This document shows positions 1-64,000 of a DNA stretch of 64,000 nucleotides, piece by piece (position 1 is the stretch's first letter; each line of letters begins with the position of its first letter). Source of the stretch: Salinimonas marina (lineage in GTDB: Bacteria > Pseudomonadota > Gammaproteobacteria > Enterobacterales > Alteromonadaceae); assembly GCF_015644725.1 (NCBI RefSeq), contig NZ_CP064795.1, forward strand, positions 618,501 to 682,500. Reading direction: 5' to 3'. The notes under the pieces were generated by a model. That model was given only the letters and a program-made list of their open reading frames with translations. It had not been told where the DNA came from and did not search any database. The translations under genes and the position numbers were made by a program.

Positions 1-82
1 CTGCTGCAAAACAGATAGCCCTTCAGTGCAAACTGGATGCTTGGTTGCATCCGTTATTTATTAATCTCTTTAGGAGTTACTC

Positions 83-289
83 ATGTCTACCACAGGTACA
101 GTAAAATGGTTTGACGAAACCAAAGGTTTTGGTTTCATTACACAAGCAGACGGCGGCAAAGATGTATTTGTACATTTTCGCGCAATCAAATCAGACGGTT
201 TCCGTACTCTGACTGAAGGTCAGGAAGTACAGTTTACCGTTGAACAAGGCAACAAGGGTCCTCAGGCAGCCGACGTGGTTGTACTGTAA
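83..289 (+). CDS. Cold-shock protein (CspA family)
   Basis: This 68-residue protein is a single OB-fold cold-shock domain. Both RNA-binding motifs are visible: RNP1 as KGFGFI (about residues 15-20) and RNP2 as VFVHF (about 28-32). Proteins of this family bind single-stranded RNA and DNA and act as RNA chaperones in the cytoplasm. The ATG is preceded by a good ribosome binding site (AGGAG about 8 bases upstream). The leader from base 1 contains a small hairpin built on GGATGC/GCATCC, which may be part of a cold-responsive 5' UTR. It lies just upstream of the RhlE helicase gene, and both products act on RNA structure. The paralogue cannot be named from sequence alone. Confidence 0.95.
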
Positions 290-390
290 ACCAGTGCTTG
301 TTTGTTACAGACGCCCCCGCGGTGTCTGTAACCGTTATGCTTCTGTAACTCCCTTCTTTTTGTTCATCTATTTTTGCCATTCGAGGTATT

Positions 391-1701
391 ATGTCGTTTT
401 CCCAGTTGGGTTTGTCTGCCCCGCTTCAACAAGCTATTGAAAAACAGGGCTATAGCACGCCGTCTCCCATTCAGGAGCAAGCCATTCCTGCCATTCTTTC
501 AGGACAGGATGTACTGGCAGCTGCACAGACCGGAACTGGCAAAACTGCAGGATTTGCCTTGCCTCTTTTGCATCGTCTGGAGCAAGGCAAACCAGCCTCA
601 CCCAACAATGTACGGGCGCTTATTCTGACCCCGACCCGCGAGCTTGCGGCTCAGGTAGAACAGAGTGTTCGCGAGTACAGCGAATTTATGCCACTTAAAA
701 CCGCTGTCGTGTTTGGCGGGGTTGGTATTAATCCACAAATGAAGCGCCTTCGTGGCGGTGTGGATGTATTGATTGCCACCCCGGGACGTTTGCTGGACTT
801 GTATCAGCAAAATGCGGTTAAATTCAGCGATCTGGAAATGCTGGTATTAGATGAAGCCGACCGTATGCTGGACATGGGCTTTATCCATGATATCAAACGT
901 ATTTTGAAGCTGTTGCCAGCCAAACGCCAGACGATGCTGTTCTCGGCTACCTTTGCCGGTACCGTCACCGAGCTGGCTGAGTCTATTACTCGTCAGCCGG
1001 TCAAGCTTTCCACCGCGCCGGCCAACACCACCGTGGAAAAAATTGATCAACGTCTGGTGCCACTGGATAAAAACCGCAAGATTGCGGCGCTTATTTCCAT
1101 GGCCAAACAGCAGAGCTGGGAACAGGCATTGGTGTTTAGCCGTACCAAACATGGCGCCAACCGAATTGCTAAAAAGCTGGAAGCCGCCGGCATCCCCAGT
1201 GCGGCGATTCATGGTAACAAGAGCCAGGGTGCGCGCACCAAAGCCTTGGCCGCATTTAAAGATGGTTCGGTAAAGATTCTGGTGGCCACCGATATTGCTG
1301 CTCGTGGTCTGGATATCAGCCAGTTGCCGGTGGTGGTTAATCTGGATTTGCCTAATACCGCGGCAGACTATGTTCACCGTATTGGCCGTACCGGTCGTGC
1401 TGGTGCGTCGGGCCAGGCCTGGTCTCTGGTTAGTGCTGATGAGTACGAACAACTGAAAGACATTGAAACGCTGATTCAGCAGCTGTTGCCGCGGGAAACC
1501 TTAAAAGGATTTGAGCCGCAGTTAAGCTTGCGTGAAACCACCTTGTCAGCACCTAAGAAGCCAGGCAAACCGAAAAAACCGAAAGCAAATTCGGCCGGTC
1601 GTCGCGATGGTGGTCGTGGACAAAATGATAGCCGCGGCCAAAATAATGGCCCGGCGCGTCGTCGTCAGGCCAAGCCGCATCGTCAGACCGAACAGGCTTA
1701 A
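391..1701 (+). CDS. rhlE: DEAD-box ATP-dependent RNA helicase, RhlE-like
   Basis: This 436-residue cytoplasmic RNA helicase has all the core motifs in order: Q motif near residues 20-30, Walker A AQTGTGKT (about 47-54), PTRELAAQ, TPGRLLD, DEAD (about 150), SAT, and HRIGRTGRAG near residue 325. A short lysine/arginine/glycine-rich tail follows (about 385-436), as in RhlE-type helicases, and probably adds non-specific RNA affinity. The family unwinds short RNA duplexes in ribosome assembly and RNA decay. The gene follows the cold-shock protein by about 100 bases. A strong rho-independent terminator follows the stop. RhlE is the best subgroup match by length and tail; SrmB and DeaD are longer or differ at the C-terminus. 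Confidence 0.93.
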   Translation: MSFSQLGLSAPLQQAIEKQGYSTPSPIQEQAIPAILSGQDVLAAAQTGTGKTAGFALPLLHRLEQGKPASPNNVRALILTPTRELAAQVEQSVREYSEFMPLKTAVVFGGVGINPQMKRLRGGVDVLIATPGRLLDLYQQNAVKFSDLEMLVLDEADRMLDMGFIHDIKRILKLLPAKRQTMLFSATFAGTVTELAESITRQPVKLSTAPANTTVEKIDQRLVPLDKNRKIAALISMAKQQSWEQALVFSRTKHGANRIAKKLEAAGIPSAAIHGNKSQGARTKALAAFKDGSVKILVATDIAARGLDISQLPVVVNLDLPNTAADYVHRIGRTGRAGASGQAWSLVSADEYEQLKDIETLIQQLLPRETLKGFEPQLSLRETTLSAPKKPGKPKKPKANSAGRRDGGRGQNDSRGQNNGPARRRQAKPHRQTEQA

Positions 1702-1731
1702 TGCATTAGCCCGGATTTGTGATGATGATAA

Positions 1732-1770
1732 AACCCGCTTGCTCTGCAAAGAGCCGGCGGGTTTTTTTTT
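1732..1770 (+). terminator. Rho-independent terminator after rhlE
   Basis: A two-part stem (AACCCGC with GCGGGTT, and GCTCT with AGAGC) is followed by a run of nine or ten T. It lies 30 bases after the rhlE stop and before the convergent regulator gene. Confidence 0.9.
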
Positions 1771-1795
1771 GCCTGTTTCACAAGTAGGTAAAATT

Positions 1796-2656
1796 TCAGT
1801 AGTACAGCAATGGATGCCCAAGGTTGGTTTGTGCGGTCGACCATGAGGGGACGGACTCGTCTTCTGGATAAAGGGTATTGATGGTAAGACGGGGTTCAGA
1901 CACATAGGCGGTGGGCCCCATGGCCCCCACTGTTTGGCTTACGCTATAAAAGCGCTGCAATTTTCCGTTCACCACCAGTTCCATTTTAAAACTGGCCATA
2001 GGATCCAGGCACGCCGCACGCCGTGGCCAGTCGGTGGGGACCCCGGGTCGTGCTGCCAATCGTTGTAACAGCACGGCGATGTCTTTATCGGGCCGCAGTA
2101 AGTTTTCTTGCTGCAGGTTCATCAGGATTAGCGCCAGGGCATCCTGCATGGCCTTACCGGGATGCTGGTGCAAATCAAACAAAAACTCAAAATGGTTCGA
2201 CGCATCGCGAAGCGCCTGCTCACCCACCATCGGCGCGTAAAAATGCAGCCAGCCCTGGTTAACCATCAGTATTTTACCAGTGCCGTTTATCAGCACCGAC
2301 GGATAGGGGTCTAAGGCGCGCAAGGTCAGCTTCATGGCTTTGCGTAACCAGCTTAGCCGGGGGGCGTCAAACTCAGTCTGCGTTGGCGAGGCCATAAATC
2401 CTGCGGCGATTAATAAGTGACTGGTGTCGCGCTCTTTAAGCTGTAAAAACGCGCAAATCTTCTCCACCATTTCAAAGCTGGGATGAACATGCCCATTTTC
2501 CATCCGACTGATATGGCGCGCTGACGAGTCGATTGCATAAGCCAGTTCTTCCTGACTAAGTTCAAACACCTTGCGCCAGAATTTCAATAAACCACTGAAG
2601 GCCTGCGGGCCGGGCGCGCAGGCCTGTTCAGACAATAATGATGAAGACATAACCAT
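1796..2656 (-). CDS. XRE-family regulator with MmyB-like ligand domain
   Basis: The N-terminal part (about residues 20-75) is a Cro/CI-type helix-turn-helix domain containing LSQEELAYAIDSSARHIS and the usual MENG loop. The rest (about 90-285) resembles the MmyB-like PAS/ligand-binding domain found in actinobacterial and proteobacterial regulators of fatty-acid or secondary metabolism. I place the start at the ATG at 2656 because GGAA lies about 10 bases upstream; an ATG 30 bases further upstream has no comparable site. The gene is divergent from the acyl-CoA dehydrogenase operon, with about 150 bases between the starts, so it probably controls that operon in response to an acyl or acyl-CoA ligand. 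That role is inferred from position. Confidence 0.85.
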   Translation of the reverse strand: MVMSSSLLSEQACAPGPQAFSGLLKFWRKVFELSQEELAYAIDSSARHISRMENGHVHPSFEMVEKICAFLQLKERDTSHLLIAAGFMASPTQTEFDAPRLSWLRKAMKLTLRALDPYPSVLINGTGKILMVNQGWLHFYAPMVGEQALRDASNHFEFLFDLHQHPGKAMQDALALILMNLQQENLLRPDKDIAVLLQRLAARPGVPTDWPRRAACLDPMASFKMELVVNGKLQRFYSVSQTVGAMGPTAYVSEPRLTINTLYPEDESVPSWSTAQTNLGHPLLYY

Positions 2657-2807
2657 ACAACGTTTGTTCCGCGAATAAGGGTACAACAGGCACCTGGCAA
2701 AGTATGACCTCTAAGGTCATGTTATCCCGGGCTAATTACAGGAACAATAGAATAAAACAAAGATACCAGACACCACCCACACCGGTTTTTATTTTTCAGA
2801 GGTTTTT

Positions 2808-4619
2808 ATGGCAGTCTCCATTTTAAATGAACGTGATTTACACTTTATGCTGTATGAGTTGTTTGACGCCCAGGGGCTGTGCAGTCGCGAGCGGTTTAAC
2901 GATCACAATCAGGAAACCTTTGAAGCAGCACTGCAAACCGCTAAAAGCGTGGCCGCACGGTACCTATTGCCGATAAGACAAAAAACCGATCTGCAAAAGC
3001 CGGAATTTGATGGCCACCGGGCACACCTTATCCCTGAGATAAAAACAGCGGTTCAGGCGGTAGTCGATTCGGGGCTGGCCTCTGCCACCGCCGATTTTGA
3101 ACATGGCGGCATGCAATTACCGTCGCTGGTGGCCTGCGCCGTGAGTGCCCACCTTACCGCCTCGGGTATGAGCGTAATGGGATACACTACCCTGACCAAC
3201 GCCAATGCCAACCTGATTCAGGCCCATGGCAGTGCCGAACAAATTCAAAAGTGGGTCGCGCCAATGCGCGCAGGCCGCTTTACCGGCACCATGGCAATGA
3301 CCGAACCGGGCGCCGGCTCCGGCCTGGCCGACCTGATCACCAAAGCGGTGAAGCAGCCTGATGGTAGTTACCGTATTACCGGCAGCAAAATTTATATCTC
3401 CGGGGGCGATCATGATTTAAGTGACAACATTGTGCACCTGGTGCTGGCGCGAATTCAGGACGCCCCGAAAGGGGTTAAAGGCATTTCGTTGTTTATTGTG
3501 CCTAAGCGGATGGTCAATGAAGATGGCAGTGTGGGGGAGCCCAATGATGTGGCCCTGACCGGTTTGTTTCACAAGATGGGCGGGCATGCTATTACCTCCA
3601 CGGCGCTTAATTTTGGAGAAAAAGGCGGGGCGGTAGGTTATTTGGTGGGCGAAGCAAATATGGGACTGAGTTATATGTTCCATATGATGAACGAAGCCCG
3701 GCTGTTTGTTGGCATGGGGGCCACGGTGATGGCGCTGGCCGGCTACCAGTATTCACTCAACTATGCCAAAGAACGGCCCCAGGGGCGCTTGCTAAGCGAG
3801 AAAAATCCTGAGTCGGCACCGGTAAATATTATTGAGCACAGTGATGTAAAACGGATGCTGCTGGCGCAAAAAGCCTATGCTGAAGGGGCTCTGGCCCTAT
3901 GTTTATTTGGCGCGCGCCTGCATGATGATGAAAAAACCGCGGATACGCCGGAACAGCGCAAGGCCGGACATACGTTGCTGGATTTTTTGACCCCCATCAT
4001 TAAAACCTGGCCTTCTGAATACGGCTTAAAAGCCAATCACTATGCGATACAGGTTTTGGGTGGTGCAGGGTATACCAATGAGCATCCAGTGGAGATGTTC
4101 TATCGCGAAAACCGCCTGAATCCGATCCATGAGGGAACAACCGGGATCCAGTCGATGGATCTGCTGGGCCGCAAAGTACCAGCAAATGATTTTTCGGGCT
4201 ATCAGGCTTGTCTGGACGCCATGCAGCGTACGATTAGCCAGGCAGCGGAACAGCCGGCGTTAAAAGAGTATGCCAACGCGCTAGCAGAGGCCATCCGCAC
4301 CCTGGATAGCACCACCAAAACCGTGCTGGCGGCGACCCGTGCGATGAGCATTGATGCGGCCTTTTCCAATTCGGTGAAGTATCTGGAGGTATTCGGTCAT
4401 GTGGTTATTGCCTGGATGTGGCTTAAACAAGGCCTGGTAGCCAATCAGGCATTGACTGCCCAGCCTGGTATCAGTGATAGCGAAAAGCATTTTTATCAGG
4501 GCAAGCTGCATACTTTACAATTTTTCTTTCGCAGCGAGCTGCCTGAGATCAACCACTGGGCCGCGCTCATTAGCCAGCTGGATACCACCAACCACGAGAT
4601 GCAAAGCGAGTGGTTTTAA
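2808..4619 (+). CDS. Acyl-CoA dehydrogenase (long form, C-terminal extension)
   Basis: This 603-residue flavoprotein performs the FAD-dependent alpha,beta-dehydrogenation of acyl-CoA thioesters. The acyl-CoA dehydrogenase signature MAMTEPGAGSGLADL is present at about residues 163-177. The C-terminal catalytic region carries YRENRLNPIHEGTTGIQ (about 430-446) and is followed by the roughly 120-residue ACDH_C-type extension that explains the length (most members have about 380-400 residues). It is the first gene of a three-gene operon with a MaoC hydratase and an SDR, giving oxidation, hydration and a second oxidation of an acyl-CoA, as in beta-oxidation. The substrate chain length cannot be read from the sequence. 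Confidence 0.93.
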   Translation: MAVSILNERDLHFMLYELFDAQGLCSRERFNDHNQETFEAALQTAKSVAARYLLPIRQKTDLQKPEFDGHRAHLIPEIKTAVQAVVDSGLASATADFEHGGMQLPSLVACAVSAHLTASGMSVMGYTTLTNANANLIQAHGSAEQIQKWVAPMRAGRFTGTMAMTEPGAGSGLADLITKAVKQPDGSYRITGSKIYISGGDHDLSDNIVHLVLARIQDAPKGVKGISLFIVPKRMVNEDGSVGEPNDVALTGLFHKMGGHAITSTALNFGEKGGAVGYLVGEANMGLSYMFHMMNEARLFVGMGATVMALAGYQYSLNYAKERPQGRLLSEKNPESAPVNIIEHSDVKRMLLAQKAYAEGALALCLFGARLHDDEKTADTPEQRKAGHTLLDFLTPIIKTWPSEYGLKANHYAIQVLGGAGYTNEHPVEMFYRENRLNPIHEGTTGIQSMDLLGRKVPANDFSGYQACLDAMQRTISQAAEQPALKEYANALAEAIRTLDSTTKTVLAATRAMSIDAAFSNSVKYLEVFGHVVIAWMWLKQGLVANQALTAQPGISDSEKHFYQGKLHTLQFFFRSELPEINHWAALISQLDTTNHEMQSEWF

Positions 4620-4676
4620 TCGATGGTTGCTGGCGCGTATTATGGTTACGCGCTGGCCTTTAAGGAGCCTGAATAA

Positions 4677-5138
4677 ATGCAAACTGTTACCCCCCAGCAA
4701 ATGCTTAACAGCGTAGGCACCAGCCTGCCGCCCACCGACTGGTTTTGTGTTACTCAGCAGCAAATCGATCAATTTGCTGATTGTACCCACGATCATCAGT
4801 TTATCCATGTGGATGAAGAAAAAGCCCGGCAAACCCCGTTCGGTACTACTATCGCCCATGGTTTTCTGACCCTCTCAATGCTGTCGTACTTTGCTGAGTC
4901 ATTCAGCTTGCAGGTAGAGGGCGCGGTGATGGGCATTAATTATGGCTTTAATAAGGTACGTTTCTTAGCCCCGGTGAGCCAGGGCGCCCGGATTCGGTGT
5001 ATCGCCCAGGTTAAGGGTGTAGATAATACCAAGCCGGGTCAGTACAAGGTGACGTACGATGTCATCATTGAAATTGAAAACAGTGATAAGCCGGCGCTAA
5101 TGGCCGAGTGGATAGGTTTGCAGCTGGTGAAACAGTAA
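4677..5138 (+). CDS. MaoC-family enoyl-CoA hydratase
   Basis: This 153-residue single hot-dog-fold protein carries the hydratase-2 motif: the segment with DHQFIHVDEEKARQTPFG (about residues 39-56) includes the catalytic Asp and His, followed by HGFLTLSM. Family members add water to trans-2-enoyl-CoA to give the (R)-3-hydroxyacyl-CoA, as in PhaJ. It lies 57 bases after the acyl-CoA dehydrogenase and about 55 bases before the SDR gene, with a clear AAGGAG ribosome site before the ATG. Its product would be the natural substrate of the downstream dehydrogenase, so the operon probably runs the R-specific branch. Confidence 0.9.
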   Translation: MQTVTPQQMLNSVGTSLPPTDWFCVTQQQIDQFADCTHDHQFIHVDEEKARQTPFGTTIAHGFLTLSMLSYFAESFSLQVEGAVMGINYGFNKVRFLAPVSQGARIRCIAQVKGVDNTKPGQYKVTYDVIIEIENSDKPALMAEWIGLQLVKQ

Positions 5139-5192
5139 CGCCAACAGATATTTAAGTCAGCAGAAACAATCAACAAGAAGCAAGGACACATC

Positions 5193-6110
5193 ATGACAAT
5201 TTCGTTTAACAATCAGGTAGCCATTATTACCGGGGCCGGTAACGGTCTGGGAAAATCTCATGCCCTGGAGCTGGCCAGGCGCGGCGCTAAAGTGGTGGTA
5301 AACGATTTTGGTGGCGCGCGGGACGGCACAGGCGGCTCCTCGGCTGCGGCGCAACAGGTGGTCACCGAGATTGAACAAGCGGGCGGCGAAGCCTTAGCCC
5401 ATGGTGCAAATGTCACCGACATGACTCAGGTACAGGATATGATCAATACCACTTTGGGAAAGTGGGGCCGGGTCGATGTGCTGATCAACAATGCCGGGAT
5501 TCTACGGGATAAATCGTTTGCCAAGATGGATCTTGAAGACTTTAAGGCCGTTTTCGATGTGCATGTAATGGGTACGGTGAACTGCACTAAGGCAGTTTGG
5601 GAAACGATGCAGGCGCAAAACTATGGCCGGATCCTGATGACAACCTCATCCAGTGGTTTGTATGGCAACTTCGGCCAGTCCAATTACGGGGCCGCGAAAA
5701 TGGCGGTTATCGGCCTGATGAATACACTGGTTTTAGAAGGCGCGAAGTATAATATTCGCATTAACGCACTGGCCCCCACCGCCGGTACCCGTATGACCGA
5801 AGACCTACTACCGCCGGATATTTACAACATGCTTACCACTGACGCGGTGACCGCCGGAGCGCTGACCCTGTGTCATGACGGGGCCCCGAACCGTACAACT
5901 TTGTGTGCCGGTGTGGGCGGCTACTCGTGTGCCAGAACGGTGGAAACGCCGGGGATCTTTTTAGCCGCTGAAGACCAGAATCCAGAAACTGTCGCCGCCA
6001 ATTTCAGTAGTATCGTGGATCCTGCACAACAGCAGGAACTTGAAAACGGTGCGAAACAGGGGGAAAAGTTTTTAAAGCTGGCAATGGCCCATGTTAAGTC
6101 GCATCAGTAA
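5193..6110 (+). CDS. SDR family 3-hydroxyacyl-CoA dehydrogenase-like protein
   Basis: This 305-residue short-chain dehydrogenase has the NAD(P)-binding motif TGAGNGLGKSHA (about residues 14-25), NDFGG after strand beta-2, the NNAG motif and the catalytic pair in SNYGAAKMA (Tyr and Lys). The sequence layout, with the NDFGGARDGTG insert, closely resembles the N-terminal (R)-3-hydroxyacyl-CoA dehydrogenase domain of peroxisomal multifunctional enzyme type 2. The preceding R-hydratase fits this. The C-terminal 60-70 residues extend beyond a minimal SDR. It is the last gene of the acyl-CoA operon. I infer NAD-dependent oxidation of a 3-hydroxyacyl-CoA. Confidence 0.9.
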   Translation: MTISFNNQVAIITGAGNGLGKSHALELARRGAKVVVNDFGGARDGTGGSSAAAQQVVTEIEQAGGEALAHGANVTDMTQVQDMINTTLGKWGRVDVLINNAGILRDKSFAKMDLEDFKAVFDVHVMGTVNCTKAVWETMQAQNYGRILMTTSSSGLYGNFGQSNYGAAKMAVIGLMNTLVLEGAKYNIRINALAPTAGTRMTEDLLPPDIYNMLTTDAVTAGALTLCHDGAPNRTTLCAGVGGYSCARTVETPGIFLAAEDQNPETVAANFSSIVDPAQQQELENGAKQGEKFLKLAMAHVKSHQ

Positions 6111-6357
6111 ATTTACGATGGGGCAGATGGCATTTCATAAGACTGCGGTGTATGCCAAATTGAGCTGCGTGAATGAACATCATGGTAATGGGCACCATTC
6201 GGCTGCCCAAACCGGCCACAGGGTAATCCGGGCTGGCGGCTAAATAGGGAATAGGCATCTGGGTGAAGAAATAATCGCCCTCTACGCGGGTGGGAACCAA
6301 TCTTTTTTGGTGGCTGTGCCTTATAAACTGTACGCAACCAACGCGAGGACCAAGCAT
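6094..6357 (-). other. Possible remnant coding frame opposite the gap before the host-attachment gene
   Basis: On the minus strand between the SDR stop and the next gene there is an open frame with coding-like composition and the segment TRVEGDYFFTQMPIPYL. Its ATG coincides with the start region of the opposite gene and no ribosome site is visible. I do not recognise the protein. It may be the tail of a lost gene or chance. Confidence 0.2.
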
Positions 6358-6817
6358 GTTAGGAAAATCATATCTGGTAGTAGCAAATCAAACTGAAGCA
6401 AAAATTTTCATCGAGAAAGAAGGGGCAAGCGAGCTTGAACCGGTTGTGGTTCTGATGAACGATGATGGTCGCGACTCAGACAGTGATCTGGTCACCGACC
6501 GCCCTGGAGCCACCTCGTCACCCAGTGGCGCAGTCCACGGCGTGGATACCATGAGCCGCAAAGATGCCACCGAGATAGAAGCAAACCGCTTTGCCGGCAC
6601 CGTGACTGACTGGCTGGACAAACGTCGCTGTGAAGAAAAAGTTTATCACATCGACATCATTGCCGAAGCCGGCTTTTTAGGCAAATTACGCAACAAAATG
6701 AACAAACAGCTTTCCGAGCTGGTGGCCCATAGCATCAACAAAGATGTGGTCCGCGAAGATGAAAAAGTATGGAAAAACTATCTCAAGGAAGCAGGCCGAA
6801 GCTCCGCTATACAATAG
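6356..6817 (+). CDS. Host-attachment family protein (Host_attach, bacterial eRF1-like fold)
   Basis: This 153-residue cytoplasmic protein begins MLGKSYLVVANQTEAKIF, typical of the Host_attach family (named from an Agrobacterium attachment factor and structurally related to archaeal/eukaryotic release factor domains). The N-terminal strand-rich part is followed by an acidic, serine-rich linker and a helical half ending at about residue 150. I choose the ATG at 6356 rather than one 66 bases upstream because family members start with this strand. The molecular role is not established. It stands alone downstream of the acyl-CoA operon. Confidence 0.85.
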   Translation: MLGKSYLVVANQTEAKIFIEKEGASELEPVVVLMNDDGRDSDSDLVTDRPGATSSPSGAVHGVDTMSRKDATEIEANRFAGTVTDWLDKRRCEEKVYHIDIIAEAGFLGKLRNKMNKQLSELVAHSINKDVVREDEKVWKNYLKEAGRSSAIQ

Positions 6818-6859
6818 CAAAATAGTCTGCGAGTTGCGCATCAACCCGGTTGGTGCGCG

Positions 6860-7102
6860 TTATTTCTTGGTTTTTCCACTAATATCCACCAGTAATCTTC
6901 CCACCGTTCCCAGCAGCATAAAAAATGCCCCGATGATAAACAGCCAGACGCCAAGGGTCTGATACATTTCAAAACGCGGTAAAAATAAAATACTGCCGAC
7001 AAAAAAAGCAAAATTACCAAACAGACCTAACGATAAATGGATCCAGCCATAGTCATTCACAATGACTTTGATTAGTGCGAGCACCCCAGCCTCCTTATTC
7101 AA
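6860..7102 (-). CDS. YrhK-domain small membrane protein
   Basis: This 80-residue protein carries the YrhK-type pattern: YGWIHLSLGLFGNFAFFVG (about residues 18-36) forms the first membrane helix, and a second helix runs GVWLFIIGAFFMLLGTVG (about 51-68). The tail is basic and ends in KTKK. The function of the family is unknown. It is convergent with the host-attachment gene, with about 40 bases between. Confidence 0.8.
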   Translation of the reverse strand: MNKEAGVLALIKVIVNDYGWIHLSLGLFGNFAFFVGSILFLPRFEMYQTLGVWLFIIGAFFMLLGTVGRLLVDISGKTKK

Positions 7103-7477
7103 TGAGTTGATGAGAAATATTTGCGCCTGAAGATTGGCCTCTTGGGTTTCTCAGAACTAATAAAGTGTACTGACTAATACATGAGTTAGCCCAAATTTGA
7201 CTGTTTTCACGTCTTTAAGGACGGAAAGACAATTCCGCTAAGAGCGTTTTGCGAACGGTCACCACTCAGAGGATGGTGGTCTGCTTAAGACAAGGAGCAG
7301 ACGATCAACGATCTTATTTCCTACTTCTCGACAAACAAAAATCATTGGTTCTGCGTTTATATTTTTACCAAACTACATAATTATTTGCGATTTTTTGACA
7401 AGTTCGGGCGTCCATGACAGCTTAGGTTAACTCAACTATCGATGAAACCCGTGCTTGTTCGAGAAAAGGAATTCCAA
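7103..7477. other. Intergenic, AT-rich, no gene seen
   Basis: No convincing coding frame is present. From about here to 13.9 kb the base composition falls clearly below that of the flanking backbone, so this is the probable left edge of the accessory stretch. A short imperfect hairpin lies around 7215-7245. Confidence 0.5.
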
Positions 7478-8650
7478 ATGTATCAGAAACTTGCTTGTAT
7501 TTTTATCGGCACATTACTAAGCCTTAGCTTTCACGCAACCGCTAAAGTACGCGGCGAAGCTATGGTTACAACTGTAACATCGGAAATATTGAGTGAGTCG
7601 CGGGAACTGCTTATTCACTTACCCAATAATTACTCACGCTACGAAGACACAACTTACCCTGTTTTATATTTGTTAGACGGCCAGCGCAACTTTGCGCATA
7701 CAGTAGGCACGCTAGACCTTCTCAATCAGTCTGGTATGGCGCAAGAGATGATAATTGTCGGTATCACAAACACCGAGCGTACACGAGATTTCACACCTAC
7801 CTATGATGAAAGCTATAACGAGTGGGGAATATCAGGTGGTGCAGACAACTTTTTAGATTTTCTAGAGAAAGAGCTAAAGCCGCATGTAAAGTCGAATTAT
7901 CGTACTAATAATTACGCAATTCTTTCTGGGCATTCTTTAAGCGCCCTATTCACCGTATACGCCCTGCATGAACGGCCTGATATGTTTCAAGCATACTTCG
8001 CTTTTAGCCCAAGCCTGTGGTGGCACGAAGAAGTGATATTTCCAGAAGCAGAAAAGTTTTATAGCGCAGAACAAGACCTGAATAAATACCTTTATGTAAA
8101 TATGGGCAGCGAAGGCGGACACATGCTGAGCGCATTCCAGCGTTACTCTGAACTGCTGAATAATAGTACACGAAAAGGGTTTACCTTTGATACCGAGCTA
8201 GATACATCTGAAAGCCACAATACCACTGCGCTTGCAGGTATGAGCTTGGCCCTTCAAAAACAGCTTAATTCGTTACGCCCGACAGGTGCACTAATACAAG
8301 AAGGTCTCCATGCGGTACAACGATACTATAAAGACCTTTCTGAAAAATACGGCTTTCAGGCAAAGCCAGAATACAAAGCAGTAAATCACGCAGGCTATGC
8401 GGAGTTAAACAAAAAAGACTTCGAGTCGGCAATTGCCATTTTTAAGAAAAACGTTACTAGATTCCCTAACAAGTCTGACGCCTACGACAGCTTAGCAGAT
8501 GGCTATGAAGCTAAAGGCGATTTAGCCATGGCGCTTAAGATGAGGAAGAAAGCGTTAGCGATGAGCTATGAAGAAAATGTTGAGAACGGTGCTTATAAAA
8601 CGCGATTGAATAATTTAGAGAAAAAGATCGGTAAAGGCGTAAAAAAGTAA
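7478..8650 (+). CDS. Secreted alpha/beta-hydrolase esterase with C-terminal TPR
   Basis: The protein has about 390 residues from the ATG at 7478. It begins with a signal peptide (MYQKLACIFIGTLLSLSFHATA) and then a putative-esterase (esterase D/IroE-like) domain. The nucleophile elbow is GHSLSAL, with LLDGQRNF upstream. Residues about 290-385 form helical TPR-like repeats (KKDFESAIAIFKKN, then YDSLADGYEAKGDLAMALK). The family hydrolyses esters in the periplasm or at the cell surface, including siderophore esters in some members; the substrate here is unknown. I prefer the internal ATG because the signal peptide starts there. It is AT-richer than the backbone and is followed 43 bases later by an IS256 element. 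Confidence 0.87.
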   Translation: MYQKLACIFIGTLLSLSFHATAKVRGEAMVTTVTSEILSESRELLIHLPNNYSRYEDTTYPVLYLLDGQRNFAHTVGTLDLLNQSGMAQEMIIVGITNTERTRDFTPTYDESYNEWGISGGADNFLDFLEKELKPHVKSNYRTNNYAILSGHSLSALFTVYALHERPDMFQAYFAFSPSLWWHEEVIFPEAEKFYSAEQDLNKYLYVNMGSEGGHMLSAFQRYSELLNNSTRKGFTFDTELDTSESHNTTALAGMSLALQKQLNSLRPTGALIQEGLHAVQRYYKDLSEKYGFQAKPEYKAVNHAGYAELNKKDFESAIAIFKKNVTRFPNKSDAYDSLADGYEAKGDLAMALKMRKKALAMSYEENVENGAYKTRLNNLEKKIGKGVKK

Positions 8651-8693
8651 ATCGCAAAAGAACCTAGCATCTTTTTGTCAAAGGCTGGTTTAC

Positions 8694-9999
8694 GAGAGTG
8701 TAAAAATAACTGTGTAAATGGCATTCTTATCAACTCCTTAGAAGGATATCAGAATGCCAATATCAGACAAACTCATCGACCAACTGCTTGACGACTGTGA
8801 TTCACCAGAAGACATTTTAGGCGAAGCTGGCCTCCTCAAGCAGCTTACCAAGAAGGTTGCTGAACGAGCGTTAGAAGCCGAAATGGAAGCCCATCTGGGC
8901 TACGCGCCCAACGATGCGGCTGGTAACAACAGCGGCAACTCTCGCAACGGTAAAACGAAGAAGAGTGTTCGCAGCACCAATGGTGATGTTGAACTCGATA
9001 TTCCACGCGATCGCAACGGCAGTTTTGACCCCAAGTTAGTACGCAAGGGCGAACGTCAGCTAAACGGATTTGATGAGCGCATTGTTGCCCTTTACGCGCG
9101 CGGCATGACCACGCGGGATATTCAGGCTTACCTTGAAGAAGCTTACGGTGTTGAGGTCTCTGCCACCTTCATATCGCAGGTAACGAACGCGGTGATGGAC
9201 GAGGTTAAGGCCTGGCAGCATCGGCCGCTGGAAAAGCTTTACCCGGTGGTTTATCTCGACTGTTTAGTGGTTCGTAGTCGTGACTCTGGCGTGGTACAAA
9301 ATAAATCCGTGTATCTGGCGCTTGGCATTAATACCGCCGGTGAAAAAGAGTTATTAGGTCTGTGGATGGCCCAAACTGAGGGCGCCAAGTTCTGGTTGTC
9401 GGTGATGAACGAGCTTAAAAACCGTGGGGTGGAGGATATCTTCATCGCCTGCTGTGATGGCCTCAAAGGCTTCCCGGAAGCCATTGAAGCGGTATACCCG
9501 AAAACACAGGTGCAGCTGTGTATCGTGCATCAAATTCGCCACTCGCTGCGCTACGTGAACTGGAAGCAGCGTAAGATTATCGCGGCGGATTTAAAACTGA
9601 TTTATGGTGCGGCCACTCGTGCTGAAGCCGAGCAGGCCCTCGAGCTTTTTGCAGAAAAATGGGATTGCGAACACCCGACCATCAGCCGCTCCTGGCGGGC
9701 GAACTGGGAACGTTTATGCGTATTCTTCGATTATCCGACCGAGATACGCAAGGCCATTTACACCACCAATGCGATTGAGTCGCTGAACGCGTCCCTGCGA
9801 AAAATCACCAAGACCCGCCGGTCGTTCCCGAACGACGAAGCCGTCATGAAGGTGTTGTACCTAGCCTTGCATCAGGCTTCGAAAAAGTGGACGATGCCCA
9901 TACGCAACTGGAAACCGGCCATGGCGCAGTTCGAGATTATGTACCAGGCTCGGATTTAACAGTGCAATCAGCCATTTACACAAAATATTTTACAGTCTC
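8694..9999 (+). mobile_element. IS256-family insertion sequence, apparently intact
   Basis: A single full-length transposase gene is bracketed by imperfect terminal inverted repeats of about 29 bases. The left end starts GAGAGTGTAAAA at 8694 and the right end, read inwards, starts GAGACTGTAAAA at 9999. Both share GTGTAAATGGC at their inner ends. The flanking 8 bases (TGGTTTAC and TGTGCAGA) do not match, so no target duplication is seen. This could reflect recombination between copies or an old insertion. Confidence 0.85.
8754..9959 (+). CDS. IS256-family transposase
   Basis: This 401-residue mutator-type DDE transposase is full length for the family. Visible landmarks are RNGKTKKSVRS and ELDIPRDRNGSFDP in the N-terminal part (about residues 62-93), YLDCLVVRSRD (first catalytic Asp, about 165), FIACCDGLKGFPEAI (second Asp, about 235) and IYTTNAIESLNASLRK (catalytic Glu, about 343). 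It catalyses excision and insertion of the surrounding element. There is no frameshift or stop, so the element may still be active. An AGAAGGATATC ribosome site precedes the ATG. Confidence 0.95.
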   Translation: MPISDKLIDQLLDDCDSPEDILGEAGLLKQLTKKVAERALEAEMEAHLGYAPNDAAGNNSGNSRNGKTKKSVRSTNGDVELDIPRDRNGSFDPKLVRKGERQLNGFDERIVALYARGMTTRDIQAYLEEAYGVEVSATFISQVTNAVMDEVKAWQHRPLEKLYPVVYLDCLVVRSRDSGVVQNKSVYLALGINTAGEKELLGLWMAQTEGAKFWLSVMNELKNRGVEDIFIACCDGLKGFPEAIEAVYPKTQVQLCIVHQIRHSLRYVNWKQRKIIAADLKLIYGAATRAEAEQALELFAEKWDCEHPTISRSWRANWERLCVFFDYPTEIRKAIYTTNAIESLNASLRKITKTRRSFPNDEAVMKVLYLALHQASKKWTMPIRNWKPAMAQFEIMYQARI

Positions 10000-10055
10000 T
10001 GTGCAGATAGCTGATATTCGGTTTTTAATACTCGACTAAATCGCTTCGCTAAAAA

Positions 10056-11369
10056 TTACATTTTTATTCTTGAATAAAGAGCTAATTTCCCGCAGGTTTG
10101 GTTTTCTTTGGCCATCCAACAGATGTGGACGTAATTAACCTCGGGGTCGCGCAACACTGACAGAACTCCGTCAAAGTTATCCCTATTAATATTAATCCCA
10201 TCAATGCTGTTAACAATGCTGTCCTTAGAGATATTCAATGCATCTGCGCCTGTCCCAGCGGCTATATCTTTGACTATTGCTCCTTGGCTATGCGGTAGTA
10301 ATCGTAAACCGGAGCGGTCTAACAAAATCGGGATGCTCGTTTTATGGTTAGCTTGGATCCAGACTTTTTCTCCAGAGAAATCAAACGTCATATTAAATCG
10401 TTGCATAACTTGATTGCCCAATACACCATGACTGCCGCTTTGAGAATTGCTCCCTGTTACACGAAAGTATGTGGGCAAGGATCTAAAATGTTGTTCACCA
10501 ATAACCAATGAACTCAGTAAGCCTACTTTGTTCAATGTATCGCCACTAATTCCAGTCGTTCTTGCAGTGAAAGCGTTGTTTGGTATAGCAAAAGCTTGCT
10601 TGTTCGCAAACAAGCTCAACGTGCCTGTGGAGCCAGTATCAAGCATCACTTTGACTGTTTTATCTGTTTCACCGTTTCGTATTTGGGTTGATAGGTATGG
10701 GGTATTGCCTTCTACTTCAATATCTAACACTTGCCATGATTTCGATGCATACCCTTGACGATTTGTTTGCGTAGGTAATGATATTTGAAGCGTTTGCTTA
10801 TCGTAGTTTATTTCGATTAAGCAGCAATTAAAAAAATCTGCGCCTAATACGCCGTCAAAATAGGTTTCTGCGATACTGTCAAATGGCATAGCTGATGTGG
10901 GGGCGTAAATAACAGATAGCTCTGAAATTGAAAAATCACCAATATTTATATGGGTGTTATCAACTATGTAGGCAATAGGATCGTCACCATTCCCAGAACC
11001 AGATATCGCAATTGGCTTGTTTTGAGGAAATTTAAGTAACTGGGTAGCTGCTGTTTCAGTAACCACAGTCGCCGCAGCGCCAGAATCTAAGACAAAGCGA
11101 AAACCATTAACCCCGTTTACAGTCGTAGAGACGATAATATGATTATTCAGCATGGTGAATGGCACTACTGCATTGCTTTGCCCTTTGCCCCAAGAAACAT
11201 TCGCTTTAGCATTTTGCCACTGAAAGTTAGCCAAATCCCATATTCGACAACCAGACATAGCGCTTAATATTGTTAATAGTAAGGTGAGTTTCAAAATAGC
11301 CCTCACACTTTCTTTAGGCGATTTGTTTTTTATAAATCTTGGAATTAGCATACCTATACGTATTGACAT
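10056..11369 (-). CDS. Retropepsin-like aspartic protease, probable lipoprotein, with C-terminal PDZ
   Basis: The 437-residue protein starts with a hydrophobic segment ending in SAMSGC, a plausible lipoprotein signal. Two retropepsin-like halves follow: the first has FVLDSGAAATVV (about residue 110), the second VMLDTGSTGTLSLF (about 243). Each keeps an Asp-Ser/Thr-Gly triad, so one chain could form a complete active site instead of needing a dimer. The last 90 residues (about 345-430) look like a PDZ domain with a GAIVKDIAAGTGA core. I infer a periplasmic or membrane-anchored protease; the substrate is unknown. It is AT-rich and convergent with the IS256 element. Confidence 0.78.
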   Translation of the reverse strand: MSIRIGMLIPRFIKNKSPKESVRAILKLTLLLTILSAMSGCRIWDLANFQWQNAKANVSWGKGQSNAVVPFTMLNNHIIVSTTVNGVNGFRFVLDSGAAATVVTETAATQLLKFPQNKPIAISGSGNGDDPIAYIVDNTHINIGDFSISELSVIYAPTSAMPFDSIAETYFDGVLGADFFNCCLIEINYDKQTLQISLPTQTNRQGYASKSWQVLDIEVEGNTPYLSTQIRNGETDKTVKVMLDTGSTGTLSLFANKQAFAIPNNAFTARTTGISGDTLNKVGLLSSLVIGEQHFRSLPTYFRVTGSNSQSGSHGVLGNQVMQRFNMTFDFSGEKVWIQANHKTSIPILLDRSGLRLLPHSQGAIVKDIAAGTGADALNISKDSIVNSIDGININRDNFDGVLSVLRDPEVNYVHICWMAKENQTCGKLALYSRIKM

Positions 11370-11529
11370 TGTTTACCCTCAGTTATTTCATATTACCTTA
11401 ACAGCAAATAATTATTGTTTTATAATAACTATTTGTTTATTTGTAATAATTTATTTCCGTAAGAAAGGGATTTCTTTGTACGGTCTGAGATTTTGGCTTA
11501 CACTGATTGAAAAATTTACTGGCATAAAA

Positions 11530-12036
11530 ATGAGTTCATTAGATAAGTTGAAACGAACGGGAAAAATAGCCCGCTTCATGGTGTTCGCAATATTTGGCGC
11601 GGTATTTTTTGTCGCGATATTTGGCTTTGTAACAGAAGGTCGATCGTGGGTATCATTTGGTGATGATCAATTTAACCAGCTTTGGCAAATTCATCATGAT
11701 AAAACTAGCATATTGCTTCTGCTAGTAGCGCCTGCTGCCATAACACTTCTATTGGGTGCATATTTTTTGCAACGTCTATTGCAACAATTCAGTCATGGCA
11801 CTTTTTATTCTGATTCAAGTGTGAGCTGCCTGAAGTGGTTAGCATGGTTGACGTTTTTTGGTGTGCTTTACAATATGTTACTGAGTCCCTTCGCCCTGTA
11901 TTTACTGGGAAGTGATCAAGATATAGAAATCAACATTAGACCTCTAACTTTGATAGTTGTATTTTGCCTGCCCGCAATTGTCCAATTTTTCAGTGCTGCA
12001 AGAGAGATAGCGTTAGAAAACAACGAGATAATATAA
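11530..12036 (+). CDS. DUF2975-family membrane protein
   Basis: The ATG at 11530 gives a 168-residue protein with four predicted membrane segments, including ARFMVFAIFGAVFFVAIFG near the start and LIVVFCLPAIVQFFSAA near the end. The pattern and length fit DUF2975 proteins, which occur beside a small Cro/CI-type HTH gene in many bacteria. The stop codon directly abuts the ATG of the HTH gene, so the two are translationally coupled. A longer frame reaching back to 11284 overlaps the opposite protease gene and is less likely. The biochemical role is unknown. Confidence 0.8.
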   Translation: MSSLDKLKRTGKIARFMVFAIFGAVFFVAIFGFVTEGRSWVSFGDDQFNQLWQIHHDKTSILLLLVAPAAITLLLGAYFLQRLLQQFSHGTFYSDSSVSCLKWLAWLTFFGVLYNMLLSPFALYLLGSDQDIEINIRPLTLIVVFCLPAIVQFFSAAREIALENNEII

Positions 12037-12249
12037 ATGCCAATATTAGTAAATTTAGATGTAATGATGGCGAAGCGGAAAATGCGCTCTAAGGAATTAG
12101 CGCAGAAAATTGGTATTACCGAAGCAAATTTATCACTACTTAAAAGTGGTAAAGTAAAAGGTGTACGTTTTGGGACCTTAGAAGCTATCTGTCATCATTT
12201 GGCGTGTCAACCCGGCGATATTTTGGTTTTCGAACCAGATATGGAATAA
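12037..12249 (+). CDS. Small Cro/CI-type HTH regulator (YozG-like)
   Basis: This 70-residue protein is almost entirely one HTH domain: LAQKIGITEANLSLLKSGKV forms the helix-turn-helix (about residues 21-40), and HHLACQPGDILVFEP closes it. It is the standard partner of DUF2975 membrane proteins. The start immediately follows the stop of that gene. It probably regulates its own operon, by analogy with such pairs; nothing in the sequence shows the signal. Confidence 0.88.
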   Translation: MPILVNLDVMMAKRKMRSKELAQKIGITEANLSLLKSGKVKGVRFGTLEAICHHLACQPGDILVFEPDME

Positions 12250-12734
12250 ACCTCTTTTGATGATCATTAATAAGTTCCCTATTCCAGGCTGAGGGTACTG
12301 AATAAGAGTATGAATACTGAATTTTAGGTACCGAAGGAACATTAAATGAGACCGTCGAACGGCGGATCTTGCGCTTTTGTTCGCATTGAATAACTAAATA
12401 TCGAACGTGTCTCCTATCGCTCAGATCGGCCGTGCAATTTGCAAGAATAAATATGGACTGGTATGGTGTCAACGACAAAGTCGCTCGGTAATTATACCGA
12501 CAGTTTCCCTTGGTAATCACACTAGTACATTTTAGGTCTGAATTCACTAGTCACTGCTGGTAATCAAGGTATTTCATAATCTGCATCATTTCTTTTAAGG
12601 TTCCCTTCAGATGAGATTGTTACCGTGCCACAGTGACAAAACTTGGGGGCTATGTTCATCGATGATCGCGTTCCTGATATTACGTCGTAAGTTGGCTCTT
12701 TTTGAGAAAACAAGGCGAAAATATCATATCTGTA
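12250..12734. other. AT-rich intergenic region, no gene supported
   Basis: There are open frames on both strands, but none has a credible start, coding-like composition or a recognisable motif. The stretch may hold fragments of older mobile DNA. Confidence 0.4.
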
Positions 12735-13067
12735 TCAACGAAACTCTTCTTGAAGAGCTTGATTTATTGCTGCATCAGCATATTCATCTTTAGATGAATC
12801 TTCTTTTTTATGATGAAAAATTTGTCGTGTTGTCTTATAATATACTGTATGCCAACCTTTATTATCATTATTGTAATTCACCGTAACTTTCGTGATTCAG
12901 AAATCACCTATATCCATGTTTCTCCATTCATTTGATGACTGTACGGCCCTATACGCTCCGTTATAAAGGTTATCACCTGTATAAATTGCTTCGGCGGCAA
13001 CGATACTGCCCTCTGAATAAACAAAAGTTGACAGAGAACTTAGAATTAAAAAGCAGAATAATTTCAT
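12735..13067 (-). pseudogene. Small secreted protein gene interrupted by an in-frame TGA
   Basis: From the ATG at 13067 (GGAAT about 5 bases upstream) the frame codes for a signal peptide (MKLFCFLILSSLSTFVYS) and about 38 further residues, then meets TGA at 12897-12899. The same frame continues without another stop for 53 codons, reading ITKVTVNYNNDNKGW and ending at TGA 12735-12737. The continuation has natural protein composition, so this looks like one 110-codon gene with a nonsense codon, perhaps a former Trp codon. It lies 20 bases downstream of the next secreted-protein gene and is probably in its operon. I see no sign that the TGA encodes selenocysteine. Function unknown. Confidence 0.55.
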
Positions 13068-13087
13068 AACAATTCCGTTTGTAAAAA

Positions 13088-13666
13088 TTAAAAGTCAATT
13101 TTGTTTTTAAACATTATGCTATAATCGAATTCTACAGCTTCTTTTATGTTAAGTTTTTCCCTTGCCGCCTTGAGAAAGATTTGAGAATTCTTATCTAATA
13201 ATTCATTCTCAAAAGCGCTGGTTTTCGACTTGTAATAAAGCGTATCCTTCATGTGCTTGTCAATTTCACCTTGCAAGTACACAAAAGCTACTTCTTTATC
13301 AAAATCACCCAAAGCATTGTATATTGACGACAATGAACTTAACGCTGAACCTTTATTTTTTGAGTAAAAGTATCTTAGCAAAGCAAACTTTTCAGCTCTT
13401 TGGTAGTTGTGGTTGTTAATATAGAAATTTTCTAAAATTATAATTGCCGGAATATCGCCCTTATCTGCTCTTTTCTCCCATTTTTTTATATTGTAGACTT
13501 TATTTTTAATAAGCTTTGGAACTTCACTGTTATCAAACTGGGCGTAGAATGAGTCGCTAAAAGAAAAAATTTTATTGTCAATAAAAAAATCATTTAAATT
13601 ATTTAGCCTACTAAAAGCCGAAGGACTTACCAAAAAAAACATAATTATTAACGACAATCTTTTCAT
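13088..13666 (-). CDS. Hypothetical secreted protein, Sel1/TPR-like helical
   Basis: This 192-residue protein begins with a clear signal peptide (MKRLSLIIMFFLVSPSAFS). The mature part is charged and helical, with spacing that suggests a few TPR- or Sel1-like repeats (EKRADKGDIPAIIILENFY, then YNALGDFDKEVAFVYLQGE). I do not recognise the family. Very AT-rich coding sequence and the IS-laden surroundings indicate horizontal acquisition. It is followed closely by another small secreted-protein gene on the same strand. Confidence 0.6.
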   Translation of the reverse strand: MKRLSLIIMFFLVSPSAFSRLNNLNDFFIDNKIFSFSDSFYAQFDNSEVPKLIKNKVYNIKKWEKRADKGDIPAIIILENFYINNHNYQRAEKFALLRYFYSKNKGSALSSLSSIYNALGDFDKEVAFVYLQGEIDKHMKDTLYYKSKTSAFENELLDKNSQIFLKAAREKLNIKEAVEFDYSIMFKNKIDF

Positions 13667-13880
13667 ACTATATCCCTTTAATATGTAATAATATCTATAT
13701 TAATATTAAACTCAAACTACATAGTTAATCACTATTATTAAGAAATTTAAATTTCCTTAAAGAACGTAACACGCCAAGATCTTTATAACAAATAAAATAT
13801 TTCGATATCTCCGTCGTATCATCTCCTGATTCCCAAAAAAACTCTTACTCAGCATTAATGCCGAACAGTTAAGAATTTAA

Positions 13881-13945
13881 TGATCGGTTGACCGATCCTT
13901 TGAAGGCTTCAAAATCCGATATCAGCTAACTGGTATCGGATTTTT
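13881..13945. promoter_or_regulatory. Two hairpins before the IS4 transposase remnant
   Basis: A 7-base-pair palindrome (GATCGGT/ACCGATC, 13881-13896) is followed by a long stem, AAATCCGATATCAG paired with CTGGTATCGGATTT (about 13911-13943), and a T run. The second resembles a terminator that shields the transposase from read-through. The first may belong to the left end of the element. Confidence 0.5.
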
Positions 13946-13947
13946 TT

Positions 13948-15135
13948 ATGGACGTTTCTCAAGCTCTCGACATCATCAATTCAGCAAAACAGCCTCAGGT
14001 TAAAGTGCTGTCAGACCTCATCCCACTAGAGTTGATTGAGCAAGCTTATCAGATGACTGATACGGTCACCTTGCGCAAGTGGAATCATCGGTGTGGCTGC
14101 TTGTGGGCATGGCGCTATATAGCGACAAATCGATATCCGATGCCGTGAGTCAACTGGACCCTGTCGACCGCGAAGGTAAACTGTTTTTCGGCGCCAAGTG
14201 TATTGACGCAGCGTTGCAAAACACTGGAAGAATGTGGCGCAAAGGCGGTGTATCAGCATATGACCGCGCATTGGTCAAACAGGCAAATCTACCTCAACGG
14301 AACGCACTGACGCTTTTAGACGTTGATGGTGTCGTTTGGCGTACTGAAGATACACCCGAAGATGCCGACGGGTTTTCACGCAAAAAAATTCTCTTTATAC
14401 GCAAGTAAGAATGGTCTGTTAGATTGAGCTAAGTACCGACCTGATGACAGGAAGAGCGTTTGACAGTTATGCCGTCAATAAAATGAAGCTGGCCGAACAG
14501 CTTATCGAAACCACCCCGGATAATAGTGTCACCCTGTTCGATAAGGGTTTTACTCCCTGGGCCTGTTAATCAGTGGCAGCACAAGGGGGAAAACCGACAC
14601 TGGCTTATTCTTTTTAAAAAGAACCTGCGATATCAGGAAATTCGCTCTCTGGGACGCAATGACAAATTGGTAACGTTAAGCAGTAACCCCAGTTTCAGGA
14701 AGTTATGGCCGGGATTACCTGATACCCTGACTGCTCGTATTGTAAGCCGAAAAAGCAGAGGCAAAACCTATGAGGTACTGACCTCAATGACCGGCGCCAT
14801 GCACTAACCTGCAGCCGATATCGTAAACTTATACGGACATCGCTAGAAATTGAGCTGGGCTATCGGGAGTAGAAAAATATATGCTGGGCAACCATCTGAC
14901 CTTGCGTAGTCGCCTGCCTGAGTTAGAGAAGCAGGAGCTGTGGGGCGTAATGCTGACCTACAATCTGGTGCGATACCAGATGGTTCAAGTGTGCTTTAAC
15001 TTTAAGGGAAACTACCTGCCTTACCAGCTTAGTTTTAACGGTGTACTGGCTGTAGTGGTCGAAGATATTAGGAGGTATGAGCGCAAGCTGCTAGCAAGGA
15101 CATTCTTGCCAAGATTTGATATCTCAGTGTCTTGA
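13948..15135 (+). pseudogene. Decayed IS4-family transposase
   Basis: Pieces of one IS4-type transposase are spread over different frames. They are the N-terminus (MDVSQALDIINSAKQPQVKV), then ESSVWLLVGMALYSDKSI in another frame from about 14079, then LTGRAFDSYAVNKMKLAEQL and VTLFDKGF at about 14446-14555, then GRNDKLVTLSSNP near 14660 and a C-terminal piece from 14881. There are several frameshifts, at least one in-frame stop near 14425 and an apparent small deletion near 14078. Unlike the single-base breaks elsewhere in the window, this damage is multiple, so the gene is truly dead. Clear terminal repeats could not be identified. Confidence 0.8.
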
Positions 15136-15515
15136 TGGTTTTTCTACTAGTCTACTGCGATGGAAAACTCATTGCGCCAAGGCCTGGTTTACGTACATAG
15201 CGGAATTGTCAGAATAGCTAAACCTCGTTTCAGTTTATTACCAGTGCATGTCGAACTCACTCAATCAGAGTGAATAACCCCATAGCTACAATGTTTTATG
15301 AGCATTTGTTTTAATCCCTTCGCTTATTAGCTGTTTTTTCTCATGAATTTGCCTGCGTAAGAACTTGTTCGTATAAGCTACGGAACTTTACCGGATATAG
15401 GGCTATGCTTATACGTTCAGCAGATGATGAGTTCTTTAATAGCGTACTGAATAGTCGCGCAGTTATTGTCGTTTTGGACCCATTGGTTTATATCAGACCG
15501 TAAGAGGATACAACA
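15136..15515. other. Intergenic, leader of the following gene
   Basis: No coding frame is seen. The left part probably still belongs to the IS4 remnant. The right part is the promoter region and leader of the periplasmic-protein gene, whose ribosome site AAGAGGA lies at about 15501. Confidence 0.4.
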
Positions 15516-16292
15516 ATGAACAAACTGTACAAAGGGGTCATAGCCGCCACCGGCTTGTGGATATTATGCCTGACGTCCGCCAGTGCTCTGGCCGAGGCGC
15601 ACAAGGAAGACGGGGCCAAAAAGGAAATGCTGGCTGAAATGTGGGTGATGATGCCTAAAGAAGGAAAACAACAGGCGCTCGAAGATGCACTGAAAGAGCA
15701 TGTAAAATTCAGACAATCTAAAAATGATACCCGCGAATGGCATGTCTATGCTCCGGTATTCGGCAGCAAGTTGGATCGGCTGGCGGTACGGGCCAATAAC
15801 TTTACCTGGGCGGATATGGACACCTATCGCGATTGGGCGAAGAACCAGGGGGTCAGTGAGAACTGGCAACAAACCGCTGGCCAGTATGTAGATCATTATC
15901 ACCATTACCTGGCAATCGAAGATCGTGAAAACAGCCACTGGGGCCCTGATGTTAACTACAAATATGTGGGAGTGACCAGCTATCAGCCTAAGCTGGGTCA
16001 CCGCAGTGCTATTAACGAAGATATCAAAACCATGTCAGAGGCAGCCAAGGAACAAAACTGGCCCTATCACTGGTCGTTTTCTAACTCGGTCAGTGGGCAC
16101 GGTGAGATAAATCTGGCGGTTCCTTATGAAAACTGGGGGGCCATGGCACCACCTGAAACAGAGTTTATGGAAGTGCTGGCTACCCACATGGGCGATGAGG
16201 AAAAAGCCAAGGAATTGATGAAGCGGTGGGCAGGGCATTTTGACAAAGTCGAGTTCAATGTATGGGAACTGCGAAACGATCTGATGCAATAA
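15516..16292 (+). CDS. Periplasmic protein with two ferredoxin-like (dimeric alpha-beta barrel type) halves
   Basis: This 258-residue protein starts with a signal peptide ending at about ASALAEA (residue 28). The mature part appears to be two related halves. Each begins with a strand (EMWVMMPKEGK at about 41 and YVGVTSYQPKLG at about 150), then a helix, a W-H or W-x-F strand (REWHVYAPVFGS, WPYHWSFSNSVSG), a tryptophan-containing loop (FTWADMDTYRDWA, YENWGAMAPPE) and a final helix. This is the arrangement of tandem ferredoxin-like or antibiotic-monooxygenase-like domains. No heme or metal ligand is certain. It stands alone, with a terminator after it. Function unknown. Confidence 0.72.
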   Translation: MNKLYKGVIAATGLWILCLTSASALAEAHKEDGAKKEMLAEMWVMMPKEGKQQALEDALKEHVKFRQSKNDTREWHVYAPVFGSKLDRLAVRANNFTWADMDTYRDWAKNQGVSENWQQTAGQYVDHYHHYLAIEDRENSHWGPDVNYKYVGVTSYQPKLGHRSAINEDIKTMSEAAKEQNWPYHWSFSNSVSGHGEINLAVPYENWGAMAPPETEFMEVLATHMGDEEKAKELMKRWAGHFDKVEFNVWELRNDLMQ

Positions 16293-16309
16293 CATAATAA
16301 TCATAAACC

Positions 16310-16353
16310 AGGGGCTTTTCGTTGATGTACAGCGATGCAGCAAAGCCCTTTTT
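16310..16353 (+). terminator. Rho-independent terminator
   Basis: GGGGCTTTT and its complement AAAGCCC flank a structured loop, followed by a T run. It lies 20-60 bases after the stop of the periplasmic-protein gene. Confidence 0.7.
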
Positions 16354-16561
16354 ATCGCTATAGAGCAAGCTCCCCCTATATTCTGACTCAGCCCTCTCAC
16401 GTGTTTAGCTGCAATGTCCTTCAAAACGCCAGGTCTTACGAACTGAGAATACAATATTTATTCTGAAGGTCTTCATTCACTATAAAATAATACCGTACTC
16501 ATCTGTGTGTCGGTTTTAAGTGTATGCATACCATGCCAATTTTTTTAAACGGAACAATTGC

Positions 16562-17080
16562 ATGTTTGTAGATGGTGCGACACTGGATCTTGTATTACGT
16601 GGTTTATTGCTTACGGCACTGGCCATGGGCTGGGTAGTATTACTTACACGGGTAAACGGGCTGCGCTCATTTTCCAAGATGACCAACTTTGATTTTGTTA
16701 TGACGGTGGCAATGGGCTCCTTGCTGGCCGGCGCCAGTCAGTCGACAAACTGGGATGCTTTTATCCAGGCAGGCTTGGCGATGGCAGCATTATTTGCAGT
16801 GCAATACAGCGCGGCGCGACTGCGCCGCTCATCTGACAAATTTGAAGCCATGATGCAAAACACCCCGATCGTTCTGATGCGCGATGGAATAATTCTGGAG
16901 GATGCCCTGCGGCATACCCGCGTGGCTCGTAGCGATCTTATCGCCAAATTGCGTGAGGCAAATGTGCTGGATTTCTCGCAGGTTCGGGCGGTTATATTAG
17001 AAACAACCGGAGATATTTCGGTATTGCATGGCAGTGATTGTTCACAGGACGTATTGCAAGGCACCACCTACATTGAGTGA
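16562..17080 (+). CDS. DUF421/YetF-family membrane protein
   Basis: The ATG at 16562 gives 172 residues with three N-terminal membrane segments, including LRGLLLTALAMGWVVLL and NFDFVMTVAMGSLLAGASQS. A cytoplasmic YetF-type alpha/beta domain follows, with MQNTPIVLMRDGIILEDALR and ARSDLIAKLREANV, the strongest family signature. It ends with an ILETTGDISVL strand. Family members are membrane proteins of unclear role, linked to spore membranes in Bacillus. A longer start 42 bases upstream would add a polar segment before the first helix and is unlikely. Confidence 0.88.
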   Translation: MFVDGATLDLVLRGLLLTALAMGWVVLLTRVNGLRSFSKMTNFDFVMTVAMGSLLAGASQSTNWDAFIQAGLAMAALFAVQYSAARLRRSSDKFEAMMQNTPIVLMRDGIILEDALRHTRVARSDLIAKLREANVLDFSQVRAVILETTGDISVLHGSDCSQDVLQGTTYIE

Positions 17081-17099
17081 CAAACGCCGGTAATAGCAA

Positions 17100-17124
17100 A
17101 CAGGCCGGGGATGAGCCGGCCTGT
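17100..17124. terminator. Bidirectional hairpin between convergent genes
   Basis: ACAGGCCGG and CCGGCCTGT form a 9-base-pair stem around a short loop. The hairpin sits between the YetF-like gene and the convergent TonB receptor gene. The T run is weak. Confidence 0.6.
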
Positions 17125-17155
17125 AAATGAGGTGAAGAGATCCAGCGAGGAAAAT

Positions 17156-19279
17156 CTAAAACTGGTAGGTGACCCCCACATTAACGGTGGTACCTAACCC
17201 TTTCACCCGGTAGCCGCCATAGGTATAGGCCTGAGCCCGGGCCGGGAAATAATCTTCATTTAACAGATTTTGCACGCCTAAAAAGCCCTGCCACTGAGAC
17301 GAAAACGCGTAATTGCCGCTGACATTTACCACATTATAACTGCTTACCGGCGCCTGGTCGGTGCTGTAAGCCCCGTTTTCATCTGCATTAAACCGATCGC
17401 GGCTGCCCACATACAAATATTCCAGGGTTAAATTTGCCGTATCGGTGGGGCGCCAGTTTGCAATCAGTGTGGCTTTAGGAGGGTTCACGGTGCGGCCACC
17501 CAGGTAAACATCTTCCTGGGTGTCCTTGCCTTCAACATAACTGTAGGTCGCACTTAAGTCTAAAGTCGGCGACACACGGTAGTTGATAATACTCTCGTAA
17601 CCCCAGATCTCCTGCGGGGCCCGTACCGGTAAATACACACCGGTAGTGGGATCAAACCGGGTAGATGTGCCCAGTTCTGAAGTACTGCGATAGGCCGCTA
17701 CTTCAAGACGTACCGCCTCAGACATCTGCGAGGTAAAACCAATCTCATAGTTATCGATAATCGAAGCTTCGGTGCGTATATCGGCAATATCGGTGACCGT
17801 GGCTGAGCGTAACAAACGGCCGGTATCCGAAATATCCGCACCCTGTGAATAGCTGATAAATGGGTGGAAGGCCGGATTAAGCTGGTATTTAACCGCCACA
17901 TTATAGGTGGTGGCATCATAATCCAGTTCTCCACCGGTCACGGCAACAGGCACAGAACACTGATTTTCCTGTCGGCAAAGGCGTAAGGTGTCATAGTTAT
18001 CCACTTCAAGGCTGATGCTTTCACGACGAACCCCGGCCTTGATAATCAGATCCTCATGGTAAACCCACTTTGACTGCACAAAGCCGGCCACATTATTCAT
18101 GTCCATTTCCGGAACCCACACCCGGCCATCCACCAGTGGTTGCGAAGTAACATCGTTAAGGGCATCCAGACCATAGATAAAAGTAGCTTCAATATTGTCA
18201 AAGCTAAGCTGGCTGTTAAAGGTGGCGCGTAGTCCTTCCTTTTCGGATTTTATTACCGACTGGCCACCGCTATAGCCGCCTTCAGGGTTGGCCAGACTCG
18301 GGGAAAAGAAAAACACATTTTCTATGCTCTGATCATAATAATCGAGGGTCAGCTGGGTATTGGAAAAAATATTCAGGTCGGTGTATTTCACCATCAGATT
18401 AGTATTGCCATCTGGCCCCTGTGGTTCGCCCGCCTTTTGCTCGGCAGGGGGCACATGCACTGCCAAATCTTTATTGCCATTGAAGGTATCGCCCAAATCG
18501 GTTTTTTGCTGGGAGCGATAAAAGTTGTAGCTTACCTGTAGCTGTTTATCAGCATCAAAGTCGTAGCCCAGTTTGGCAAAATAGTTTTGGGTAATGGCAT
18601 CAGACAACCCATACTGCAGCCCCAGGATATCCCCTTCGGCATCACGCTGAACGCCGTTTTCTTCATAGCTGGCCGTCAGCAGATAATGCCAGTTTTGAGT
18701 GCGGCCGTTGACCGCAGCTTCCAGACGATGGCCTGCGCTTTCATCGGGCTGCACCGCACTGAAGCGGCTGGAAACAGATACATCACCCTCAACGCCATCG
18801 TCGCTTCTGGGGGTGCGCGTGATGTAGTTGATAATACCGCCGGCCGCACCGTTACCAAAAATGGAAGTCGCACCTTTAATAACTTCGATACGTTCAATGG
18901 CACTGGGATCAAGGGTTTTGACCCCCAGCGAGCCATTTCGAAGCGGGGTAGACTGTGGCACACCGTCAATCATCACCAACGGCGCTCGTCCGCGCAAGGT
19001 CTGACCGGTGTTACTGGAGCTGCCGGTATCCGGCCCCATACCAGGGACATACATGGCCAACAAACTTTGCAGCTCAGGGGTAACCTTAAGATGTTCCTGG
19101 ATATCCTGCTTGGTAATAACCGTAACAGAAGCCGGTACTTCATCAATACTTTCTACCACCCGGCTACCAGAAACCACGATTCGTTCCATATCGGCAGGCA
19201 GGTCGGTGACGGCCAGGGCAGAGCCCGACACAAGAGATAAGGAAACCCAAAGGCTGGCGCGGCTAACGGTAAACTTCAT
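17156..19279 (-). CDS. TonB-dependent siderophore/iron receptor
   Basis: This 707-residue outer-membrane protein has a signal peptide (about 1-23), a TonB-box-like ERIVVSGSRV, and a plug domain (about 50-170) with VMIDGVPQSTPLR, ERIEVIKGATSIFGNGAAGG and INYITR. A 22-strand barrel follows and ends in the canonical NVGVTYQF. The protein imports an iron complex using energy from TonB. It is 44 bases downstream of a PepSY-type reductase-like gene on the same strand, the usual partner of such receptors. A Fur-box-like palindrome lies about 50-70 bases upstream of the start, inside the end of the PepSY gene. The ligand cannot be deduced. Confidence 0.92.
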   Translation of the reverse strand: MKFTVSRASLWVSLSLVSGSALAVTDLPADMERIVVSGSRVVESIDEVPASVTVITKQDIQEHLKVTPELQSLLAMYVPGMGPDTGSSSNTGQTLRGRAPLVMIDGVPQSTPLRNGSLGVKTLDPSAIERIEVIKGATSIFGNGAAGGIINYITRTPRSDDGVEGDVSVSSRFSAVQPDESAGHRLEAAVNGRTQNWHYLLTASYEENGVQRDAEGDILGLQYGLSDAITQNYFAKLGYDFDADKQLQVSYNFYRSQQKTDLGDTFNGNKDLAVHVPPAEQKAGEPQGPDGNTNLMVKYTDLNIFSNTQLTLDYYDQSIENVFFFSPSLANPEGGYSGGQSVIKSEKEGLRATFNSQLSFDNIEATFIYGLDALNDVTSQPLVDGRVWVPEMDMNNVAGFVQSKWVYHEDLIIKAGVRRESISLEVDNYDTLRLCRQENQCSVPVAVTGGELDYDATTYNVAVKYQLNPAFHPFISYSQGADISDTGRLLRSATVTDIADIRTEASIIDNYEIGFTSQMSEAVRLEVAAYRSTSELGTSTRFDPTTGVYLPVRAPQEIWGYESIINYRVSPTLDLSATYSYVEGKDTQEDVYLGGRTVNPPKATLIANWRPTDTANLTLEYLYVGSRDRFNADENGAYSTDQAPVSSYNVVNVSGNYAFSSQWQGFLGVQNLLNEDYFPARAQAYTYGGYRVKGLGTTVNVGVTYQF

Positions 19280-19323
19280 GGCTTTTACTATTCCTGTAAA
19301 TAAAAAACGCCCATAGTCTAATG

Positions 19324-20460
19324 TTAAAGAGAATGATTATCAATTGCGTTTTTGGGGGCGCGAAATTTTGGCACAGGCTTGCTTTTTCGGCGGTGTTGCC
19401 AGAAATAAATGCCGGATATTACAAAAAAGCATGGTGACAGGGCCATAATCAGCCATAGGGCTTCAACAATAGGACCGGCAAAACCGCCAATATGGAATTT
19501 GTATTTAAAATTCCAGACTTGTGTCGCAGCCGATGCCGCCGACGCATCAAAGGTTTGTAATACCTGCGCGGTGAAAGGATTCATCCATATCCAGCTGTAG
19601 GCGTGAGTTTCGCCCGGCATCTGCACCCGCAGTTTCAGAGCCTCACCGGGGGAGGCGGGCATATAGATTCTGAACAATGTCGCCTGAGGTAAGGCCCGAA
19701 GTCCATTTTCAATGGCACGATTGATAGCTAGTTGCTGGCCTGGGGTGAACTCCGCTACCGGCGGCCGGGCCTCAATCTGGCCTGGCGACAAGGCGCTGAC
19801 CACCGCTGCGGTAGGGGCTTTCCAGTTAAACGCAATACCAGAAAAGGCGATAAGCAACAGTGGCAAAAACAGAAAAACACCCAGCACAGTATGCAGCTGA
19901 TAAAGCAAAATTTTAGTTTTGGCCCGGGTGTTGATTTTAAGCCGCTTCAGACGCTTTTTGGGTTTCACCCATAAATAAAACCCGAATAGCACTTCGAAAA
20001 TAAACAACAGCGCGACCACACTGACCCAATTACGCAGGCTGGTGCGATTGTCAGTATCCCGATACAACAGCCAGCGATGTACCGACATGGTGAAGCCGTA
20101 TAGATGCTCCTCGAAAGCATAGGTCAGCAAAATTTCACCCGTATACGGATCCACACTAACATACTCACCATTGTCCAGGCGCAACTGCCAGGCCCGGTCG
20201 CGGTATTCAGGTTCGGTGCTCACAACGGTAACCGTCTGTCCGGAAGTGGCTTCTACATTCTCAAGCAGGGTGGAGATTGGCAACCTGGAAGATTGCTCTG
20301 CAACCGTCCAGTACTGGGGATTGATGATGGTCTGAATATCTTTTGCGTAAATCAACATCGCGCCGGTAACACTCAGTATTAACACGAACAGCGCCGTGAT
20401 CAATCCAATCCATAAATGCATCTTTCGAAGCCAATTCCTGGCGAAGCTGTTGTTTTTCAT
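19324..20460 (-). CDS. PepSY-associated inner-membrane protein (PiuB-like)
   Basis: This 378-residue protein has the PepSY_TM layout: an N-terminal helix after KMHLWIGLITALFVLILS (about residues 14-31), a periplasmic PepSY segment with DNGEYVSVDPYTGEIL, a central pair of helices including VVALLFIFEVLFGFYLW, another helix (GVFLFLPLLLIAFSGIAF), and a C-terminal helix in LWLIMALSPCFFVISGIYFW. Conserved histidines near the helix ends fit heme or electron-transfer function. Members are iron-regulated and occur with siderophore receptors, where reductive iron release is proposed. It is the first gene of a pair with the TonB receptor. Confidence 0.9.
   Translation of the reverse strand: MKNNSFARNWLRKMHLWIGLITALFVLILSVTGAMLIYAKDIQTIINPQYWTVAEQSSRLPISTLLENVEATSGQTVTVVSTEPEYRDRAWQLRLDNGEYVSVDPYTGEILLTYAFEEHLYGFTMSVHRWLLYRDTDNRTSLRNWVSVVALLFIFEVLFGFYLWVKPKKRLKRLKINTRAKTKILLYQLHTVLGVFLFLPLLLIAFSGIAFNWKAPTAAVVSALSPGQIEARPPVAEFTPGQQLAINRAIENGLRALPQATLFRIYMPASPGEALKLRVQMPGETHAYSWIWMNPFTAQVLQTFDASAASAATQVWNFKYKFHIGGFAGPIVEALWLIMALSPCFFVISGIYFWQHRRKSKPVPKFRAPKNAIDNHSL
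19329..19346 (-). promoter_or_regulatory. Candidate Fur box for the TonB receptor
   Basis: Read on the minus strand, CAATTGATAATCATTCTC matches most of the Fur consensus GATAATGATAATCATTATC. It overlaps the last codons of the PepSY gene and lies about 50 bases upstream of the receptor start, so the receptor probably has its own iron-repressed promoter in addition to read-through. Confidence 0.6.
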
Positions 20461-20529
20461 GATTATGACTGTCTTTTATGAGGGCGCGTCGCGCGAAAGA
20501 AAAATAATGAGTATACATAGTCTAAACAC

Positions 20530-20550
20530 AAATAAGAACTGTTCGCATTT
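20530..20550 (-). promoter_or_regulatory. Weaker candidate Fur box upstream of the PepSY gene
   Basis: AATAAGAACTGTTCGCATT resembles the AATGAGAAT-n-ATTCTCATT form of the Fur site with several mismatches. It lies about 70-90 bases upstream of the PepSY start. Position supports it more than sequence does. Confidence 0.4.
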
Positions 20551-20783
20551 TTTATTGCAATGGTGGTCTTTCAAATATCTTTCCCCAAGGGCAGATTGAT
20601 TTGTGAACAGAAACGCGGCGGTTGATATTAAAAATGAACTTTTAAAAGACTCGCTGGTACCAATTTGAACGGGTGTTCAATTGGGCGTTATTTATAGCAA
20701 AAGCTACCTATTGATTCATCCCATGTAAGACACATCTGCAAGGGTGTCGTTATTTTATTTTGTAGCAACCAATAGAGGGTTAT
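20551..20783. other. Intergenic region upstream of the alpha/beta hydrolase, with an imperfect palindrome
   Basis: CAATTTGAAC-GGGT-GTTCAATTG at 20661-20683 is a near-perfect inverted repeat about 100 bases upstream of the hydrolase start. It could be an operator for an unlinked regulator. The hydrolase ribosome site AGAGGGT lies at about 20772. Confidence 0.4.
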
Positions 20784-21625
20784 ATGAGCAACACAGGTAC
20801 CACCATGGAAGCGCTTGACACTCAATACACGATGATTGAAGGACACCGTATTGCCTATAAAGAAATGGGAGATGGTCAGCCTTTATTGCTGCTACACGGC
20901 ATTCCCACCAACAAAATGTTGTGGACTCATGTGATGCCGGAGTTGGCTAAACAATATCGTGTTATCGCCCCCGATATGCTCAATTACGGTGAGTCTGATA
21001 TGCCTGCTGATGCAGATGTGTCTATTAATGCACAAACCCGAATCCTGGTGAAATTGATGGACGCATTTGGCGTTGATAGCGCGGATGTAGTATCCCACGA
21101 CATCGGTGGCGGAATTGGGCAGTTGCTGGCGGTCAACCATGCTCAGCGAGTACGCCGGCAGGTGCTGATTGATAGTGTTTGCTTTGACTCCTGGCCTATT
21201 CCGGAATTTGAGAAGATGTTAGAGCCTGGGGTGGAAGAGTCCACCAGTGTTGAGGAATTCGTCGACACCATGCGAGGCTTTATGCCAAGCGGGGTATATG
21301 ACGATGCCGTGGTTACCGAAGAAATGACTGAGCGGTACGTAGGGCAGTGGAACAGTGAAAAAGGCAAAGCAGCATTTTTCCGCAATATGCGCAGGCTGAA
21401 TAAAGAATACACAGAAGCCATCGCTGGCGAGCTGAAAAATATCGACATTGAAACTCTGATCCTTTGGGGGACAAAGACAATTTTCAAAAACCAAAATATG
21501 CGCCGAAGCTCATCGAGGCCATTCCCGGTGCCAGACTCCTCTGGATTGAAGATGCAGGCCATTGGGTCACCGACGAAAAGCCTGAAGCGGTAACCCGGCA
21601 TATTCTGGAATTTCTTAAGCGCTAA
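20784..21625 (+). pseudogene. Alpha/beta hydrolase (haloalkane-dehalogenase/epoxide-hydrolase-like), frameshifted
   Basis: The frame from 20784 covers about 230 residues: LLHGIPTNKMLW (oxyanion region), then VVSHDIGGGIGQ, in which the nucleophile position is Asp as in haloalkane dehalogenases and epoxide hydrolases, and finally TLILWGT. After the A run at 21473-21475 the frame becomes unlike the family. In the next frame the missing C-terminus appears (RLLWIEDAGHWVTDEKPEA), including the catalytic His, and stops at 21625. Restoring one base gives a normal 280-residue enzyme. It is either a recent frameshift or a homopolymer undercall. The nucleophile could also be read as Ser (VSHDIGG), so the reaction is open. 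Confidence 0.8.
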
Positions 21626-21660
21626 TCTTACCGGCCGTTTTCGGTTCCAGAATATAGTTA

Positions 21661-21684
21661 AGAAGCCGGATCCTCCGGCTTCTT
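21661..21684 (+). terminator. Rho-independent terminator
   Basis: AGAAGCCGGA and TCCGGCTTCT form a 10-base-pair stem with a very short loop, followed by TTG. It lies 36 bases after the hydrolase stop. Confidence 0.75.
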
Positions 21685-21885
21685 GTTATAGATCACGTAT
21701 TTTCTTTTCCCCCACATGGCCCACAGATGCGCGCTCATTCACCCGCCAATCAAGTGCTTTGCCTGCTTTTTACACAACGTTTATTGGCCTCTCAGGCTTT
21801 AAAAGGCAATCTGAGCAAAATTGTTTCATTTTGGTAAACAGATGCATTAAGGTGCACCGTGCTAAAAAACCAAGGACTCTTTTTA

Positions 21886-23106
21886 ATGAGCTCAAATGTA
21901 TTTTCGACGATGGTGCGGCGCTACATGAACGGCAACATCGTGCTTCAAATTGTTATCGGCCTGATCTGTGGCATTGTGCTGGCGGTGGTATCGCCAGAAG
22001 CAGCGCGTTCTGCTGGATTGGTTGGCGAAATTTTTGTTAAAGCCTTAAAAGCCATCGCGCCGTTGTTGGTTTTTATTCTGGTGATGGCCTCTATTGCTAA
22101 TCATCAAAAAGCCCGGGAAACCCACATAAAACCGGTCCTTGTGTTGTACATGGTGGGGACCCTGATAGCCGCCACCACCGCCGTAATTTTCAGTTTTTTG
22201 TTCCCCACCGAATTAAACCTTGTGGCAGCCGAGGTCAGTCAGACCGCGCCGGAAGGCGTGGGCGAAGTATTGAATACTTTGATATTCAATATGGTTGATA
22301 ATCCGGTCAATGCACTGGTGACTGCGAATTACATTGGCTTACTTACCTGGGCCGTAGGGCTGGGTTTTGGCTTACGCCATGGCTCTGATACCACCAAAAA
22401 TGTGCTACAAAATATGGCCGACAGCGTGACTTTTGTGGTTACCATTGTGGTGCGCATGGCTCCGATAGGAATCTTTGGCCTGGTGACCAGTACCGTAGCA
22501 ACTACCGGCTTTGATGCTTTATTAGGTTATTCACATCTGTTGATGGTACTTATTGGCGCCATGCTGTTTATTGCGCTGGTTACCAACCCTATTTTGGTTT
22601 TCATCCTTACCCGCAGCAACCCTTATCCACTGGTTTTCAAATGTTTGAAAGAAAGTGGCATCACGGCGTTCTTTACTCGCAGCTCAGCCGCCAATATCCC
22701 GGTTAATATGAGCTTGTGTCAGCGCCTGAAACTGGATGAAGATACCTATTCTGTGTCCATCCCTTTAGGAGCGACCATCAATATGGGCGGCGCGGCAATT
22801 ACCATTACCGTACTGACGCTGGCCGCAGTAAACACCCTTGATATTCCGGTAGATTTTGCCACCGCTATCTTGCTGAGCGTGATTGCGGCAGTCTCTGCCT
22901 GTGGAAGTTCTGGCGTGGCCGGGGGCTCGCTTTTGCTTATACCGCTGGCCTGCAGCCTGTTCAATATTCCCAATGACATCGCCATGCAGGTGGTAGCGGT
23001 GGGCTTTATTTTAGGAGTACTTCAGGACTCTGCAGAAACGGCGCTAAATAGCTCCACAGATGTGTTGTTCACCGCAGCGGCCTGTCGCCGGGCAGAGCGC
23101 AAATAG
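21886..23106 (+). CDS. sstT: Serine/threonine:Na+ symporter SstT
   Basis: The 406-residue inner-membrane carrier belongs to the dicarboxylate/amino acid:cation symporter family. Diagnostic parts are [50 protein letters not shown] (the serine-rich hairpin, about residues 259-278) and [18 protein letters not shown], all close to SstT and distinct from GltP/DctA. It imports serine and threonine with sodium. I choose the ATG at 21886 because AGGA lies about 12 bases upstream and the SstT N-terminus fits. A terminator follows the gene. Confidence 0.93.
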
Positions 23107-23131
23107 CGCGACGATGCAATTAAGAGTCATC

Positions 23132-23178
23132 AAAGCAGTTTCATGTCAGAATCCGGAATGAAACTGCTTTCACTTTTT
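23132..23178 (+). terminator. Rho-independent terminator after sstT
   Basis: AAAGCAGTTTCAT and ATGAAACTGCTTT form a long stem, followed by CACTTTTT. Confidence 0.8.
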
Positions 23179-23449
23179 GTAGCTTTCACCATCTGTGAAG
23201 CCCGATGATAATGAAAGCCTGTTACTACTATTTGCCTCTTCGATAGCTCTTATTGCTCAGGAAAGTAAGCTCTAATCAGGCGAAAAGATGAACTCATGAG
23301 TTACGAATTTTTGCCTTTAGAATGAAGTCTCAAAGAAGAAGCCGGCCAGGCTCCCGAAGCCAAAAACATTGGAAAGGTACCCGTAATCAAATCCCGGATT
23401 TTACCGGTATGTTGCTCTGCCAGCAGCGCTAAACCTCCCGGGTTGCCAT
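23179..23449. other. Intergenic, no gene seen
   Basis: No supported feature is present. The bases before 23450 may be the decayed 3' continuation of the small minus-strand gene that follows. Confidence 0.35.
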
Positions 23450-23749
23450 TTAAACTTCCTTAACTAATGCTTCTGATGGTGAAGGGCGCATTAATCCATA
23501 GCTGGCGTAAGCTAAAGAACTCAGCGTGTAAGCACCGTTGGCTAATAAGCTTTCGCCCGTCGCCTTACCTGGCACAGTGCATTCTATGCGCTTCAGCACA
23601 GCGGTTTCCAATATTGTAACCGCCGCTAAATAGTGCAGCTCTTGACGCTGCAATGCCGACGCGCCAGCCTGGGTAGCTGTTACGGCCTGTCCTCAAGTCA
23701 CATTGCCGCCACTGACCTGCTCTGAATTCTGTTCCATCAAAATTTGCAT
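23450..23749 (-). pseudogene. Small unrecognised gene with an in-frame TGA
   Basis: From the ATG at 23749 (GGAAAAACG just upstream) the frame reads 18 codons, ending SGGNVT, and meets TGA at 23693-23695. It then continues open for 80 codons (GQAVTATQAGASALQRQELH, later YTLSSLAYASYGLM) to the stop at 23450. The composition of the continuation is protein-like, rich in Ala, Thr and Leu. No family is recognised; I considered the R-body RebB family, but the resemblance is not sufficient. Neighbouring genes give no clue. Confidence 0.35.
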
Positions 23750-24174
23750 CGTTTTTCCATGTTTTTCCAAAGCCTATATAAAAAACTAATTGGCGGCAGA
23801 GTGAGTAGCCGGTAACCCGAAAAATTCAGCCGCTTCAACAAGCATAGACAGAAAACCTAAGCCACGTAAGCTGTACGCAGGACGGGGTTTACAGGGCCAC
23901 GCGTACAAATTGGTGATATTTCCTTCATGTTATAGAGCGGGGCGGATAACAGGCAAAATCAGTCATACAATAAACGGGAATACTTTCAGGGAATATTACT
24001 CAGGGATCAAAGCGCAGCCTTAGAGCCAAGCCTTGGAGCAAGGCCGGGTTTTATGATGTCAGTAGGCTGGAGTGGGTCGACACCTGGGATATTGGGTGTG
24101 CCGACCTTATCACATCTATGCCAGACTGATTATTGAGCTAAGCCAGCCCTGCATTAATGCTTATTATTTAACTC
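23750..24174. other. Intergenic, no gene seen
   Basis: No coding frame with acceptable composition was found. Short GC-rich stretches around 24030-24110 may fold but lack a recognisable pattern. Confidence 0.35.
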
Positions 24175-25336
24175 TTATTTAGATTTAATAAGCTTTATCC
24201 AGTGCGGAAAAACTTCCAGGTTTTTCAGAATTATTTTAAAACTCATCAGAATGGGAACAGCGAGTAAAACGCCAACTACACCCCATAACCACCCGGCCAC
24301 AGAAAGCCAGAGAATAATAATTAAGGGGTTAAGCTGCATACTTCTCCCCAGTACTGACGGGGTGACGATTTGCGACTCAATTATGTTTATGGCTAAAAAC
24401 AAAACCGGGGAAGCAAGGCGGTACTCACAAGACCGAATTGTACAACGCCAGCCACCAGCAATATGCTGCCGCTCGCCAAACCACCCAGATAAGGCACAAA
24501 GTTCATCAATGCTACCAGCGCACCCCATAACAGCGCATCATCCACCCCCACATAGGTAAATACAGCTGCAGTCGCTAACCCCAGAAACACATTGATAATA
24601 CTAATCGTAACAATATAAGCAGATAGCTCTCGTTGAATCTGATTTACCAGGATTAAAGCGCGTCGTTTGTTGGTAACCACAGGGAAATCTTGAATAAATA
24701 CATTAAATAATCCCGGCCCAAAAACCAGCAAAAAGAAAATGAGGATGATGCATGCAAAGATTTGAGCAAGCAGCAAAGGAGCATTACTGAACAAGGTTAG
24801 CCCCATTTCGATACCACTTTGTTTTAATTTGTCCGTTACTGCATTGCTTTTTTCCTCAGGTGGCGGCGGTTGTTCGGTGTCTTCATCATCAGCGAACCAG
24901 TCGAAAAAAGACGACTCTTTCTTTTTTGGGGCAGGTGCAGCGGACGGCTCTTTAGCTTCCAGTGTGTTGCTTATTTCTTCAATTTCTTCAGTAATTTCAG
25001 CCGCAATTTTGGGAAGCGAGTGCATCCATCGTTCGGCAGGCTCGGCAAGCTCCAGCCCTAAAAAGGTAAACGGGGTAACAAGCATTGCCATAAGTGCGGT
25101 AGCTGAGATAGTGCGGGGTATATAAAACTTTCTGGCCACAGAGACCAGCGGACTAAGCAGTAAGGCGATAAAAGCCGAGAAAAACAGGGGAATAAGCAAA
25201 GACTTTGCAAGATACAACGTATAGATAACGGCAAGTATTACAAGTATTTTCAGCAGTCTGGTTTGTCGCGCTTCTTTAAAATGGCTGTCCGGATGCTTCC
25301 TGTCTTGAGTATTGGGGGCGATTCAATATTGTCCAT
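24175..25336 (-). pseudogene. AI-2E-family transporter, interrupted by two single-base shifts
   Basis: Three frame segments join into one protein of about 387 residues. The start is MDNIESP at 25336. After a shift in the C/G run at 25314-25318 it continues RKHPDSHFKEARQTRLLK into the membrane part. After a second shift near 24415 it continues ASPVLFLAINIIESQIVTP, the most conserved stretch of the family, ending at 24175. The middle has an acidic cytoplasmic-type insert with FFDWFADDEDTEQPPPP. The family comprises eight-helix membrane exporters or antiporters (YdiK, TqsA). Both breaks are one missing base; if real, the protein is dead, and if undercalls, it is intact. Confidence 0.8.
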
Positions 25337-25843
25337 GTTCCAGCCTTATAGGAAATGCATACAGGATAGCAGTGTCGGGAGTTAGGTAATTCAAAGCTTT
25401 GTTGATACGAGCAACCAATGCCGCAGTGCACTGTATCACTTTTTGCTTATAAACCAGGTGTCTTTTGTGTAGATTGAGAAAATCGTACGCTAAAATCAAA
25501 GCGTTTCAGAGCCTGATAATTGCTGGAAAAGTAATCAGCAGCCTGTTATCAGAAAAACAATAATCGGGCATTATCGTCATAGAAGGCTACGTCAACTGCA
25601 CATACTTTTGCTGCTAACATGCATAGTCCCTGCTTTTACCATAATTAATAACGCACGGCGTCCCCCCTAAACTTCTAGCTATTATTTATCAGATATCATA
25701 CCAATTACAATTTTAAGATGAGTTTATAAAAGGATTGATCTTAACCCTCTCTGCCTACCATATCTGTAACGTGTCTGCTGAGTTTCACGCTAATTGAAAC
25801 GGACTACCGTATAAGGTGAACAATTGGGTCCAGGGAGCCGAAT
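25337..25843. other. Intergenic region upstream of the NAD-related operon
   Basis: There is no coding frame of interest. It holds the promoter region for the isochorismatase-family gene, whose ribosome site is near 25830. Nothing else is recognised. Confidence 0.4.
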
Positions 25844-26425
25844 ATGAATAAGCCTGCTGATTTTCCGGATAAAAGTAAAGTGGTGTTAATCATTATCGAC
25901 ATGATCAATGATTTGGAGTTTGAGGATGGCGAGAAGATGCTGTCGCCCGCGCTGGCAGCGGCTCACAACATCAGAAAGTTCAAATCCCAGCTTCGCGACA
26001 AAACCATTCCTACTATTTATGTTAATGACAATTTCGGTAAGTGGCGCTCTGATTTTCGTCAGTTAGTGAAACATGTATTGGAAGATGATGTGCGTGGGGA
26101 AGAAGTTGCCAGACTCTTGCATCCGGACGACGAAGATTATTTTGTCATAAAAGCGCGTCATTCAGGGTTCTTTGGTACCACTCTGGAAATATTACTACAG
26201 CATATGGGCGCACAGACATTGATACTGGCAGGCCTTACCGCCGACATGTGTGTGCAGTTTACGGCGCAGGATGCTCACATGCGTCAATACGAGCTCATTG
26301 TTCCGCCAGATTTGGTTTTGTGTGCTGATGAAGACACTAAGCAAACCGCGCTTTCTCAGATAGCTGCAACATGCAAAGCCATCACGCCTTTTTCTTACGA
26401 TATTAACCTGGAAGAATATCTGTGA
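25844..26425 (+). CDS. Isochorismatase-family cysteine hydrolase (nicotinamidase-like)
   Basis: This 193-residue cytoplasmic protein has the family catalytic triad: Asp in [13 protein letters not shown] (about residue 19), Lys in [12 protein letters not shown] (about 104) and the nucleophilic Cys in [14 protein letters not shown] (about 138). The preceding cis-peptide region fits nicotinamidases and related amidases. The stop codon overlaps the start of the NAD synthase gene by 4 bases. With that neighbour, conversion of nicotinamide to nicotinate in NAD salvage is the most attractive reading, but the family is broad and the metal-site residues of classical PncA are not clear here. Confidence 0.85.
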
Positions 26426-28485
26426 ACAAAAATCAATCGTTTAATAATATCTATACTCATGGCTTCGCCCGGGTAGCAGTATGTATACCGGAAGTAAAAG
26501 TCGCCGATCCAGCTTACAATAGTGACCAAATTATTGAGCTTGCGGAACGAGCCGCCTCTGAAAATGCCGCGGTATGCCTGTTTCCTGAGTTATGCGTCAG
26601 TGCTTATTCATGCGGAGATTTGTTTCATCAGGATGCTTTGCTGGATGCCTGTGAGGAGGCTCTGGATAAAATAAAGTCCGCCTCAAAGTCGTTACGCCCA
26701 TTACTGTTAGTAGGCGCGCCGTTGCAGGTGGAGGGGGCGCTTTATAACTGTGCGCTGGCCATACATAACGGCCATATTTTGGGGAGTGTGCCCAAGACCT
26801 TCCTGCCAAATTATCGAGAATTTTATGAAAAGCGACAGTTTGCTTCGGGACGTGACTGTCTGCTTAACGAAATTGAGCTGCTGGGTGAACAAGTCCCGTT
26901 TGGTGCTGATCTTATTTATAACGCTGTTGATGTAAAACATCTGCGTATCCATAGCGAGATCTGTGAAGATCTATGGACACCCATCCCTCCAAGCACCTAT
27001 GCAGCCCTTGCCGGAGCTACTTTGCTGACAAACCTGTCGGCCAGTAATATCACGGTCGACAAAGCTCGTTATCGCAGAGACTTATGCGCTCGCCAGTCCG
27101 GTGCCTGTATTTCTGCTTATCTGTATGCCGCGGCGGGCCCGGGAGAGTCCACTACCGATCTTGCCTGGGATGGCCATGGATTAATTTTTGAAAATGATAA
27201 ATTACTGAAAGAAGCGGGCAGATTTACCCCGGAAGCTGATTTGCTGCTTGCCGATATCGATCTGGAACGGTTAAGTCAGGATCGCATGCGCTTAACCAGC
27301 TTTCATGACTCGGTTAGTATGCATCGCGAGCAGGTAGCTAAAGTTCGTCGTATTGATTTTACCTTAAATCCTGTTGAAGCCAGTTTGCCGTTGTTACGCG
27401 AGGCTGACCGTTTCCCCTTTGTTCCCTCTGATAGCGGCGACTTGGATACGCGTTGCTATGAGACTTACAATATCCAGATACACGGCTTAAAGAAACGGCT
27501 TACCTCCTCCGGCTTTACCAAATTGGTGGTGGGTGTCTCCGGTGGACTGGACTCTACCCATGCATTAATTGTGGCTGCCAAGACCATGGACCGGATGGAC
27601 TTACCGCGCGCCAATATTCTGGCTTATACACTGCCGGCCTATGCAACCAGCAGCAAAACAAAAAGCAATGCGCACATTCTGATGGAAAGTTTGGGTGTTA
27701 CTGCCAAAGAAATTGATATCGAACCTTCCTGCGACCAGATGCTTAAAGATATTGAACATCCTTATGCCCGAGGTGAAGAAGTTTATGATGTGAATTTTGA
27801 AAATGTGCAGGCCGGCGAGCGTACTTCGCATTTGTTCAGGCTGGCACAGCAAAACCATGCGCTGGTATTGGGCACGGGCGATTTGTCTGAAATCGGTCTG
27901 GGGTGGATGACCTATGGTGTCGGCGATCATATGTCTCACTATAATGTGAATAGTAGCGTACCCAAAACCCTGGTCCAGCATCTTATTCGCTGGATAGCCG
28001 ACCAGGATGAATTCGAATCGGATACCCGTAAAGTTCTGGTGGATATTGTAGATACCGAAATTTCACCCGAATTGGTGCCGGGTGAAGAAGATGGTGAGCA
28101 ACCTTCTCAGAAAACCGAAGACAAAATAGGCCCTTACGAATTGCAGGACTTCAATTTGTACTGGATTACCCGTTATGGCGTTCGACCATCGAAGGTGGCG
28201 TTTCTTGCGTACAATGCATGGCATGATGTGAGCAAGGGCAGGTGGCCTAGCACTGTTCCCGAAGAAAGCCGAAATGAATATACACTAAAAGATATAAAGC
28301 ACTGGCTGGAAGTTTATTGTTATCGGTTCTTCAAAATCAGTCAGTTTAAGCGGTCGGCATTACCTGACGGGCCCAAGGTCGGGTCAGGCGGTTCGTTGTC
28401 GCCGCGTGGTGATTGGCGGGCTCCAAGTGATGCCGAAGCAGAAGTATGGTTGCAAGAAATTAAAAATATACCTTCCGAATTATAA
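26422..28485 (+). CDS. nadE: Glutamine-dependent NAD+ synthase
   Basis: This 687-residue two-domain enzyme converts nicotinate adenine dinucleotide to NAD+ with glutamine and ATP. The N-terminal nitrilase-type glutaminase half (about 1-300) shows the Glu in [11 protein letters not shown], the Lys in [17 protein letters not shown] and the Cys in [10 protein letters not shown]. The synthetase half has the PP-loop [15 protein letters not shown] (about 369) and [17 protein letters not shown]. The length is that of the long eukaryote- and Mycobacterium-like form, not the ammonia-only form of E. coli. It is translationally coupled to the upstream hydrolase and followed by a terminator. Confidence 0.95.
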
Positions 28486-28535
28486 GCTAATTGCCGCCCC
28501 TGCCAGGAGGTATGCGCGAAGATGCACGCTGGTAA

Positions 28536-28569
28536 CGCAGGCTCGTTATTATGAGCCTGCCTTTTTTTC
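28536..28569 (+). terminator. Rho-independent terminator after nadE
   Basis: GCAGGCTC and GAGCCTGC enclose a short loop, followed by seven T. Confidence 0.9.
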
Positions 28570-28638
28570 TATTTTGCTCTTAGCCTTATTTTTAAAAGCA
28601 CTCGCGGTAGAACTACAGACCTATATCGAAATGCTAGA

Positions 28639-28816
28639 CACCCACACCTTCGCCCATCTGTTTTTAGCAAACTGGCCCATGCGGTAAAACACAAAAAAGC
28701 CCCAACCGTGGAAGCCCACCATTTATCAATGGAAGTAGCCCCAAAAGTGGACACCCACCTTTGAGGTCATTTATTTTTAAGGACGAAAGGCAAAAACATG
28801 GACACCCACCTTTTGC
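28639..28816. repeat. Cluster of a short direct repeat (TGGACACCCACCTTTT type)
   Basis: Variants of TGGACACCCACCTTTT occur three times on the plus strand: GACACCCACACCTT at about 28639, TGGACACCCACCTTTG at about 28747 and TGGACACCCACCTTTT at about 28799. Another copy lies at about 30464 and inverted copies at about 50310 and 50365. The copies at 28799 and 30464 also share AGGACGAAA just upstream. Such short sequences are often left by small IS200-like or REP-associated elements; no transposase is present here, so the origin is inference. Confidence 0.55.
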
Positions 28817-29120
28817 ATTTGCTGTTCATTGATTTCTGCCAAAAAAGCTTACCTATTCATATCGTGAAATGTTGCTTGCGCCAAATCTGGTTCAACCAGC
28901 GAATTGAGCTTTGGTGAGGTATGAATTTTTGAGGCAAACCAGGTATGTGACAACAGGTTTGAAAGTATAACCAGACAATAGAACGGTTTGGAGTCGACCT
29001 ATACACCAACTAAGAAAGGGAATATTTAAAGTGGTGGCTGAGGAACGGGCACGGCTTCTAAAGATATAGCCTCTAGCCACAGCGATCGCACCCAAGTCAC
29101 TGTGACTAGAGTTAGTGTAA
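28817..29120. other. Intergenic, no gene seen
   Basis: There is no supported coding frame. It is probably repeat-derived or decayed DNA between nadE and the PEP-CTERM protein gene. Confidence 0.35.
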
Positions 29121-29752
29121 TTAGTGAGTCTTTCCCCGGGCGAGGCGACTGGTTACAACTAAAAATAATCCGGTCAGCCACAATACGATACTGGAAGGCG
29201 TGGCAACCTCTGCAGGTGGTTCTGGCTGGTCAATCGAGGTAGTAACAAACAAGGACCATGACTGTGCGGGCCATACAAGCCCGCGGATAACTGAAAATCC
29301 CATATCGCGCCTGCTACATCTGTAACTAAAGCTCCTGTTTCTGGCCCAAAACTATCAAACATGGCAGCCTCAATAGATGCTCCGGAGGTGATAGTGCCAA
29401 AGTTATCGTCGAACAAATTTGCCTGATTGTTAAACAGCGCTGCATTCATTTGCTGGCCAATATTTGCATCATCCCAAATACCAGCGAATACGAGTCTGAT
29501 GCTGTCTATAGTCATGTTCTCAGCCTGAGTGAAAGTCAGTCTGTCAGTATCTGCAGGCGGGGTTTGGTTGATAATGCCCTGGATCTCATTCAGCCCTTCG
29601 ATTAAGGCGATATTAGTAGAACCGATTGCATCAAACTCACCATCTATGCTTTCGCTATAAACAACGGTTGCCTGAGAGAGGGGCGCCCAAAGCGATACTA
29701 TTAACAGAAGCAGACGAGATAAGGTAGGTAACTGACTGATTTTTGTTTTCAT
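29121..29752 (-). pseudogene. PEP-CTERM-like secreted protein, frameshifted near its C-terminus
   Basis: The frame begins with a signal peptide (LLLLIVSLWAPLSQA, residues about 14-28) and a beta-rich body with NMTIDSIRLVFAGIWDDA and AGAIWDFQLSAG. There it shifts: the G run at 29280-29282 (minus strand) needs one more base to continue LVWPAQSWSLFVTTS. The restored tail ends PPAEVATPSSIVLWLTGLF then LARGK, which is a PEP-CTERM-type sorting signal: short motif, membrane helix, basic end. The restored product has 210 residues. It would be exported and processed by an exosortase, none of which is visible here. Unshifted, the protein lacks the sorting signal. Confidence 0.7.
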
Positions 29753-30218
29753 TTTTGTTTCTCATAAAAAAGTTGTAGTTGCGCTATCAAGATTCAGGCC
29801 AATAAAAAAAGGTAAAAAAATCAGAAGGATAAAACTGTTGCTAAAAAGAATGTAAAAAATATGGACAGAATCTGTCATGCCAAAGACGCTGTGGGTTCGG
29901 GTAGAGTGTCGAAACTTTTTTGGCGAACGATGTTCTTGCTATCCACCATGGCACATCTAGCTATAAGCTCAGACCCTCATAGGGTTGCAGAAATATGCTG
30001 AATTATTGCCGGGATTAGCAAATCATTAGCCTGTCACCAAACTGACGTGACTGTCTAATTTTGTCTACCAGCAAGTCAGTTGTGATAAGCTGAACATTAT
30101 ACCCCACACAGCAATCGGCAGGGTTTTCAGTCTGGTTCTAGTCAAATACCTATCTGGTCCTGTTTCCTGAGACGTTTTCCCTTAAGCTGAATGAAAAATG
30201 GACAGCTGAGAGGGCGCT
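29753..30218. other. Intergenic, no gene seen
   Basis: It contains the promoter regions of the divergent flanking genes. No other feature is recognised. Confidence 0.4.
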
Positions 30219-30467
30219 ATGCGTAGCTGGCAACATTATTTATTTCTTCTGGTGATCTTGTGTAGCGGACGAACCGCAATTGCAGACGTTATTTACCAGA
30301 ATGGTTTCCAAACAGGTAACTATGCAGACTGGACAGCCACAGGTGATGGTAATGATGCCATTAATGTGTACCAAGGAAATTATTCCATTCGTCATGACGG
30401 GCTTCGCACACTGACACTGCAGATTTCCACGCAATTTTATCAGGACGTCGCGCTTAGGACGAAATGA
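30219..30467 (+). pseudogene. Truncated secreted protein, 5' part only
   Basis: The 82-residue frame has a signal peptide (MRSWQHYLFLLVILCSGRTA) followed by DVIYQNGFQTGNYADW and YQGNYSIRHDG, the type of beta-sandwich start seen in secreted polysaccharide-active or adhesive proteins. It then runs into LRTK and a stop exactly where a copy of the short repeat (AGGACGAAA and ATGGAGACCCACCTTTT) begins. The gene therefore appears cut off by insertion or recombination at the repeat, and the rest is absent from the window. Confidence 0.55.
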
Positions 30468-30683
30468 TGGAGACCCACCTTTTTCCAGTGGGGATAAGAC
30501 TGTCTAAGCTGGTATCGCTAAGGGCAAAAAGCGGCTCTTTGGCAGAGGTTGCAATGAAAAGCCCCCAGCGCTACTCATCTTCTGCGGTCCAGTGAGCTGC
30601 CACTTTGTCAGCGGGGCGCTATTTGTTCGCGGCTGCCAGATGGGCAAGTGGCAGCATTGTCCAGTTGCGCTCAGGCTTGTTAG

Positions 30684-31283
30684 CTACCTAGCTGCCCCAG
30701 GGGCCGGCGGCGCTTCAATAGGTTGGGTTAAGTCAAAATCTACCCGAAACTCCCGGCCTGCCCGCACCAACTGGTAGCTGAATCGTTCAGGATAGACAAA
30801 CACCCTCCAGATATTACTGATGGATTGAGGCAGGTCTTTTTCGGCAAACATCCATTGTGTGTAGCTATCGGCGGGAAACGACTGCACTTGCGCAAAGCCA
30901 GGCTCATGACTTAAGCCGCCGTACATGGTCACCGCATCTTCACTACCGTCTTTGTGACGATGATCATGCTTCAGACTCAAGCCGCTGCCGGTGCGGGTAA
31001 TGATCCAGGTACGCGAACGATCCTCGCCCACATGAAACGGAATATGAATCTGGGTGTCGCTGCATGTTCTGACATGCATAACCAGTGATTTGTTATTAAA
31101 TGCCTCTGAATTGGTGGAATCGGCAACCACCTTTCCCTTAAATGCCTGACCGCATAATTTGGTCAAAGCCTGAAAAAAGGCTTGCTGGTTTGGGTGTGAG
31201 TTCAACACAGGCGCCGTGTTCGCGGCCTGCGCCGTGTTTATCATTATCAACGTAGTTACCAACAAAAACACTGGATATTTCAT
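30684..31283 (-). CDS. Conserved hypothetical secreted protein
   Basis: This 199-residue protein starts with a signal peptide ending NTAQA (about residue 20). The mature part contains FFQALTKLCGQAFKGKVV, MHVRTCSDTQIHIPFHVGED and SLKHDHRHKDGSEDAVTMYG. It has two cysteines that could form a disulfide and a histidine-rich stretch. I have an impression of a conserved periplasmic family with this HDHRHxDG segment but no assigned function. The C-terminus is proline/alanine rich. It stands alone on the minus strand. Confidence 0.75.
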   Translation of the reverse strand: MKYPVFLLVTTLIMINTAQAANTAPVLNSHPNQQAFFQALTKLCGQAFKGKVVADSTNSEAFNNKSLVMHVRTCSDTQIHIPFHVGEDRSRTWIITRTGSGLSLKHDHRHKDGSEDAVTMYGGLSHEPGFAQVQSFPADSYTQWMFAEKDLPQSISNIWRVFVYPERFSYQLVRAGREFRVDFDLTQPIEAPPAPGAAR

Positions 31284-31515
31284 AGGGGATCATCATCCGT
31301 CATTAATAATATAACCAACTATACAGAATAGTCGGGCTCTTATCTGTAACCCTTGTAGGTCCTTTTTTCGCGTGGTCGTGTTTCAGAATATAGCAAATGC
31401 TATTGAGCCATACAGCAAACCCAGGGAAAGGACCGTTTGCCAGGCCTTATTCTCCAAAGCGCTTCATGGTTAATATCAATCCAGCAACAGGTCTCACTAT
31501 CACCGCGGCGTTGAA
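31284..31515. other. Intergenic leader region
   Basis: Nothing recognised apart from the promoter area of the minus-strand secreted-protein gene. Confidence 0.35.
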
Positions 31516-31800
31516 ATGATTAACGGCCGGCTGGCTATGGCTTACCGACACCGGTTAAACGCTTATGCTGACAGCTTAGAGACAGACCTGTGGTTGCTAA
31601 GAGAAGTTTTTCCAACAAGTGAAAACTGCTCATGTGACGTCTTTGAAACCAAAAGAGCAAACGTAACAGAGGCTAAATATATGAAAGAGCAGGCAGTTTA
31701 TCAGTACCTGGCGGTTTTTTCATACTATCTGGATTCTGAAGATGGGCCCAACTTTTCTCTCGCCCATTGTGTTTATCTTTTTCAGTCTGCCAGAGGATAA
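31516..31800 (+). CDS. Uncertain 94-residue protein
   Basis: The open frame codes for a mostly helical, soluble, mildly acidic protein containing LNAYADSLETDLWLLREVF and YQYLAVFSYYLDSEDGPNF. There is no recognisable domain and no strong ribosome site. It lies upstream of the PPK2 gene on the same strand, about 120 bases away. It may be a real small gene or chance. Confidence 0.3.
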   Translation: MINGRLAMAYRHRLNAYADSLETDLWLLREVFPTSENCSCDVFETKRANVTEAKYMKEQAVYQYLAVFSYYLDSEDGPNFSLAHCVYLFQSARG

Positions 31801-31924
31801 AAAAGGGCATGGTGCGAGAAAATCAGGCCTATAGAAACAAGCGCTAATTCAGGAAAACAGGTGATTGATGCTAAGGCTTCTATACTGTAAAGAAGCAGTG
31901 CAGACTCGATGAGGCAAGTCTGAA

Positions 31925-32749
31925 ATGAATTGGTCTAAAAAGTTCAGGGTCAAACCTGGGGCGACGGTCAAACTAAATCAAATTGATGCCAGCTATACAG
32001 AGCCATACGATTGCGGTGAGCAGTCAGTTAGCGAACTGACTGCATCTAATGAGCAGATTTCCGCGTCTCAGTACCAGATGTATGCCGAACATAAGCGGTC
32101 TTTGCTGATATGCTTGCAGGGGAGGGACGCTTCAGGCAAAGATGGCGTTATCAACCATGTGTTTGCGGCAATGAACCCGCAAGGGTGCAATGTGCATAGT
32201 TTTAAAGTGCCCTCGCACCGGGAAAGTGAGCACGACTTTTTATGGCGCTATCACCAAGCGACCCCCAGACAGGGCTATGTGGCCATTTTTAATCGCTCCC
32301 ATTATGAGGAAGTGCTGGTGGTGCGTGTTCATAATTTAGTCTCAAAAAAATTATGGACCTCGCGCTATCAACAAATTAACGAGTTTGAGCGTCTACTCCA
32401 TGCCAATGGCACGCATATTCTTAAGTTTTATCTGCACATCGACAAGTCAGAGCAACTGGCCCGTTTCAAGCGGCGCCTGGAGGATCCGAACCGGCACTGG
32501 AAGATCAGTGAAAGCGACTACACTGAGCGGGACCATTGGTCAGCCTATACCAACGCATTTGAAGAGGCGTTAATGCGTTGTAGCACAGCACACGCGCCTT
32601 GGTTTATTATTCCGGCGAATCATAAGTGGTTTCGCGATCTGGCCGTGTCGAATATCGTCAGAGAAACCCTGCAGGCCATGAATATGCAGTTTCCTGCTCC
32701 CACGGTGGATATTGAGGAGTTACGAAAGAGGTATCATCAGGCACTCTGA
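31925..32749 (+). CDS. Polyphosphate kinase 2 family protein
   Basis: This 274-residue cytoplasmic P-loop kinase transfers phosphate between polyphosphate and nucleotides. The Walker A is LQGRDASGKDGVINHV (about residues 62-77), the lid region has KVPSHRESEHDFLWRYH, Walker B is IFNRSHYEEVLVVRVH (about 122-137), and RFKRRLEDPNRHWKIS lies in the lid. This is the single-domain PPK2 pattern. Whether it makes ATP/GTP (class I) or phosphorylates AMP/ADP (class II/III) is not certain from sequence. It appears monocistronic. Confidence 0.93.
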   Translation: MNWSKKFRVKPGATVKLNQIDASYTEPYDCGEQSVSELTASNEQISASQYQMYAEHKRSLLICLQGRDASGKDGVINHVFAAMNPQGCNVHSFKVPSHRESEHDFLWRYHQATPRQGYVAIFNRSHYEEVLVVRVHNLVSKKLWTSRYQQINEFERLLHANGTHILKFYLHIDKSEQLARFKRRLEDPNRHWKISESDYTERDHWSAYTNAFEEALMRCSTAHAPWFIIPANHKWFRDLAVSNIVRETLQAMNMQFPAPTVDIEELRKRYHQAL

Positions 32750-32964
32750 CCTTGCGGTCTGCATGTTCTGGGCTCCATAGCAACATGTGTTATAAGAAGC
32801 AGCCCCTTACCAAATACAGACAGCAGGATTGGCACGAGATCAGAGCAAGCAGCGAAGTAGGCTTGTGGCGACCAGACCACACCAGCAAGGATTGGTTTTC
32901 TCATTGCGTTACCGCAGCCAGACTTTTATAGTCTGGCTAAATTGTTTTTGAAGTAGTAATACAG

Positions 32965-33435
32965 TTGAGCCAGAGCAGCAACAAAAATCAAATCGTTAAC
33001 CCCGCTGTTTCCCCCGAAAAGAAACAGATGCCAGGGCTTAAGGACTTTGCCGGGGCGTGGCGTCTGAATCGGACCATTGTGCAGCGTAATGGTGAAACGT
33101 TTGTATTTGAAGGCGCGGCTAACTTCACCTGGCACGAGCAAAGGCTGAAGTACAAAGAAGTGGGACTGGTGATGGCGCCCAACGGTAAAAAGTTACCGGC
33201 GGAGCGAACCTACTTTTGGCAAGCGGGAAGCGGTGGTCAAATTGATGTGTTGTTTGACGACAACCGATATTTTCATAGTTTTTCTAGCCTGGTGCCCCAT
33301 GCAGAGCATCTTTGTGGCAAAGACGACTATAAAGTCGACTATGTCTTTAGGCGCTGGCCGATATGGGAGTCTGAATGGCAGGTCACCGGTCCCAGAAAAG
33401 ACTACGCAATGCGCAGCCGTTATGAGCCGGATTAA
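32965..33435 (+). CDS. DUF6314-family protein
   Basis: This 156-residue soluble protein has a lipocalin-like character with regular strands: FAGAWRLNRTIVQRNGETFVFEG (in part), TWHEQRLKYKEVG, RTYFWQAG, IDVLFDDNRYFHSF and DDYKVDYVFRRWP. The combination of GxW at the start and the YxVDY strand is typical of DUF6314. There is no signal peptide. Function is unknown. It is convergent with an EamA transporter gene, about 40 bases away. Confidence 0.8.
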   Translation: MSQSSNKNQIVNPAVSPEKKQMPGLKDFAGAWRLNRTIVQRNGETFVFEGAANFTWHEQRLKYKEVGLVMAPNGKKLPAERTYFWQAGSGGQIDVLFDDNRYFHSFSSLVPHAEHLCGKDDYKVDYVFRRWPIWESEWQVTGPRKDYAMRSRYEPD

Positions 33436-33477
33436 TGACTCAACCGTGACGTAAACAACGGGTTCAGTTAACAAAAA

Positions 33478-34350
33478 TTACTGAACTAGCTCCTTTGTCT
33501 TGGTGTTACGTCGATGATGAGATAGCCATAACGCTGCAGCGATAATGCCACCGCCCAATAGCAGCCGCACCATATCGGTGTCTTTTTGCCAAAGCACAAG
33601 ATTGACCACCAGCCCGGCGGGGATCAGTGCATTGTTCATAATAGCCAGGGTGCCTGCCGATACTTTTAGCGCGCCCTGGTTCCAGAAAAAGTATCCCAAG
33701 CCCGAAGCCACCACCCCCAACCACAAAAGCACGCCCCATTGCAGGTAATTTTCGGGAAGCTGAGCGCTATTGCCAAACAGGAAAAAGGCCGGTACGGCGA
33801 CCGCCAGGGCGCCCAGGTAGAACCAACCAAATACATGATGATGCGACACTGGCGATGGAAAAGTGGAGGTTAGTTTTCGGTAACCCACCTGGCCCAGCGC
33901 AAAACAGAGATTAGCTCCCTGAACGATGAAAAATCCGGTCCAAAAGTGAGCGCTTACTTCCTCAAATCTAATAATCATTGCCCCTGTCATAGCAATACCT
34001 GCACACAGAAGATGAAAGGGGGTAAACCGGCGAAATAGAGCATCATTCAGTATGGCTACATACAGCGGCGTCATGATGGTGAATAAAAGTACTTCGGGTA
34101 CCGACAAATATAAAAAAGAATGATAGAAGAAGATGTACATCAGACCCAGCTGTATCGCTCCTAAAGCCGCCAGCATGAATTTTTGTGCGGTGGAAAGCAG
34201 CGAGAAGTTCAGGAAAGGCAGAAACACCAAGGAAGCAAGTAACACCCGGGTAAGCACCGCAAAATAGCTATCGACACTGCCCGCCAGATACTCTCCGATA
34301 AGCGAAAATGAAAATGCCCATAGTACGGTAACAGCTACCAGTTGAATCAC
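33478..34350 (-). CDS. EamA/DMT-superfamily transporter
   Basis: This 290-residue inner-membrane protein has ten predicted helices in two EamA repeats. Typical segments are VAVTVLWAFSFSLIGEYLAG at the N-terminus, ALGAIQLGLMYIFFYHSFLY after the third helix and GVVASGLGYFFWNQGALKVS in the second half. It starts with GTG at 34350, preceded by an excellent AAGGAG site. Members export or import small metabolites or amino acids; the substrate cannot be read here. Confidence 0.9.
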   Translation of the reverse strand: MIQLVAVTVLWAFSFSLIGEYLAGSVDSYFAVLTRVLLASLVFLPFLNFSLLSTAQKFMLAALGAIQLGLMYIFFYHSFLYLSVPEVLLFTIMTPLYVAILNDALFRRFTPFHLLCAGIAMTGAMIIRFEEVSAHFWTGFFIVQGANLCFALGQVGYRKLTSTFPSPVSHHHVFGWFYLGALAVAVPAFFLFGNSAQLPENYLQWGVLLWLGVVASGLGYFFWNQGALKVSAGTLAIMNNALIPAGLVVNLVLWQKDTDMVRLLLGGGIIAAALWLSHHRRNTKTKELVQ

Positions 34351-34976
34351 GTGTTGCTCTCCTTGTGTCAGATGCGCGGTAACCTATTGCATTTACAAGG
34401 CTGAAGCAACCATTAAGCGTTGAAAGGGTGGTGTTGTTGAAAATGACAATGCAATTACAGAACACGCCACCTAATAGTGGTGGCAAAGGGCATGTTTATT
34501 GTTCACAGTAACCGGGCGACATTGTGTAAGGCAAAGTACATGGCAAAGGAAAAAACACATTGGCCACTTTAAATATAAACCACCAGTGATGCGGCTTGTG
34601 GCGCGTAATGGCGGATATGTCGATGAGCACATAATCGTTCTGGCGAACACGCTTTTGGCATCTGTCGATGTCCGGCTCGCACATTAGGCAACGTCGGCCT
34701 CGCCTTTCGGCGTAGCCAATTGTCGGGCTTAGCACAGGCGGTAGCCCTGGCCTAAAGATTGCGCCAGTGTATGACGCGTAATTCTTTTGAAACATTCGGG
34801 GTAATGCATCAAGGCAGCAGGCCTCTACCCGGTGTGGACATTTTCAGCCTGAGCAGCCTTGATGCTCTGGCCCCGGCTGTTCGCGCATAATCGTGGACAA
34901 AAAACAAAGTACAAAAAAAGCAGGTTGCAACACAAACCGGGGCAACCTGATGCCAATCTCGGATGAAGGCCTCGCG
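34351..34976. other. Intergenic, no gene supported
   Basis: A minus-strand frame at 34496-34795 encodes 99 codons but has no recognised motif or ribosome site. I see nothing else. Confidence 0.35.
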
Positions 34977-36068
34977 CTAATCGGTCTGTTTAAATCTGTT
35001 ATCACAAGCAGCAATAATTTCCTGCTCAATGGTGTTTGCTTCGGTCAAATGCTCAAACAACGAGGCGGGGGAGGTCTGCTCTATCAGCCCCATTATGGCG
35101 CCCAGGACAAACCCTCGATGTACGTTATCCCCACCAACATTGGTGTTGGCCAGCAATGCCTTTTTACCATCCTCGCTATAGCGATAAGCAAAATACAACA
35201 CGCTCGGCCACGCATTTGAAATATAGCAGGCAGAGGAATAGTGATGCCCCACCACTTCAATATCGCTTCTTTGTTTAGCTATGAGTTTTTTCAGCGACAG
35301 ATTCGCGGAGCGCAATGCGATATCTTGCAGTATTTGCGAAGGCGATTGTTCGTCCCGGTGTAATAAACGAAACAACAACTCGACATAAAAATCGCTCACA
35401 GTGGCTAGCGCCTCACTAGGGTGGGTGAGCAATAGATGCCTTCTTGTGATTTGCTGGAGCTGCTCGAGACCGGCTCCGTGAAGAGCTTCAATCAGTGCCA
35501 GCGGGGTGATACTCACCAATCCGCCCACTGAGGGGGTGTCATGGGTTACCGCACCACACAGATGGGCGGGTTTGCCTGCGACCAGGTTGGCAAAAAAGCC
35601 ACGGTGATAGGACTCAGCATAGGTATCTGGATGCAACGGCGGATCCGCGCACATAAAGCTTATATAGTTTTGTAAAAAGGTGTCGCGGTCATACCGATGT
35701 GACAGAGCGCGCAGCAATACTCTGGCGCACTGCGCATTAAGCGTATTCTCACCGGCTTTCATGCCCTGGTGGTAATGCTGATTGGCGCCGCTCCAAAACT
35801 GCTGTTTGCCTTTCAAAATCACGTCGCCGACAATGTATTTTTCAGAAGGCGCGGAATCTCTGGCGCGGCCTCCCTGAGTGGTGGCGTGTAGTGACATGAT
35901 TGAAGATGGATGAAACGATGGTGCATCCTCAAAATGCCGGATGCCGTTAGGGAACACTTTAAGGATATCAGCCGGGTTATAAAACCAATGCACCGGCATC
36001 GCTAAGGCGTCAGCAATAAAAGCATTCTTTAACGCTGCGACCACTCTCTCCCGAAGGATATCTCCCAT
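34977..36068 (-). CDS. ADP-ribosylglycohydrolase family protein
   Basis: This 363-residue protein shows the all-helical ADP-ribosyl-glycohydrolase (DraG/ARH) layout. Its N-terminus, ALKNAFIADALAMPVHWFYN, matches the GxxxGDALGxPxE-type start. Near the C-terminus NTNVGGDNVHRGFVLGAIMG (about residues 320-339) corresponds to the metal-binding GGDTDTxAxxxGAxxGA motif, with Asp kept and the second acidic position changed to His. The family removes ADP-ribose from proteins or hydrolyses related N-glycosidic bonds. The altered metal motif makes activity less certain. The gene is isolated. Confidence 0.85.
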   Translation of the reverse strand: MGDILRERVVAALKNAFIADALAMPVHWFYNPADILKVFPNGIRHFEDAPSFHPSSIMSLHATTQGGRARDSAPSEKYIVGDVILKGKQQFWSGANQHYHQGMKAGENTLNAQCARVLLRALSHRYDRDTFLQNYISFMCADPPLHPDTYAESYHRGFFANLVAGKPAHLCGAVTHDTPSVGGLVSITPLALIEALHGAGLEQLQQITRRHLLLTHPSEALATVSDFYVELLFRLLHRDEQSPSQILQDIALRSANLSLKKLIAKQRSDIEVVGHHYSSACYISNAWPSVLYFAYRYSEDGKKALLANTNVGGDNVHRGFVLGAIMGLIEQTSPASLFEHLTEANTIEQEIIAACDNRFKQTD

Positions 36069-36523
36069 CTTTTTTAAATCCCATTGTTTATGCTGTTATC
36101 TGCTGAATAATCGGCCCAGCTGTGCAGCTAGCCTGACAATAAACGGGCTCCGTATTCGTATCATAGTCTGTTCGCAAGTGATTACATCAGGTGTTACAAG
36201 CGCCCATCAATAGAACACATCAGGTTGTGGCCTGCTGTTGGAGGCAGAGGCCCGGTTCAGGGTAAAAGGTATCATCAGCGGACAAAAATTTTTTTTTCGG
36301 CACATTGTTATTGCCACGGAATCTAACTGGCATCACTGTGCCAGTCTGCGCCCCGGCAATTCATGAGGCTTACCCACAAGATACCGGGGGCGTGAGTAAC
36401 AGCGACACTTTGAGCGCGAAGAGCGAAACCAGAGTGCTGTAACAGATACGCCAAAGTGGCTTATACAGAATCACGACTTATTTCTGTACGTATACAACTT
36501 GTCAGCCAACCGAAGAATTTAGG
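36069..36523. other. Intergenic, no gene seen
   Basis: No supported feature. Confidence 0.35.
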
Positions 36524-37030
36524 CTAGGCTGCGGTGGCCTTATCGGCGCTCACTTCGCGCAAGCCTGGGTGCTTCGCAATAACACTGGCCAACGGGGCCT
36601 CCTGCTCAGCTTTGGTATCCACAAAAAAGATATGGTGACCTTTCTTCAAGATCTTCTGGAAGTGTTTGAATTTTTGATTGGGTAGTTGTAGCCCTATCAG
36701 GCCACCTTCCCAGATACAAAAGCCCAGGATTACCAGCGCGCCGAAAATGTAAGGTAACCAGCCCACGACCGTATTGTGTAAATCAAGAAAATAGGTGACA
36801 GACAACAAGACAACCGCGGCCACAATTCCAACTGCCGCCCCCAGTTCTGATGAATGGACAATGTCTTTTTTTAAAAAAGGCGTGAGGGCATGCAAATGAT
36901 GCTGTTCAAGCTCGGCATCATTTTCGCTCAACACGTGGATTTGCCTCCTGCCAACACCCTGCTGCTCCAATTCTTTCTCGACAATTTCTAAATCGTCAAG
37001 ATCATCGCAAATATAGTAATGACGTAACAT
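36524..37030 (-). CDS. Two-helix membrane protein of unknown function
   Basis: This 168-residue protein has a soluble alpha/beta N-terminal part (MLRHYYICDDLDDLEIVEKE and RRQIHVLSENDAELE), two adjacent membrane helices (GAAVGIVAAVVLLSVTYFL and LPYIFGALVILGFCIWEGG, about 65-115) and a C-terminal strand-helix part with KGHHIFFVDTKAEQE. This layout resembles a conserved gammaproteobacterial family annotated variably as magnesium-transporter-like, but I would not assign a role. It is monocistronic. Confidence 0.75.
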   Translation of the reverse strand: MLRHYYICDDLDDLEIVEKELEQQGVGRRQIHVLSENDAELEQHHLHALTPFLKKDIVHSSELGAAVGIVAAVVLLSVTYFLDLHNTVVGWLPYIFGALVILGFCIWEGGLIGLQLPNQKFKHFQKILKKGHHIFFVDTKAEQEAPLASVIAKHPGLREVSADKATAA

Positions 37031-37673
37031 AGCAAACTCCCGACCGTCTTGTTAATGAACGATACCGAACCTGATACAACGCAGGAGGCCACCTATAAGT
37101 ATAGAACAGTTTTTAAAAACAGGGATTGCTGTTGGTCGCAAAAGCTGGCAGCTGTAAGCTTACCGGTCACGCCCAAAGCAAAAATGATTTTACGAAGCCT
37201 TAGCTAAATTCACTACAAAGTGTTCTGCGGTTCCATCAAAAAGCTTTGCAAGCGCTGAGGGCATGACAGTGCGGCTTTACTGAAGAAGAGTCATGGTAAA
37301 GCGCCTGGTGACACTAATACTTTGCTTATCTTCAGGTTCTCCCCAGAGAAATCGGCCAGAAATTTAAGAAAATGCTTTTCGGCAAGTACCTACCGTCACA
37401 GTGCGTGGTGGTAATGCTGCACAGCATGCCGGTGTTAACTGAAGTCTGACATCAAGCCGCACGCCAGGTAGCCCTGAAATTAAAAAGGTTGCTCATTCGC
37501 GTAACGCCTCAGCGAGTAATATACTTGATGATGTAATTGCAAATACTCAAGTAACGGTGCGTGCTCAACGCTTATCAATAAAAACAGTTCAGCACATCGG
37601 TAAACATCTCAGTAATTAGCTTTGTTCTAGGTGCTGAGCGCCCTGGTACACACCAAGGGCAAAGGAGAATAGC
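37031..37673. other. Intergenic, no gene seen
   Basis: There is no coding frame with acceptable composition. It includes the promoter and leader of the MBL-fold gene, with ribosome site AAAGGAGAA at about 37661. Confidence 0.4.
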
Positions 37674-39092
37674 ATGGCGTCATTGACTTTTTACGGGGCG
37701 GTAGAGGGCATCACCGGTTCTATGTATTTGTTGCTCGTTGGCGATAAAAAGGTACTGCTGGATTGCGGGCTTTTTCAGGGCAGACGCAAAGAAGAAGCGG
37801 CTAATCATCAACCCTTTCCGTTTGCGGTGGCTGAGTTGGATGCAGTGGTACTTTCTCATGCCCACCTGGACCACTCTGGTCGCTTGCCGTTGTTGGTAGC
37901 GGAGGGATATGAGGGGCCTATTTACATGACCAATCCCACTTCTGATTTAATTGCGGTATTGCTAAAGGACGCGGCCTCTTTACAAGAACGCGACGCCGAA
38001 TGGGAAAATAAACGCAGACGTAGAGCGGGAAAGACAGAAATTGAGCCCCTGTACACCCTGGAAGATGTTGATGAAACCCTACGTTATTGCCGGGGCGCTG
38101 CCTATTATAAACGGCACAATTTAACTGCGGGTATCGATGTTTGCTTTCAGGATGCTGGGCACATCCTGGGTTCTGCCATTGTGGAGATATTTATAACCGA
38201 AAATGGTCAGCATAAGAAGCTGGTGTTTTCCGGTGATTTAGGCAATTCGCAGGCCGCATTATTACGTGATCCCAGCATAGTTGAACAGGCTGATATGTTG
38301 TTGCTGGAGTCCACCTATGGCGATCGTGAGCATCGCACCATGGCCGAAACATTACAAGAGTTTGAGGATGTGATTGCAGACGCGTCTGCCAATGGGGGGA
38401 ACATATTAATTCCGTCGTTCGCGGTAGGCAGGACCCAGGAAATAATATTTCGTCTGGGGGAGTTATATCAGCAAGGCAAAATAAAGCACCAGGTGGTTTA
38501 TTTAGACAGCCCCATGGCCATCGCGGTAACCGAAATTTATCACCGGTATCAGCATGTGTATAACGATGAGGATATGCAAGCCATTGAGCAGCATTCGCCG
38601 GCAGGCGGGATGAAAAGTAAGAGCCTGCACAGCTTTTTGCCTTCTCTGCGTTACAGTACCACCACCGAAGAGTCTATTGCACTTAATCGCATCGTCAGTG
38701 GTGCGATATTTATCGCAGGCAGCGGCATGTGTAATGGCGGACGCATTCGTCATCATTTTAAACACAACTTGTGGCGCAAGCAGTCCCACGTAATTTTTGT
38801 CGGATTTCAGGCCGTTGGAACACCCGGGCGGGCGCTGGTGGATGGCGCTAAAAAATTTAAAATTGGGGGCGACGAGATTGCGGTCAAAGCACAAATACAT
38901 ACACTTGGCGGTTTTTCAGCCCATGCCAGCCAAGCCCAGTTACTTGATTGGTTAGCGCACTTCAAAAGCACTAAACCACGATTGTTTTTAGTGCATGGCG
39001 AAAGCGGGGCCAAAGAGGCACTTAAACAGGCAGTGGGTGCGCATGGATGGCAAGCGGTTATCCCCGTGCTGGGTCAGACAGTCACTCTGTAA
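37674..39092 (+). CDS. MBL-fold beta-CASP RNA-processing type hydrolase
   Basis: This 472-residue protein has the metallo-beta-lactamase metal motif SHAHLDHSGRLP (HxHxDH, about residues 61-72), a further histidine in DAGHILGSA, Asp in VFSGDLGNS, a beta-CASP domain, and the C-terminal RMMBL part with HTLGGFSAHASQAQLLDW and LVHGE. The family cleaves RNA by zinc-dependent hydrolysis (CPSF73 and RNase J relatives). Proteobacterial members of this size are poorly studied. It is intact and preceded by a strong ribosome site. Confidence 0.93.
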   Translation: MASLTFYGAVEGITGSMYLLLVGDKKVLLDCGLFQGRRKEEAANHQPFPFAVAELDAVVLSHAHLDHSGRLPLLVAEGYEGPIYMTNPTSDLIAVLLKDAASLQERDAEWENKRRRRAGKTEIEPLYTLEDVDETLRYCRGAAYYKRHNLTAGIDVCFQDAGHILGSAIVEIFITENGQHKKLVFSGDLGNSQAALLRDPSIVEQADMLLLESTYGDREHRTMAETLQEFEDVIADASANGGNILIPSFAVGRTQEIIFRLGELYQQGKIKHQVVYLDSPMAIAVTEIYHRYQHVYNDEDMQAIEQHSPAGGMKSKSLHSFLPSLRYSTTTEESIALNRIVSGAIFIAGSGMCNGGRIRHHFKHNLWRKQSHVIFVGFQAVGTPGRALVDGAKKFKIGGDEIAVKAQIHTLGGFSAHASQAQLLDWLAHFKSTKPRLFLVHGESGAKEALKQAVGAHGWQAVIPVLGQTVTL

Positions 39093-39406
39093 TACACGAA
39101 TTCGCAATAATAGCTCTTTTATCAAACAATCCTCACGTGCCAGCTATTTAAAAGTTTTCAAGCTGACATTTTGATAAAACAAAATGTGGCCGAAGGTATG
39201 ACACCGCGCTAATTGACCTTTAGGGAGCGACGAACCTGGCCCTGATTTTTACACCATGTGGTCCACTGGTTGGTGCAGTTGACTCTAGTGGTTTTCCCCT
39301 ATGGTGATTGACGGATTTTTATTCGATGCTGAGATGGTTCTGCTATCCAGGTGATTTCAGGTATTGAAACCTGACACCGATAGCTTAAAAATTAAAGGAT
39401 CGGATA
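39093..39406. other. Intergenic leader region of the M36 peptidase
   Basis: No gene is seen. The ribosome site AAAGGAT lies just before the next start. Confidence 0.4.
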
Positions 39407-42400
39407 ATGAGAAAAAGAAACCTGGTATATGCGGCCCTTGCTGCGGCATTGCCCTTTATGGCCAACTCATCGAATGTACACGCACCCCTTGATACATCTT
39501 CCCACCGCATTGCTGAAATCAATCTCAATGACAGTTATGTAAAGACACCAGCAAATACTGAGCTGTCGACGGCATTGGCGCAACTGCAAGCGGCATTCCC
39601 CAACGCCACGTCTCGCACTACCAGCGGCAACTTAGACACTGTCTTTGGGATTGCGGTCGAGGTATCAGGAAGCTCACCTGAATCCATGGGCCAGGATTTT
39701 ATCAGCAGGCACTCCGCCTTGCTGGGCGGTTTGACCTCAGAAGACCTGGTGTTTAACCCGTTTCGTAGTAAAACTGCACTGGGCGGGCATTTAGTACGTT
39801 TCGATCAGGTTGTGGATGGCATTAAAGTAAAAGATCGTGGTCTTGGGTTACTGATCGATGAATCTGGGGTGGTGAGAGCCGTCTTTGCTGATACCGTCAA
39901 TAACCCCATAATAACCAACAGCAGCGTATTGAGTGCAGAGGCCGCAGTAGCAGTTGCCACGGCCGACTTAGTTACCAACCAACGCACATTACCCATTGAA
40001 GCGCTCGATGTATTAAACCCGGCCTATTCACAAATTGAGAAAAGTCTGGGTGTATTCGCTAAGCCGGTGCCCCAACAAGTGGTCGTGCAGGACCATGATA
40101 CCTTGCGTATGGCATGGCGGTTCTTTTACTACTCGACGAACCCTTTCGGCGTGTTTGAATATGTTATTGACGCCCAGAGCGGCGAAATACTTGCCAGAAA
40201 CGATCAGGTAAGAACTTTGTTACCTGGAGATAATGATGCACAAGCAACCCAGACAGGTGCTTTGCAACAAACCGCGGATTATTTTCCTACGTTTCCACCC
40301 ATTACAGATTCAATGCAACGCGAGTGTTTAATTGAAGATGAGGCGGGCGGCTACACAGGAAAGCCCAAAGGCATGGAGCGCATTAATCTTCGCAAATTTG
40401 ATGACTCTAATGTGGTCACCGGGGTGGAAGGCCTGTTAACAGGTAAGCATGCGGTTATTGAAAGTGCACTGGTGACCAAAGGGCCTTTCCCCCAGGCCGC
40501 TCTTGGTACCTATCACTTTAGTGAAGACTCGGCAATAGAGGCGCGACCAAAAGAAAATGACCACGTGACGCCGTCCCCTGCACACCATATTGACGGGATC
40601 AGTCAGTTTATCTATATCACCACTTTACTGGAGTATCTGGATTACCTGCATAAAGAAGGTGACAGTGTACACAGTCGCGGTGTGGGCGATGGCTCGTTTC
40701 CAAACAGCTACCCGAATGAAGCGGTGCCGCTGACCGGGGTAGTGCATATTCCTAATGTACTGGATCCACCTGATAACCCAGCTGATCCCGATTTTATGGC
40801 AAAACTGCTGGGGCTCGATAATGCGTTTGCTGTGCCATTGTCCCAGGAAATTGCTGGTGAAGAAGTGGTGGTGAATCCCACTGCGTATGGCCACGGATTT
40901 TTGTTTAACAACCTGGCGTTGGACTTCTCTGTACCTATCCACGAAGGCACACACGCTACTATAACGCCCATTGCCGGCTTTGAGGGCGGGCCCGAAGGCG
41001 GTGCTCTAAACGAAGGGCAGGCCGATTTGTGGGCCTACACCGTTGGTGAGACTCCTGATTTAGGTACCTACCCGGTCAACTCGTGCGATCTTCGCAATTA
41101 TCTTGAAGAGTTAGATGTCGATCCTGACTCATTTGAGTTTATCCGTTCTGCGCAAAGTCAGATCCGTTATTCGCAGCTCGGCACCCGCGACAATGCCTTT
41201 GAAGTCCACCGTGACGGTGAAATTTACGCCGGCGCCATGTGGGACCTGCGTGAACTGATGGTGGAACTGCAGCCACGCAGCGAATTTAAGCGCCCTGACT
41301 CTGTCACTGGGGAGCCCACTCAGGATATAAGCCTGGGTAAAGAGACCTGGGAGCGAATCTTCTTAGGCTCTATGTATGTATTAGGTGTGACTGCGCCTGA
41401 TACCTTCGTAAAAGCCAGAGATGCAGTACTAATTGCTGATGCCGCATTGTACCCCAGTGATGCACTGGATTTGACGGCTCCTGGCCGCCATCACGCTCTG
41501 ATAGAGAGGGTATTTGCGGCCCGTGAAATGGGCGCCAATGCGAAAGCACCAGTGGGTGGTCGTCAAACCGTATCCACTGCCGTAAGTGAGTTCACCGCCG
41601 GTCAGGAAAAACCAGCTACCCCAGCCGCGGTCGATGCCCATATTACTTCAGACGATGCAATTGAAATTACCTGGGACGCCGTGCCAGAGGCTGTCGCCTA
41701 TCAGGTGCTAAAACGCAAAAAAGGAACAAGTTCGCGCTTGTTTACCGGTGTACCGACCAGAGAATACTATGAAGGTGACGTCACGTTTGATGGCTTCACC
41801 CACGTAGAATTTGTTACCGGTGACACTGTGTACGTGGATAAAGGCCAGGGCTTAGGCCGGGGTGCAGGGCAGGGGATTGACTCCTTCGACTACGAATATG
41901 TAGTCAGAGCCATTGCGCCGGCCAGCAATAAACAAGTTGGCTTTTCAAATATGTCGGGGATTGCCTCCACCGGGCTGGATGCTGTGGATGTGAGCAAGCA
42001 GGTTGATTATAAAATTGACAATGTGAGCTACAGCGATGGCATTTTTGCCTTCGATCTGGCGCTGATCAACACGGGTGATAAGCAGATTTACGGTCCTGTT
42101 GATTTTAACATCACCCGCATCAGCGAGCGTAGCGTGACCGTATTGAACGCCGATAACGGTGGTACCGGGCAGCGTCGTGATACCGCTACATTCAGGTTTG
42201 ATCAGTCACTGGCTGCAGATGGCACGTCTGGGACCCGCCATGTGAAACTGGATAACCCGAATGGCAAACTCTTCACCTTGCGCGCGCGTATTAACGGCTA
42301 CGAGGCTGGTGCCTCGTCTACCGGGGTGGGCGAAACACCGACTAACGATACCTCTGAGCCCAATGAGCAAGGCGTGGTATACCACAATATCGAAGAGCAT

Positions 42401-42829
42401 ACCGGCGTTATCATCATTGGTGCGGCGGACGAAGCGCTGGTTGAAGGTGTCGACTATGTGGATATTCCCTTCACCGCGTTACCCAGTGCCTCGAGCGTGG
42501 TGGCGACGCTAAGTGCCGATGCTGAAGTGGTGGCAGTACCGGATCTTGACTTTGAGTTACTGGATGCAGAAGGCAATATCATGGACACATCTGGCAACCT
42601 TGGCTCCAACGAGCAAGTGGGCGGCGGTATTGTCCCAGGCCAGACGTACCGGGCACGAGTGAACGGCTGGGCCAATGGCCCCACCACCTACCGGGTAGTG
42701 ATTGATCAATTCGTTAGCGACGAGCAGGATGCCAATGTTGATCAAAACGGTGACTCGACCACGGGTACGGTGTCGTTTGAGTTTAATCCTCTGACACACA
42801 CCATCACGCCGGTAGGATTAGTTAACTAA
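39407..42829 (+). CDS. Secreted M36-family (fungalysin-like) metallopeptidase
   Basis: This 1140-residue precursor has a signal peptide (about 1-26), an FTP/PepSY-type propeptide (about 60-260) and a peptidase domain with the zinc motif PIHEGTHATI (HExxH, about residue 512). GGALNEGQADLWAY follows, with the third zinc ligand Glu. The C-terminal 400 residues are beta-sandwich modules, including a fibronectin-like stretch (DDAIEITWDAVPEAVAYQV, about 748) and further Ig-like segments. It probably degrades extracellular protein for nutrition. The spacing between the HExxH and Glu motifs fits M36. A terminator follows. Confidence 0.88.
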   Translation: MRKRNLVYAALAAALPFMANSSNVHAPLDTSSHRIAEINLNDSYVKTPANTELSTALAQLQAAFPNATSRTTSGNLDTVFGIAVEVSGSSPESMGQDFISRHSALLGGLTSEDLVFNPFRSKTALGGHLVRFDQVVDGIKVKDRGLGLLIDESGVVRAVFADTVNNPIITNSSVLSAEAAVAVATADLVTNQRTLPIEALDVLNPAYSQIEKSLGVFAKPVPQQVVVQDHDTLRMAWRFFYYSTNPFGVFEYVIDAQSGEILARNDQVRTLLPGDNDAQATQTGALQQTADYFPTFPPITDSMQRECLIEDEAGGYTGKPKGMERINLRKFDDSNVVTGVEGLLTGKHAVIESALVTKGPFPQAALGTYHFSEDSAIEARPKENDHVTPSPAHHIDGISQFIYITTLLEYLDYLHKEGDSVHSRGVGDGSFPNSYPNEAVPLTGVVHIPNVLDPPDNPADPDFMAKLLGLDNAFAVPLSQEIAGEEVVVNPTAYGHGFLFNNLALDFSVPIHEGTHATITPIAGFEGGPEGGALNEGQADLWAYTVGETPDLGTYPVNSCDLRNYLEELDVDPDSFEFIRSAQSQIRYSQLGTRDNAFEVHRDGEIYAGAMWDLRELMVELQPRSEFKRPDSVTGEPTQDISLGKETWERIFLGSMYVLGVTAPDTFVKARDAVLIADAALYPSDALDLTAPGRHHALIERVFAAREMGANAKAPVGGRQTVSTAVSEFTAGQEKPATPAAVDAHITSDDAIEITWDAVPEAVAYQVLKRKKGTSSRLFTGVPTREYYEGDVTFDGFTHVEFVTGDTVYVDKGQGLGRGAGQGIDSFDYEYVVRAIAPASNKQVGFSNMSGIASTGLDAVDVSKQVDYKIDNVSYSDGIFAFDLALINTGDKQIYGPVDFNITRISERSVTVLNADNGGTGQRRDTATFRFDQSLAADGTSGTRHVKLDNPNGKLFTLRARINGYEAGASSTGVGETPTNDTSEPNEQGVVYHNIEEHTGVIIIGAADEALVEGVDYVDIPFTALPSASSVVATLSADAEVVAVPDLDFELLDAEGNIMDTSGNLGSNEQVGGGIVPGQTYRARVNGWANGPTTYRVVIDQFVSDEQDANVDQNGDSTTGTVSFEFNPLTHTITPVGLVN

Positions 42830-42846
42830 CTCTGACCGCGAATTAC

Positions 42847-42886
42847 AGCCCTACTTGCTTGTGCCAAAGCAGTAGGGCTTTTTTTG
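42847..42886 (+). terminator. Rho-independent terminator after the M36 peptidase
   Basis: AGCCCTACT and AGTAGGGCT form the outer stem, with TGCTT/AAGC-like inner pairs, followed by a run of T. Confidence 0.9.
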
Positions 42887-43011
42887 TATTGCCTGTGGCG
42901 CTCTGGATTCGAACGCTAATCTACGCCAGGCTAACCGCACACTATGAGTCACTTATACACCCCGGCACGGGGGATCAAGCCAGGCAGGCCACCGCTGTCA
43001 AATGCGCGGCT

Positions 43012-43470
43012 TTAATGTTCTTGTTGGGTAACGCGATCACTGAGACTGCCCAATACCGTTTCAATTTTTTTCAAATACTTGTCACAGCCTTCAATCCCAT
43101 GGCGCGTTTTCAAGTACTCCGGGTCATTATAACCCAGCCACACCTGCCCCTTGTCGTCTTGCCATACCAAGGCTTTTTGCGGAAGATCGATGGCTACCGT
43201 CGGCGCGCATTGCATCAGGGGGGTACCAATCTTGGGGTTACCAAAAATCAGCGTTGTTGTAGGCCGTAATGAAAGACTCACATTATCAGCATTGGCGGCA
43301 TGGTCGATACGCGTAAAGAAGGTCAGTTTCTTCTCGTTTACTAACTGCTCAAAGCGATCGGCCGTTTCGGTGACCGAATAGGCACTTGGCTTTTTTATCA
43401 GTCCTTCGGCGGCCTGCACCGTAAAGGTCATCAGTGCCGAAAGCGCTAACAGGTTCAGATGAACTTTCAT
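43012..43470 (-). CDS. DUF302-domain periplasmic protein
   Basis: This 152-residue protein has a signal peptide ending TVQAAEG (about residue 24) and then a DUF302 domain. The domain begins YSVTETADRFEQLVNEKKL and includes FTRIDHAANADNVSL, then RPTTTLIFGNPKIGTPLMQ and the LPQKALVWQDDKGQVWLGYN strand. Family proteins are about this size and their ligand is unknown. It is preceded by a good ribosome site. Confidence 0.9.
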   Translation of the reverse strand: MKVHLNLLALSALMTFTVQAAEGLIKKPSAYSVTETADRFEQLVNEKKLTFFTRIDHAANADNVSLSLRPTTTLIFGNPKIGTPLMQCAPTVAIDLPQKALVWQDDKGQVWLGYNDPEYLKTRHGIEGCDKYLKKIETVLGSLSDRVTQQEH

Positions 43471-43835
43471 CTTTTTCTCCTTTTGATGTAAGGGGCGGAT
43501 AAGGCGTTTATGCGTCGAATATTACGAAAAACCAGACGCCACAAAGTACTTACCTCCGTGGGAACACGGCCGATCATCAGCGGGATGTTTTCACTGCCGT
43601 CAATATCGTGATTGAAGCGAGGCAGTATAAAAACGAAATTGCAGTAGTGAAGATGCTGAAAATAGCAGAGGTTGGGGCAGTAACTGGCTTAACAGAGCAT
43701 CACATATCAATCGCTCTGTCTGTGTTGCCCGCCGGGAATCTGAGTAGGGTATCCATCCTAAACGACCGGTATCGCCTTACGCCACTTTTTGCACACTCCT
43801 ATCAGGCGAGAGTCAGGGCGAGGTGAGTTGGACAA
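43471..43835. other. Intergenic, no gene supported
   Basis: A plus-strand frame of 72 codons at 43608 lacks a ribosome site and a recognisable motif. Confidence 0.35.
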
Positions 43836-45155
43836 TCAAAGCGTCTCACTTTTCAATGGAAACTTTATACAGACACTCAAAGATTTTTTGTCGTAAACGT
43901 AGTCAATACTGCCGCCTAACGCTTTAACTAAAGCGTTCACTATAGCTAAGCCAAGGCCGGTGCCTCGCGCAGAGCTATCTCGCCAGAAGCGCTGCGACAT
44001 TTTTTCGAGGGTTTCGTCAGCAAGGAGCGCAGCATTCTGCACCTCAATCTTGAAGTCATCAGTGCTTTCTTTAATCATCAGCGATATCGGCGGGCCTGTC
44101 TGCCCATGATGGCGGGCATTTTCTACTAAATTCTTGATAATAATACTGAAGGCAAAAGCGGGAATGTGAGTGATAACTGCAGCGCATTCAAGCTGAATAT
44201 CAATATTGCTACGAGCAAAGCCTAATTGTTCAAATACGCTGTCCAATTCATGGTGCAGATTCCAGGGCTGAACATTGCCCCGCGCGCCATCGTTTTCCAC
44301 CCGTGCAAGCAAAAGCAAGTTCTCCACCAGGCTCTGAAGCCGCAGTGCACTGGCAAGACTTTGTCTGATGGCGTTATTCTTAGGCTCGCCATCGGTAATT
44401 TTGGCAACTTGTAACTGACTGATGATACCGGTCAGCGGGGTTCTCAACTCGTGCGCAGCATTGGCGGTGAAGGATTTTTCCCTTTCGATGACGCCTTCAA
44501 GTTTTCCAAACAGAGAATTTTGGCTATCGATAAGCGGGGACAGCTCGATAAGTTTGTGCTCTAGCTGGATAGGCTTTAAATCATCTGGCGATCTGTTGGT
44601 AATCGCCTTTTTCAGTCGTTGAAGCGGCTTGAGCTCGCGGCCTATCGCAAACCAAATAATCACAAACGACACTATGATGGCTATGAAGGTAGGTAATGCA
44701 CTCACCAGTACCATACTAACAAAGATAGAACGACGTTCAGATAGTTTTTCTGCAATCGCAATATTAAGATCAGGCGTATTTAAGGTGTAGCTTCGCCACT
44801 GGGTTTCGCCGACCATAAAAGAGTTGAAGCCAGAGGTTGCCGTGGGCGGCGAAGCGAACTCACCAGGATGACTGTTAGCAATCACCTCACCGCTTAACGA
44901 GCTAATCTTGCATGCAAGACCTTTGGCCGAGCCACTGTTACTAAACACTTTACTGGCATCGAGCCCCGGTCTGGCTCCCACCTGCGGGTTGGAAAGCGCC
45001 AGGTTGTTGACCATCCGAGCGGTAGACTGCAGCCGGCTATCCATAGCCTGGTTAATTTCATTCTGTAGCTGGGTGATAGAGAAGTAACTCGCAATAAGCC
45101 ACAGCACAAAAAAGACAGGTGCGATAATCAATAGAAGTTTACAGCGAAGGCTCAT
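43836..45155 (-). CDS. Sensor histidine kinase (QseC/PmrB-like)
   Basis: This 439-residue inner-membrane kinase has a first membrane helix (LLLIIAPVFFVLWLIASYF, about 6-24), a periplasmic sensor part of about 120 residues, and a second helix (about 148-170, LVSALPTFIAIIVSFVIIWF). The phosphoacceptor box is FTANAAHELRTPLTGI (about residue 240). The ATP domain shows IIIKNLVENARHHG and GTGLGLAIVNALV. The start overlaps the stop of the response-regulator gene by 4 bases (ATGA). The two genes are divergent from thiol-redox genes, so those may be targets; this is inference from position. Confidence 0.92.
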   Translation of the reverse strand: MSLRCKLLLIIAPVFFVLWLIASYFSITQLQNEINQAMDSRLQSTARMVNNLALSNPQVGARPGLDASKVFSNSGSAKGLACKISSLSGEVIANSHPGEFASPPTATSGFNSFMVGETQWRSYTLNTPDLNIAIAEKLSERRSIFVSMVLVSALPTFIAIIVSFVIIWFAIGRELKPLQRLKKAITNRSPDDLKPIQLEHKLIELSPLIDSQNSLFGKLEGVIEREKSFTANAAHELRTPLTGIISQLQVAKITDGEPKNNAIRQSLASALRLQSLVENLLLLARVENDGARGNVQPWNLHHELDSVFEQLGFARSNIDIQLECAAVITHIPAFAFSIIIKNLVENARHHGQTGPPISLMIKESTDDFKIEVQNAALLADETLEKMSQRFWRDSSARGTGLGLAIVNALVKALGGSIDYVYDKKSLSVCIKFPLKSETL

Positions 45156-45823
45156 TTTTGATCTTCACACGAGGCGAGACGAAACCCAAGGCCACGTTCT
45201 GTGACAATGGTATTTTTACCGATTTTTTTGCGTAAGTTGAACAGATGAACATTAAGGGCATTACTACTGACGTCTTCGTTTACCCCATACACATAGTCTT
45301 TTAGCTGACTTTCCACCAAAACCCGGTTGGGGTTAGATAAAAATGCCACCAGTAGCCGAAGCTCTGAAGCAGACAAGGCTAACCGTTTGTCGCCTAACAT
45401 GGCGAGCTTGTTCTTTAAGTCATATTTTAACTCGCCATGTTGCAAATAATTGTTGTGCTGATGAGTAAACCGTCTATAGACTCTATTGATTCTTGCCACC
45501 AGCTCTTCAAAATCAAAGGGTTTGGTGATGTAGTCATCTGCACCTTGGTTTAAACCCTGAACTTTATCTTCAAGTGCATCTTTGGCTGTTAATAAGATAA
45601 TAGGCATCTCCAGAGACTTGCTTTTAGCAAGGGCGATTAACCCCAGCCCGCTGCCATCGGGTAACGCGATATCTAAGAGACAAAGGTCAAAATGACATGT
45701 AGCGATATGGTGTTTTGCTTCACTTAAAGTTGCCGCGTGCGTCACCTGCATGAGCGCTTTACTCAGGTAAACGCATATCGCATCAGCAATAACTGCATCG
45801 TCCTCAACCAGGAGTATATTCAT
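45152..45823 (-). CDS. OmpR-family response regulator
   Basis: This 223-residue protein has a receiver domain with acidic residues in LLVEDDAVI, phosphoacceptor Asp in LCLLDIALPDGSG (about residue 51), Thr and Lys in ILLTAKDALEDKV and ADDYITKPFDFEEL. The C-terminal winged helix has LSASELRLLVAFLSNP and SNALNVHLFNLRKKIG. It forms a two-gene operon with the overlapping kinase. The promoter region is shared with the divergent TlpA-like gene, about 110 bases apart. Confidence 0.95.
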   Translation of the reverse strand: MNILLVEDDAVIADAICVYLSKALMQVTHAATLSEAKHHIATCHFDLCLLDIALPDGSGLGLIALAKSKSLEMPIILLTAKDALEDKVQGLNQGADDYITKPFDFEELVARINRVYRRFTHQHNNYLQHGELKYDLKNKLAMLGDKRLALSASELRLLVAFLSNPNRVLVESQLKDYVYGVNEDVSSNALNVHLFNLRKKIGKNTIVTERGLGFRLASCEDQK

Positions 45824-45931
45824 AAAACCTTACAGTACGTTGTGGCTTACAAAAAACTTTTCGCAAATTAATACCAAATTAATCTGGGCCAGATAGTCTA
45901 TCAGCATAACTCATCCAAAATTACGTATGTA

Positions 45932-46756
45932 GTGACCAGCATTTCGATAGGCCCATTTGCACTGATGACCAGTACCGCTCTGACGCTCGCCAGTATCCTG
46001 CTATTCTGGTTTTTTGTGAGTTTTTTTACAAGGTCAACCAACTATCAAAAGTTTGCGACTGACACCTTGTTTTGGAGTGTAGTGGCAGGCTTTCTGGTCG
46101 CCCGTATTATGTTTGTTATCGCTTTGTGGGAAGTCTACCAACAGGACTGGGTTTCAGCTTTCGATATCAGGGACGGAGGGTTCAATCAGCAGATAGGCTG
46201 GTTCACCGGCATTATGCTCCTTTTTATCCGTTCCCGGGCCCAGCGTAAACTTGCTACAACTTATTTAAAATCTGCTGTGATTACAGGCGTGGTTGTTTTT
46301 CCACTTTTCGTGGTGAATGTGTGGATGAACAATCAAACCGCGGGTAAAGGCATTGACGTTACCAATTTCGAAGGGGAGCCGGAAACCCTGAATCTGGAGA
46401 TAGGCAAGCCAGTGATAATAAACTTTTGGGCTTCCTGGTGCCCCCCGTGCCGCCGGGAAATGCCGATCTTGCAAGACGCACAGCAACAGCACCGGGATAT
46501 GAAATTTATTTTCGTTAATCAATCGGAAGCACCCGCCGTCGCCCGGGCATTTTTGTCTAAACAAAATATCGAAATAAAAAATGTTTACTATGATTTTTCT
46601 GGGCGTTCAGCCAAAGAGCTTGGGGCCTATGGCCTTCCTACCACCCTCTTTTATAACTCTGAAGGCAAACTGATCAACAGTCATATGGGCGAGCTTTCAG
46701 AAGCAAGTCTGCAACATTATTTGCAGCCATTTCTTGAAGATAATAATGAAACATAG
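45932..46756 (+). CDS. Membrane-anchored TlpA-type thioredoxin fused to a four-helix membrane domain
   Basis: The 274-residue protein starts with GTG. The first 130 residues hold four membrane helices (TALTLASILLFWFFVSFF, FWSVVAGFLVARIMFVIALW, IGWFTGIMLLFI and AVITGVVVFPLFVVNVW), an arrangement reminiscent of prolipoprotein diacylglyceryl transferase-like membrane regions. The rest is a TlpA/ResA thioredoxin domain with NFWASWCPPCRREMP (about residue 170) and the cis-Pro in YGLPTTLFYN. The domain faces the periplasm and would exchange disulfides. A DsbG-like gene follows after 12 bases, so the two probably act together. An ATG 33 bases downstream is an alternative start. Confidence 0.85.
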   Translation: MTSISIGPFALMTSTALTLASILLFWFFVSFFTRSTNYQKFATDTLFWSVVAGFLVARIMFVIALWEVYQQDWVSAFDIRDGGFNQQIGWFTGIMLLFIRSRAQRKLATTYLKSAVITGVVVFPLFVVNVWMNNQTAGKGIDVTNFEGEPETLNLEIGKPVIINFWASWCPPCRREMPILQDAQQQHRDMKFIFVNQSEAPAVARAFLSKQNIEIKNVYYDFSGRSAKELGAYGLPTTLFYNSEGKLINSHMGELSEASLQHYLQPFLEDNNET

Positions 46757-46768
46757 CGGGGTATATCA

Positions 46769-47523
46769 ATGTTAAAACGAGCGCTACTATTGCTGGCTTT
46801 CGCACATCCGACAGTTGCCGCGGATAACGAATTGCCGAAGCCTCTTCAATTCATAGAAAAGCAGGGCGGGGAAGTGGTGGACTCTTATGCTGCCCCTGCG
46901 GGTGTCACAGGCTATATCGTCGATTTCAGAGGGAATGCACTTACGGTCTACCTTTCCGAAGATAAACAATATCTTTTCACCGGAAAAATGCTCGATGCGG
47001 CGGGGCGCGATATGGGCAAAGAAAAGCTTGATGAATATATCAGGGGTCCCTGAGCGAGAAAAAATGGCAGGCATTATCCTCTTCGAATTGGATTCCTGAT
47101 GGTGATGAAAATGCAGATAAAATCATCTATACCTTCACCGATCCCAACTGTCCTTATTGCAAACAATTCTGGGAGCAAGCCCGGCCTTGGGTAGAGTCAG
47201 GTAAGGTGCAAATCAGACATATTCTGGTGGGTATATTAAAGGCTGACAGCTATGGAAAATCAGCGGCTATCTTAAGTGCCAAAAATCCAGGTGAAGCATT
47301 GCATAAACATGAAGCCAGTACCAACAGTTCGCTAGAGCCATTGCAGTCACCATCTGCAAAAGTGCAAGCACAGCTAAAAAAGAATCATACATTGATGCAA
47401 AAGCTGGGCGTTAATGCTACACCCGTAATTTTCTATAGGGATGCATCTGAGGCGGTGAAGTTTCAACAAGGACTTCCTTCCTCATCGCAGTTAGAGCAAA
47501 TACTCGGTGCAATCCAGGAGTGA
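46769..47523 (+). pseudogene. DsbG/DsbC-like periplasmic disulfide protein, frameshifted
   Basis: The first frame has a signal peptide (RALLLLAFAHPTVAAD) and a DsbC/G-type dimerisation start (FIEKQGGEVVDSYAAPAG), then ends after EYIRGP at 47053. One frame over, the catalytic part continues: LSEKKWQALSSSNWIPDG, then TFTDPNCPYCKQFWE with the CPYC active site, then VNATPVIFYRD with the cis-Pro. It stops at 47523. Restoring one G in the run at 47043-47046 yields a 251-residue protein of normal DsbG size. It is cotranscribed with the TlpA fusion. Read-level checking is needed before calling it dead. Confidence 0.82.
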
Positions 47524-47657
47524 GAAAAGTCTGGCTTCCGTTATAAGACAATAGCGTGTGAGGCTCACAGGCCGCGTAACCGGCGAAGATCACGACAAAA
47601 AACAGGACAAAATAAAGCTCAGCCAGGTAAGTTTACTCCCTGGCGAGTCACCGCACA

Positions 47658-48051
47658 TCACGGATTATGTCTCAGCGCCTTATATAACGGCGCCCATTGT
47701 TCCTGGTTAAGAAGCGCGGTTGAAAGTTGAGACACAGCGGCGAGGTTACTGAGGTTAGTAAATGGTAATGTAGCAAGCAACTTATCGGGCGCCTCACCAA
47801 TAGCTCGTGCTGGTGGGCCGTTACTTTGTTTTGTCCAGCCCCTTGCGCAAGCAGAGTAATTCAGTAAGGTTTTCCCCCGGGGGCGGGGCCTGTTTTGACT
47901 GTTTGCTCAACAGACCTATTGCCCTATCGGGCACAGCCTCTGTTGCAAAAAAGCCTTGCCTCGACTCGGTTACAACTTCATTCTTCATGGGGACAAGCTC
48001 GTTTTCTACCAGCAAAGCGACAGGTTTATTTATAGCAGCTGTTATCGGCAT
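47658..48051 (-). pseudogene. Possible frameshifted small gene, unrecognised
   Basis: A minus-strand frame from the ATG at 48051 (AAINKPVALLVENELVPMKN) runs to the C5/G5 tract at 47874-47883. Skipping one base there continues KTLLNYSACARGWTKQSN and then LLATLPFTNLSNLAAVSQ, ending at 47658. The total is 131 codons with one base removed, and the composition is protein-like. No family is recognised and there is no strong ribosome site. Confidence 0.3.
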
Positions 48052-48290
48052 CCAGGGTTAACGACCGATAACGCTGCCTGCCGTTATGTTTTAAACACCG
48101 CTCCCCGCGTAAACAATTACCACACCAGATATCCCTGAGGGGATAGGCAGTTGCTGCACAATCAACTACACTCTGTGGCCATTTTCGACCAGGGCCAGGG
48201 TGCGAAGTGTTTTCCACTGCCTGCGGGTTTTACCGCAGCGAAACGTTGACCTTGCTCGGATCTATTGCGCCAAGCCCGGATTACTTAAAA
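48052..48290 (+). promoter_or_regulatory. Possible cobalamin-riboswitch-like leader of the TonB receptor
   Basis: About 20 bases before the receptor's ribosome site the leader holds CCAAGCCCGGAT, close to the 3' B12-box segment of the E. coli btuB leader (CCAAGCCCGAAGACC). Upstream is CCACTG followed by a stem CTGCGG/CCGCAG and GAAA, similar to the CACTG-stem-GGGAAG part. The 5' conserved core (GGGAA...GGTG) is not clear, so this may be divergent or wrong. The BtuB-like size of the receptor supports the idea. Confidence 0.33.
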
Positions 48291-48303
48291 TAAAGGAAAA
48301 AGC

Positions 48304-50154
48304 ATGTTTCGCACTGCCATGAATATTGTGGTTGGCATATCGGTTGTCGCTGCCATGCCTTGTCATAGTGAAGACAGGAGCCAGGAGGACATCGAAAGAA
48401 TTACGGTTGAAAGTGCAGCAACCGCCAATGAACAACCGGTGGGTACATTCAGCGCTCCCGTTTCTAATCTGGAATATGATCCACGGGTGGATCTGCAATC
48501 AAGAAACATGGCTGAGGCCCAGGCCGACGTTACCATTCGAGGTGGTATTTTCGAAAATACCGGTTTTACGGTGGGTAGTGCGACCTTATACGATCCGCAA
48601 ACAGGTCACTACTTTTCAGAAATTCCGATTGCCCCTGAAATGCTGTCATCGCCGTCTATTTTCACCGGCGTAGAAAATGCGCTTTATGGGATGAACAGTT
48701 CAGTGGGTACGGTGGCGTTTGAATGGCGAGCGATTCAAACCGGTGGAAATATTTCATTGGGTGTGGGCAACAACCACTTCAATCTACAACGAGTCCACGG
48801 CGGCGTAACCAGGCCGGTTCAATCCTCCTCATCAGCGCGTGTAGGGGTAGAAGGCGAGTACTCACGTTCTGAAAGTGACGGTACCATTGAAAACGGTGAT
48901 CACAATTTTGAGCGGGCATCAGGGCGCATTCAGCTGCAAAATGACACGGTGCAAACGGATCTGTTTTATGGCTACCAGGAAAAGTTTTTTGGCTGGCCTA
49001 ATATGTATACGCCGTTTAACGTTAATGAAACCGAGAACTTGCGGACCGAATTGGTGATGCTCAACCATCAGCAACTGTATGGGCAACAGAGCGTTGTAGA
49101 ACTCTCAGCCTATTACAGAAAGCATAATGATCATTATGTTTTTTCACGAAAAAACCCTGAGGGTTTTCAGGCCTTTCATGAGACAAAAGTCAGCTCGCTG
49201 GCGGTCTCGGGACGCCATCGGTCGACGCCAAACGTTACCTTTAATTATGCTGCACAGTTCATGGCCGACGCGATTGAATCAACCACCCTGGAAAATAACT
49301 TCACCTCTCGTGATTATTATAAGATCAGTATGGTGCCAGAGTACCAGGCTGTACTCAATGAGCATGAACGCCTCACATTTCGGTTAGGCGCGGCATTTGA
49401 TGATACCAACCGTGATGCGTCAAAATTTTCACTGATCAGTGATATTCGTTGGGTAACGCAGCATCGCGATAATGCTACACGTACCGTCACGCTATCCTAC
49501 TCGCAAGCCTCGCAAGTGGCTGGCTACACCGCAATTGGCGGCAGCACCACGAGCGGGCTTTTCAGAAGTAACAACACTTTACAGCGTGAGACCAGTGACA
49601 ATACAGAGTTAGGCGTGTCGCTGGACCACACCTCATGGCGGGTGGACGCCGCCCTATTTTACCGGTGGGATCATGGGTTAACCGATTGGACTTATCGTTT
49701 TGACTCCACCTCAGCACGCAGCGCAAACCCTGTGGATATTGAAACCCTGGGGGTCGAGTTCTTTGCTGTTAAGCGGCTGGCCAATGCTGACTTAGTTGCA
49801 GGGTATACTTACCTGAATAAATCGGAAGACTACCGAGACGCGAGTATCGACGCCAGCTTCTATGCCTTGAATTATCCACCGCACCGGTTCACCCTGGGCC
49901 TGGTGTGGTTTCTGAGTGATGTCATTGAGGTAAGAGTGGATAATGAGTGGCGCAAGCAAGAAGATAACCGCTTGAGAAACGGCCGTAGTAGTGCGTTTTT
50001 CACCCATTTTACCGCTACCTATTCACCCCCTCAGTTTGAGCGTTTCAACCTTGTTTTCGCTTTCGATAATTTGTGGGATGAGTCGTTTGAAGAGATTCCT
50101 GGTACCCCAGGGCGCGCTGAGCAGCTTTCACTTACCGCAAATTACACATGGTGA
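48304..50154 (+). CDS. TonB-dependent receptor, BtuB-sized
   Basis: This 616-residue outer-membrane protein has a signal peptide (about 1-21), a TonB-box-like EDIERITVES, a plug with VTIRGGIFENTGFTVGSATL and FTGVENALYGMNSSVG, and a barrel ending in SLTANYTW. The length matches BtuB (614). The plug lacks the usual signature spelling of siderophore receptors. If the upstream leader is a cobalamin riboswitch, the ligand is a corrinoid; otherwise it is unknown. No other transport gene is adjacent. Confidence 0.87.
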   Translation: MFRTAMNIVVGISVVAAMPCHSEDRSQEDIERITVESAATANEQPVGTFSAPVSNLEYDPRVDLQSRNMAEAQADVTIRGGIFENTGFTVGSATLYDPQTGHYFSEIPIAPEMLSSPSIFTGVENALYGMNSSVGTVAFEWRAIQTGGNISLGVGNNHFNLQRVHGGVTRPVQSSSSARVGVEGEYSRSESDGTIENGDHNFERASGRIQLQNDTVQTDLFYGYQEKFFGWPNMYTPFNVNETENLRTELVMLNHQQLYGQQSVVELSAYYRKHNDHYVFSRKNPEGFQAFHETKVSSLAVSGRHRSTPNVTFNYAAQFMADAIESTTLENNFTSRDYYKISMVPEYQAVLNEHERLTFRLGAAFDDTNRDASKFSLISDIRWVTQHRDNATRTVTLSYSQASQVAGYTAIGGSTTSGLFRSNNTLQRETSDNTELGVSLDHTSWRVDAALFYRWDHGLTDWTYRFDSTSARSANPVDIETLGVEFFAVKRLANADLVAGYTYLNKSEDYRDASIDASFYALNYPPHRFTLGLVWFLSDVIEVRVDNEWRKQEDNRLRNGRSSAFFTHFTATYSPPQFERFNLVFAFDNLWDESFEEIPGTPGRAEQLSLTANYTW

Positions 50155-50628
50155 TCAGGTTCAGAAAGTCTTAGTTATTATGTTGCGCGCTGCTCACAGG
50201 ACACAAGAAGGCCAGCAATGACGCACACACAGGAACTAGTAAGGCATGTAACACTGGCGCCAACACGAATGAGGGTTACGGCCCTATTCACTACTAGTAA
50301 GACGTTAGAGACAAGGCGGAGGTCCATAGCTGGACTCTATTCATTACTAGTAAGACGTTTGAGAAAAGGTGAGTGTCCATAGCTGTGTCCAGAAAGGACA
50401 TCCATTGAAAACCACTGGGCTTTTAATGGGCCTGACGAAGTTATAAAGGAATAGCAAAAAGCTTTTTGAAATTTGCCAACTAAAAGGTAAAAGGCTGTGT
50501 GCCTGGCTGGTTTCCCCGGGCGGTAAAAACCAGCCACAAAGCTTGGCGGGAGGTGTCGCAATGGATTATGCAAAACAACCAGTGCCACTACGCTTGCATT
50601 AGTTCAGCTAAGGCACCAGATTTACCGC
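50155..50628. other. Intergenic with tandem repeat, no gene seen
   Basis: Apart from the 53-base tandem repeat (separate entry) no feature is supported. Confidence 0.4.
50284..50388. repeat. Two tandem 53-base units containing inverted TGGACAC-type repeats
   Basis: CTATTCA(C/T)TACTAGTAAGACG starts at 50284 and again at 50337, and each unit ends in GTCCATAGCTG. Read on the minus strand the second unit contains TGGACACTCACCTTTT, the same short repeat found at 28.7 and 30.5 kb; the first unit holds a degenerate version. Confidence 0.6.
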
Positions 50629-51279
50629 CTACCGTGTGGAGCTTCCGAATAGCGCTTTCATCTGCTCTGCCAGCTCCACAAACTTTTCTTTAATAGTGCG
50701 TTTAAGGCCGATATCTACCCCACCCATGAACACAAAGCCTTCCACGGTAATGGTTGGGGCCTGTCGGTCGGCGATGGACGGGGCATTATTGTCAATACCG
50801 CCCATCAAACAAAATGCTTTGGTGACCACATTTACATTTTCCGGCACTTTTATATCGGTTCCGCCCATTATACAAAGGGTTTTAATTGTTACATTTGGGG
50901 TGGTAAACACCGCGTCGGAAAAGTCTATGTCTGAACCACCCATAAAGTTAAAAACGCGAATTTCCGCCGGCACCAGCCAGCGCCCAGACCTGTCGGAGCC
51001 GCCCATAATATTGATAATGGTTTCATTATCAGGCGTCTCACCAGCGGTGTAATTGATATTAAGCTTTTTCTCTTTTTGCCGCGTGTAATTATCATCGACT
51101 TGCAGGGTAAGGTCGGCAGCCAATTGAGCAATTTCCTGATGGTCCTGACTGGCCATCGCATTATCCAGGCGACGCTCAAACGCCTCAGCTGAAATTACGC
51201 CATGACTGTAGTGATAAATCAGCTTATCGATCACTTCTTCCCTGACCTGCTCGATAGGACGATCTTCAAGTTTAACCAT
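50629..51279 (-). CDS. LiaF-like protein with N-terminal DUF1707 domain
   Basis: This 216-residue protein starts with a DUF1707/SHOCT-type helical segment (EVIDKLIYHYSHGVISAEAF, about residues 15-34). The C-terminal half repeats a strand pattern with IMGGSDRSGRWLVPAEIRV, NFMGGSDIDFSDA, CIMGGTDIKVPENV, CLMGGIDNNAP and VFMGGVDIGLK. These MGG-x-D turns are typical of the LiaF-like (DUF2154) right-handed beta-solenoid. There is no membrane helix, so it is probably cytoplasmic or peripheral. LiaF acts in cell-envelope stress sensing in Gram-positives; the role here is unknown. Confidence 0.87.
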   Translation of the reverse strand: MVKLEDRPIEQVREEVIDKLIYHYSHGVISAEAFERRLDNAMASQDHQEIAQLAADLTLQVDDNYTRQKEKKLNINYTAGETPDNETIINIMGGSDRSGRWLVPAEIRVFNFMGGSDIDFSDAVFTTPNVTIKTLCIMGGTDIKVPENVNVVTKAFCLMGGIDNNAPSIADRQAPTITVEGFVFMGGVDIGLKRTIKEKFVELAEQMKALFGSSTR

Positions 51280-51507
51280 GACGGTTGCTCCGTTAGTTAT
51301 TGATTGCCATTTAATTTCAATAAGTTGAAGCAGTTGCCATGCCAGTTGATAAGTCTAAATATTTCAACGCCTTGCAACATGAGAGGGGCGGGGCGTAGAC
51401 GGTTATCGCTAAATACTGGTCAATCAAACCACTTTCTGATTGTTCAGATAATCCGTCTTAAAGTATGTTTCTGCGTTTGCGCATTTGGTTCTTTTAAATG
51501 TGCATGC

Positions 51508-51809
51508 TCAGCGCCTTACCTGGGCAAGTGTGGTGAATGGAAAGCCAGGTCGTGCCGTGCACATACAAACACTGAAGCCAAAGAAAAGCTTCAAATAATG
51601 GTGGATGTCAGTATTTATAAAGAGTTCGTCAAAGAGGAGCCAGGCAGGTACACCTAAAATACAGGTTGCGAGGACAGCTGAAAAATACTCACGGTTAGCG
51701 TAGTGCCACAGGTTTGGCATGTAATTGTTTCGTAGACTAATAGCTTTATTTTCTCAAGCATCCCAATATTGCTTTTGCAGCAAGGACAACGACTTTCATT
51801 TATACGCAT
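51508..51809 (-). pseudogene. Microcin-cassette copy 1: zinc-ribbon membrane protein (putative immunity), frameshifted
   Basis: From the ATG at 51809 the frame codes MRINESRCPCCKSNIG and ITCQTCGTTLTVSIF, a four-cysteine zinc ribbon. It breaks at the T run (plus-strand A5 at 51681-51685). In the next frame the membrane part follows (AVLATCILGVPAWLLFDE and YLKLFFGFSVCMC) to the stop at 51508. The intact paralogue at 61331-61630 has six bases in the same run instead of five, so the difference is exactly one base. It lies downstream of a precursor-peptide copy that has lost its start codon, which suggests decay of the whole cassette. Confidence 0.75.
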
Positions 51810-51827
51810 GGTTACGCTTCACAAATG

Positions 51828-51851
51828 AGCGTACGGGCAAGGCCGTACGCT
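51828..51851 (-). terminator. Hairpin between precursor and putative immunity gene, copy 1
   Basis: AGCGTACGG and CCGTACGCT form a perfect stem between the two genes. The equivalent hairpin is conserved in copy 2 at 61649-61672, so it is probably an attenuator that sets the ratio of peptide to immunity transcripts. Confidence 0.6.
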
Positions 51852-51858
51852 ATTACAG

Positions 51859-52032
51859 CTAGGGGATCATTGACTTGGCACCGTCATACAAGGCTCCGCC
51901 GGCCATAGTTTGTGAAACAAACCTTACCGAATTATATGATCGATAAGCCCAAACGGCCCCTACACCTACCCAGTAAAGCGCTACTATTCCGCCGCTAATA
52001 TCATTGGTTTCCTCAACCGTCAGTTCTCTTAC
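51859..52032 (-). pseudogene. Microcin-cassette copy 1: GG-leader precursor lacking a start codon
   Basis: The frame encodes RELTVEETNDISGG, a double-glycine leader, and a mature part starting IVALYWVGVGAVWAYRSY and ending GALYDGAKSMIP. It is nearly identical to the intact precursor at 61680-61853. The position of the ATG holds GTA instead, and the upstream frame has a TGA, so no start is available. With the frameshifted partner gene, this cassette is probably a relic. Confidence 0.72.
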
Positions 52033-52061
52033 TTCATATCCCCTTTCATTGAAATTTCATG

Positions 52062-52457
52062 TCCTGCTAATTATAGATTCATTAGCGTAATAAAATTTAC
52101 AGAAGCTTAAGGTCCAATGTAACTGAACTTAAGTGCAATATTTGAGTTAAATTTATTGCTAAATCGCACTGAATGAAGCGGTAATGCAAAGCAAAAAAGT
52201 GACTGTTACATTTTCCTTTTAAAATTTGTTTGGATGGTGGTTTACATATTTATAGTGTTCAATAAAACACGCTTTTTGTACAGTTTTTTAAAAAGCAAAA
52301 CTGTTTATTCTGGAGTAGGCCTTTAGAGGTAAAGGCTAGTTTCAGATGGTTTATGGGTTTAAGTTTTATCGTATTCCATAAGTCCTTCTATTTTTGATTT
52401 TTTGTGAAGAGGCAAAAATCTGCCTTACGCAATAAGATGATTTCAGGGAAAATAAAT
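52062..52457. promoter_or_regulatory. AT-rich divergent control region between the two microcin units
   Basis: The part up to about 52170 is homologous to 61880-61990 upstream of the intact cassette (shared ATTCATTAGCG and AAAATTTACAGAAGC), so it holds the cassette promoter. From 52180 a direct-repeat segment (GGTAATGCAAAGCAA) occurs that recurs at 54286. The remainder is the leader of the ColV-like gene; a stem around CTGTTTATTCTGG may fold but is not convincing. Confidence 0.5.
52180..52206 (+). repeat. Direct repeat, left copy (GGTAATGCAAAGCAA type)
   Basis: The left copy of a 27-base repeat, almost identical to 54286-54313. Together they bracket the ColV-like peptide, its partner and the IS30 element. 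Confidence 0.55.
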
Positions 52458-52709
52458 ATGTATGAATTAGATATATATGAGATGGAAAAGGTAAATGGTG
52501 GAATTTTGGTCAATGTTGGGATGGGTGTGGTAGGAGCCGCTTCCTCTATGGCTGGCTATGCGATGAGCGGCTGGGGCTCAGGTTTGAGTGGGTCAGGATT
52601 TGCTGGTGCCGCTGCTGGTGGTTTTGTATGGGGCGCAGGTGGCTTTAATGCAGTGAGCGCAACAGCAGGGGCTGCCACGGCAGGCTTTGTTACATATAAA
52701 TTAAGATAA
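52458..52709 (+). CDS. ColV-like microcin precursor with double-glycine leader
   Basis: The ATG at 52458 gives 83 residues. The leader MYELDIYEMEKVNGG has Leu at -12, Glu at -8, Val at -4 and Gly-Gly, the consensus for export and cleavage by C39-peptidase ABC transporters. The mature 68 residues (ILVNVGMGVVGAASSMAGY onwards) are Gly/Ala/Ser rich with many GxxxG motifs and few charges, like class IIa microcin V or two-peptide bacteriocins that insert in membranes. The longer GTG frame upstream (52404) would add residues before the leader and is unlikely. A small membrane protein follows after 61 bases. Antibacterial activity is inferred. Confidence 0.75.
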   Translation: MYELDIYEMEKVNGGILVNVGMGVVGAASSMAGYAMSGWGSGLSGSGFAGAAAGGFVWGAGGFNAVSATAGAATAGFVTYKLR

Positions 52710-52770
52710 CGAAAGTAATGGTAAAGTAGGGCTATATTAAAATATGGCTCTATTTTTAAAAGAAGGTAAT

Positions 52771-52947
52771 ATGAATAAATTAAAGTATAAAAAGATAGCT
52801 TCTATAGTCTTTTCAAGTCTGTCGGCAATTTTAATAAACGAAATAATTACGTTTTGTATTACTGACTTCGATAGAAATTTAAGTGTTGTTTTTGTTGCCA
52901 TTATTTCTGCCAGTATAATGGGAGAGCTTTGGCCGGAGGAGGTCTGA
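52771..52947 (+). CDS. Small two-helix membrane protein, putative microcin immunity protein
   Basis: From the ATG at 52771 (AAGGTAAT just upstream) the gene encodes 58 residues: a basic start (MNKLKYKKIA), a hydrophobic helix SIVFSSLSAILINEIITFCI and a second SVVFVAIISASIMGEL, ending WPEEV. Size, topology and position directly after the precursor match immunity proteins of class II microcins, which sit in the inner membrane and protect the producer. There is no sequence proof. It is very AT-rich, like the precursor. Confidence 0.6.
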   Translation: MNKLKYKKIASIVFSSLSAILINEIITFCITDFDRNLSVVFVAIISASIMGELWPEEV

Positions 52948-53148
52948 TTTAATAAGCTTTTTATGTTAGGCTTAAGGTTGTGCTAAGACAAAGCTAAACT
53001 ATCTGGAGGTTGATTTTTAATCGGTAGAAAAGAAAATAGTGATTCCCTAATCAGCTATAATTTTAGTCACTCCATGGATACAGCCGGTCGGTGCACTCAG
53101 GATTATACATAAGTGATTCTTTGTTCGGCGGCCGCGGATTCAACCCCG

Positions 53149-54207
53149 AAGTGCACCACTCGCTAAATTAAGCTGCTTTGCGTAATGTTTTGAACACGAC
53201 CGATGGCTGTTTAAACCCAAGGCACTTCCTTGGTCTCGCATTTAGCGCACGCTCAACATCAGCAATCTGTTTGGCCGTCACCGTCCGCAAGTCTGTCCCT
53301 TTACGGATATATTGCCGCAGCAGTCAGTTAAAGTTTTCGTTCAGTCCGCGCTCCCACGACGAGTACGGATTGGCGAAGTAGATATTCGTTTTCAGTTTAT
53401 CCGCAACCTGTGCGTGAGCACAGAATTCCGCGCCGTTGTCTGCCGTAATCGTATGGACATGGCCGCGATAGCGCCATAGCATGCCAATCATGGCTTGGCT
53501 TACATCAGCCGCGCTTTTCGCTGGCACTTTTCGTATCAGGTACAGCTTGCTTTTGCGTTCAACCAGGCTAACGATGGCACCCGTACCGTTCTTGTCTAAT
53601 ACGGTGTCGGCTTCCCAGTCACCAAACCGCTTTTTCTTATCAACAATGGCCGGACGGTGCTCAATGCCAACTCGGTTCGGAATAATTACGCGCTTCGCGC
53701 GACTGCCTTTTCGGTACTTACGACGACTATGTCGCAGTTGCTTGTGCAGCTTACCGCCACGCAGTGTGTCTCGCTGTACGTAGCCGTAAATCCACTCAAG
53801 GCTGACGCTATGACCTATGGCCTTACCTACACCAGCAATTTGCTCCGGACTCCATTTCTGGCTCAACCCGAACTCGACGAACGTGATAGTTAACCCTGAT
53901 ACGCTAGATTTCGCTGCCTGACATCGTCGTTTAACTGTCTTAGCATGAGCGACTTCAGGCAGATAGTGGTTATCACGAATACTGTTACGCCGAACTTCTC
54001 TACTGATGGTCGTGTGACAAACTTTCAGCCGCTTCCCAGTCTCCCGATAGCTGAAACCCTCGCGCAAGTAGGCTTCGATCTGATATCGTTGTCCCTCGAT
54101 CAACTGCTTGTAACTCATGGTAACTACTCATGTTTGTTTGGCGACTACAGAGTACCACCAACAGGCAGTTGATCTCTTCTCACCGTTTAACCATGAGTGG
54201 TGCACTT
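53149..54207 (-). mobile_element. IS30-family insertion sequence
   Basis: Inverted terminal sequences AAGTGCACCACTC at 53149 and its complement GAGTGGTGCACTT ending at 54207 bracket one IS30-type transposase frame. The transposase has an internal stop codon. The exact outer tips are uncertain by a few bases. The element lies between the microcin unit and the direct repeat at 54286. Confidence 0.75.
53168..54118 (-). pseudogene. IS30-family transposase with an internal TGA
   Basis: The first 264 residues are a normal IS30 transposase: an N-terminal HTH with YLREGFSYRETGKRLKVCHT, KRFGDWEADTVLDKNGTGA (first Asp), TITADNGAEFCAH (second Asp) and NPYSSWERGLNENFN containing the catalytic Glu region. 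Where related enzymes have Asn-Gly-Leu the codon is TGA (AAC TGA CTG), a single change from GGA. The same frame continues LLRQYIRKGTDLRTVTAKQI and KQPSVVFKTLRKAA to a stop near 53171. The missing 50 residues probably abolish activity, but the catalytic triad lies before the stop. Confidence 0.8.
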
Positions 54208-54703
54208 ATTATCCGAATTCGGGCGTAGTTCACTAACAGGTGTTATTAATACTTCGTAGAGTGGACCCAAAACCAGTGAATAGGGGGTAATGCAAAGCAA
54301 AGAAAGTGACTGTCCTATTCACTTTCCTATTCACTTTGCCCTAATCGCTTTGCCATTAAGTTCACGACAGCGCACAGGCTACATCGACAACCGACTGTTA
54401 TGTCTGTGAGTATCATATCGGGACGTGGTGAGAATAGGTCATTTATCAGACTTGTGTAAGATGCTGAAAATGGCACATCAAGGACTGCGCAAATACTGTA
54501 CTTTTGGAAATTAACCGGGGTCTCGGTTACAAAATTTTCCTAGAACAAGACCGGATTTCTTGCAGCGCAACATGAGTGGTTTGCCAAAAAATATTGGTTT
54601 CAATTGCCGTTGTTTATCCTCATCTAATCAAAACCTTGTCTTTTGTAGTATAAAATTTAATCAGCTGTAGCAATTGTTGCGACCTATCCATTAGAGACTT
54701 TGT
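54208..54703. other. Intergenic with repeats, no gene seen
   Basis: A second copy of GGTAATGCAAAGCAA lies at 54286-54313, followed by two units of TCCTATTCACTT (about 54312-54337). Otherwise nothing is recognised. Confidence 0.5.
54286..54313 (+). repeat. Direct repeat, right copy (GGTAATGCAAAGCAA type)
   Basis: It matches 52180-52206 with about three differences. The related core AAAAGTGACTGTG also occurs inverted in the 120-base tandem units at 55.6 kb. Confidence 0.55.
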
Positions 54704-55468
54704 ATGCTGAACAAAAGAAAGAGACGTAACGCCCGCAGTAGTGAAAATTTTTCTGCAGAGGAAATCGCCCGCTTTGATAAAGTGGCTGAGACCTGTCGGG
54801 ACCCGGAAGGTGAGTATACGACAGCGTTGGAATTTAACCGGGCCCGCACCGCCATCATGCTCCATGAGATTTGTCATCACTTTGGACGTTCTCACGATAA
54901 AGATAATGCGTTTCACGATTTAAACATTCTGGATGTGGGATGCGGTGGGGGCCTGATTAGTGAAGCCGTGGCTACGAAAGGTGCTCACGTCACCGGCATC
55001 GATGCCAGTAATATCAGTATTGAAGTGGCCAGGCGTCATGCCGAGCACGAGGGATTGGCTATCGACTACAAACATTGCCTGGTGGAAGAACTGGATAATG
55101 CACAAAAGTTCGATGTAGTTATAAATGCTGAAGTTGTCCAGCATGTGGCTGATCAGGCTGACATGATAAAGGACTGTGTTCGTCTGGTGAGACCAGGAGG
55201 CATGCTTATTCTGGCCACCATCAACCGTACACTTACCAGTTATTTGGTGACGATCGTCGGCGCAGAGTTTGTTATGGGCTATTTGCCAAAGGGGACTCAT
55301 TCCTGGCGTAAGTTTGTAAAACCTCGACAGTTAGACAAGTGGGTAGGTCGAGACTTCTATAAAACCTTCAAGTGCGGTATGACGATGAACCCTTTCAATA
55401 AAAAATGGCGGCGTAGCAAAGGAATGCGAGTGAATTACATGCAGTGCTACCACTACGCGGAAAAATGA
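54704..55468 (+). CDS. UbiG/Coq3-like SAM-dependent methyltransferase
   Basis: This 254-residue protein has a class I methyltransferase domain with motif I ILDVGCGGGLISEAVA (about residues 76-91), acidic post-I VTGIDASNISIEVARRHA, and FDVVINAEVVQHVADQADM at the motif II position. The start EIARFDKVAETCRDPEGEY and the end VNYMQCYHYAEK strongly resemble UbiG, which O-methylates ubiquinone precursors. Because a housekeeping UbiG is usually elsewhere and differs (EVLEHV), this may be a paralogue with another substrate. It is monocistronic. Confidence 0.83.
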   Translation: MLNKRKRRNARSSENFSAEEIARFDKVAETCRDPEGEYTTALEFNRARTAIMLHEICHHFGRSHDKDNAFHDLNILDVGCGGGLISEAVATKGAHVTGIDASNISIEVARRHAEHEGLAIDYKHCLVEELDNAQKFDVVINAEVVQHVADQADMIKDCVRLVRPGGMLILATINRTLTSYLVTIVGAEFVMGYLPKGTHSWRKFVKPRQLDKWVGRDFYKTFKCGMTMNPFNKKWRRSKGMRVNYMQCYHYAEK

Positions 55469-56009
55469 AATATCCCGCATTAATGTGATGGTTTTATTAG
55501 CTTACGCTCCAATTCTCAATGGTTACTTCTTCAGATTAGATGATAGAGATTAGACAATAGGACAGCCACAAACTTTATCTGCTATAAGTTTCCGTGCTTC
55601 ATGAAGTTCTTAGGTTTTTTAACGAAGGCTCATAGTAAGGCTTATAGCACAGTCACTTTTCGATCCTCTTTGCCTAGCCAGCCCCTAGTTTTCCAATGGG
55701 CTGCTAACCGGGCGATGTCCCTTTCTTTGCTATAAACCTCTCGTCCCTGCGCAGCGAAGGCTCATAGCACAGTCACTTTTTGATCCTCTTTGCCTAGCCA
55801 GCACCCCAGCTTTCCATGGGCTGATAACCGCGCCATGTCCCCTTATTTGCTATAAACCTCTCGTCCCTGTGCAGTGCATACGTATTCAATCCGATTCTCG
55901 ACAAAACTCTCTAGCGTGGCCGTCCCGGTTAACATATGGTTACACAAACAAATATTTAACAATTTAAAGCTTATTTTTAACACGGGATAAAACTAGACAG
56001 GGCGGGACA
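55469..56009. other. Intergenic with a tandem repeat, no gene seen
   Basis: It holds the two-unit 120-base repeat described separately and the leader of the PEP-CTERM protein gene. Confidence 0.5.
55643..55876. repeat. Two tandem copies of a 120-base unit
   Basis: The unit starts at ATAGCACAGTCACTTTT and ends near CTCGTCCCTGCGCAG. AGTCACTTTT occurs at 55651 and 55771, exactly 120 bases apart, and the copies are roughly 90 percent alike. Each unit contains TTTGCCTAGCCAGC and TTGCTATAAACC, with several substitutions but the same order. It may be two remnants of a small non-autonomous element or duplicated regulatory DNA. Confidence 0.7.
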
Positions 56010-56636
56010 ATGAAATTTACATTTATAATTGCTGCAACTTTACTGGTAATGAGCACACCAACCAGTGCTAATTTGATCTCCAACGGAGATTTTCAAACCT
56101 GCGATTTTACTCATTGGGGGCTGGATACAGATGGGTTTGGAGAACCTGCTGATACCAGTAACTTTACCATAATTGATGAGGCAGGGCAGTGCTCGGCGCA
56201 AGTAAGCACGGGCAATCCTTTTGCTACTGAATTTGCTAACACCCTGTTTACCAATCTGGATTTGTCGAGTGTGTCACCAGATGCGATTCTGGACTTGCAA
56301 TTTGACTGGACTTTTTCTGGTTTCGATCTTCAAACAGATGAGTTTTCCGACGCTTTCAGCGTAGTACTTAACAACGGTATGGACCTTGAGGAGCTATTGT
56401 TCGTCTTTGAAGATGGAAGTGGCACATTTTTCACCCAGTTAGATGCAAGCTACGATGGCTTCTCACTCGACTTTGCTCTTCTGCCAGGCTTCAATGCAGA
56501 GTCGTATGCTTCCATCTTCACATTAGACAATGTGGCGTTGACTGAACGTGTTGAAGTGACTGCACCACACACTTCATTATTGATTGCATTTGGTCTGTGT
56601 GCTGTGGCGCTACGCCGCAAATTACAACAGCAATAA
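56010..56636 (+). CDS. Secreted PEP-CTERM-like protein
   Basis: This 208-residue protein has a signal peptide (MKFTFIIAATLLVMSTPTSA), a beta-sandwich body beginning NLISNGDFQTCDFTHWGLDT, typical of carbohydrate-binding-like PEP-CTERM proteins, and a C-terminus VTAPHTSLLIAFGLCAVALR with a basic tail RRKLQQQ. The tail matches the exosortase sorting signal in its short form (Pro before a membrane helix, then basic residues). I infer export, anchoring and processing by an exosortase that is not in the window. It is 11 bases upstream of the pullulanase gene, so they probably share a transcript. Confidence 0.8.
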   Translation: MKFTFIIAATLLVMSTPTSANLISNGDFQTCDFTHWGLDTDGFGEPADTSNFTIIDEAGQCSAQVSTGNPFATEFANTLFTNLDLSSVSPDAILDLQFDWTFSGFDLQTDEFSDAFSVVLNNGMDLEELLFVFEDGSGTFFTQLDASYDGFSLDFALLPGFNAESYASIFTLDNVALTERVEVTAPHTSLLIAFGLCAVALRRKLQQQ

Positions 56637-56647
56637 GGATTGTTGCA

Positions 56648-59600
56648 ATGAAAAAACTAACGTTTATTTGTTTGCCCCTATTGGCATTGGCTAGTTCCCC
56701 TCGCAGGCTGATTGGCAAAACATTCAAGCCGCTGATACCAGTTATCCAAGCCGCCCGGCGTTTGACCGGAAAAATCGTGAGTACGTTTCCACCATTCGCA
56801 TTAAAAATACCAGTGACCAAAAGATTACTGGTCCAATTCGCCTGCTGTTCGATGCCACCAGCCATACACTGCTTAATGCCAGTGGTGAAGAAAGCGGTGT
56901 GCCTTATCTTGAGTTAGCCAACCCTGAACTAAAACCTGGCGATAGTGCGAACATCACAGCAAGGCTGGCACCTAAAAGAGCCGCTGTATCGTTCGACCTT
57001 CGCGTTCAGGCAAATATAAACGATGAGTCTGGCACAGGACTGGATTTAGCTGACAACCAAATTGCGGTGTTCTACAGCCGCGAGGACGGGCAATATGATG
57101 GTTGGGGGTTACATCTGTGGAATGGTCAGGCCTGTGGCAATTATGCGCCCGCCACCACCCAAAGCACATATTTCAGTAATTGGGCCGACCCTTACCCCGC
57201 TGATGGGGTGCATCCGGAATACGGCGCTTACTATATTCTGTCGGTCGAGCCCGGTGCAGAGTGTTACAACTTCATCGTGCATAAAGGTAACGACAAAGCA
57301 CTGGGCGGTGGCGACAGCCGCTTTGAGCCCGAATTTGGTAACCAGGCGTTTACGTTTAACGGTCATCCTGAGCTGTGGTACACCCCGGTGACCAGCCGGC
57401 CACAATTTCTGGACGGTGCAAGAGCGCACTGGATGGACGACGATACCCTTTTATGGCGCACGGACTACAGCGATGCGGCAACGGTTACGTTGTACCATTC
57501 AAGCGATGCCAGCCTTGATGTACCTAATGCCGGAGTGTCGTTACTGAATGTTGGTGCGTTGGACTCTGCCAATCAACTGCCGTTACAGCAGCAAAATGTC
57601 GAGCAGGCTCACTATGAAAACAACCCGCATCTGAATGGTTTTACCGGTTTTGGTGTGCAGGTTACAGAGCAGCAAGCTAAGTCCATGCTGACCGGTCAGC
57701 TTGTTGCCGTGGCAGCCGACGCGAACGGTAACATTTTAGATGCGACACGGGTACAGATCCCAAGAGTGTTAGATTATTTGTATACACGAACTGCCAATGA
57801 TGCCGATGAAGCCGAGCTGGGGGTAAAGTACCAGGGGAGTAATGTGACGGCATCGGTATGGGCGCCCACTGCGCAGTCGGTGAATCTGAAGATTTACAAC
57901 AAAGAAAAAGTGCTGCAAAGCACAGTTGCGATGACCTTAGAGCCAGGCTCTGGGGTGTGGCATTACACCGGCGACAAGGCAACCTTAGATCGCCAATTCT
58001 ATCGTTACGAGCTCTCTGTTTATCATCCGCTGACGCAGAATATTGAGCAACTTGAATCCACCGATCCTTACTCTGTGTCGTTGTCGACCAATGGCAGGTT
58101 TACCCAATTTGTGAACCTGAATGATAACGACTTAAAACCAGCCGGGTGGGATAACCACATTGTTCCGACCGTTTCTGATCCCGAAGACATCACTATTTAC
58201 GAAAGTCATATCCGCGATTTCAGTATTCTTGATGAAAGCACCAGCCCGGAACACCGGGGTAAATACATGGCATTTACTGAGTCCAACTCGGTGCCGGTGC
58301 AGCATCTTCAGACATTGCAAAACGCAGGTCTGACGCACTTTCATATGCTCCCTGCCAATGACATAGCCACCATTCCTGAAGATGCACAGAGCAGGGTAGA
58401 TATTACTGATACTGTCGGCCGCCTGTGCAGTGTTAACGCCGCAGCACCGGTGTGCGGCACAGAGAATGACAACACCACCTTATTAGACGTGCTAGAAGGC
58501 TATTCGCCAGGGACGACTCAGGCCCAGGCGCTGGTCGAATCAATGCGCGCTTATGACGGGTTTAACTGGGGATACGATCCCCATCATTTTGCGGCCCCAG
58601 AAGGCAGCTATGCCACCGATCCCGATGGTACAGCGCGCATTGTTGAAATGCGTGCCATGAACCAGGCGCTGCATGAAATGGGTCTGCGCGTGGTGCTGGA
58701 TGTGGTCTATAATCACACCGCATCATCAGGGCTGTATGATAAATCGGTACTGGATAAGGTGGTGCCTGGGTATTATCAGCGTTTAAATGAAATTACAGGG
58801 CGAATCGAAAACTCGACCTGCTGCGAAAATACGGCCACGGAGCACGTGATGATGGCCAAACTGATGAACGACTCATTGGTCAGCTTTGCTGAACACTTTG
58901 GGTTTGATTCTTTCCGCTTTGATTTGATGGGGCATATTCCAAAGCAAGCGATACTTGATGCGCGCGAAGCAGTGCGCGCGGTGGACCCAGATACCTATTT
59001 TTACGGTGAAGGCTGGAATTTTGGTGAAGTGGTCAACAACCGTCGTTTCGAACAAGCCGCACAACTGAATATGGCCGGTACCGAAGTGGGCACGTTCTCC
59101 GACAGGCAGCGCGAGGCAGTGCGCAGTGCCGCACTGTTTACCAATGGCGGCAGTTTACACGACCAGGATACGATCCGAATCGGGCTGGTAGCGAATGTAG
59201 GAAGCTATCAGTTTGTGGCCGCCGATGGCACCTATCTTTCAGCCTATGATTACGAATGGAATGGTCAGCCGGCAGGTTACAGTGATGACCCTGCGGATAC
59301 GGTAAATTATATTTCGAAGCACGACAATGAAGCGCTGTGGGATGAGCTACAGTACGGCCTGCCGGAAGATATGCAAGTGGCTGACAGAGTGCGGGTGCAA
59401 AATGTGGCACTGTCCATTCCGCTGCTTAGCCAGGGTATTCCGTTTTTACATATGGGCTCTGATCTTATCCGTTCCAAATCCATGGACCGTAACACCTATG
59501 ATGCAGGTGATTGGTTCAACAAAGTAGATTTCACGAAAACCGAAAGTAACTGGAATATTGGCTTGCCCCTGGCGCAAGATAACCAGGCCCGGTGGGAAGA

Positions 59601-60723
59601 GATCCGTCAGGTTTCGGCCAATCCCAACTCACAGTTTGGCGCCCGGGAGATTCAGTTAACCTCGTCACTGTTCAATGAATTTTTGAACATTCGGGCAACC
59701 AGTAAGTTGTTCAGGCTGCCTACCGCAGAGGATGTATCGCAGCGCATCCGTTTTCACAATACTGGCAAAGAACAGGTTCAGGGCTTAATTGTGATGAGCC
59801 TGGACGACGGCATCGGCCTGGATGATATTGACCCGCACAATGATGCTGTGGTGGTGTTGTTTAACGGCACACAGTCCGAGCAGCAATTTCACATCGGCGA
59901 CGCCAGTGGCTTTACCTTGCACGAAAACCAACGAGCGTCGGCAGACGAGCGGGTACAGAGCGCATCGTTTAACAACGGAAACTTTAACGTGCCGGCACTG
60001 ACCACAGCGGTCTTTGTTAAGCCGCAGCAGTCAGCACAGGGGGTTGGTTTGTCGGCACGGCCTCCTTACGGTGACAGCACGGTGTATCTGCGTGGCAGTA
60101 TGAACGATTGGGACACCTCACAACCTCTTACCTATGTCGGTAACGATACTTATCGTGCAGAGTTTGAGTTTGTCACCGGCGTGTATGAGTTCAAGCTGGC
60201 TGACGAATTTTTCGATGTCGCCAATATTGGTGGGGGCTTCAGTGTGTCAGCCGGCCAGTCAGCAACACTGACCAATGGCGGAAACAACCTGACCCTTAAC
60301 GTGATAAGTGATGGTGCCTACACCTTTGAGGTTGATGCCAGTAATGCCGAGCGCCCAGTGCTGAGCATTGGGTCTGAAGATCCCAATGCAACACCAGCAC
60401 CCTATGGCGATACAACCATCTATATCCGTGGCATTATGGGTGACTGGGGGACGTCGAGACCCATGGAGTACGAAGGGGCGGGGGTGTATGCCATCATTTT
60501 TGCCGTCGATGCCGGGACTCATGAATTTAAAGTGGCTGAAGCCAACTGGTTATCGCCCAATTTAGGCAGTAATGGTGGCACCATCAATGTTGGCGAGTCA
60601 CTTACTCTGGAGCAGGGCGCTGGCAACATCCAATTGAACGTCAGCGAAACCCAGCTCGTCCGCTTTGCCATAGATGCCAGTAATCTCAGCGCACCCGTGG
60701 TGAGTGTAGAGACCGCACAGTAG
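56648..60723 (+). pseudogene. Secreted pullulanase (GH13), signal peptide frameshifted
   Basis: An ATG at 56648 starts MKKLTFICLPLLALASS, a signal peptide. After the C run at 56697-56700 one base is missing, and the body continues in another frame as QADWQNIQAADTSY to the stop at 60723, about 1358 residues once restored. Domains: pullulanase-associated beta module (about 100-260), CBM48-like part (about 390-480), catalytic GH13 with FNWGYDPHHF (about 637), VVLDVVYNHT, FRFDLMGH (nucleophile Asp), YGEGWNFGE (acid/base Glu, about 787) and SKHDNEALWD. Two related C-terminal repeats start PYGDSTVYLRGSMNDWD (about 1140) and PYGDTTIYIRGIMGDWG (about 1253), probably starch binding. The enzyme cleaves alpha-1,6 bonds of pullulan or starch outside the cell. 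Confidence 0.88.
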
Positions 60724-60943
60724 CACAGAGCGTTTGGGCGGGTAGAACACAAGATTTGGCCCGCCATACGCTTACTCATGTTGGATAGTGGTAATTATCA
60801 AAGCGATGGACAGTAGCCAGCAAAATGGCGTTATGTATGATCGAAGATTAGCTTTGCCTAGCGGTGAAAACAGGGCTTAGTCGGTCAAAGCCAAGGCTGC
60901 AGATTTGAAGGTTGTGCGGTAATAAGGTATTCAACGTATTTCA
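60724..60943. other. Intergenic after the pullulanase
   Basis: No feature recognised. Confidence 0.35.
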
Positions 60944-61080
60944 GACAAAAAAAGCGACTCACGTCGGTTCATCGTTATCTCTTTCATTGGTAAGAAAAGA
61001 GATGATACCAGTGGGCAGGCTTTAGATTCGTCGCCACGCAATGGGCCGACAGTCGGACGCCACGCCCGAAGGCAACGAAT
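60944..61080 (-). repeat. Decayed tRNA-Leu 3'-end plus terminator, left copy
   Basis: The segment starts with a terminator-like ACAAAAAAAGCGACTC and continues with GATACCAGTGGGCAGGCTTTAG, then GCCGACAGTCGGACGCCACG and GCCCGAAGGCAACG. It is strongly similar to 63042-63178 and partly to the 3' half of the tRNA-Leu gene at 63248. With the right copy it brackets about 2 kb containing a microcin cassette and an IS3 remnant, like an integration boundary. Confidence 0.65.
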
Positions 61081-61330
61081 AATTAAGAGTTAAAGTGTGC
61101 TTTAATTCACTAAAATCATGAATTTGGAAATAGTAGATGTAACTTTTCAGATTCTTTGCGTAACTGCTTATCTGTTTCCGCAAGCAAAAATTGTTTGTAG
61201 TACTCAATTTTAAGTTCAATAACATATGACTTTGATTAATGAGCCGCTAGTTCAAAACGGGTTGATGCCCATGTAAAGAGATCGATAGGGCATAAATAAT
61301 AGGTGAGCGGTGAATACAGGATGTGCATAC
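61081..61330. other. Intergenic, inner edge of the tRNA-flanked insert
   Basis: AT-rich with no coding frame supported. Homology to the copy 1 cassette starts near 61321. Confidence 0.4.
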
Positions 61331-61630
61331 TCAACGCCTTACCTGGACAAGTGTGGAGAATGGAAAGCCAAGTCTCGCCGTGCACATACAAACACTGAAG
61401 CCTAAAAGAAGCTTCAAATAGTTGTGGTTGTCATTAATTATGAGTTCGTCGAAAATGAGCCAAGCGGGTACGCCCAAAATACAGGTTGCAAGTACAGCTG
61501 AAAAAATACTAACGGTAAACGTAGTATCACAGGTTTGGCATGTAATTGTTTCGTGTACTAATAGCTCTGTTTTCTTAGACAGCTCTATAATGCTTTTGCA
61601 ACAAGGACAGTGACTTTCGTGTATACGCAC
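61331..61630 (-). CDS. Microcin-cassette copy 2: zinc-ribbon two-helix membrane protein (putative immunity)
   Basis: This intact 99-residue protein has a CPCC (about residues 8-11) and CQTC (about 33-36) zinc ribbon: MRIHESHCPCCKSIIEL and ETITCQTCDTTFTV. Two membrane helices follow, VSIFSAVLATCILGVPAWLI and YLKLLLGFSVCMC. It is the second gene after the GG-leader precursor on the same strand, separated by a conserved hairpin. Position and membrane topology suggest an immunity protein. The cytosolic zinc ribbon is unusual for such proteins and makes it a candidate for a new family. Confidence 0.65.
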   Translation of the reverse strand: MRIHESHCPCCKSIIELSKKTELLVHETITCQTCDTTFTVSIFSAVLATCILGVPAWLIFDELIINDNHNYLKLLLGFSVCMCTARLGFPFSTLVQVRR

Positions 61631-61648
61631 TTTTACGCTTCCAAAATA

Positions 61649-61672
61649 AGCGTACGGCTTTAGCCGTACGCT
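61649..61672 (-). terminator. Hairpin between precursor and putative immunity gene, copy 2
   Basis: AGCGTACGGCT pairs with AGCCGTACGCT, followed on the minus strand by TTATTTT. It is conserved in position and sequence with the copy 1 hairpin, as expected for a functional attenuator. Confidence 0.65.
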
Positions 61673-61679
61673 ATTATAG

Positions 61680-61853
61680 CTAGCGGGCTATCGACTTAGC
61701 ACCGTCGTACAAAGCTCCGCCAGCCATAGCTTGAGAAACAAACCTTACGGTTTTATATGAGCGATAAGCCCATACTGCTCCTGCACCTACCCAATAAAGC
61801 GCTACTATCCCGCCATTAATATCGTTCGTTTCCTTGACCGTTAGTTCTCTCAT
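61680..61853 (-). CDS. Microcin-cassette copy 2: GG-leader microcin precursor, intact
   Basis: The ATG at 61853 (AAAGGATATGAA just upstream) starts 57 residues. The leader MRELTVKETNDINGG has Leu at -12, Glu at -8, Ile at -4 and Gly-Gly. The 42-residue mature part starts IVALYWVGAGAVWAYRSYK and ends MAGGALYDGAKSIAR: a tryptophan/tyrosine-rich hydrophobic start, then GG and a basic end. I read it as a class II microcin/bacteriocin precursor cleaved after Gly-Gly during export. A longer upstream frame exists but would add a non-leader segment. No exporter gene is nearby. Confidence 0.78.
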   Translation of the reverse strand: MRELTVKETNDINGGIVALYWVGAGAVWAYRSYKTVRFVSQAMAGGALYDGAKSIAR

Positions 61854-62060
61854 TTCATATCCTTTTTCATTAAAACTCCATGTTCCGCTAATGATATATT
61901 CATTAGCGAGATAAAATTTACAGAAGCGTAAGGGCAAATGTAACTGAACTAATGTTCTATATTGTAGTTGAGTCTTGTGCCAAATCGCGCTGCAATTATA
62001 GACCTGTTGAAGTGACCTTTCCCCTGAACTAGCACCACTCTTTCGATGAGTTTTTTCATA

Positions 62061-62879
62061 TTATGCTGCCTGTTTCGCATACTCAACAGGCGGCAGATAA
62101 TTCAGTGAGCTATGTGGCCGAACATGGTTGTAATGCTCACGCCATAGATTTACTTCGTATCTTGCCTCGTCCATTGTTCTAAACCAATGCTGATTCAGAC
62201 ATTCGTTTCTGAACTTGCCGTTAAGGCTTTCCACGAAGGCATTTTGGGTCGGTTTACCAGGCTGGATAAAGCCAAGCTCAACACCCGTTTCCTTGCTCCA
62301 GAAGAACATCGCCTTACTGGTAAATTCTGTTCCGTTGTCGCAAATAACCTTTGCTGGTTTTCCTCGTTGCTCAATGAGCTGACTCAGGAAGCGTGCAACC
62401 TGACGACCGCTGATGGAGACAGAAACTAGTTGGCCGACCATTTCGCGAGAGTAATCGTCTACCACGTTCAGTACCCTAAAGCGCCTGCCGTTGCTAAGTT
62501 GATCAGATACGAAATCCATAGACCAGCGTTGATCTGGTGCTGTTGGTACCTCAAGCGGTTGTCTTGGTCGAGTCAGCTTCTTGCGCTTCTTCGTCCTTAC
62601 CTGCAACGCCTCTTCGGTATAAAGGCGGTAGGTATGCTTGCGGTTCACAACAAGCCCTTCGCCTTTGAGTAAACCATGCAGCATCAAATAACCATACCGA
62701 GGATACTGTGATGCTAATTCTTTCAACCGTGCGCGCACAGCGCTATCAGGCTTTGTCTTATGGCAATATCTGAATGCGGTTCGGCTGACACCAGCAAGCT
62801 TGCAGGCAACCCGTTCACTGAGCTTATATGCATCAATAAGGTGACGGGCGACAGGCTTTCTTGCTGCTGGCGTTACCAC
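62061..62879 (-). CDS. IS3-family transposase OrfB
   Basis: This 272-residue transposase has an HTH_21 start (SERVACKLAGVSRTAFRYCH) and an rve integrase core: RWSMDFVSDQL (first Asp), KVICDNGTEFTS (second Asp) and FIQPGKPTQNAFVESLNGKF (catalytic Glu). It ends RPHSSLNYLPPVEYAKQAA. It is normally made as an OrfAB fusion by -1 frameshifting at the A6G heptamer 62879-62885. OrfB is full length, but the orfA part is truncated. Confidence 0.92.
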   Translation of the reverse strand: MVTPAARKPVARHLIDAYKLSERVACKLAGVSRTAFRYCHKTKPDSAVRARLKELASQYPRYGYLMLHGLLKGEGLVVNRKHTYRLYTEEALQVRTKKRKKLTRPRQPLEVPTAPDQRWSMDFVSDQLSNGRRFRVLNVVDDYSREMVGQLVSVSISGRQVARFLSQLIEQRGKPAKVICDNGTEFTSKAMFFWSKETGVELGFIQPGKPTQNAFVESLNGKFRNECLNQHWFRTMDEARYEVNLWREHYNHVRPHSSLNYLPPVEYAKQAA

Positions 62880-63000
62880 TTTTTTGAAAGCACATCCTTC
62901 ATCGCTTCTACTTCTAAGAGCTTGTCAGCCAGCATCTTTTTCAGCTTGTTGTTCTCAGACTCAAGCTCTTTTAAGCGCTTGGTTTCGTTAACCTCATGGC
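62873..63000 (-). pseudogene. IS3-family OrfA, 3' fragment
   Basis: Only the last roughly 40 residues are left: NETKRLKELESENNKLKKML, then DKLLEVEAMKDVLSKKW, the leucine-zipper end of OrfA. The preceding frame is unrelated, tRNA-flanking DNA. The slippery sequence AAAAAAG for OrfAB fusion is still present at its end (62879-62885). Confidence 0.82.
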
Positions 63001-63041
63001 CGGCACTCGAACACAGCCCAGGCCTGGTGAACTCTGAAATT

Positions 63042-63178
63042 GAGACACAAAAAAACCGACTCAGAGGCCGGCTTATTGTTATCTCTTTCATTGGTAAGAA
63101 AAGAAGATGGTACCAGTGGGCGGGCTTTAGGTTGGTCGCCACGCGCGGGGCCGACACTCGGACGCCACGCCTGGGCGA
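63042..63178 (-). repeat. Decayed tRNA-Leu 3'-end plus terminator, right copy
   Basis: It parallels the left copy at 60944-61080. Terminator-like ACACAAAAAAACCGACTC is followed by TTATCTCTTTCATTGG, GATGGTACCAGTGGGCGGG, then GCCGACACTCGGACGCCACG. The intact tRNA-Leu with the same 3' terminator lies directly to the right. Confidence 0.65.
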
Positions 63179-63201
63179 GGCAGTTCTGGTATTCCAGACA
63201 C

Positions 63202-63226
63202 AAAAAAACCGACTTGCGTCGGCTTA
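63202..63226 (-). terminator. Terminator of the tRNA-Leu gene
   Basis: On the minus strand AAGCCGAC and GTCGG form a stem (AAGCCGACGCAAGTCGG) followed by seven T, about 20 bases after the tRNA 3' end. Confidence 0.8.
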
Positions 63227-63247
63227 TTGTTTCTTCTTGAAAGAAGA

Positions 63248-63332
63248 TGGTACCAGTGGGCGGACTTGAACCGCCACGCCCGAAGGCAACGGATTTTGAA
63301 TCCGTCATGTCTACCAATTCCATCACACTGGC
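63248..63332 (-). tRNA. tRNA-Leu (anticodon CAA)
   Basis: The 85-base cloverleaf folds from GCCAGTG (5', ending at 63332) with CACTGGT plus ACCA at the other end. D-arm ATGGAATTGGTAGACAT, anticodon arm ACGGA-TTCAAAA-TCCGT (anticodon CAA), long variable arm TGCCTTCGGGCGT and T arm GGCGG-TTCAAGT-CCGCC are all present, and the CCA end is encoded. The long variable arm marks a class II tRNA, consistent with leucine. The 3' part is duplicated in decayed form at 60.9 and 63.1 kb. Confidence 0.95.
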
Positions 63333-63407
63333 TTGGATAGGTGTGCTATCGCTACGAAAAGCATTATAGCGATGTGTTAATGACATACAAGCTTTTTTCT
63401 TGCAAAG

Positions 63408-63623
63408 TCAGTTAACTGCCCAGCTTTTGAACAAAGCGTCCCGAATACAGGCATCAAAAGCATAAATCCGCTCCCCGGCCTGACGATTCAGAAATTTTCT
63501 GATGGTATTTTTACAATATTTTCCCATAGCGGGTTTATTCAACTTGCACCTTGCGTCGTGGGTTCGGGCAACCTGCGTATCTATGCCAGGAGAAAACCTC
63601 AGTCCAGTCAGTAATTTTTCCAC
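63408..63623 (-). CDS. Uncertain 71-residue protein
   Basis: This minus-strand frame codes a basic, helical protein (GKYCKNTIRKFLNRQAGERI) with no recognised motif. It is divergent from the RDD gene and lies near the tRNA. It may be a small gene or chance; composition is compatible with either. Confidence 0.25.
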   Translation of the reverse strand: MEKLLTGLRFSPGIDTQVARTHDARCKLNKPAMGKYCKNTIRKFLNRQAGERIYAFDACIRDALFKSWAVN

Positions 63624-63688
63624 TGTCTTCGTTGTATCTTATTGAAACTATGGCAGACTCAATTTATTAAACTTATTTGGAAATTTCA

Positions 63689-64000
63689 GTGACTCATCAA
63701 CCAACTGCCGTGAAAGAACAACTGGTACGAGCCAGCTTTTTCAAGCGCCTGCTGGCCATGGTCTACGACACTTTGGTCGCCGTAGCAGTGGCGATGTGTG
63801 CGGCTATGGTGCTGATAGTAACGCTGGTGGTCCTGCTTAAAAATGGGGTATTGAGTCTGCAGGGGTTCGCTGAGCCAGCCGATTTGATTCAGGCTTCGGT
63901 GGGTTACAAACTAATCATTCAGCTTTGGGTTGGATCGTGGGTTGCGGGCTTTTTTCTGTGGTTCTGGAAAAAAGGCGGCCAAACCCTGGGAATGCGGGCA
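63689..64000 (+). CDS. RDD-family membrane protein (5' part)
   Basis: The gene starts with GTG at 63689 and runs off the end of the window after 104 codons (no stop). The sequence LVRASFFKRLLAMVYDTLVA contains the RDD-type entry with Arg and Asp in the first helix. Helices run about 23-48 and 68-90, followed by FWKKGGQTLGMRA, the usual KGxTxGMR loop. Function of the family is not settled; some members are ion transporters. The gene is incomplete only because of the window edge. Confidence 0.88.
   Translation, partial: MTHQPTAVKEQLVRASFFKRLLAMVYDTLVAVAVAMCAAMVLIVTLVVLLKNGVLSLQGFAEPADLIQASVGYKLIIQLWVGSWVAGFFLWFWKKGGQTLGMRA

Follow-up and report, generated by a model that had tools for sequence, protein, structure and literature searches.

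Class II microcins are made with a leader of 15-18 aa that ends in GG or GA and have a mature size of about 5-10 kDa, according to PMC10233263 and PMC9746304. As described in the same papers, known microcin immunity proteins range from 51 to 216 aa, and those of class II, which resemble one another in sequence little or not at all, are looked for by their position and size (PMC10233263, PMC9746304); PMC10233263 counts 15 known microcins, all from Enterobacteriaceae. The cassette analysed here lies in a 64,000-nucleotide stretch of Salinimonas marina DNA (hereafter the window). Like the class II microcins (microcin V, L, N, H47 and others), it combines a 15-residue double-glycine leader with an adjacent gene for a small membrane partner, and the genome encodes a C39 ABC exporter, an HlyD-type adaptor and a TolC-type protein. 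Unlike them, the partner carries a zinc ribbon, the core peptide has no family match, the cassette contains no exporter genes, the mature peptide of 42 residues falls marginally below the usual size range, and there is no siderophore tail.

Other described systems share single traits with the loci reported below. Two-peptide (class IIb) bacteriocins of Gram-positive bacteria resemble the loci G426, G455 and G449, in which one or two partner genes come after a pair of short GG precursors, whereas the window cassette encodes one peptide in a Gram-negative host with an adaptor. Polymorphic toxin systems (CDI, Rhs) have displaced toxin-immunity cassettes. Locus G966 is similar in that three extra GG precursors each follow a copied adaptor 3' end and have varied partners; however, these are short exported peptides and not C-terminal toxin domains, and the window cassettes have no detectable adaptor tail. 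The zinc-ribbon membrane protein (ZRP) scores below the curated cut-offs of both TIGR04104 (cxxc_20_cxxc; 9.2 bits against 45 bits) and the LysW-type zinc ribbons. Among titles and abstract openings of open-licence literature, we found neither a zinc-ribbon microcin immunity protein nor such a cassette in Alteromonas. We consider it probable that the window carries a class II microcin-like toxin-immunity cassette that lacks an exporter of its own. We call it microcin-like rather than microcin because of the mature size of 4.5 kDa, and because antibacterial activity and specific immunity are deduced from sequence.

Organisation of the cassette

The precursor translation divides at the double glycine into MRELTVKETNDINGG and IVALYWVGAGAVWAYRSYKTVRFVSQAMAGGALYDGAKSIAR (Table 1). 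The original prediction had described a 57-residue precursor matching the leader consensus at -12, -8, -4 and -2/-1, and the translation bears this out, with L, E, I and GG at these positions; length and GG ending are those expected of a putative class II microcin leader. In a mechanical list of open reading frames the precursor has 85 aa and begins at an upstream TTG (61937), but the relatives found in the database begin either at this ATG or 6 aa upstream. The GG is kept in 9/9 aligned precursors, whose identity to the window precursor is as low as 47%. Over 15 pairs from the 6 intact copies in the genus, pN/pS is 0.15 (pS 0.39, pN 0.058), with 0.28 for the leader and 0.066 for the core, values which indicate strong purifying selection on the core peptide. 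The precursor matched no Pfam or NCBIfam family above cut-off. Its core, with a mass of about 4525 Da, ends in ...GGALYDGAKSIAR and lacks a siderophore-type Ser/Gly-rich C-terminus.

The same prediction had placed next to it a 99-residue protein with a CPCC/CQTC ribbon and two membrane helices, on which the reading frame, the AlphaFold2 model and hydropathy now agree. The cysteine motifs are C8-P-C-C11 and C31-Q-T-C34, with 20 positions from C11 to C31, and the four cysteines are kept in 10/10 aligned ZRPs at identities to the window ZRP as low as 17%. The model (mean pLDDT 78) has helices at H42-63 and H70-87, and two hydropathy peaks are found in all 12 ZRPs checked. Among the 7 ZRPs of the genus (21 pairs), pN/pS is 0.31, the zinc part (0.45) being looser than the helices (0.22). 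The protein would bind zinc, and from its positive residues and reduced cysteines the ribbon is plausibly on the cytosolic side. With 99 aa, two predicted helices and a gap of 49 nt from the precursor, ZRP has the size and position of a putative microcin immunity protein, and we regard it as a candidate immunity family.

Table 1. Features of the cassette and of its second copy in the window
Feature	Position	Strand	Basis or detail
ZRP gene, 99 aa, GTG start, candidate immunity protein	61331..61630	-	ORF, profiles, AlphaFold2
ZRP membrane helices (predicted)	about 61442-61507 and 61370-61423	-	AlphaFold2, hydropathy
Zinc ribbon of ZRP, C8-C34	61529-61609	-	Cys motifs
Terminator-like stem-loop between genes, 10 pairs, loop 4	61649-61672	-	folding
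Precursor gene, 57 aa, ATG start	61680..61853	-	ORF reading, relatives' alignment, pN/pS
Precursor core, 42 aa, 4.5 kDa, pI about 10	61683-61808	-	IVALYWVGAGAVWAYRSYKTVRFVSQAMAGGALYDGAKSIAR
Double-glycine leader of precursor, 15 residues	61809-61853	-	MRELTVKETNDINGG
Conserved upstream block, likely promoter region	61854..62001	-	alignment of genus copies
IS3-like element directly upstream of cassette	62013..62995	-	983 bp, transposase ORF 62061-62879
Second copy, ZRP, frameshift	51508..51809	-	alignment
Second copy, precursor, GTA in place of start ATG	51859..52032	-	alignment

A stem-loop was predicted in all 15 precursor-ZRP gaps folded (4 from the genus, 11 from elsewhere), so the hairpin initially proposed as conserved does recur, although in one gap (L022, z -1.0) it is no better than shuffled sequence; the other 14 have z <= -2.2 against mononucleotide shuffles. 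In the G053 copy, where the precursor is broken, the strong stem is missing. Since the stems outside the genus look unrelated to those within it, what seems to be retained is position and form, not sequence. The simplest reading would be attenuation between precursor and ZRP.

Upstream of the precursor, the conserved block reaches about 61962 in 8 genus copies and about 62001 in some. It contains a palindrome, CGCTAATGATATATTCATTAGCG (61886-61908), present in the 8 genus copies with small changes, its arms differing by 1-2 bases in several of them; this is possibly an operator. The adjoining IS3-like element, 88% identical to a copy in Salinimonas chungwhensis (L021), spares the block.

Distribution of the pair and its exporters

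The precursor was found in 7/98 genomes, all among the 59 of the window's genus, with ZRP directly next to it each time. These genomes hold 8 copies, two of them in the window genome, and named carriers are Salinimonas chungwhensis, Alteromonas aquimaris and Alteromonas indica. That adjacent precursor and zinc-ribbon genes would recur elsewhere had been proposed as the test of a new family, and the pattern is present in 8/8 genus copies and in other genera. A database search returned four relatives of the precursor and five of ZRP, all close. Homology to the window cassette spans 648-868 bp; both genes look intact in 6/8 copies and the precursor is broken in the other two. One is in G053, with a GTA start codon and an in-frame TAG. 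The other is the second window copy (about 51496-52167), whose precursor is probably a pseudogene, as GTA stands where ATG should be. One conserved chromosomal site for the cassette was considered and rejected, since flanks mostly differ between genomes, with the exceptions that G004 and G022 have several neighbours in common and that the second window copy and G053 both have an IS30-like element and the second GG-peptide pair close by, in different order. For G012, the contig offers only 257 bp upstream for this comparison.

The close precursor family is rare, as profile searches indicate: the precursor profile A4 matched the window's own genome alone among 369 genomes of the class, A3 matched G121 alone among 7 genomes of its family, and A6, again a precursor profile, matched 6/394 genomes of the order, including G215 (E 8e-4). 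ZRP reaches further. The ZRP profile A1 over 394 genomes of the order recovered divergent pairs in G121, G129 and G426; in the family of G426 (152 genomes), profile A3 brought in G455 and G449 as well. The wider profile A5 matched 66 of 395 genomes of the family, of which the 18 best-scoring outside the genus, apart from G129, were read; the weaker matches, several in long frames, are uncounted. These 18 and the five just named make up 23 non-genus loci, fetched as stretches of 8-15 kb, none of which belonged to the profile that first found it. Four matches stand outside this set: G071 (unrelated, with stops in frame and inside another gene), G237 and G447 (judged unrelated and dropped before counting) and G533 (dropped; a 73-aa ORF, no peptide seen).

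A full-length C39 exporter is encoded at 15 of the 23 loci, and a GG peptide at 19. Judged by the window's genus, where a genome has 0 to 4 C39 matches and some of these are not exporters, this closeness is far above chance. In G121, G426, G455 and G449 the order is adaptor, C39 ABC exporter, GG peptide(s) and ZRP, with exporter and HlyD-type adaptor confirmed by Pfam; both GG peptides of G426 lie between exporter and ZRP, and G449 has two ZRPs in tandem. No exporter was seen near the G129 pair. The leader pattern gives some false matches (e.g., L090 8882-9274 and L095 3069-3329), the one in L095 being uncounted as a GG peptide. In L083 a further GG-type peptide frame is hidden in the gap between the GG peptide and the ZRP gene (4237-4396, minus strand), so that this locus is probably a two-peptide system. 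In L079 a ZRP gene for which no peptide was found (7460-7783) is preceded by a 110-aa membrane-protein-like ORF, and ahead of that lies a larger ORF, UmuC-like by eye; the ZRP and the 110-aa ORF may be orphan immunity genes that lack a toxin.

The window genome has two C39 matches. One is a 756-aa open frame for an ABC exporter that adjoins the adaptor gene, with Cys45, His118 and Asp134 as its triad (numbered in a 738-aa reading), 73 and 16 positions apart as in CvaB, for which the residue numbers are from PMC9746304; the other is a 227-aa protein without the ABC part. A single TolC-type protein exceeds the TIGR01844 cut-off. The exporter, adaptor and outer membrane protein of a class II microcin system are thus present in the genome, but exporter and adaptor are not at the cassette, which about 325 kb separate from the resident exporter. 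None of the 7 carrier genomes has a C39 match that shares a contig with a cassette and lies less than 300 kb from it. C39 matches do occur in 58/59 genomes of the genus, all 7 carriers included, so a free-standing cassette would usually find an exporter, and the window cassette may borrow the resident one. Near that exporter and a LuxR-type HTH gene, an 83-aa ORF with a GA-type leader-like start (L027 6948-7199, minus strand) is possibly its native cargo.

Function of the pair and alternative readings

From these data we infer killing and immunity by the pair, along the following lines. The precursor would be synthesised in the cytosol. The resident C39-peptidase ABC transporter would remove its leader behind the double glycine and, together with the HlyD-type adaptor and the TolC-type channel, export the 42-residue cationic peptide, which would target the inner membrane of competing cells. 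ZRP would be the cognate immunity protein in the inner membrane of the producer, its zinc ribbon inside and its two helices recognising or blocking the peptide, while the stem-loop would make the precursor transcript more abundant than that of ZRP.

A two-helix membrane protein of about 100 aa beside the precursor is what known immunity proteins lead one to expect. In a Mantel comparison of 10 operons, ZRP divergence follows that of the core (r=0.32, p=0.008; partial r 0.32 given the exporter) and not that of the exporter (r=-0.05, p=0.57), an outcome to be taken as a leaning and not as proof because the set is small and chosen, with short peptides. It comprises 10/15 exporter-bearing loci, G1005, G937, G997, G1180 and G1156 being left out, and one peptide and one ZRP per operon, two of the peptides being one residue short. 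The immunity reading, already put forward in the original prediction, is strengthened by this result, by the ZRPs found without any peptide and by the other membrane proteins that fill the partner place in the G966 array; together with the exporterless pairs, these observations favour a peptide-specific partner, most simply immunity. Four points go beyond the original prediction: the window cassette's lack of an exporter, the decayed second copy, the two-peptide systems among relatives and the apparent exchange of cassettes. Counting against a toxin-immunity cassette are the lack of exporter genes near the window cassette, a precursor that has no family match and yields a mature peptide just under 5-10 kDa, the four of 23 loci with neither GG peptide nor exporter (L079, L080, L094, L095), the two broken precursors among 8 in the genus, and the five exporter-bearing loci in which the peptide is not directly before ZRP (G937, G997, G1180, G1156) or which are near copies (G1005, of G1084).

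A further point against a toxin is that the core is more conserved than ZRP, and toxins often diversify. As the core is also more conserved than the leader, the same observation speaks for a peptide pheromone, in which the GG peptide would be a signal and ZRP its membrane receptor, with a cytosolic zinc ribbon acting on DNA or on a partner protein. GG peptides act as signals in other bacteria, and a cytosolic ribbon is plausible from the residues discussed above. Yet ZRP lacks any additional output domain and matches no family above cut-off, other membrane proteins including one of the Rce1/CPBP type occupy the partner place in one array, and tandem ZRPs and multi-peptide arrays suit toxin and immunity better, which leaves a pheromone improbable. 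That ZRP is an export or processing accessory bringing the precursor to the C39 exporter we hold to be very improbable: the ZRP gene does stand together with an exporter in 15 of the 23 non-genus loci, but it accompanies the peptide into exporterless cassettes in all 8 genus copies, only one of the five GG precursors in the G966 array has ZRP after it, and ZRP divergence is not that of the exporter.

Compatible with the toxin-immunity reading of the family, the window cassette itself could be a decaying relic that is not produced. Its ZRP starts with GTG where the other six of the genus have ATG, its core ends in IAR instead of MIP or VIP, an insertion element lies directly upstream, the second copy in the window is broken and there is no dedicated exporter. 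Nonetheless, both reading frames are intact, the leader, GG, four cysteines and stem-loop are retained and the upstream block is undamaged, so we think decay rather unlikely. For the toxin-immunity reading, the ZRP signature (two cysteine pairs and two helices near a GG precursor) would allow direct searches, which would reveal microcin-like systems outside Enterobacteriaceae; it also raises the question of why an immunity protein should have a metal site.

The G966 array and further peptide genes

Locus G966 contains an array of five GG precursors, the first of which follows the adaptor gene. Three further copies, 96-97% identical, of a ~180-bp block that covers the adaptor 3' end are present, and a different GG precursor comes after each; no such block accompanies the fifth precursor, which is close to the exporter. 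The partners of the five are a two-helix protein, a 69-aa two-helix protein, a ZRP, none seen, and a 227-aa Rce1/CPBP protein (PF02517, E 2.3e-19). CPBP proteins can serve in bacteriocin immunity. L083, L087 and L088 also contain short matches to the adaptor tail. Cassettes seem to be exchanged, and the array suggests a route for this exchange. Descent of the window cassettes from such an array is unsupported, as no adaptor tail was detected upstream of them.

Taken jointly, the loci could represent a polymorphic exported-peptide system of Alteromonadaceae and relatives, with membrane-anchored ZRPs as a new immunity family for double-glycine microcin-like peptides and with peptide-partner cassettes swapped at the export-adaptor 3' end as a landing pad, some of them, such as the window's, now being free-standing and using the host's existing C39 exporter. 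We regard the chances of this broader scheme as evenly balanced.

Other peptide genes were noticed beside the cassettes. At 52458-52947 (plus strand) the window encodes a GG-leader peptide of 83 aa with a Gly/Ala-rich core, followed by a 67-aa ORF in which a hydrophobic stretch was judged by eye. On sequence grounds this pair too is microcin-like; it is divergent from the decayed copy of the cassette, and a related stretch is present in G053 (L026). In Salinimonas chungwhensis, two adjoining ORFs with GG/GA leaders lie near the IS3-like copy (L021 2445-2892, minus strand) and give sub-threshold matches to Bacteriocin_IIc and MccV.
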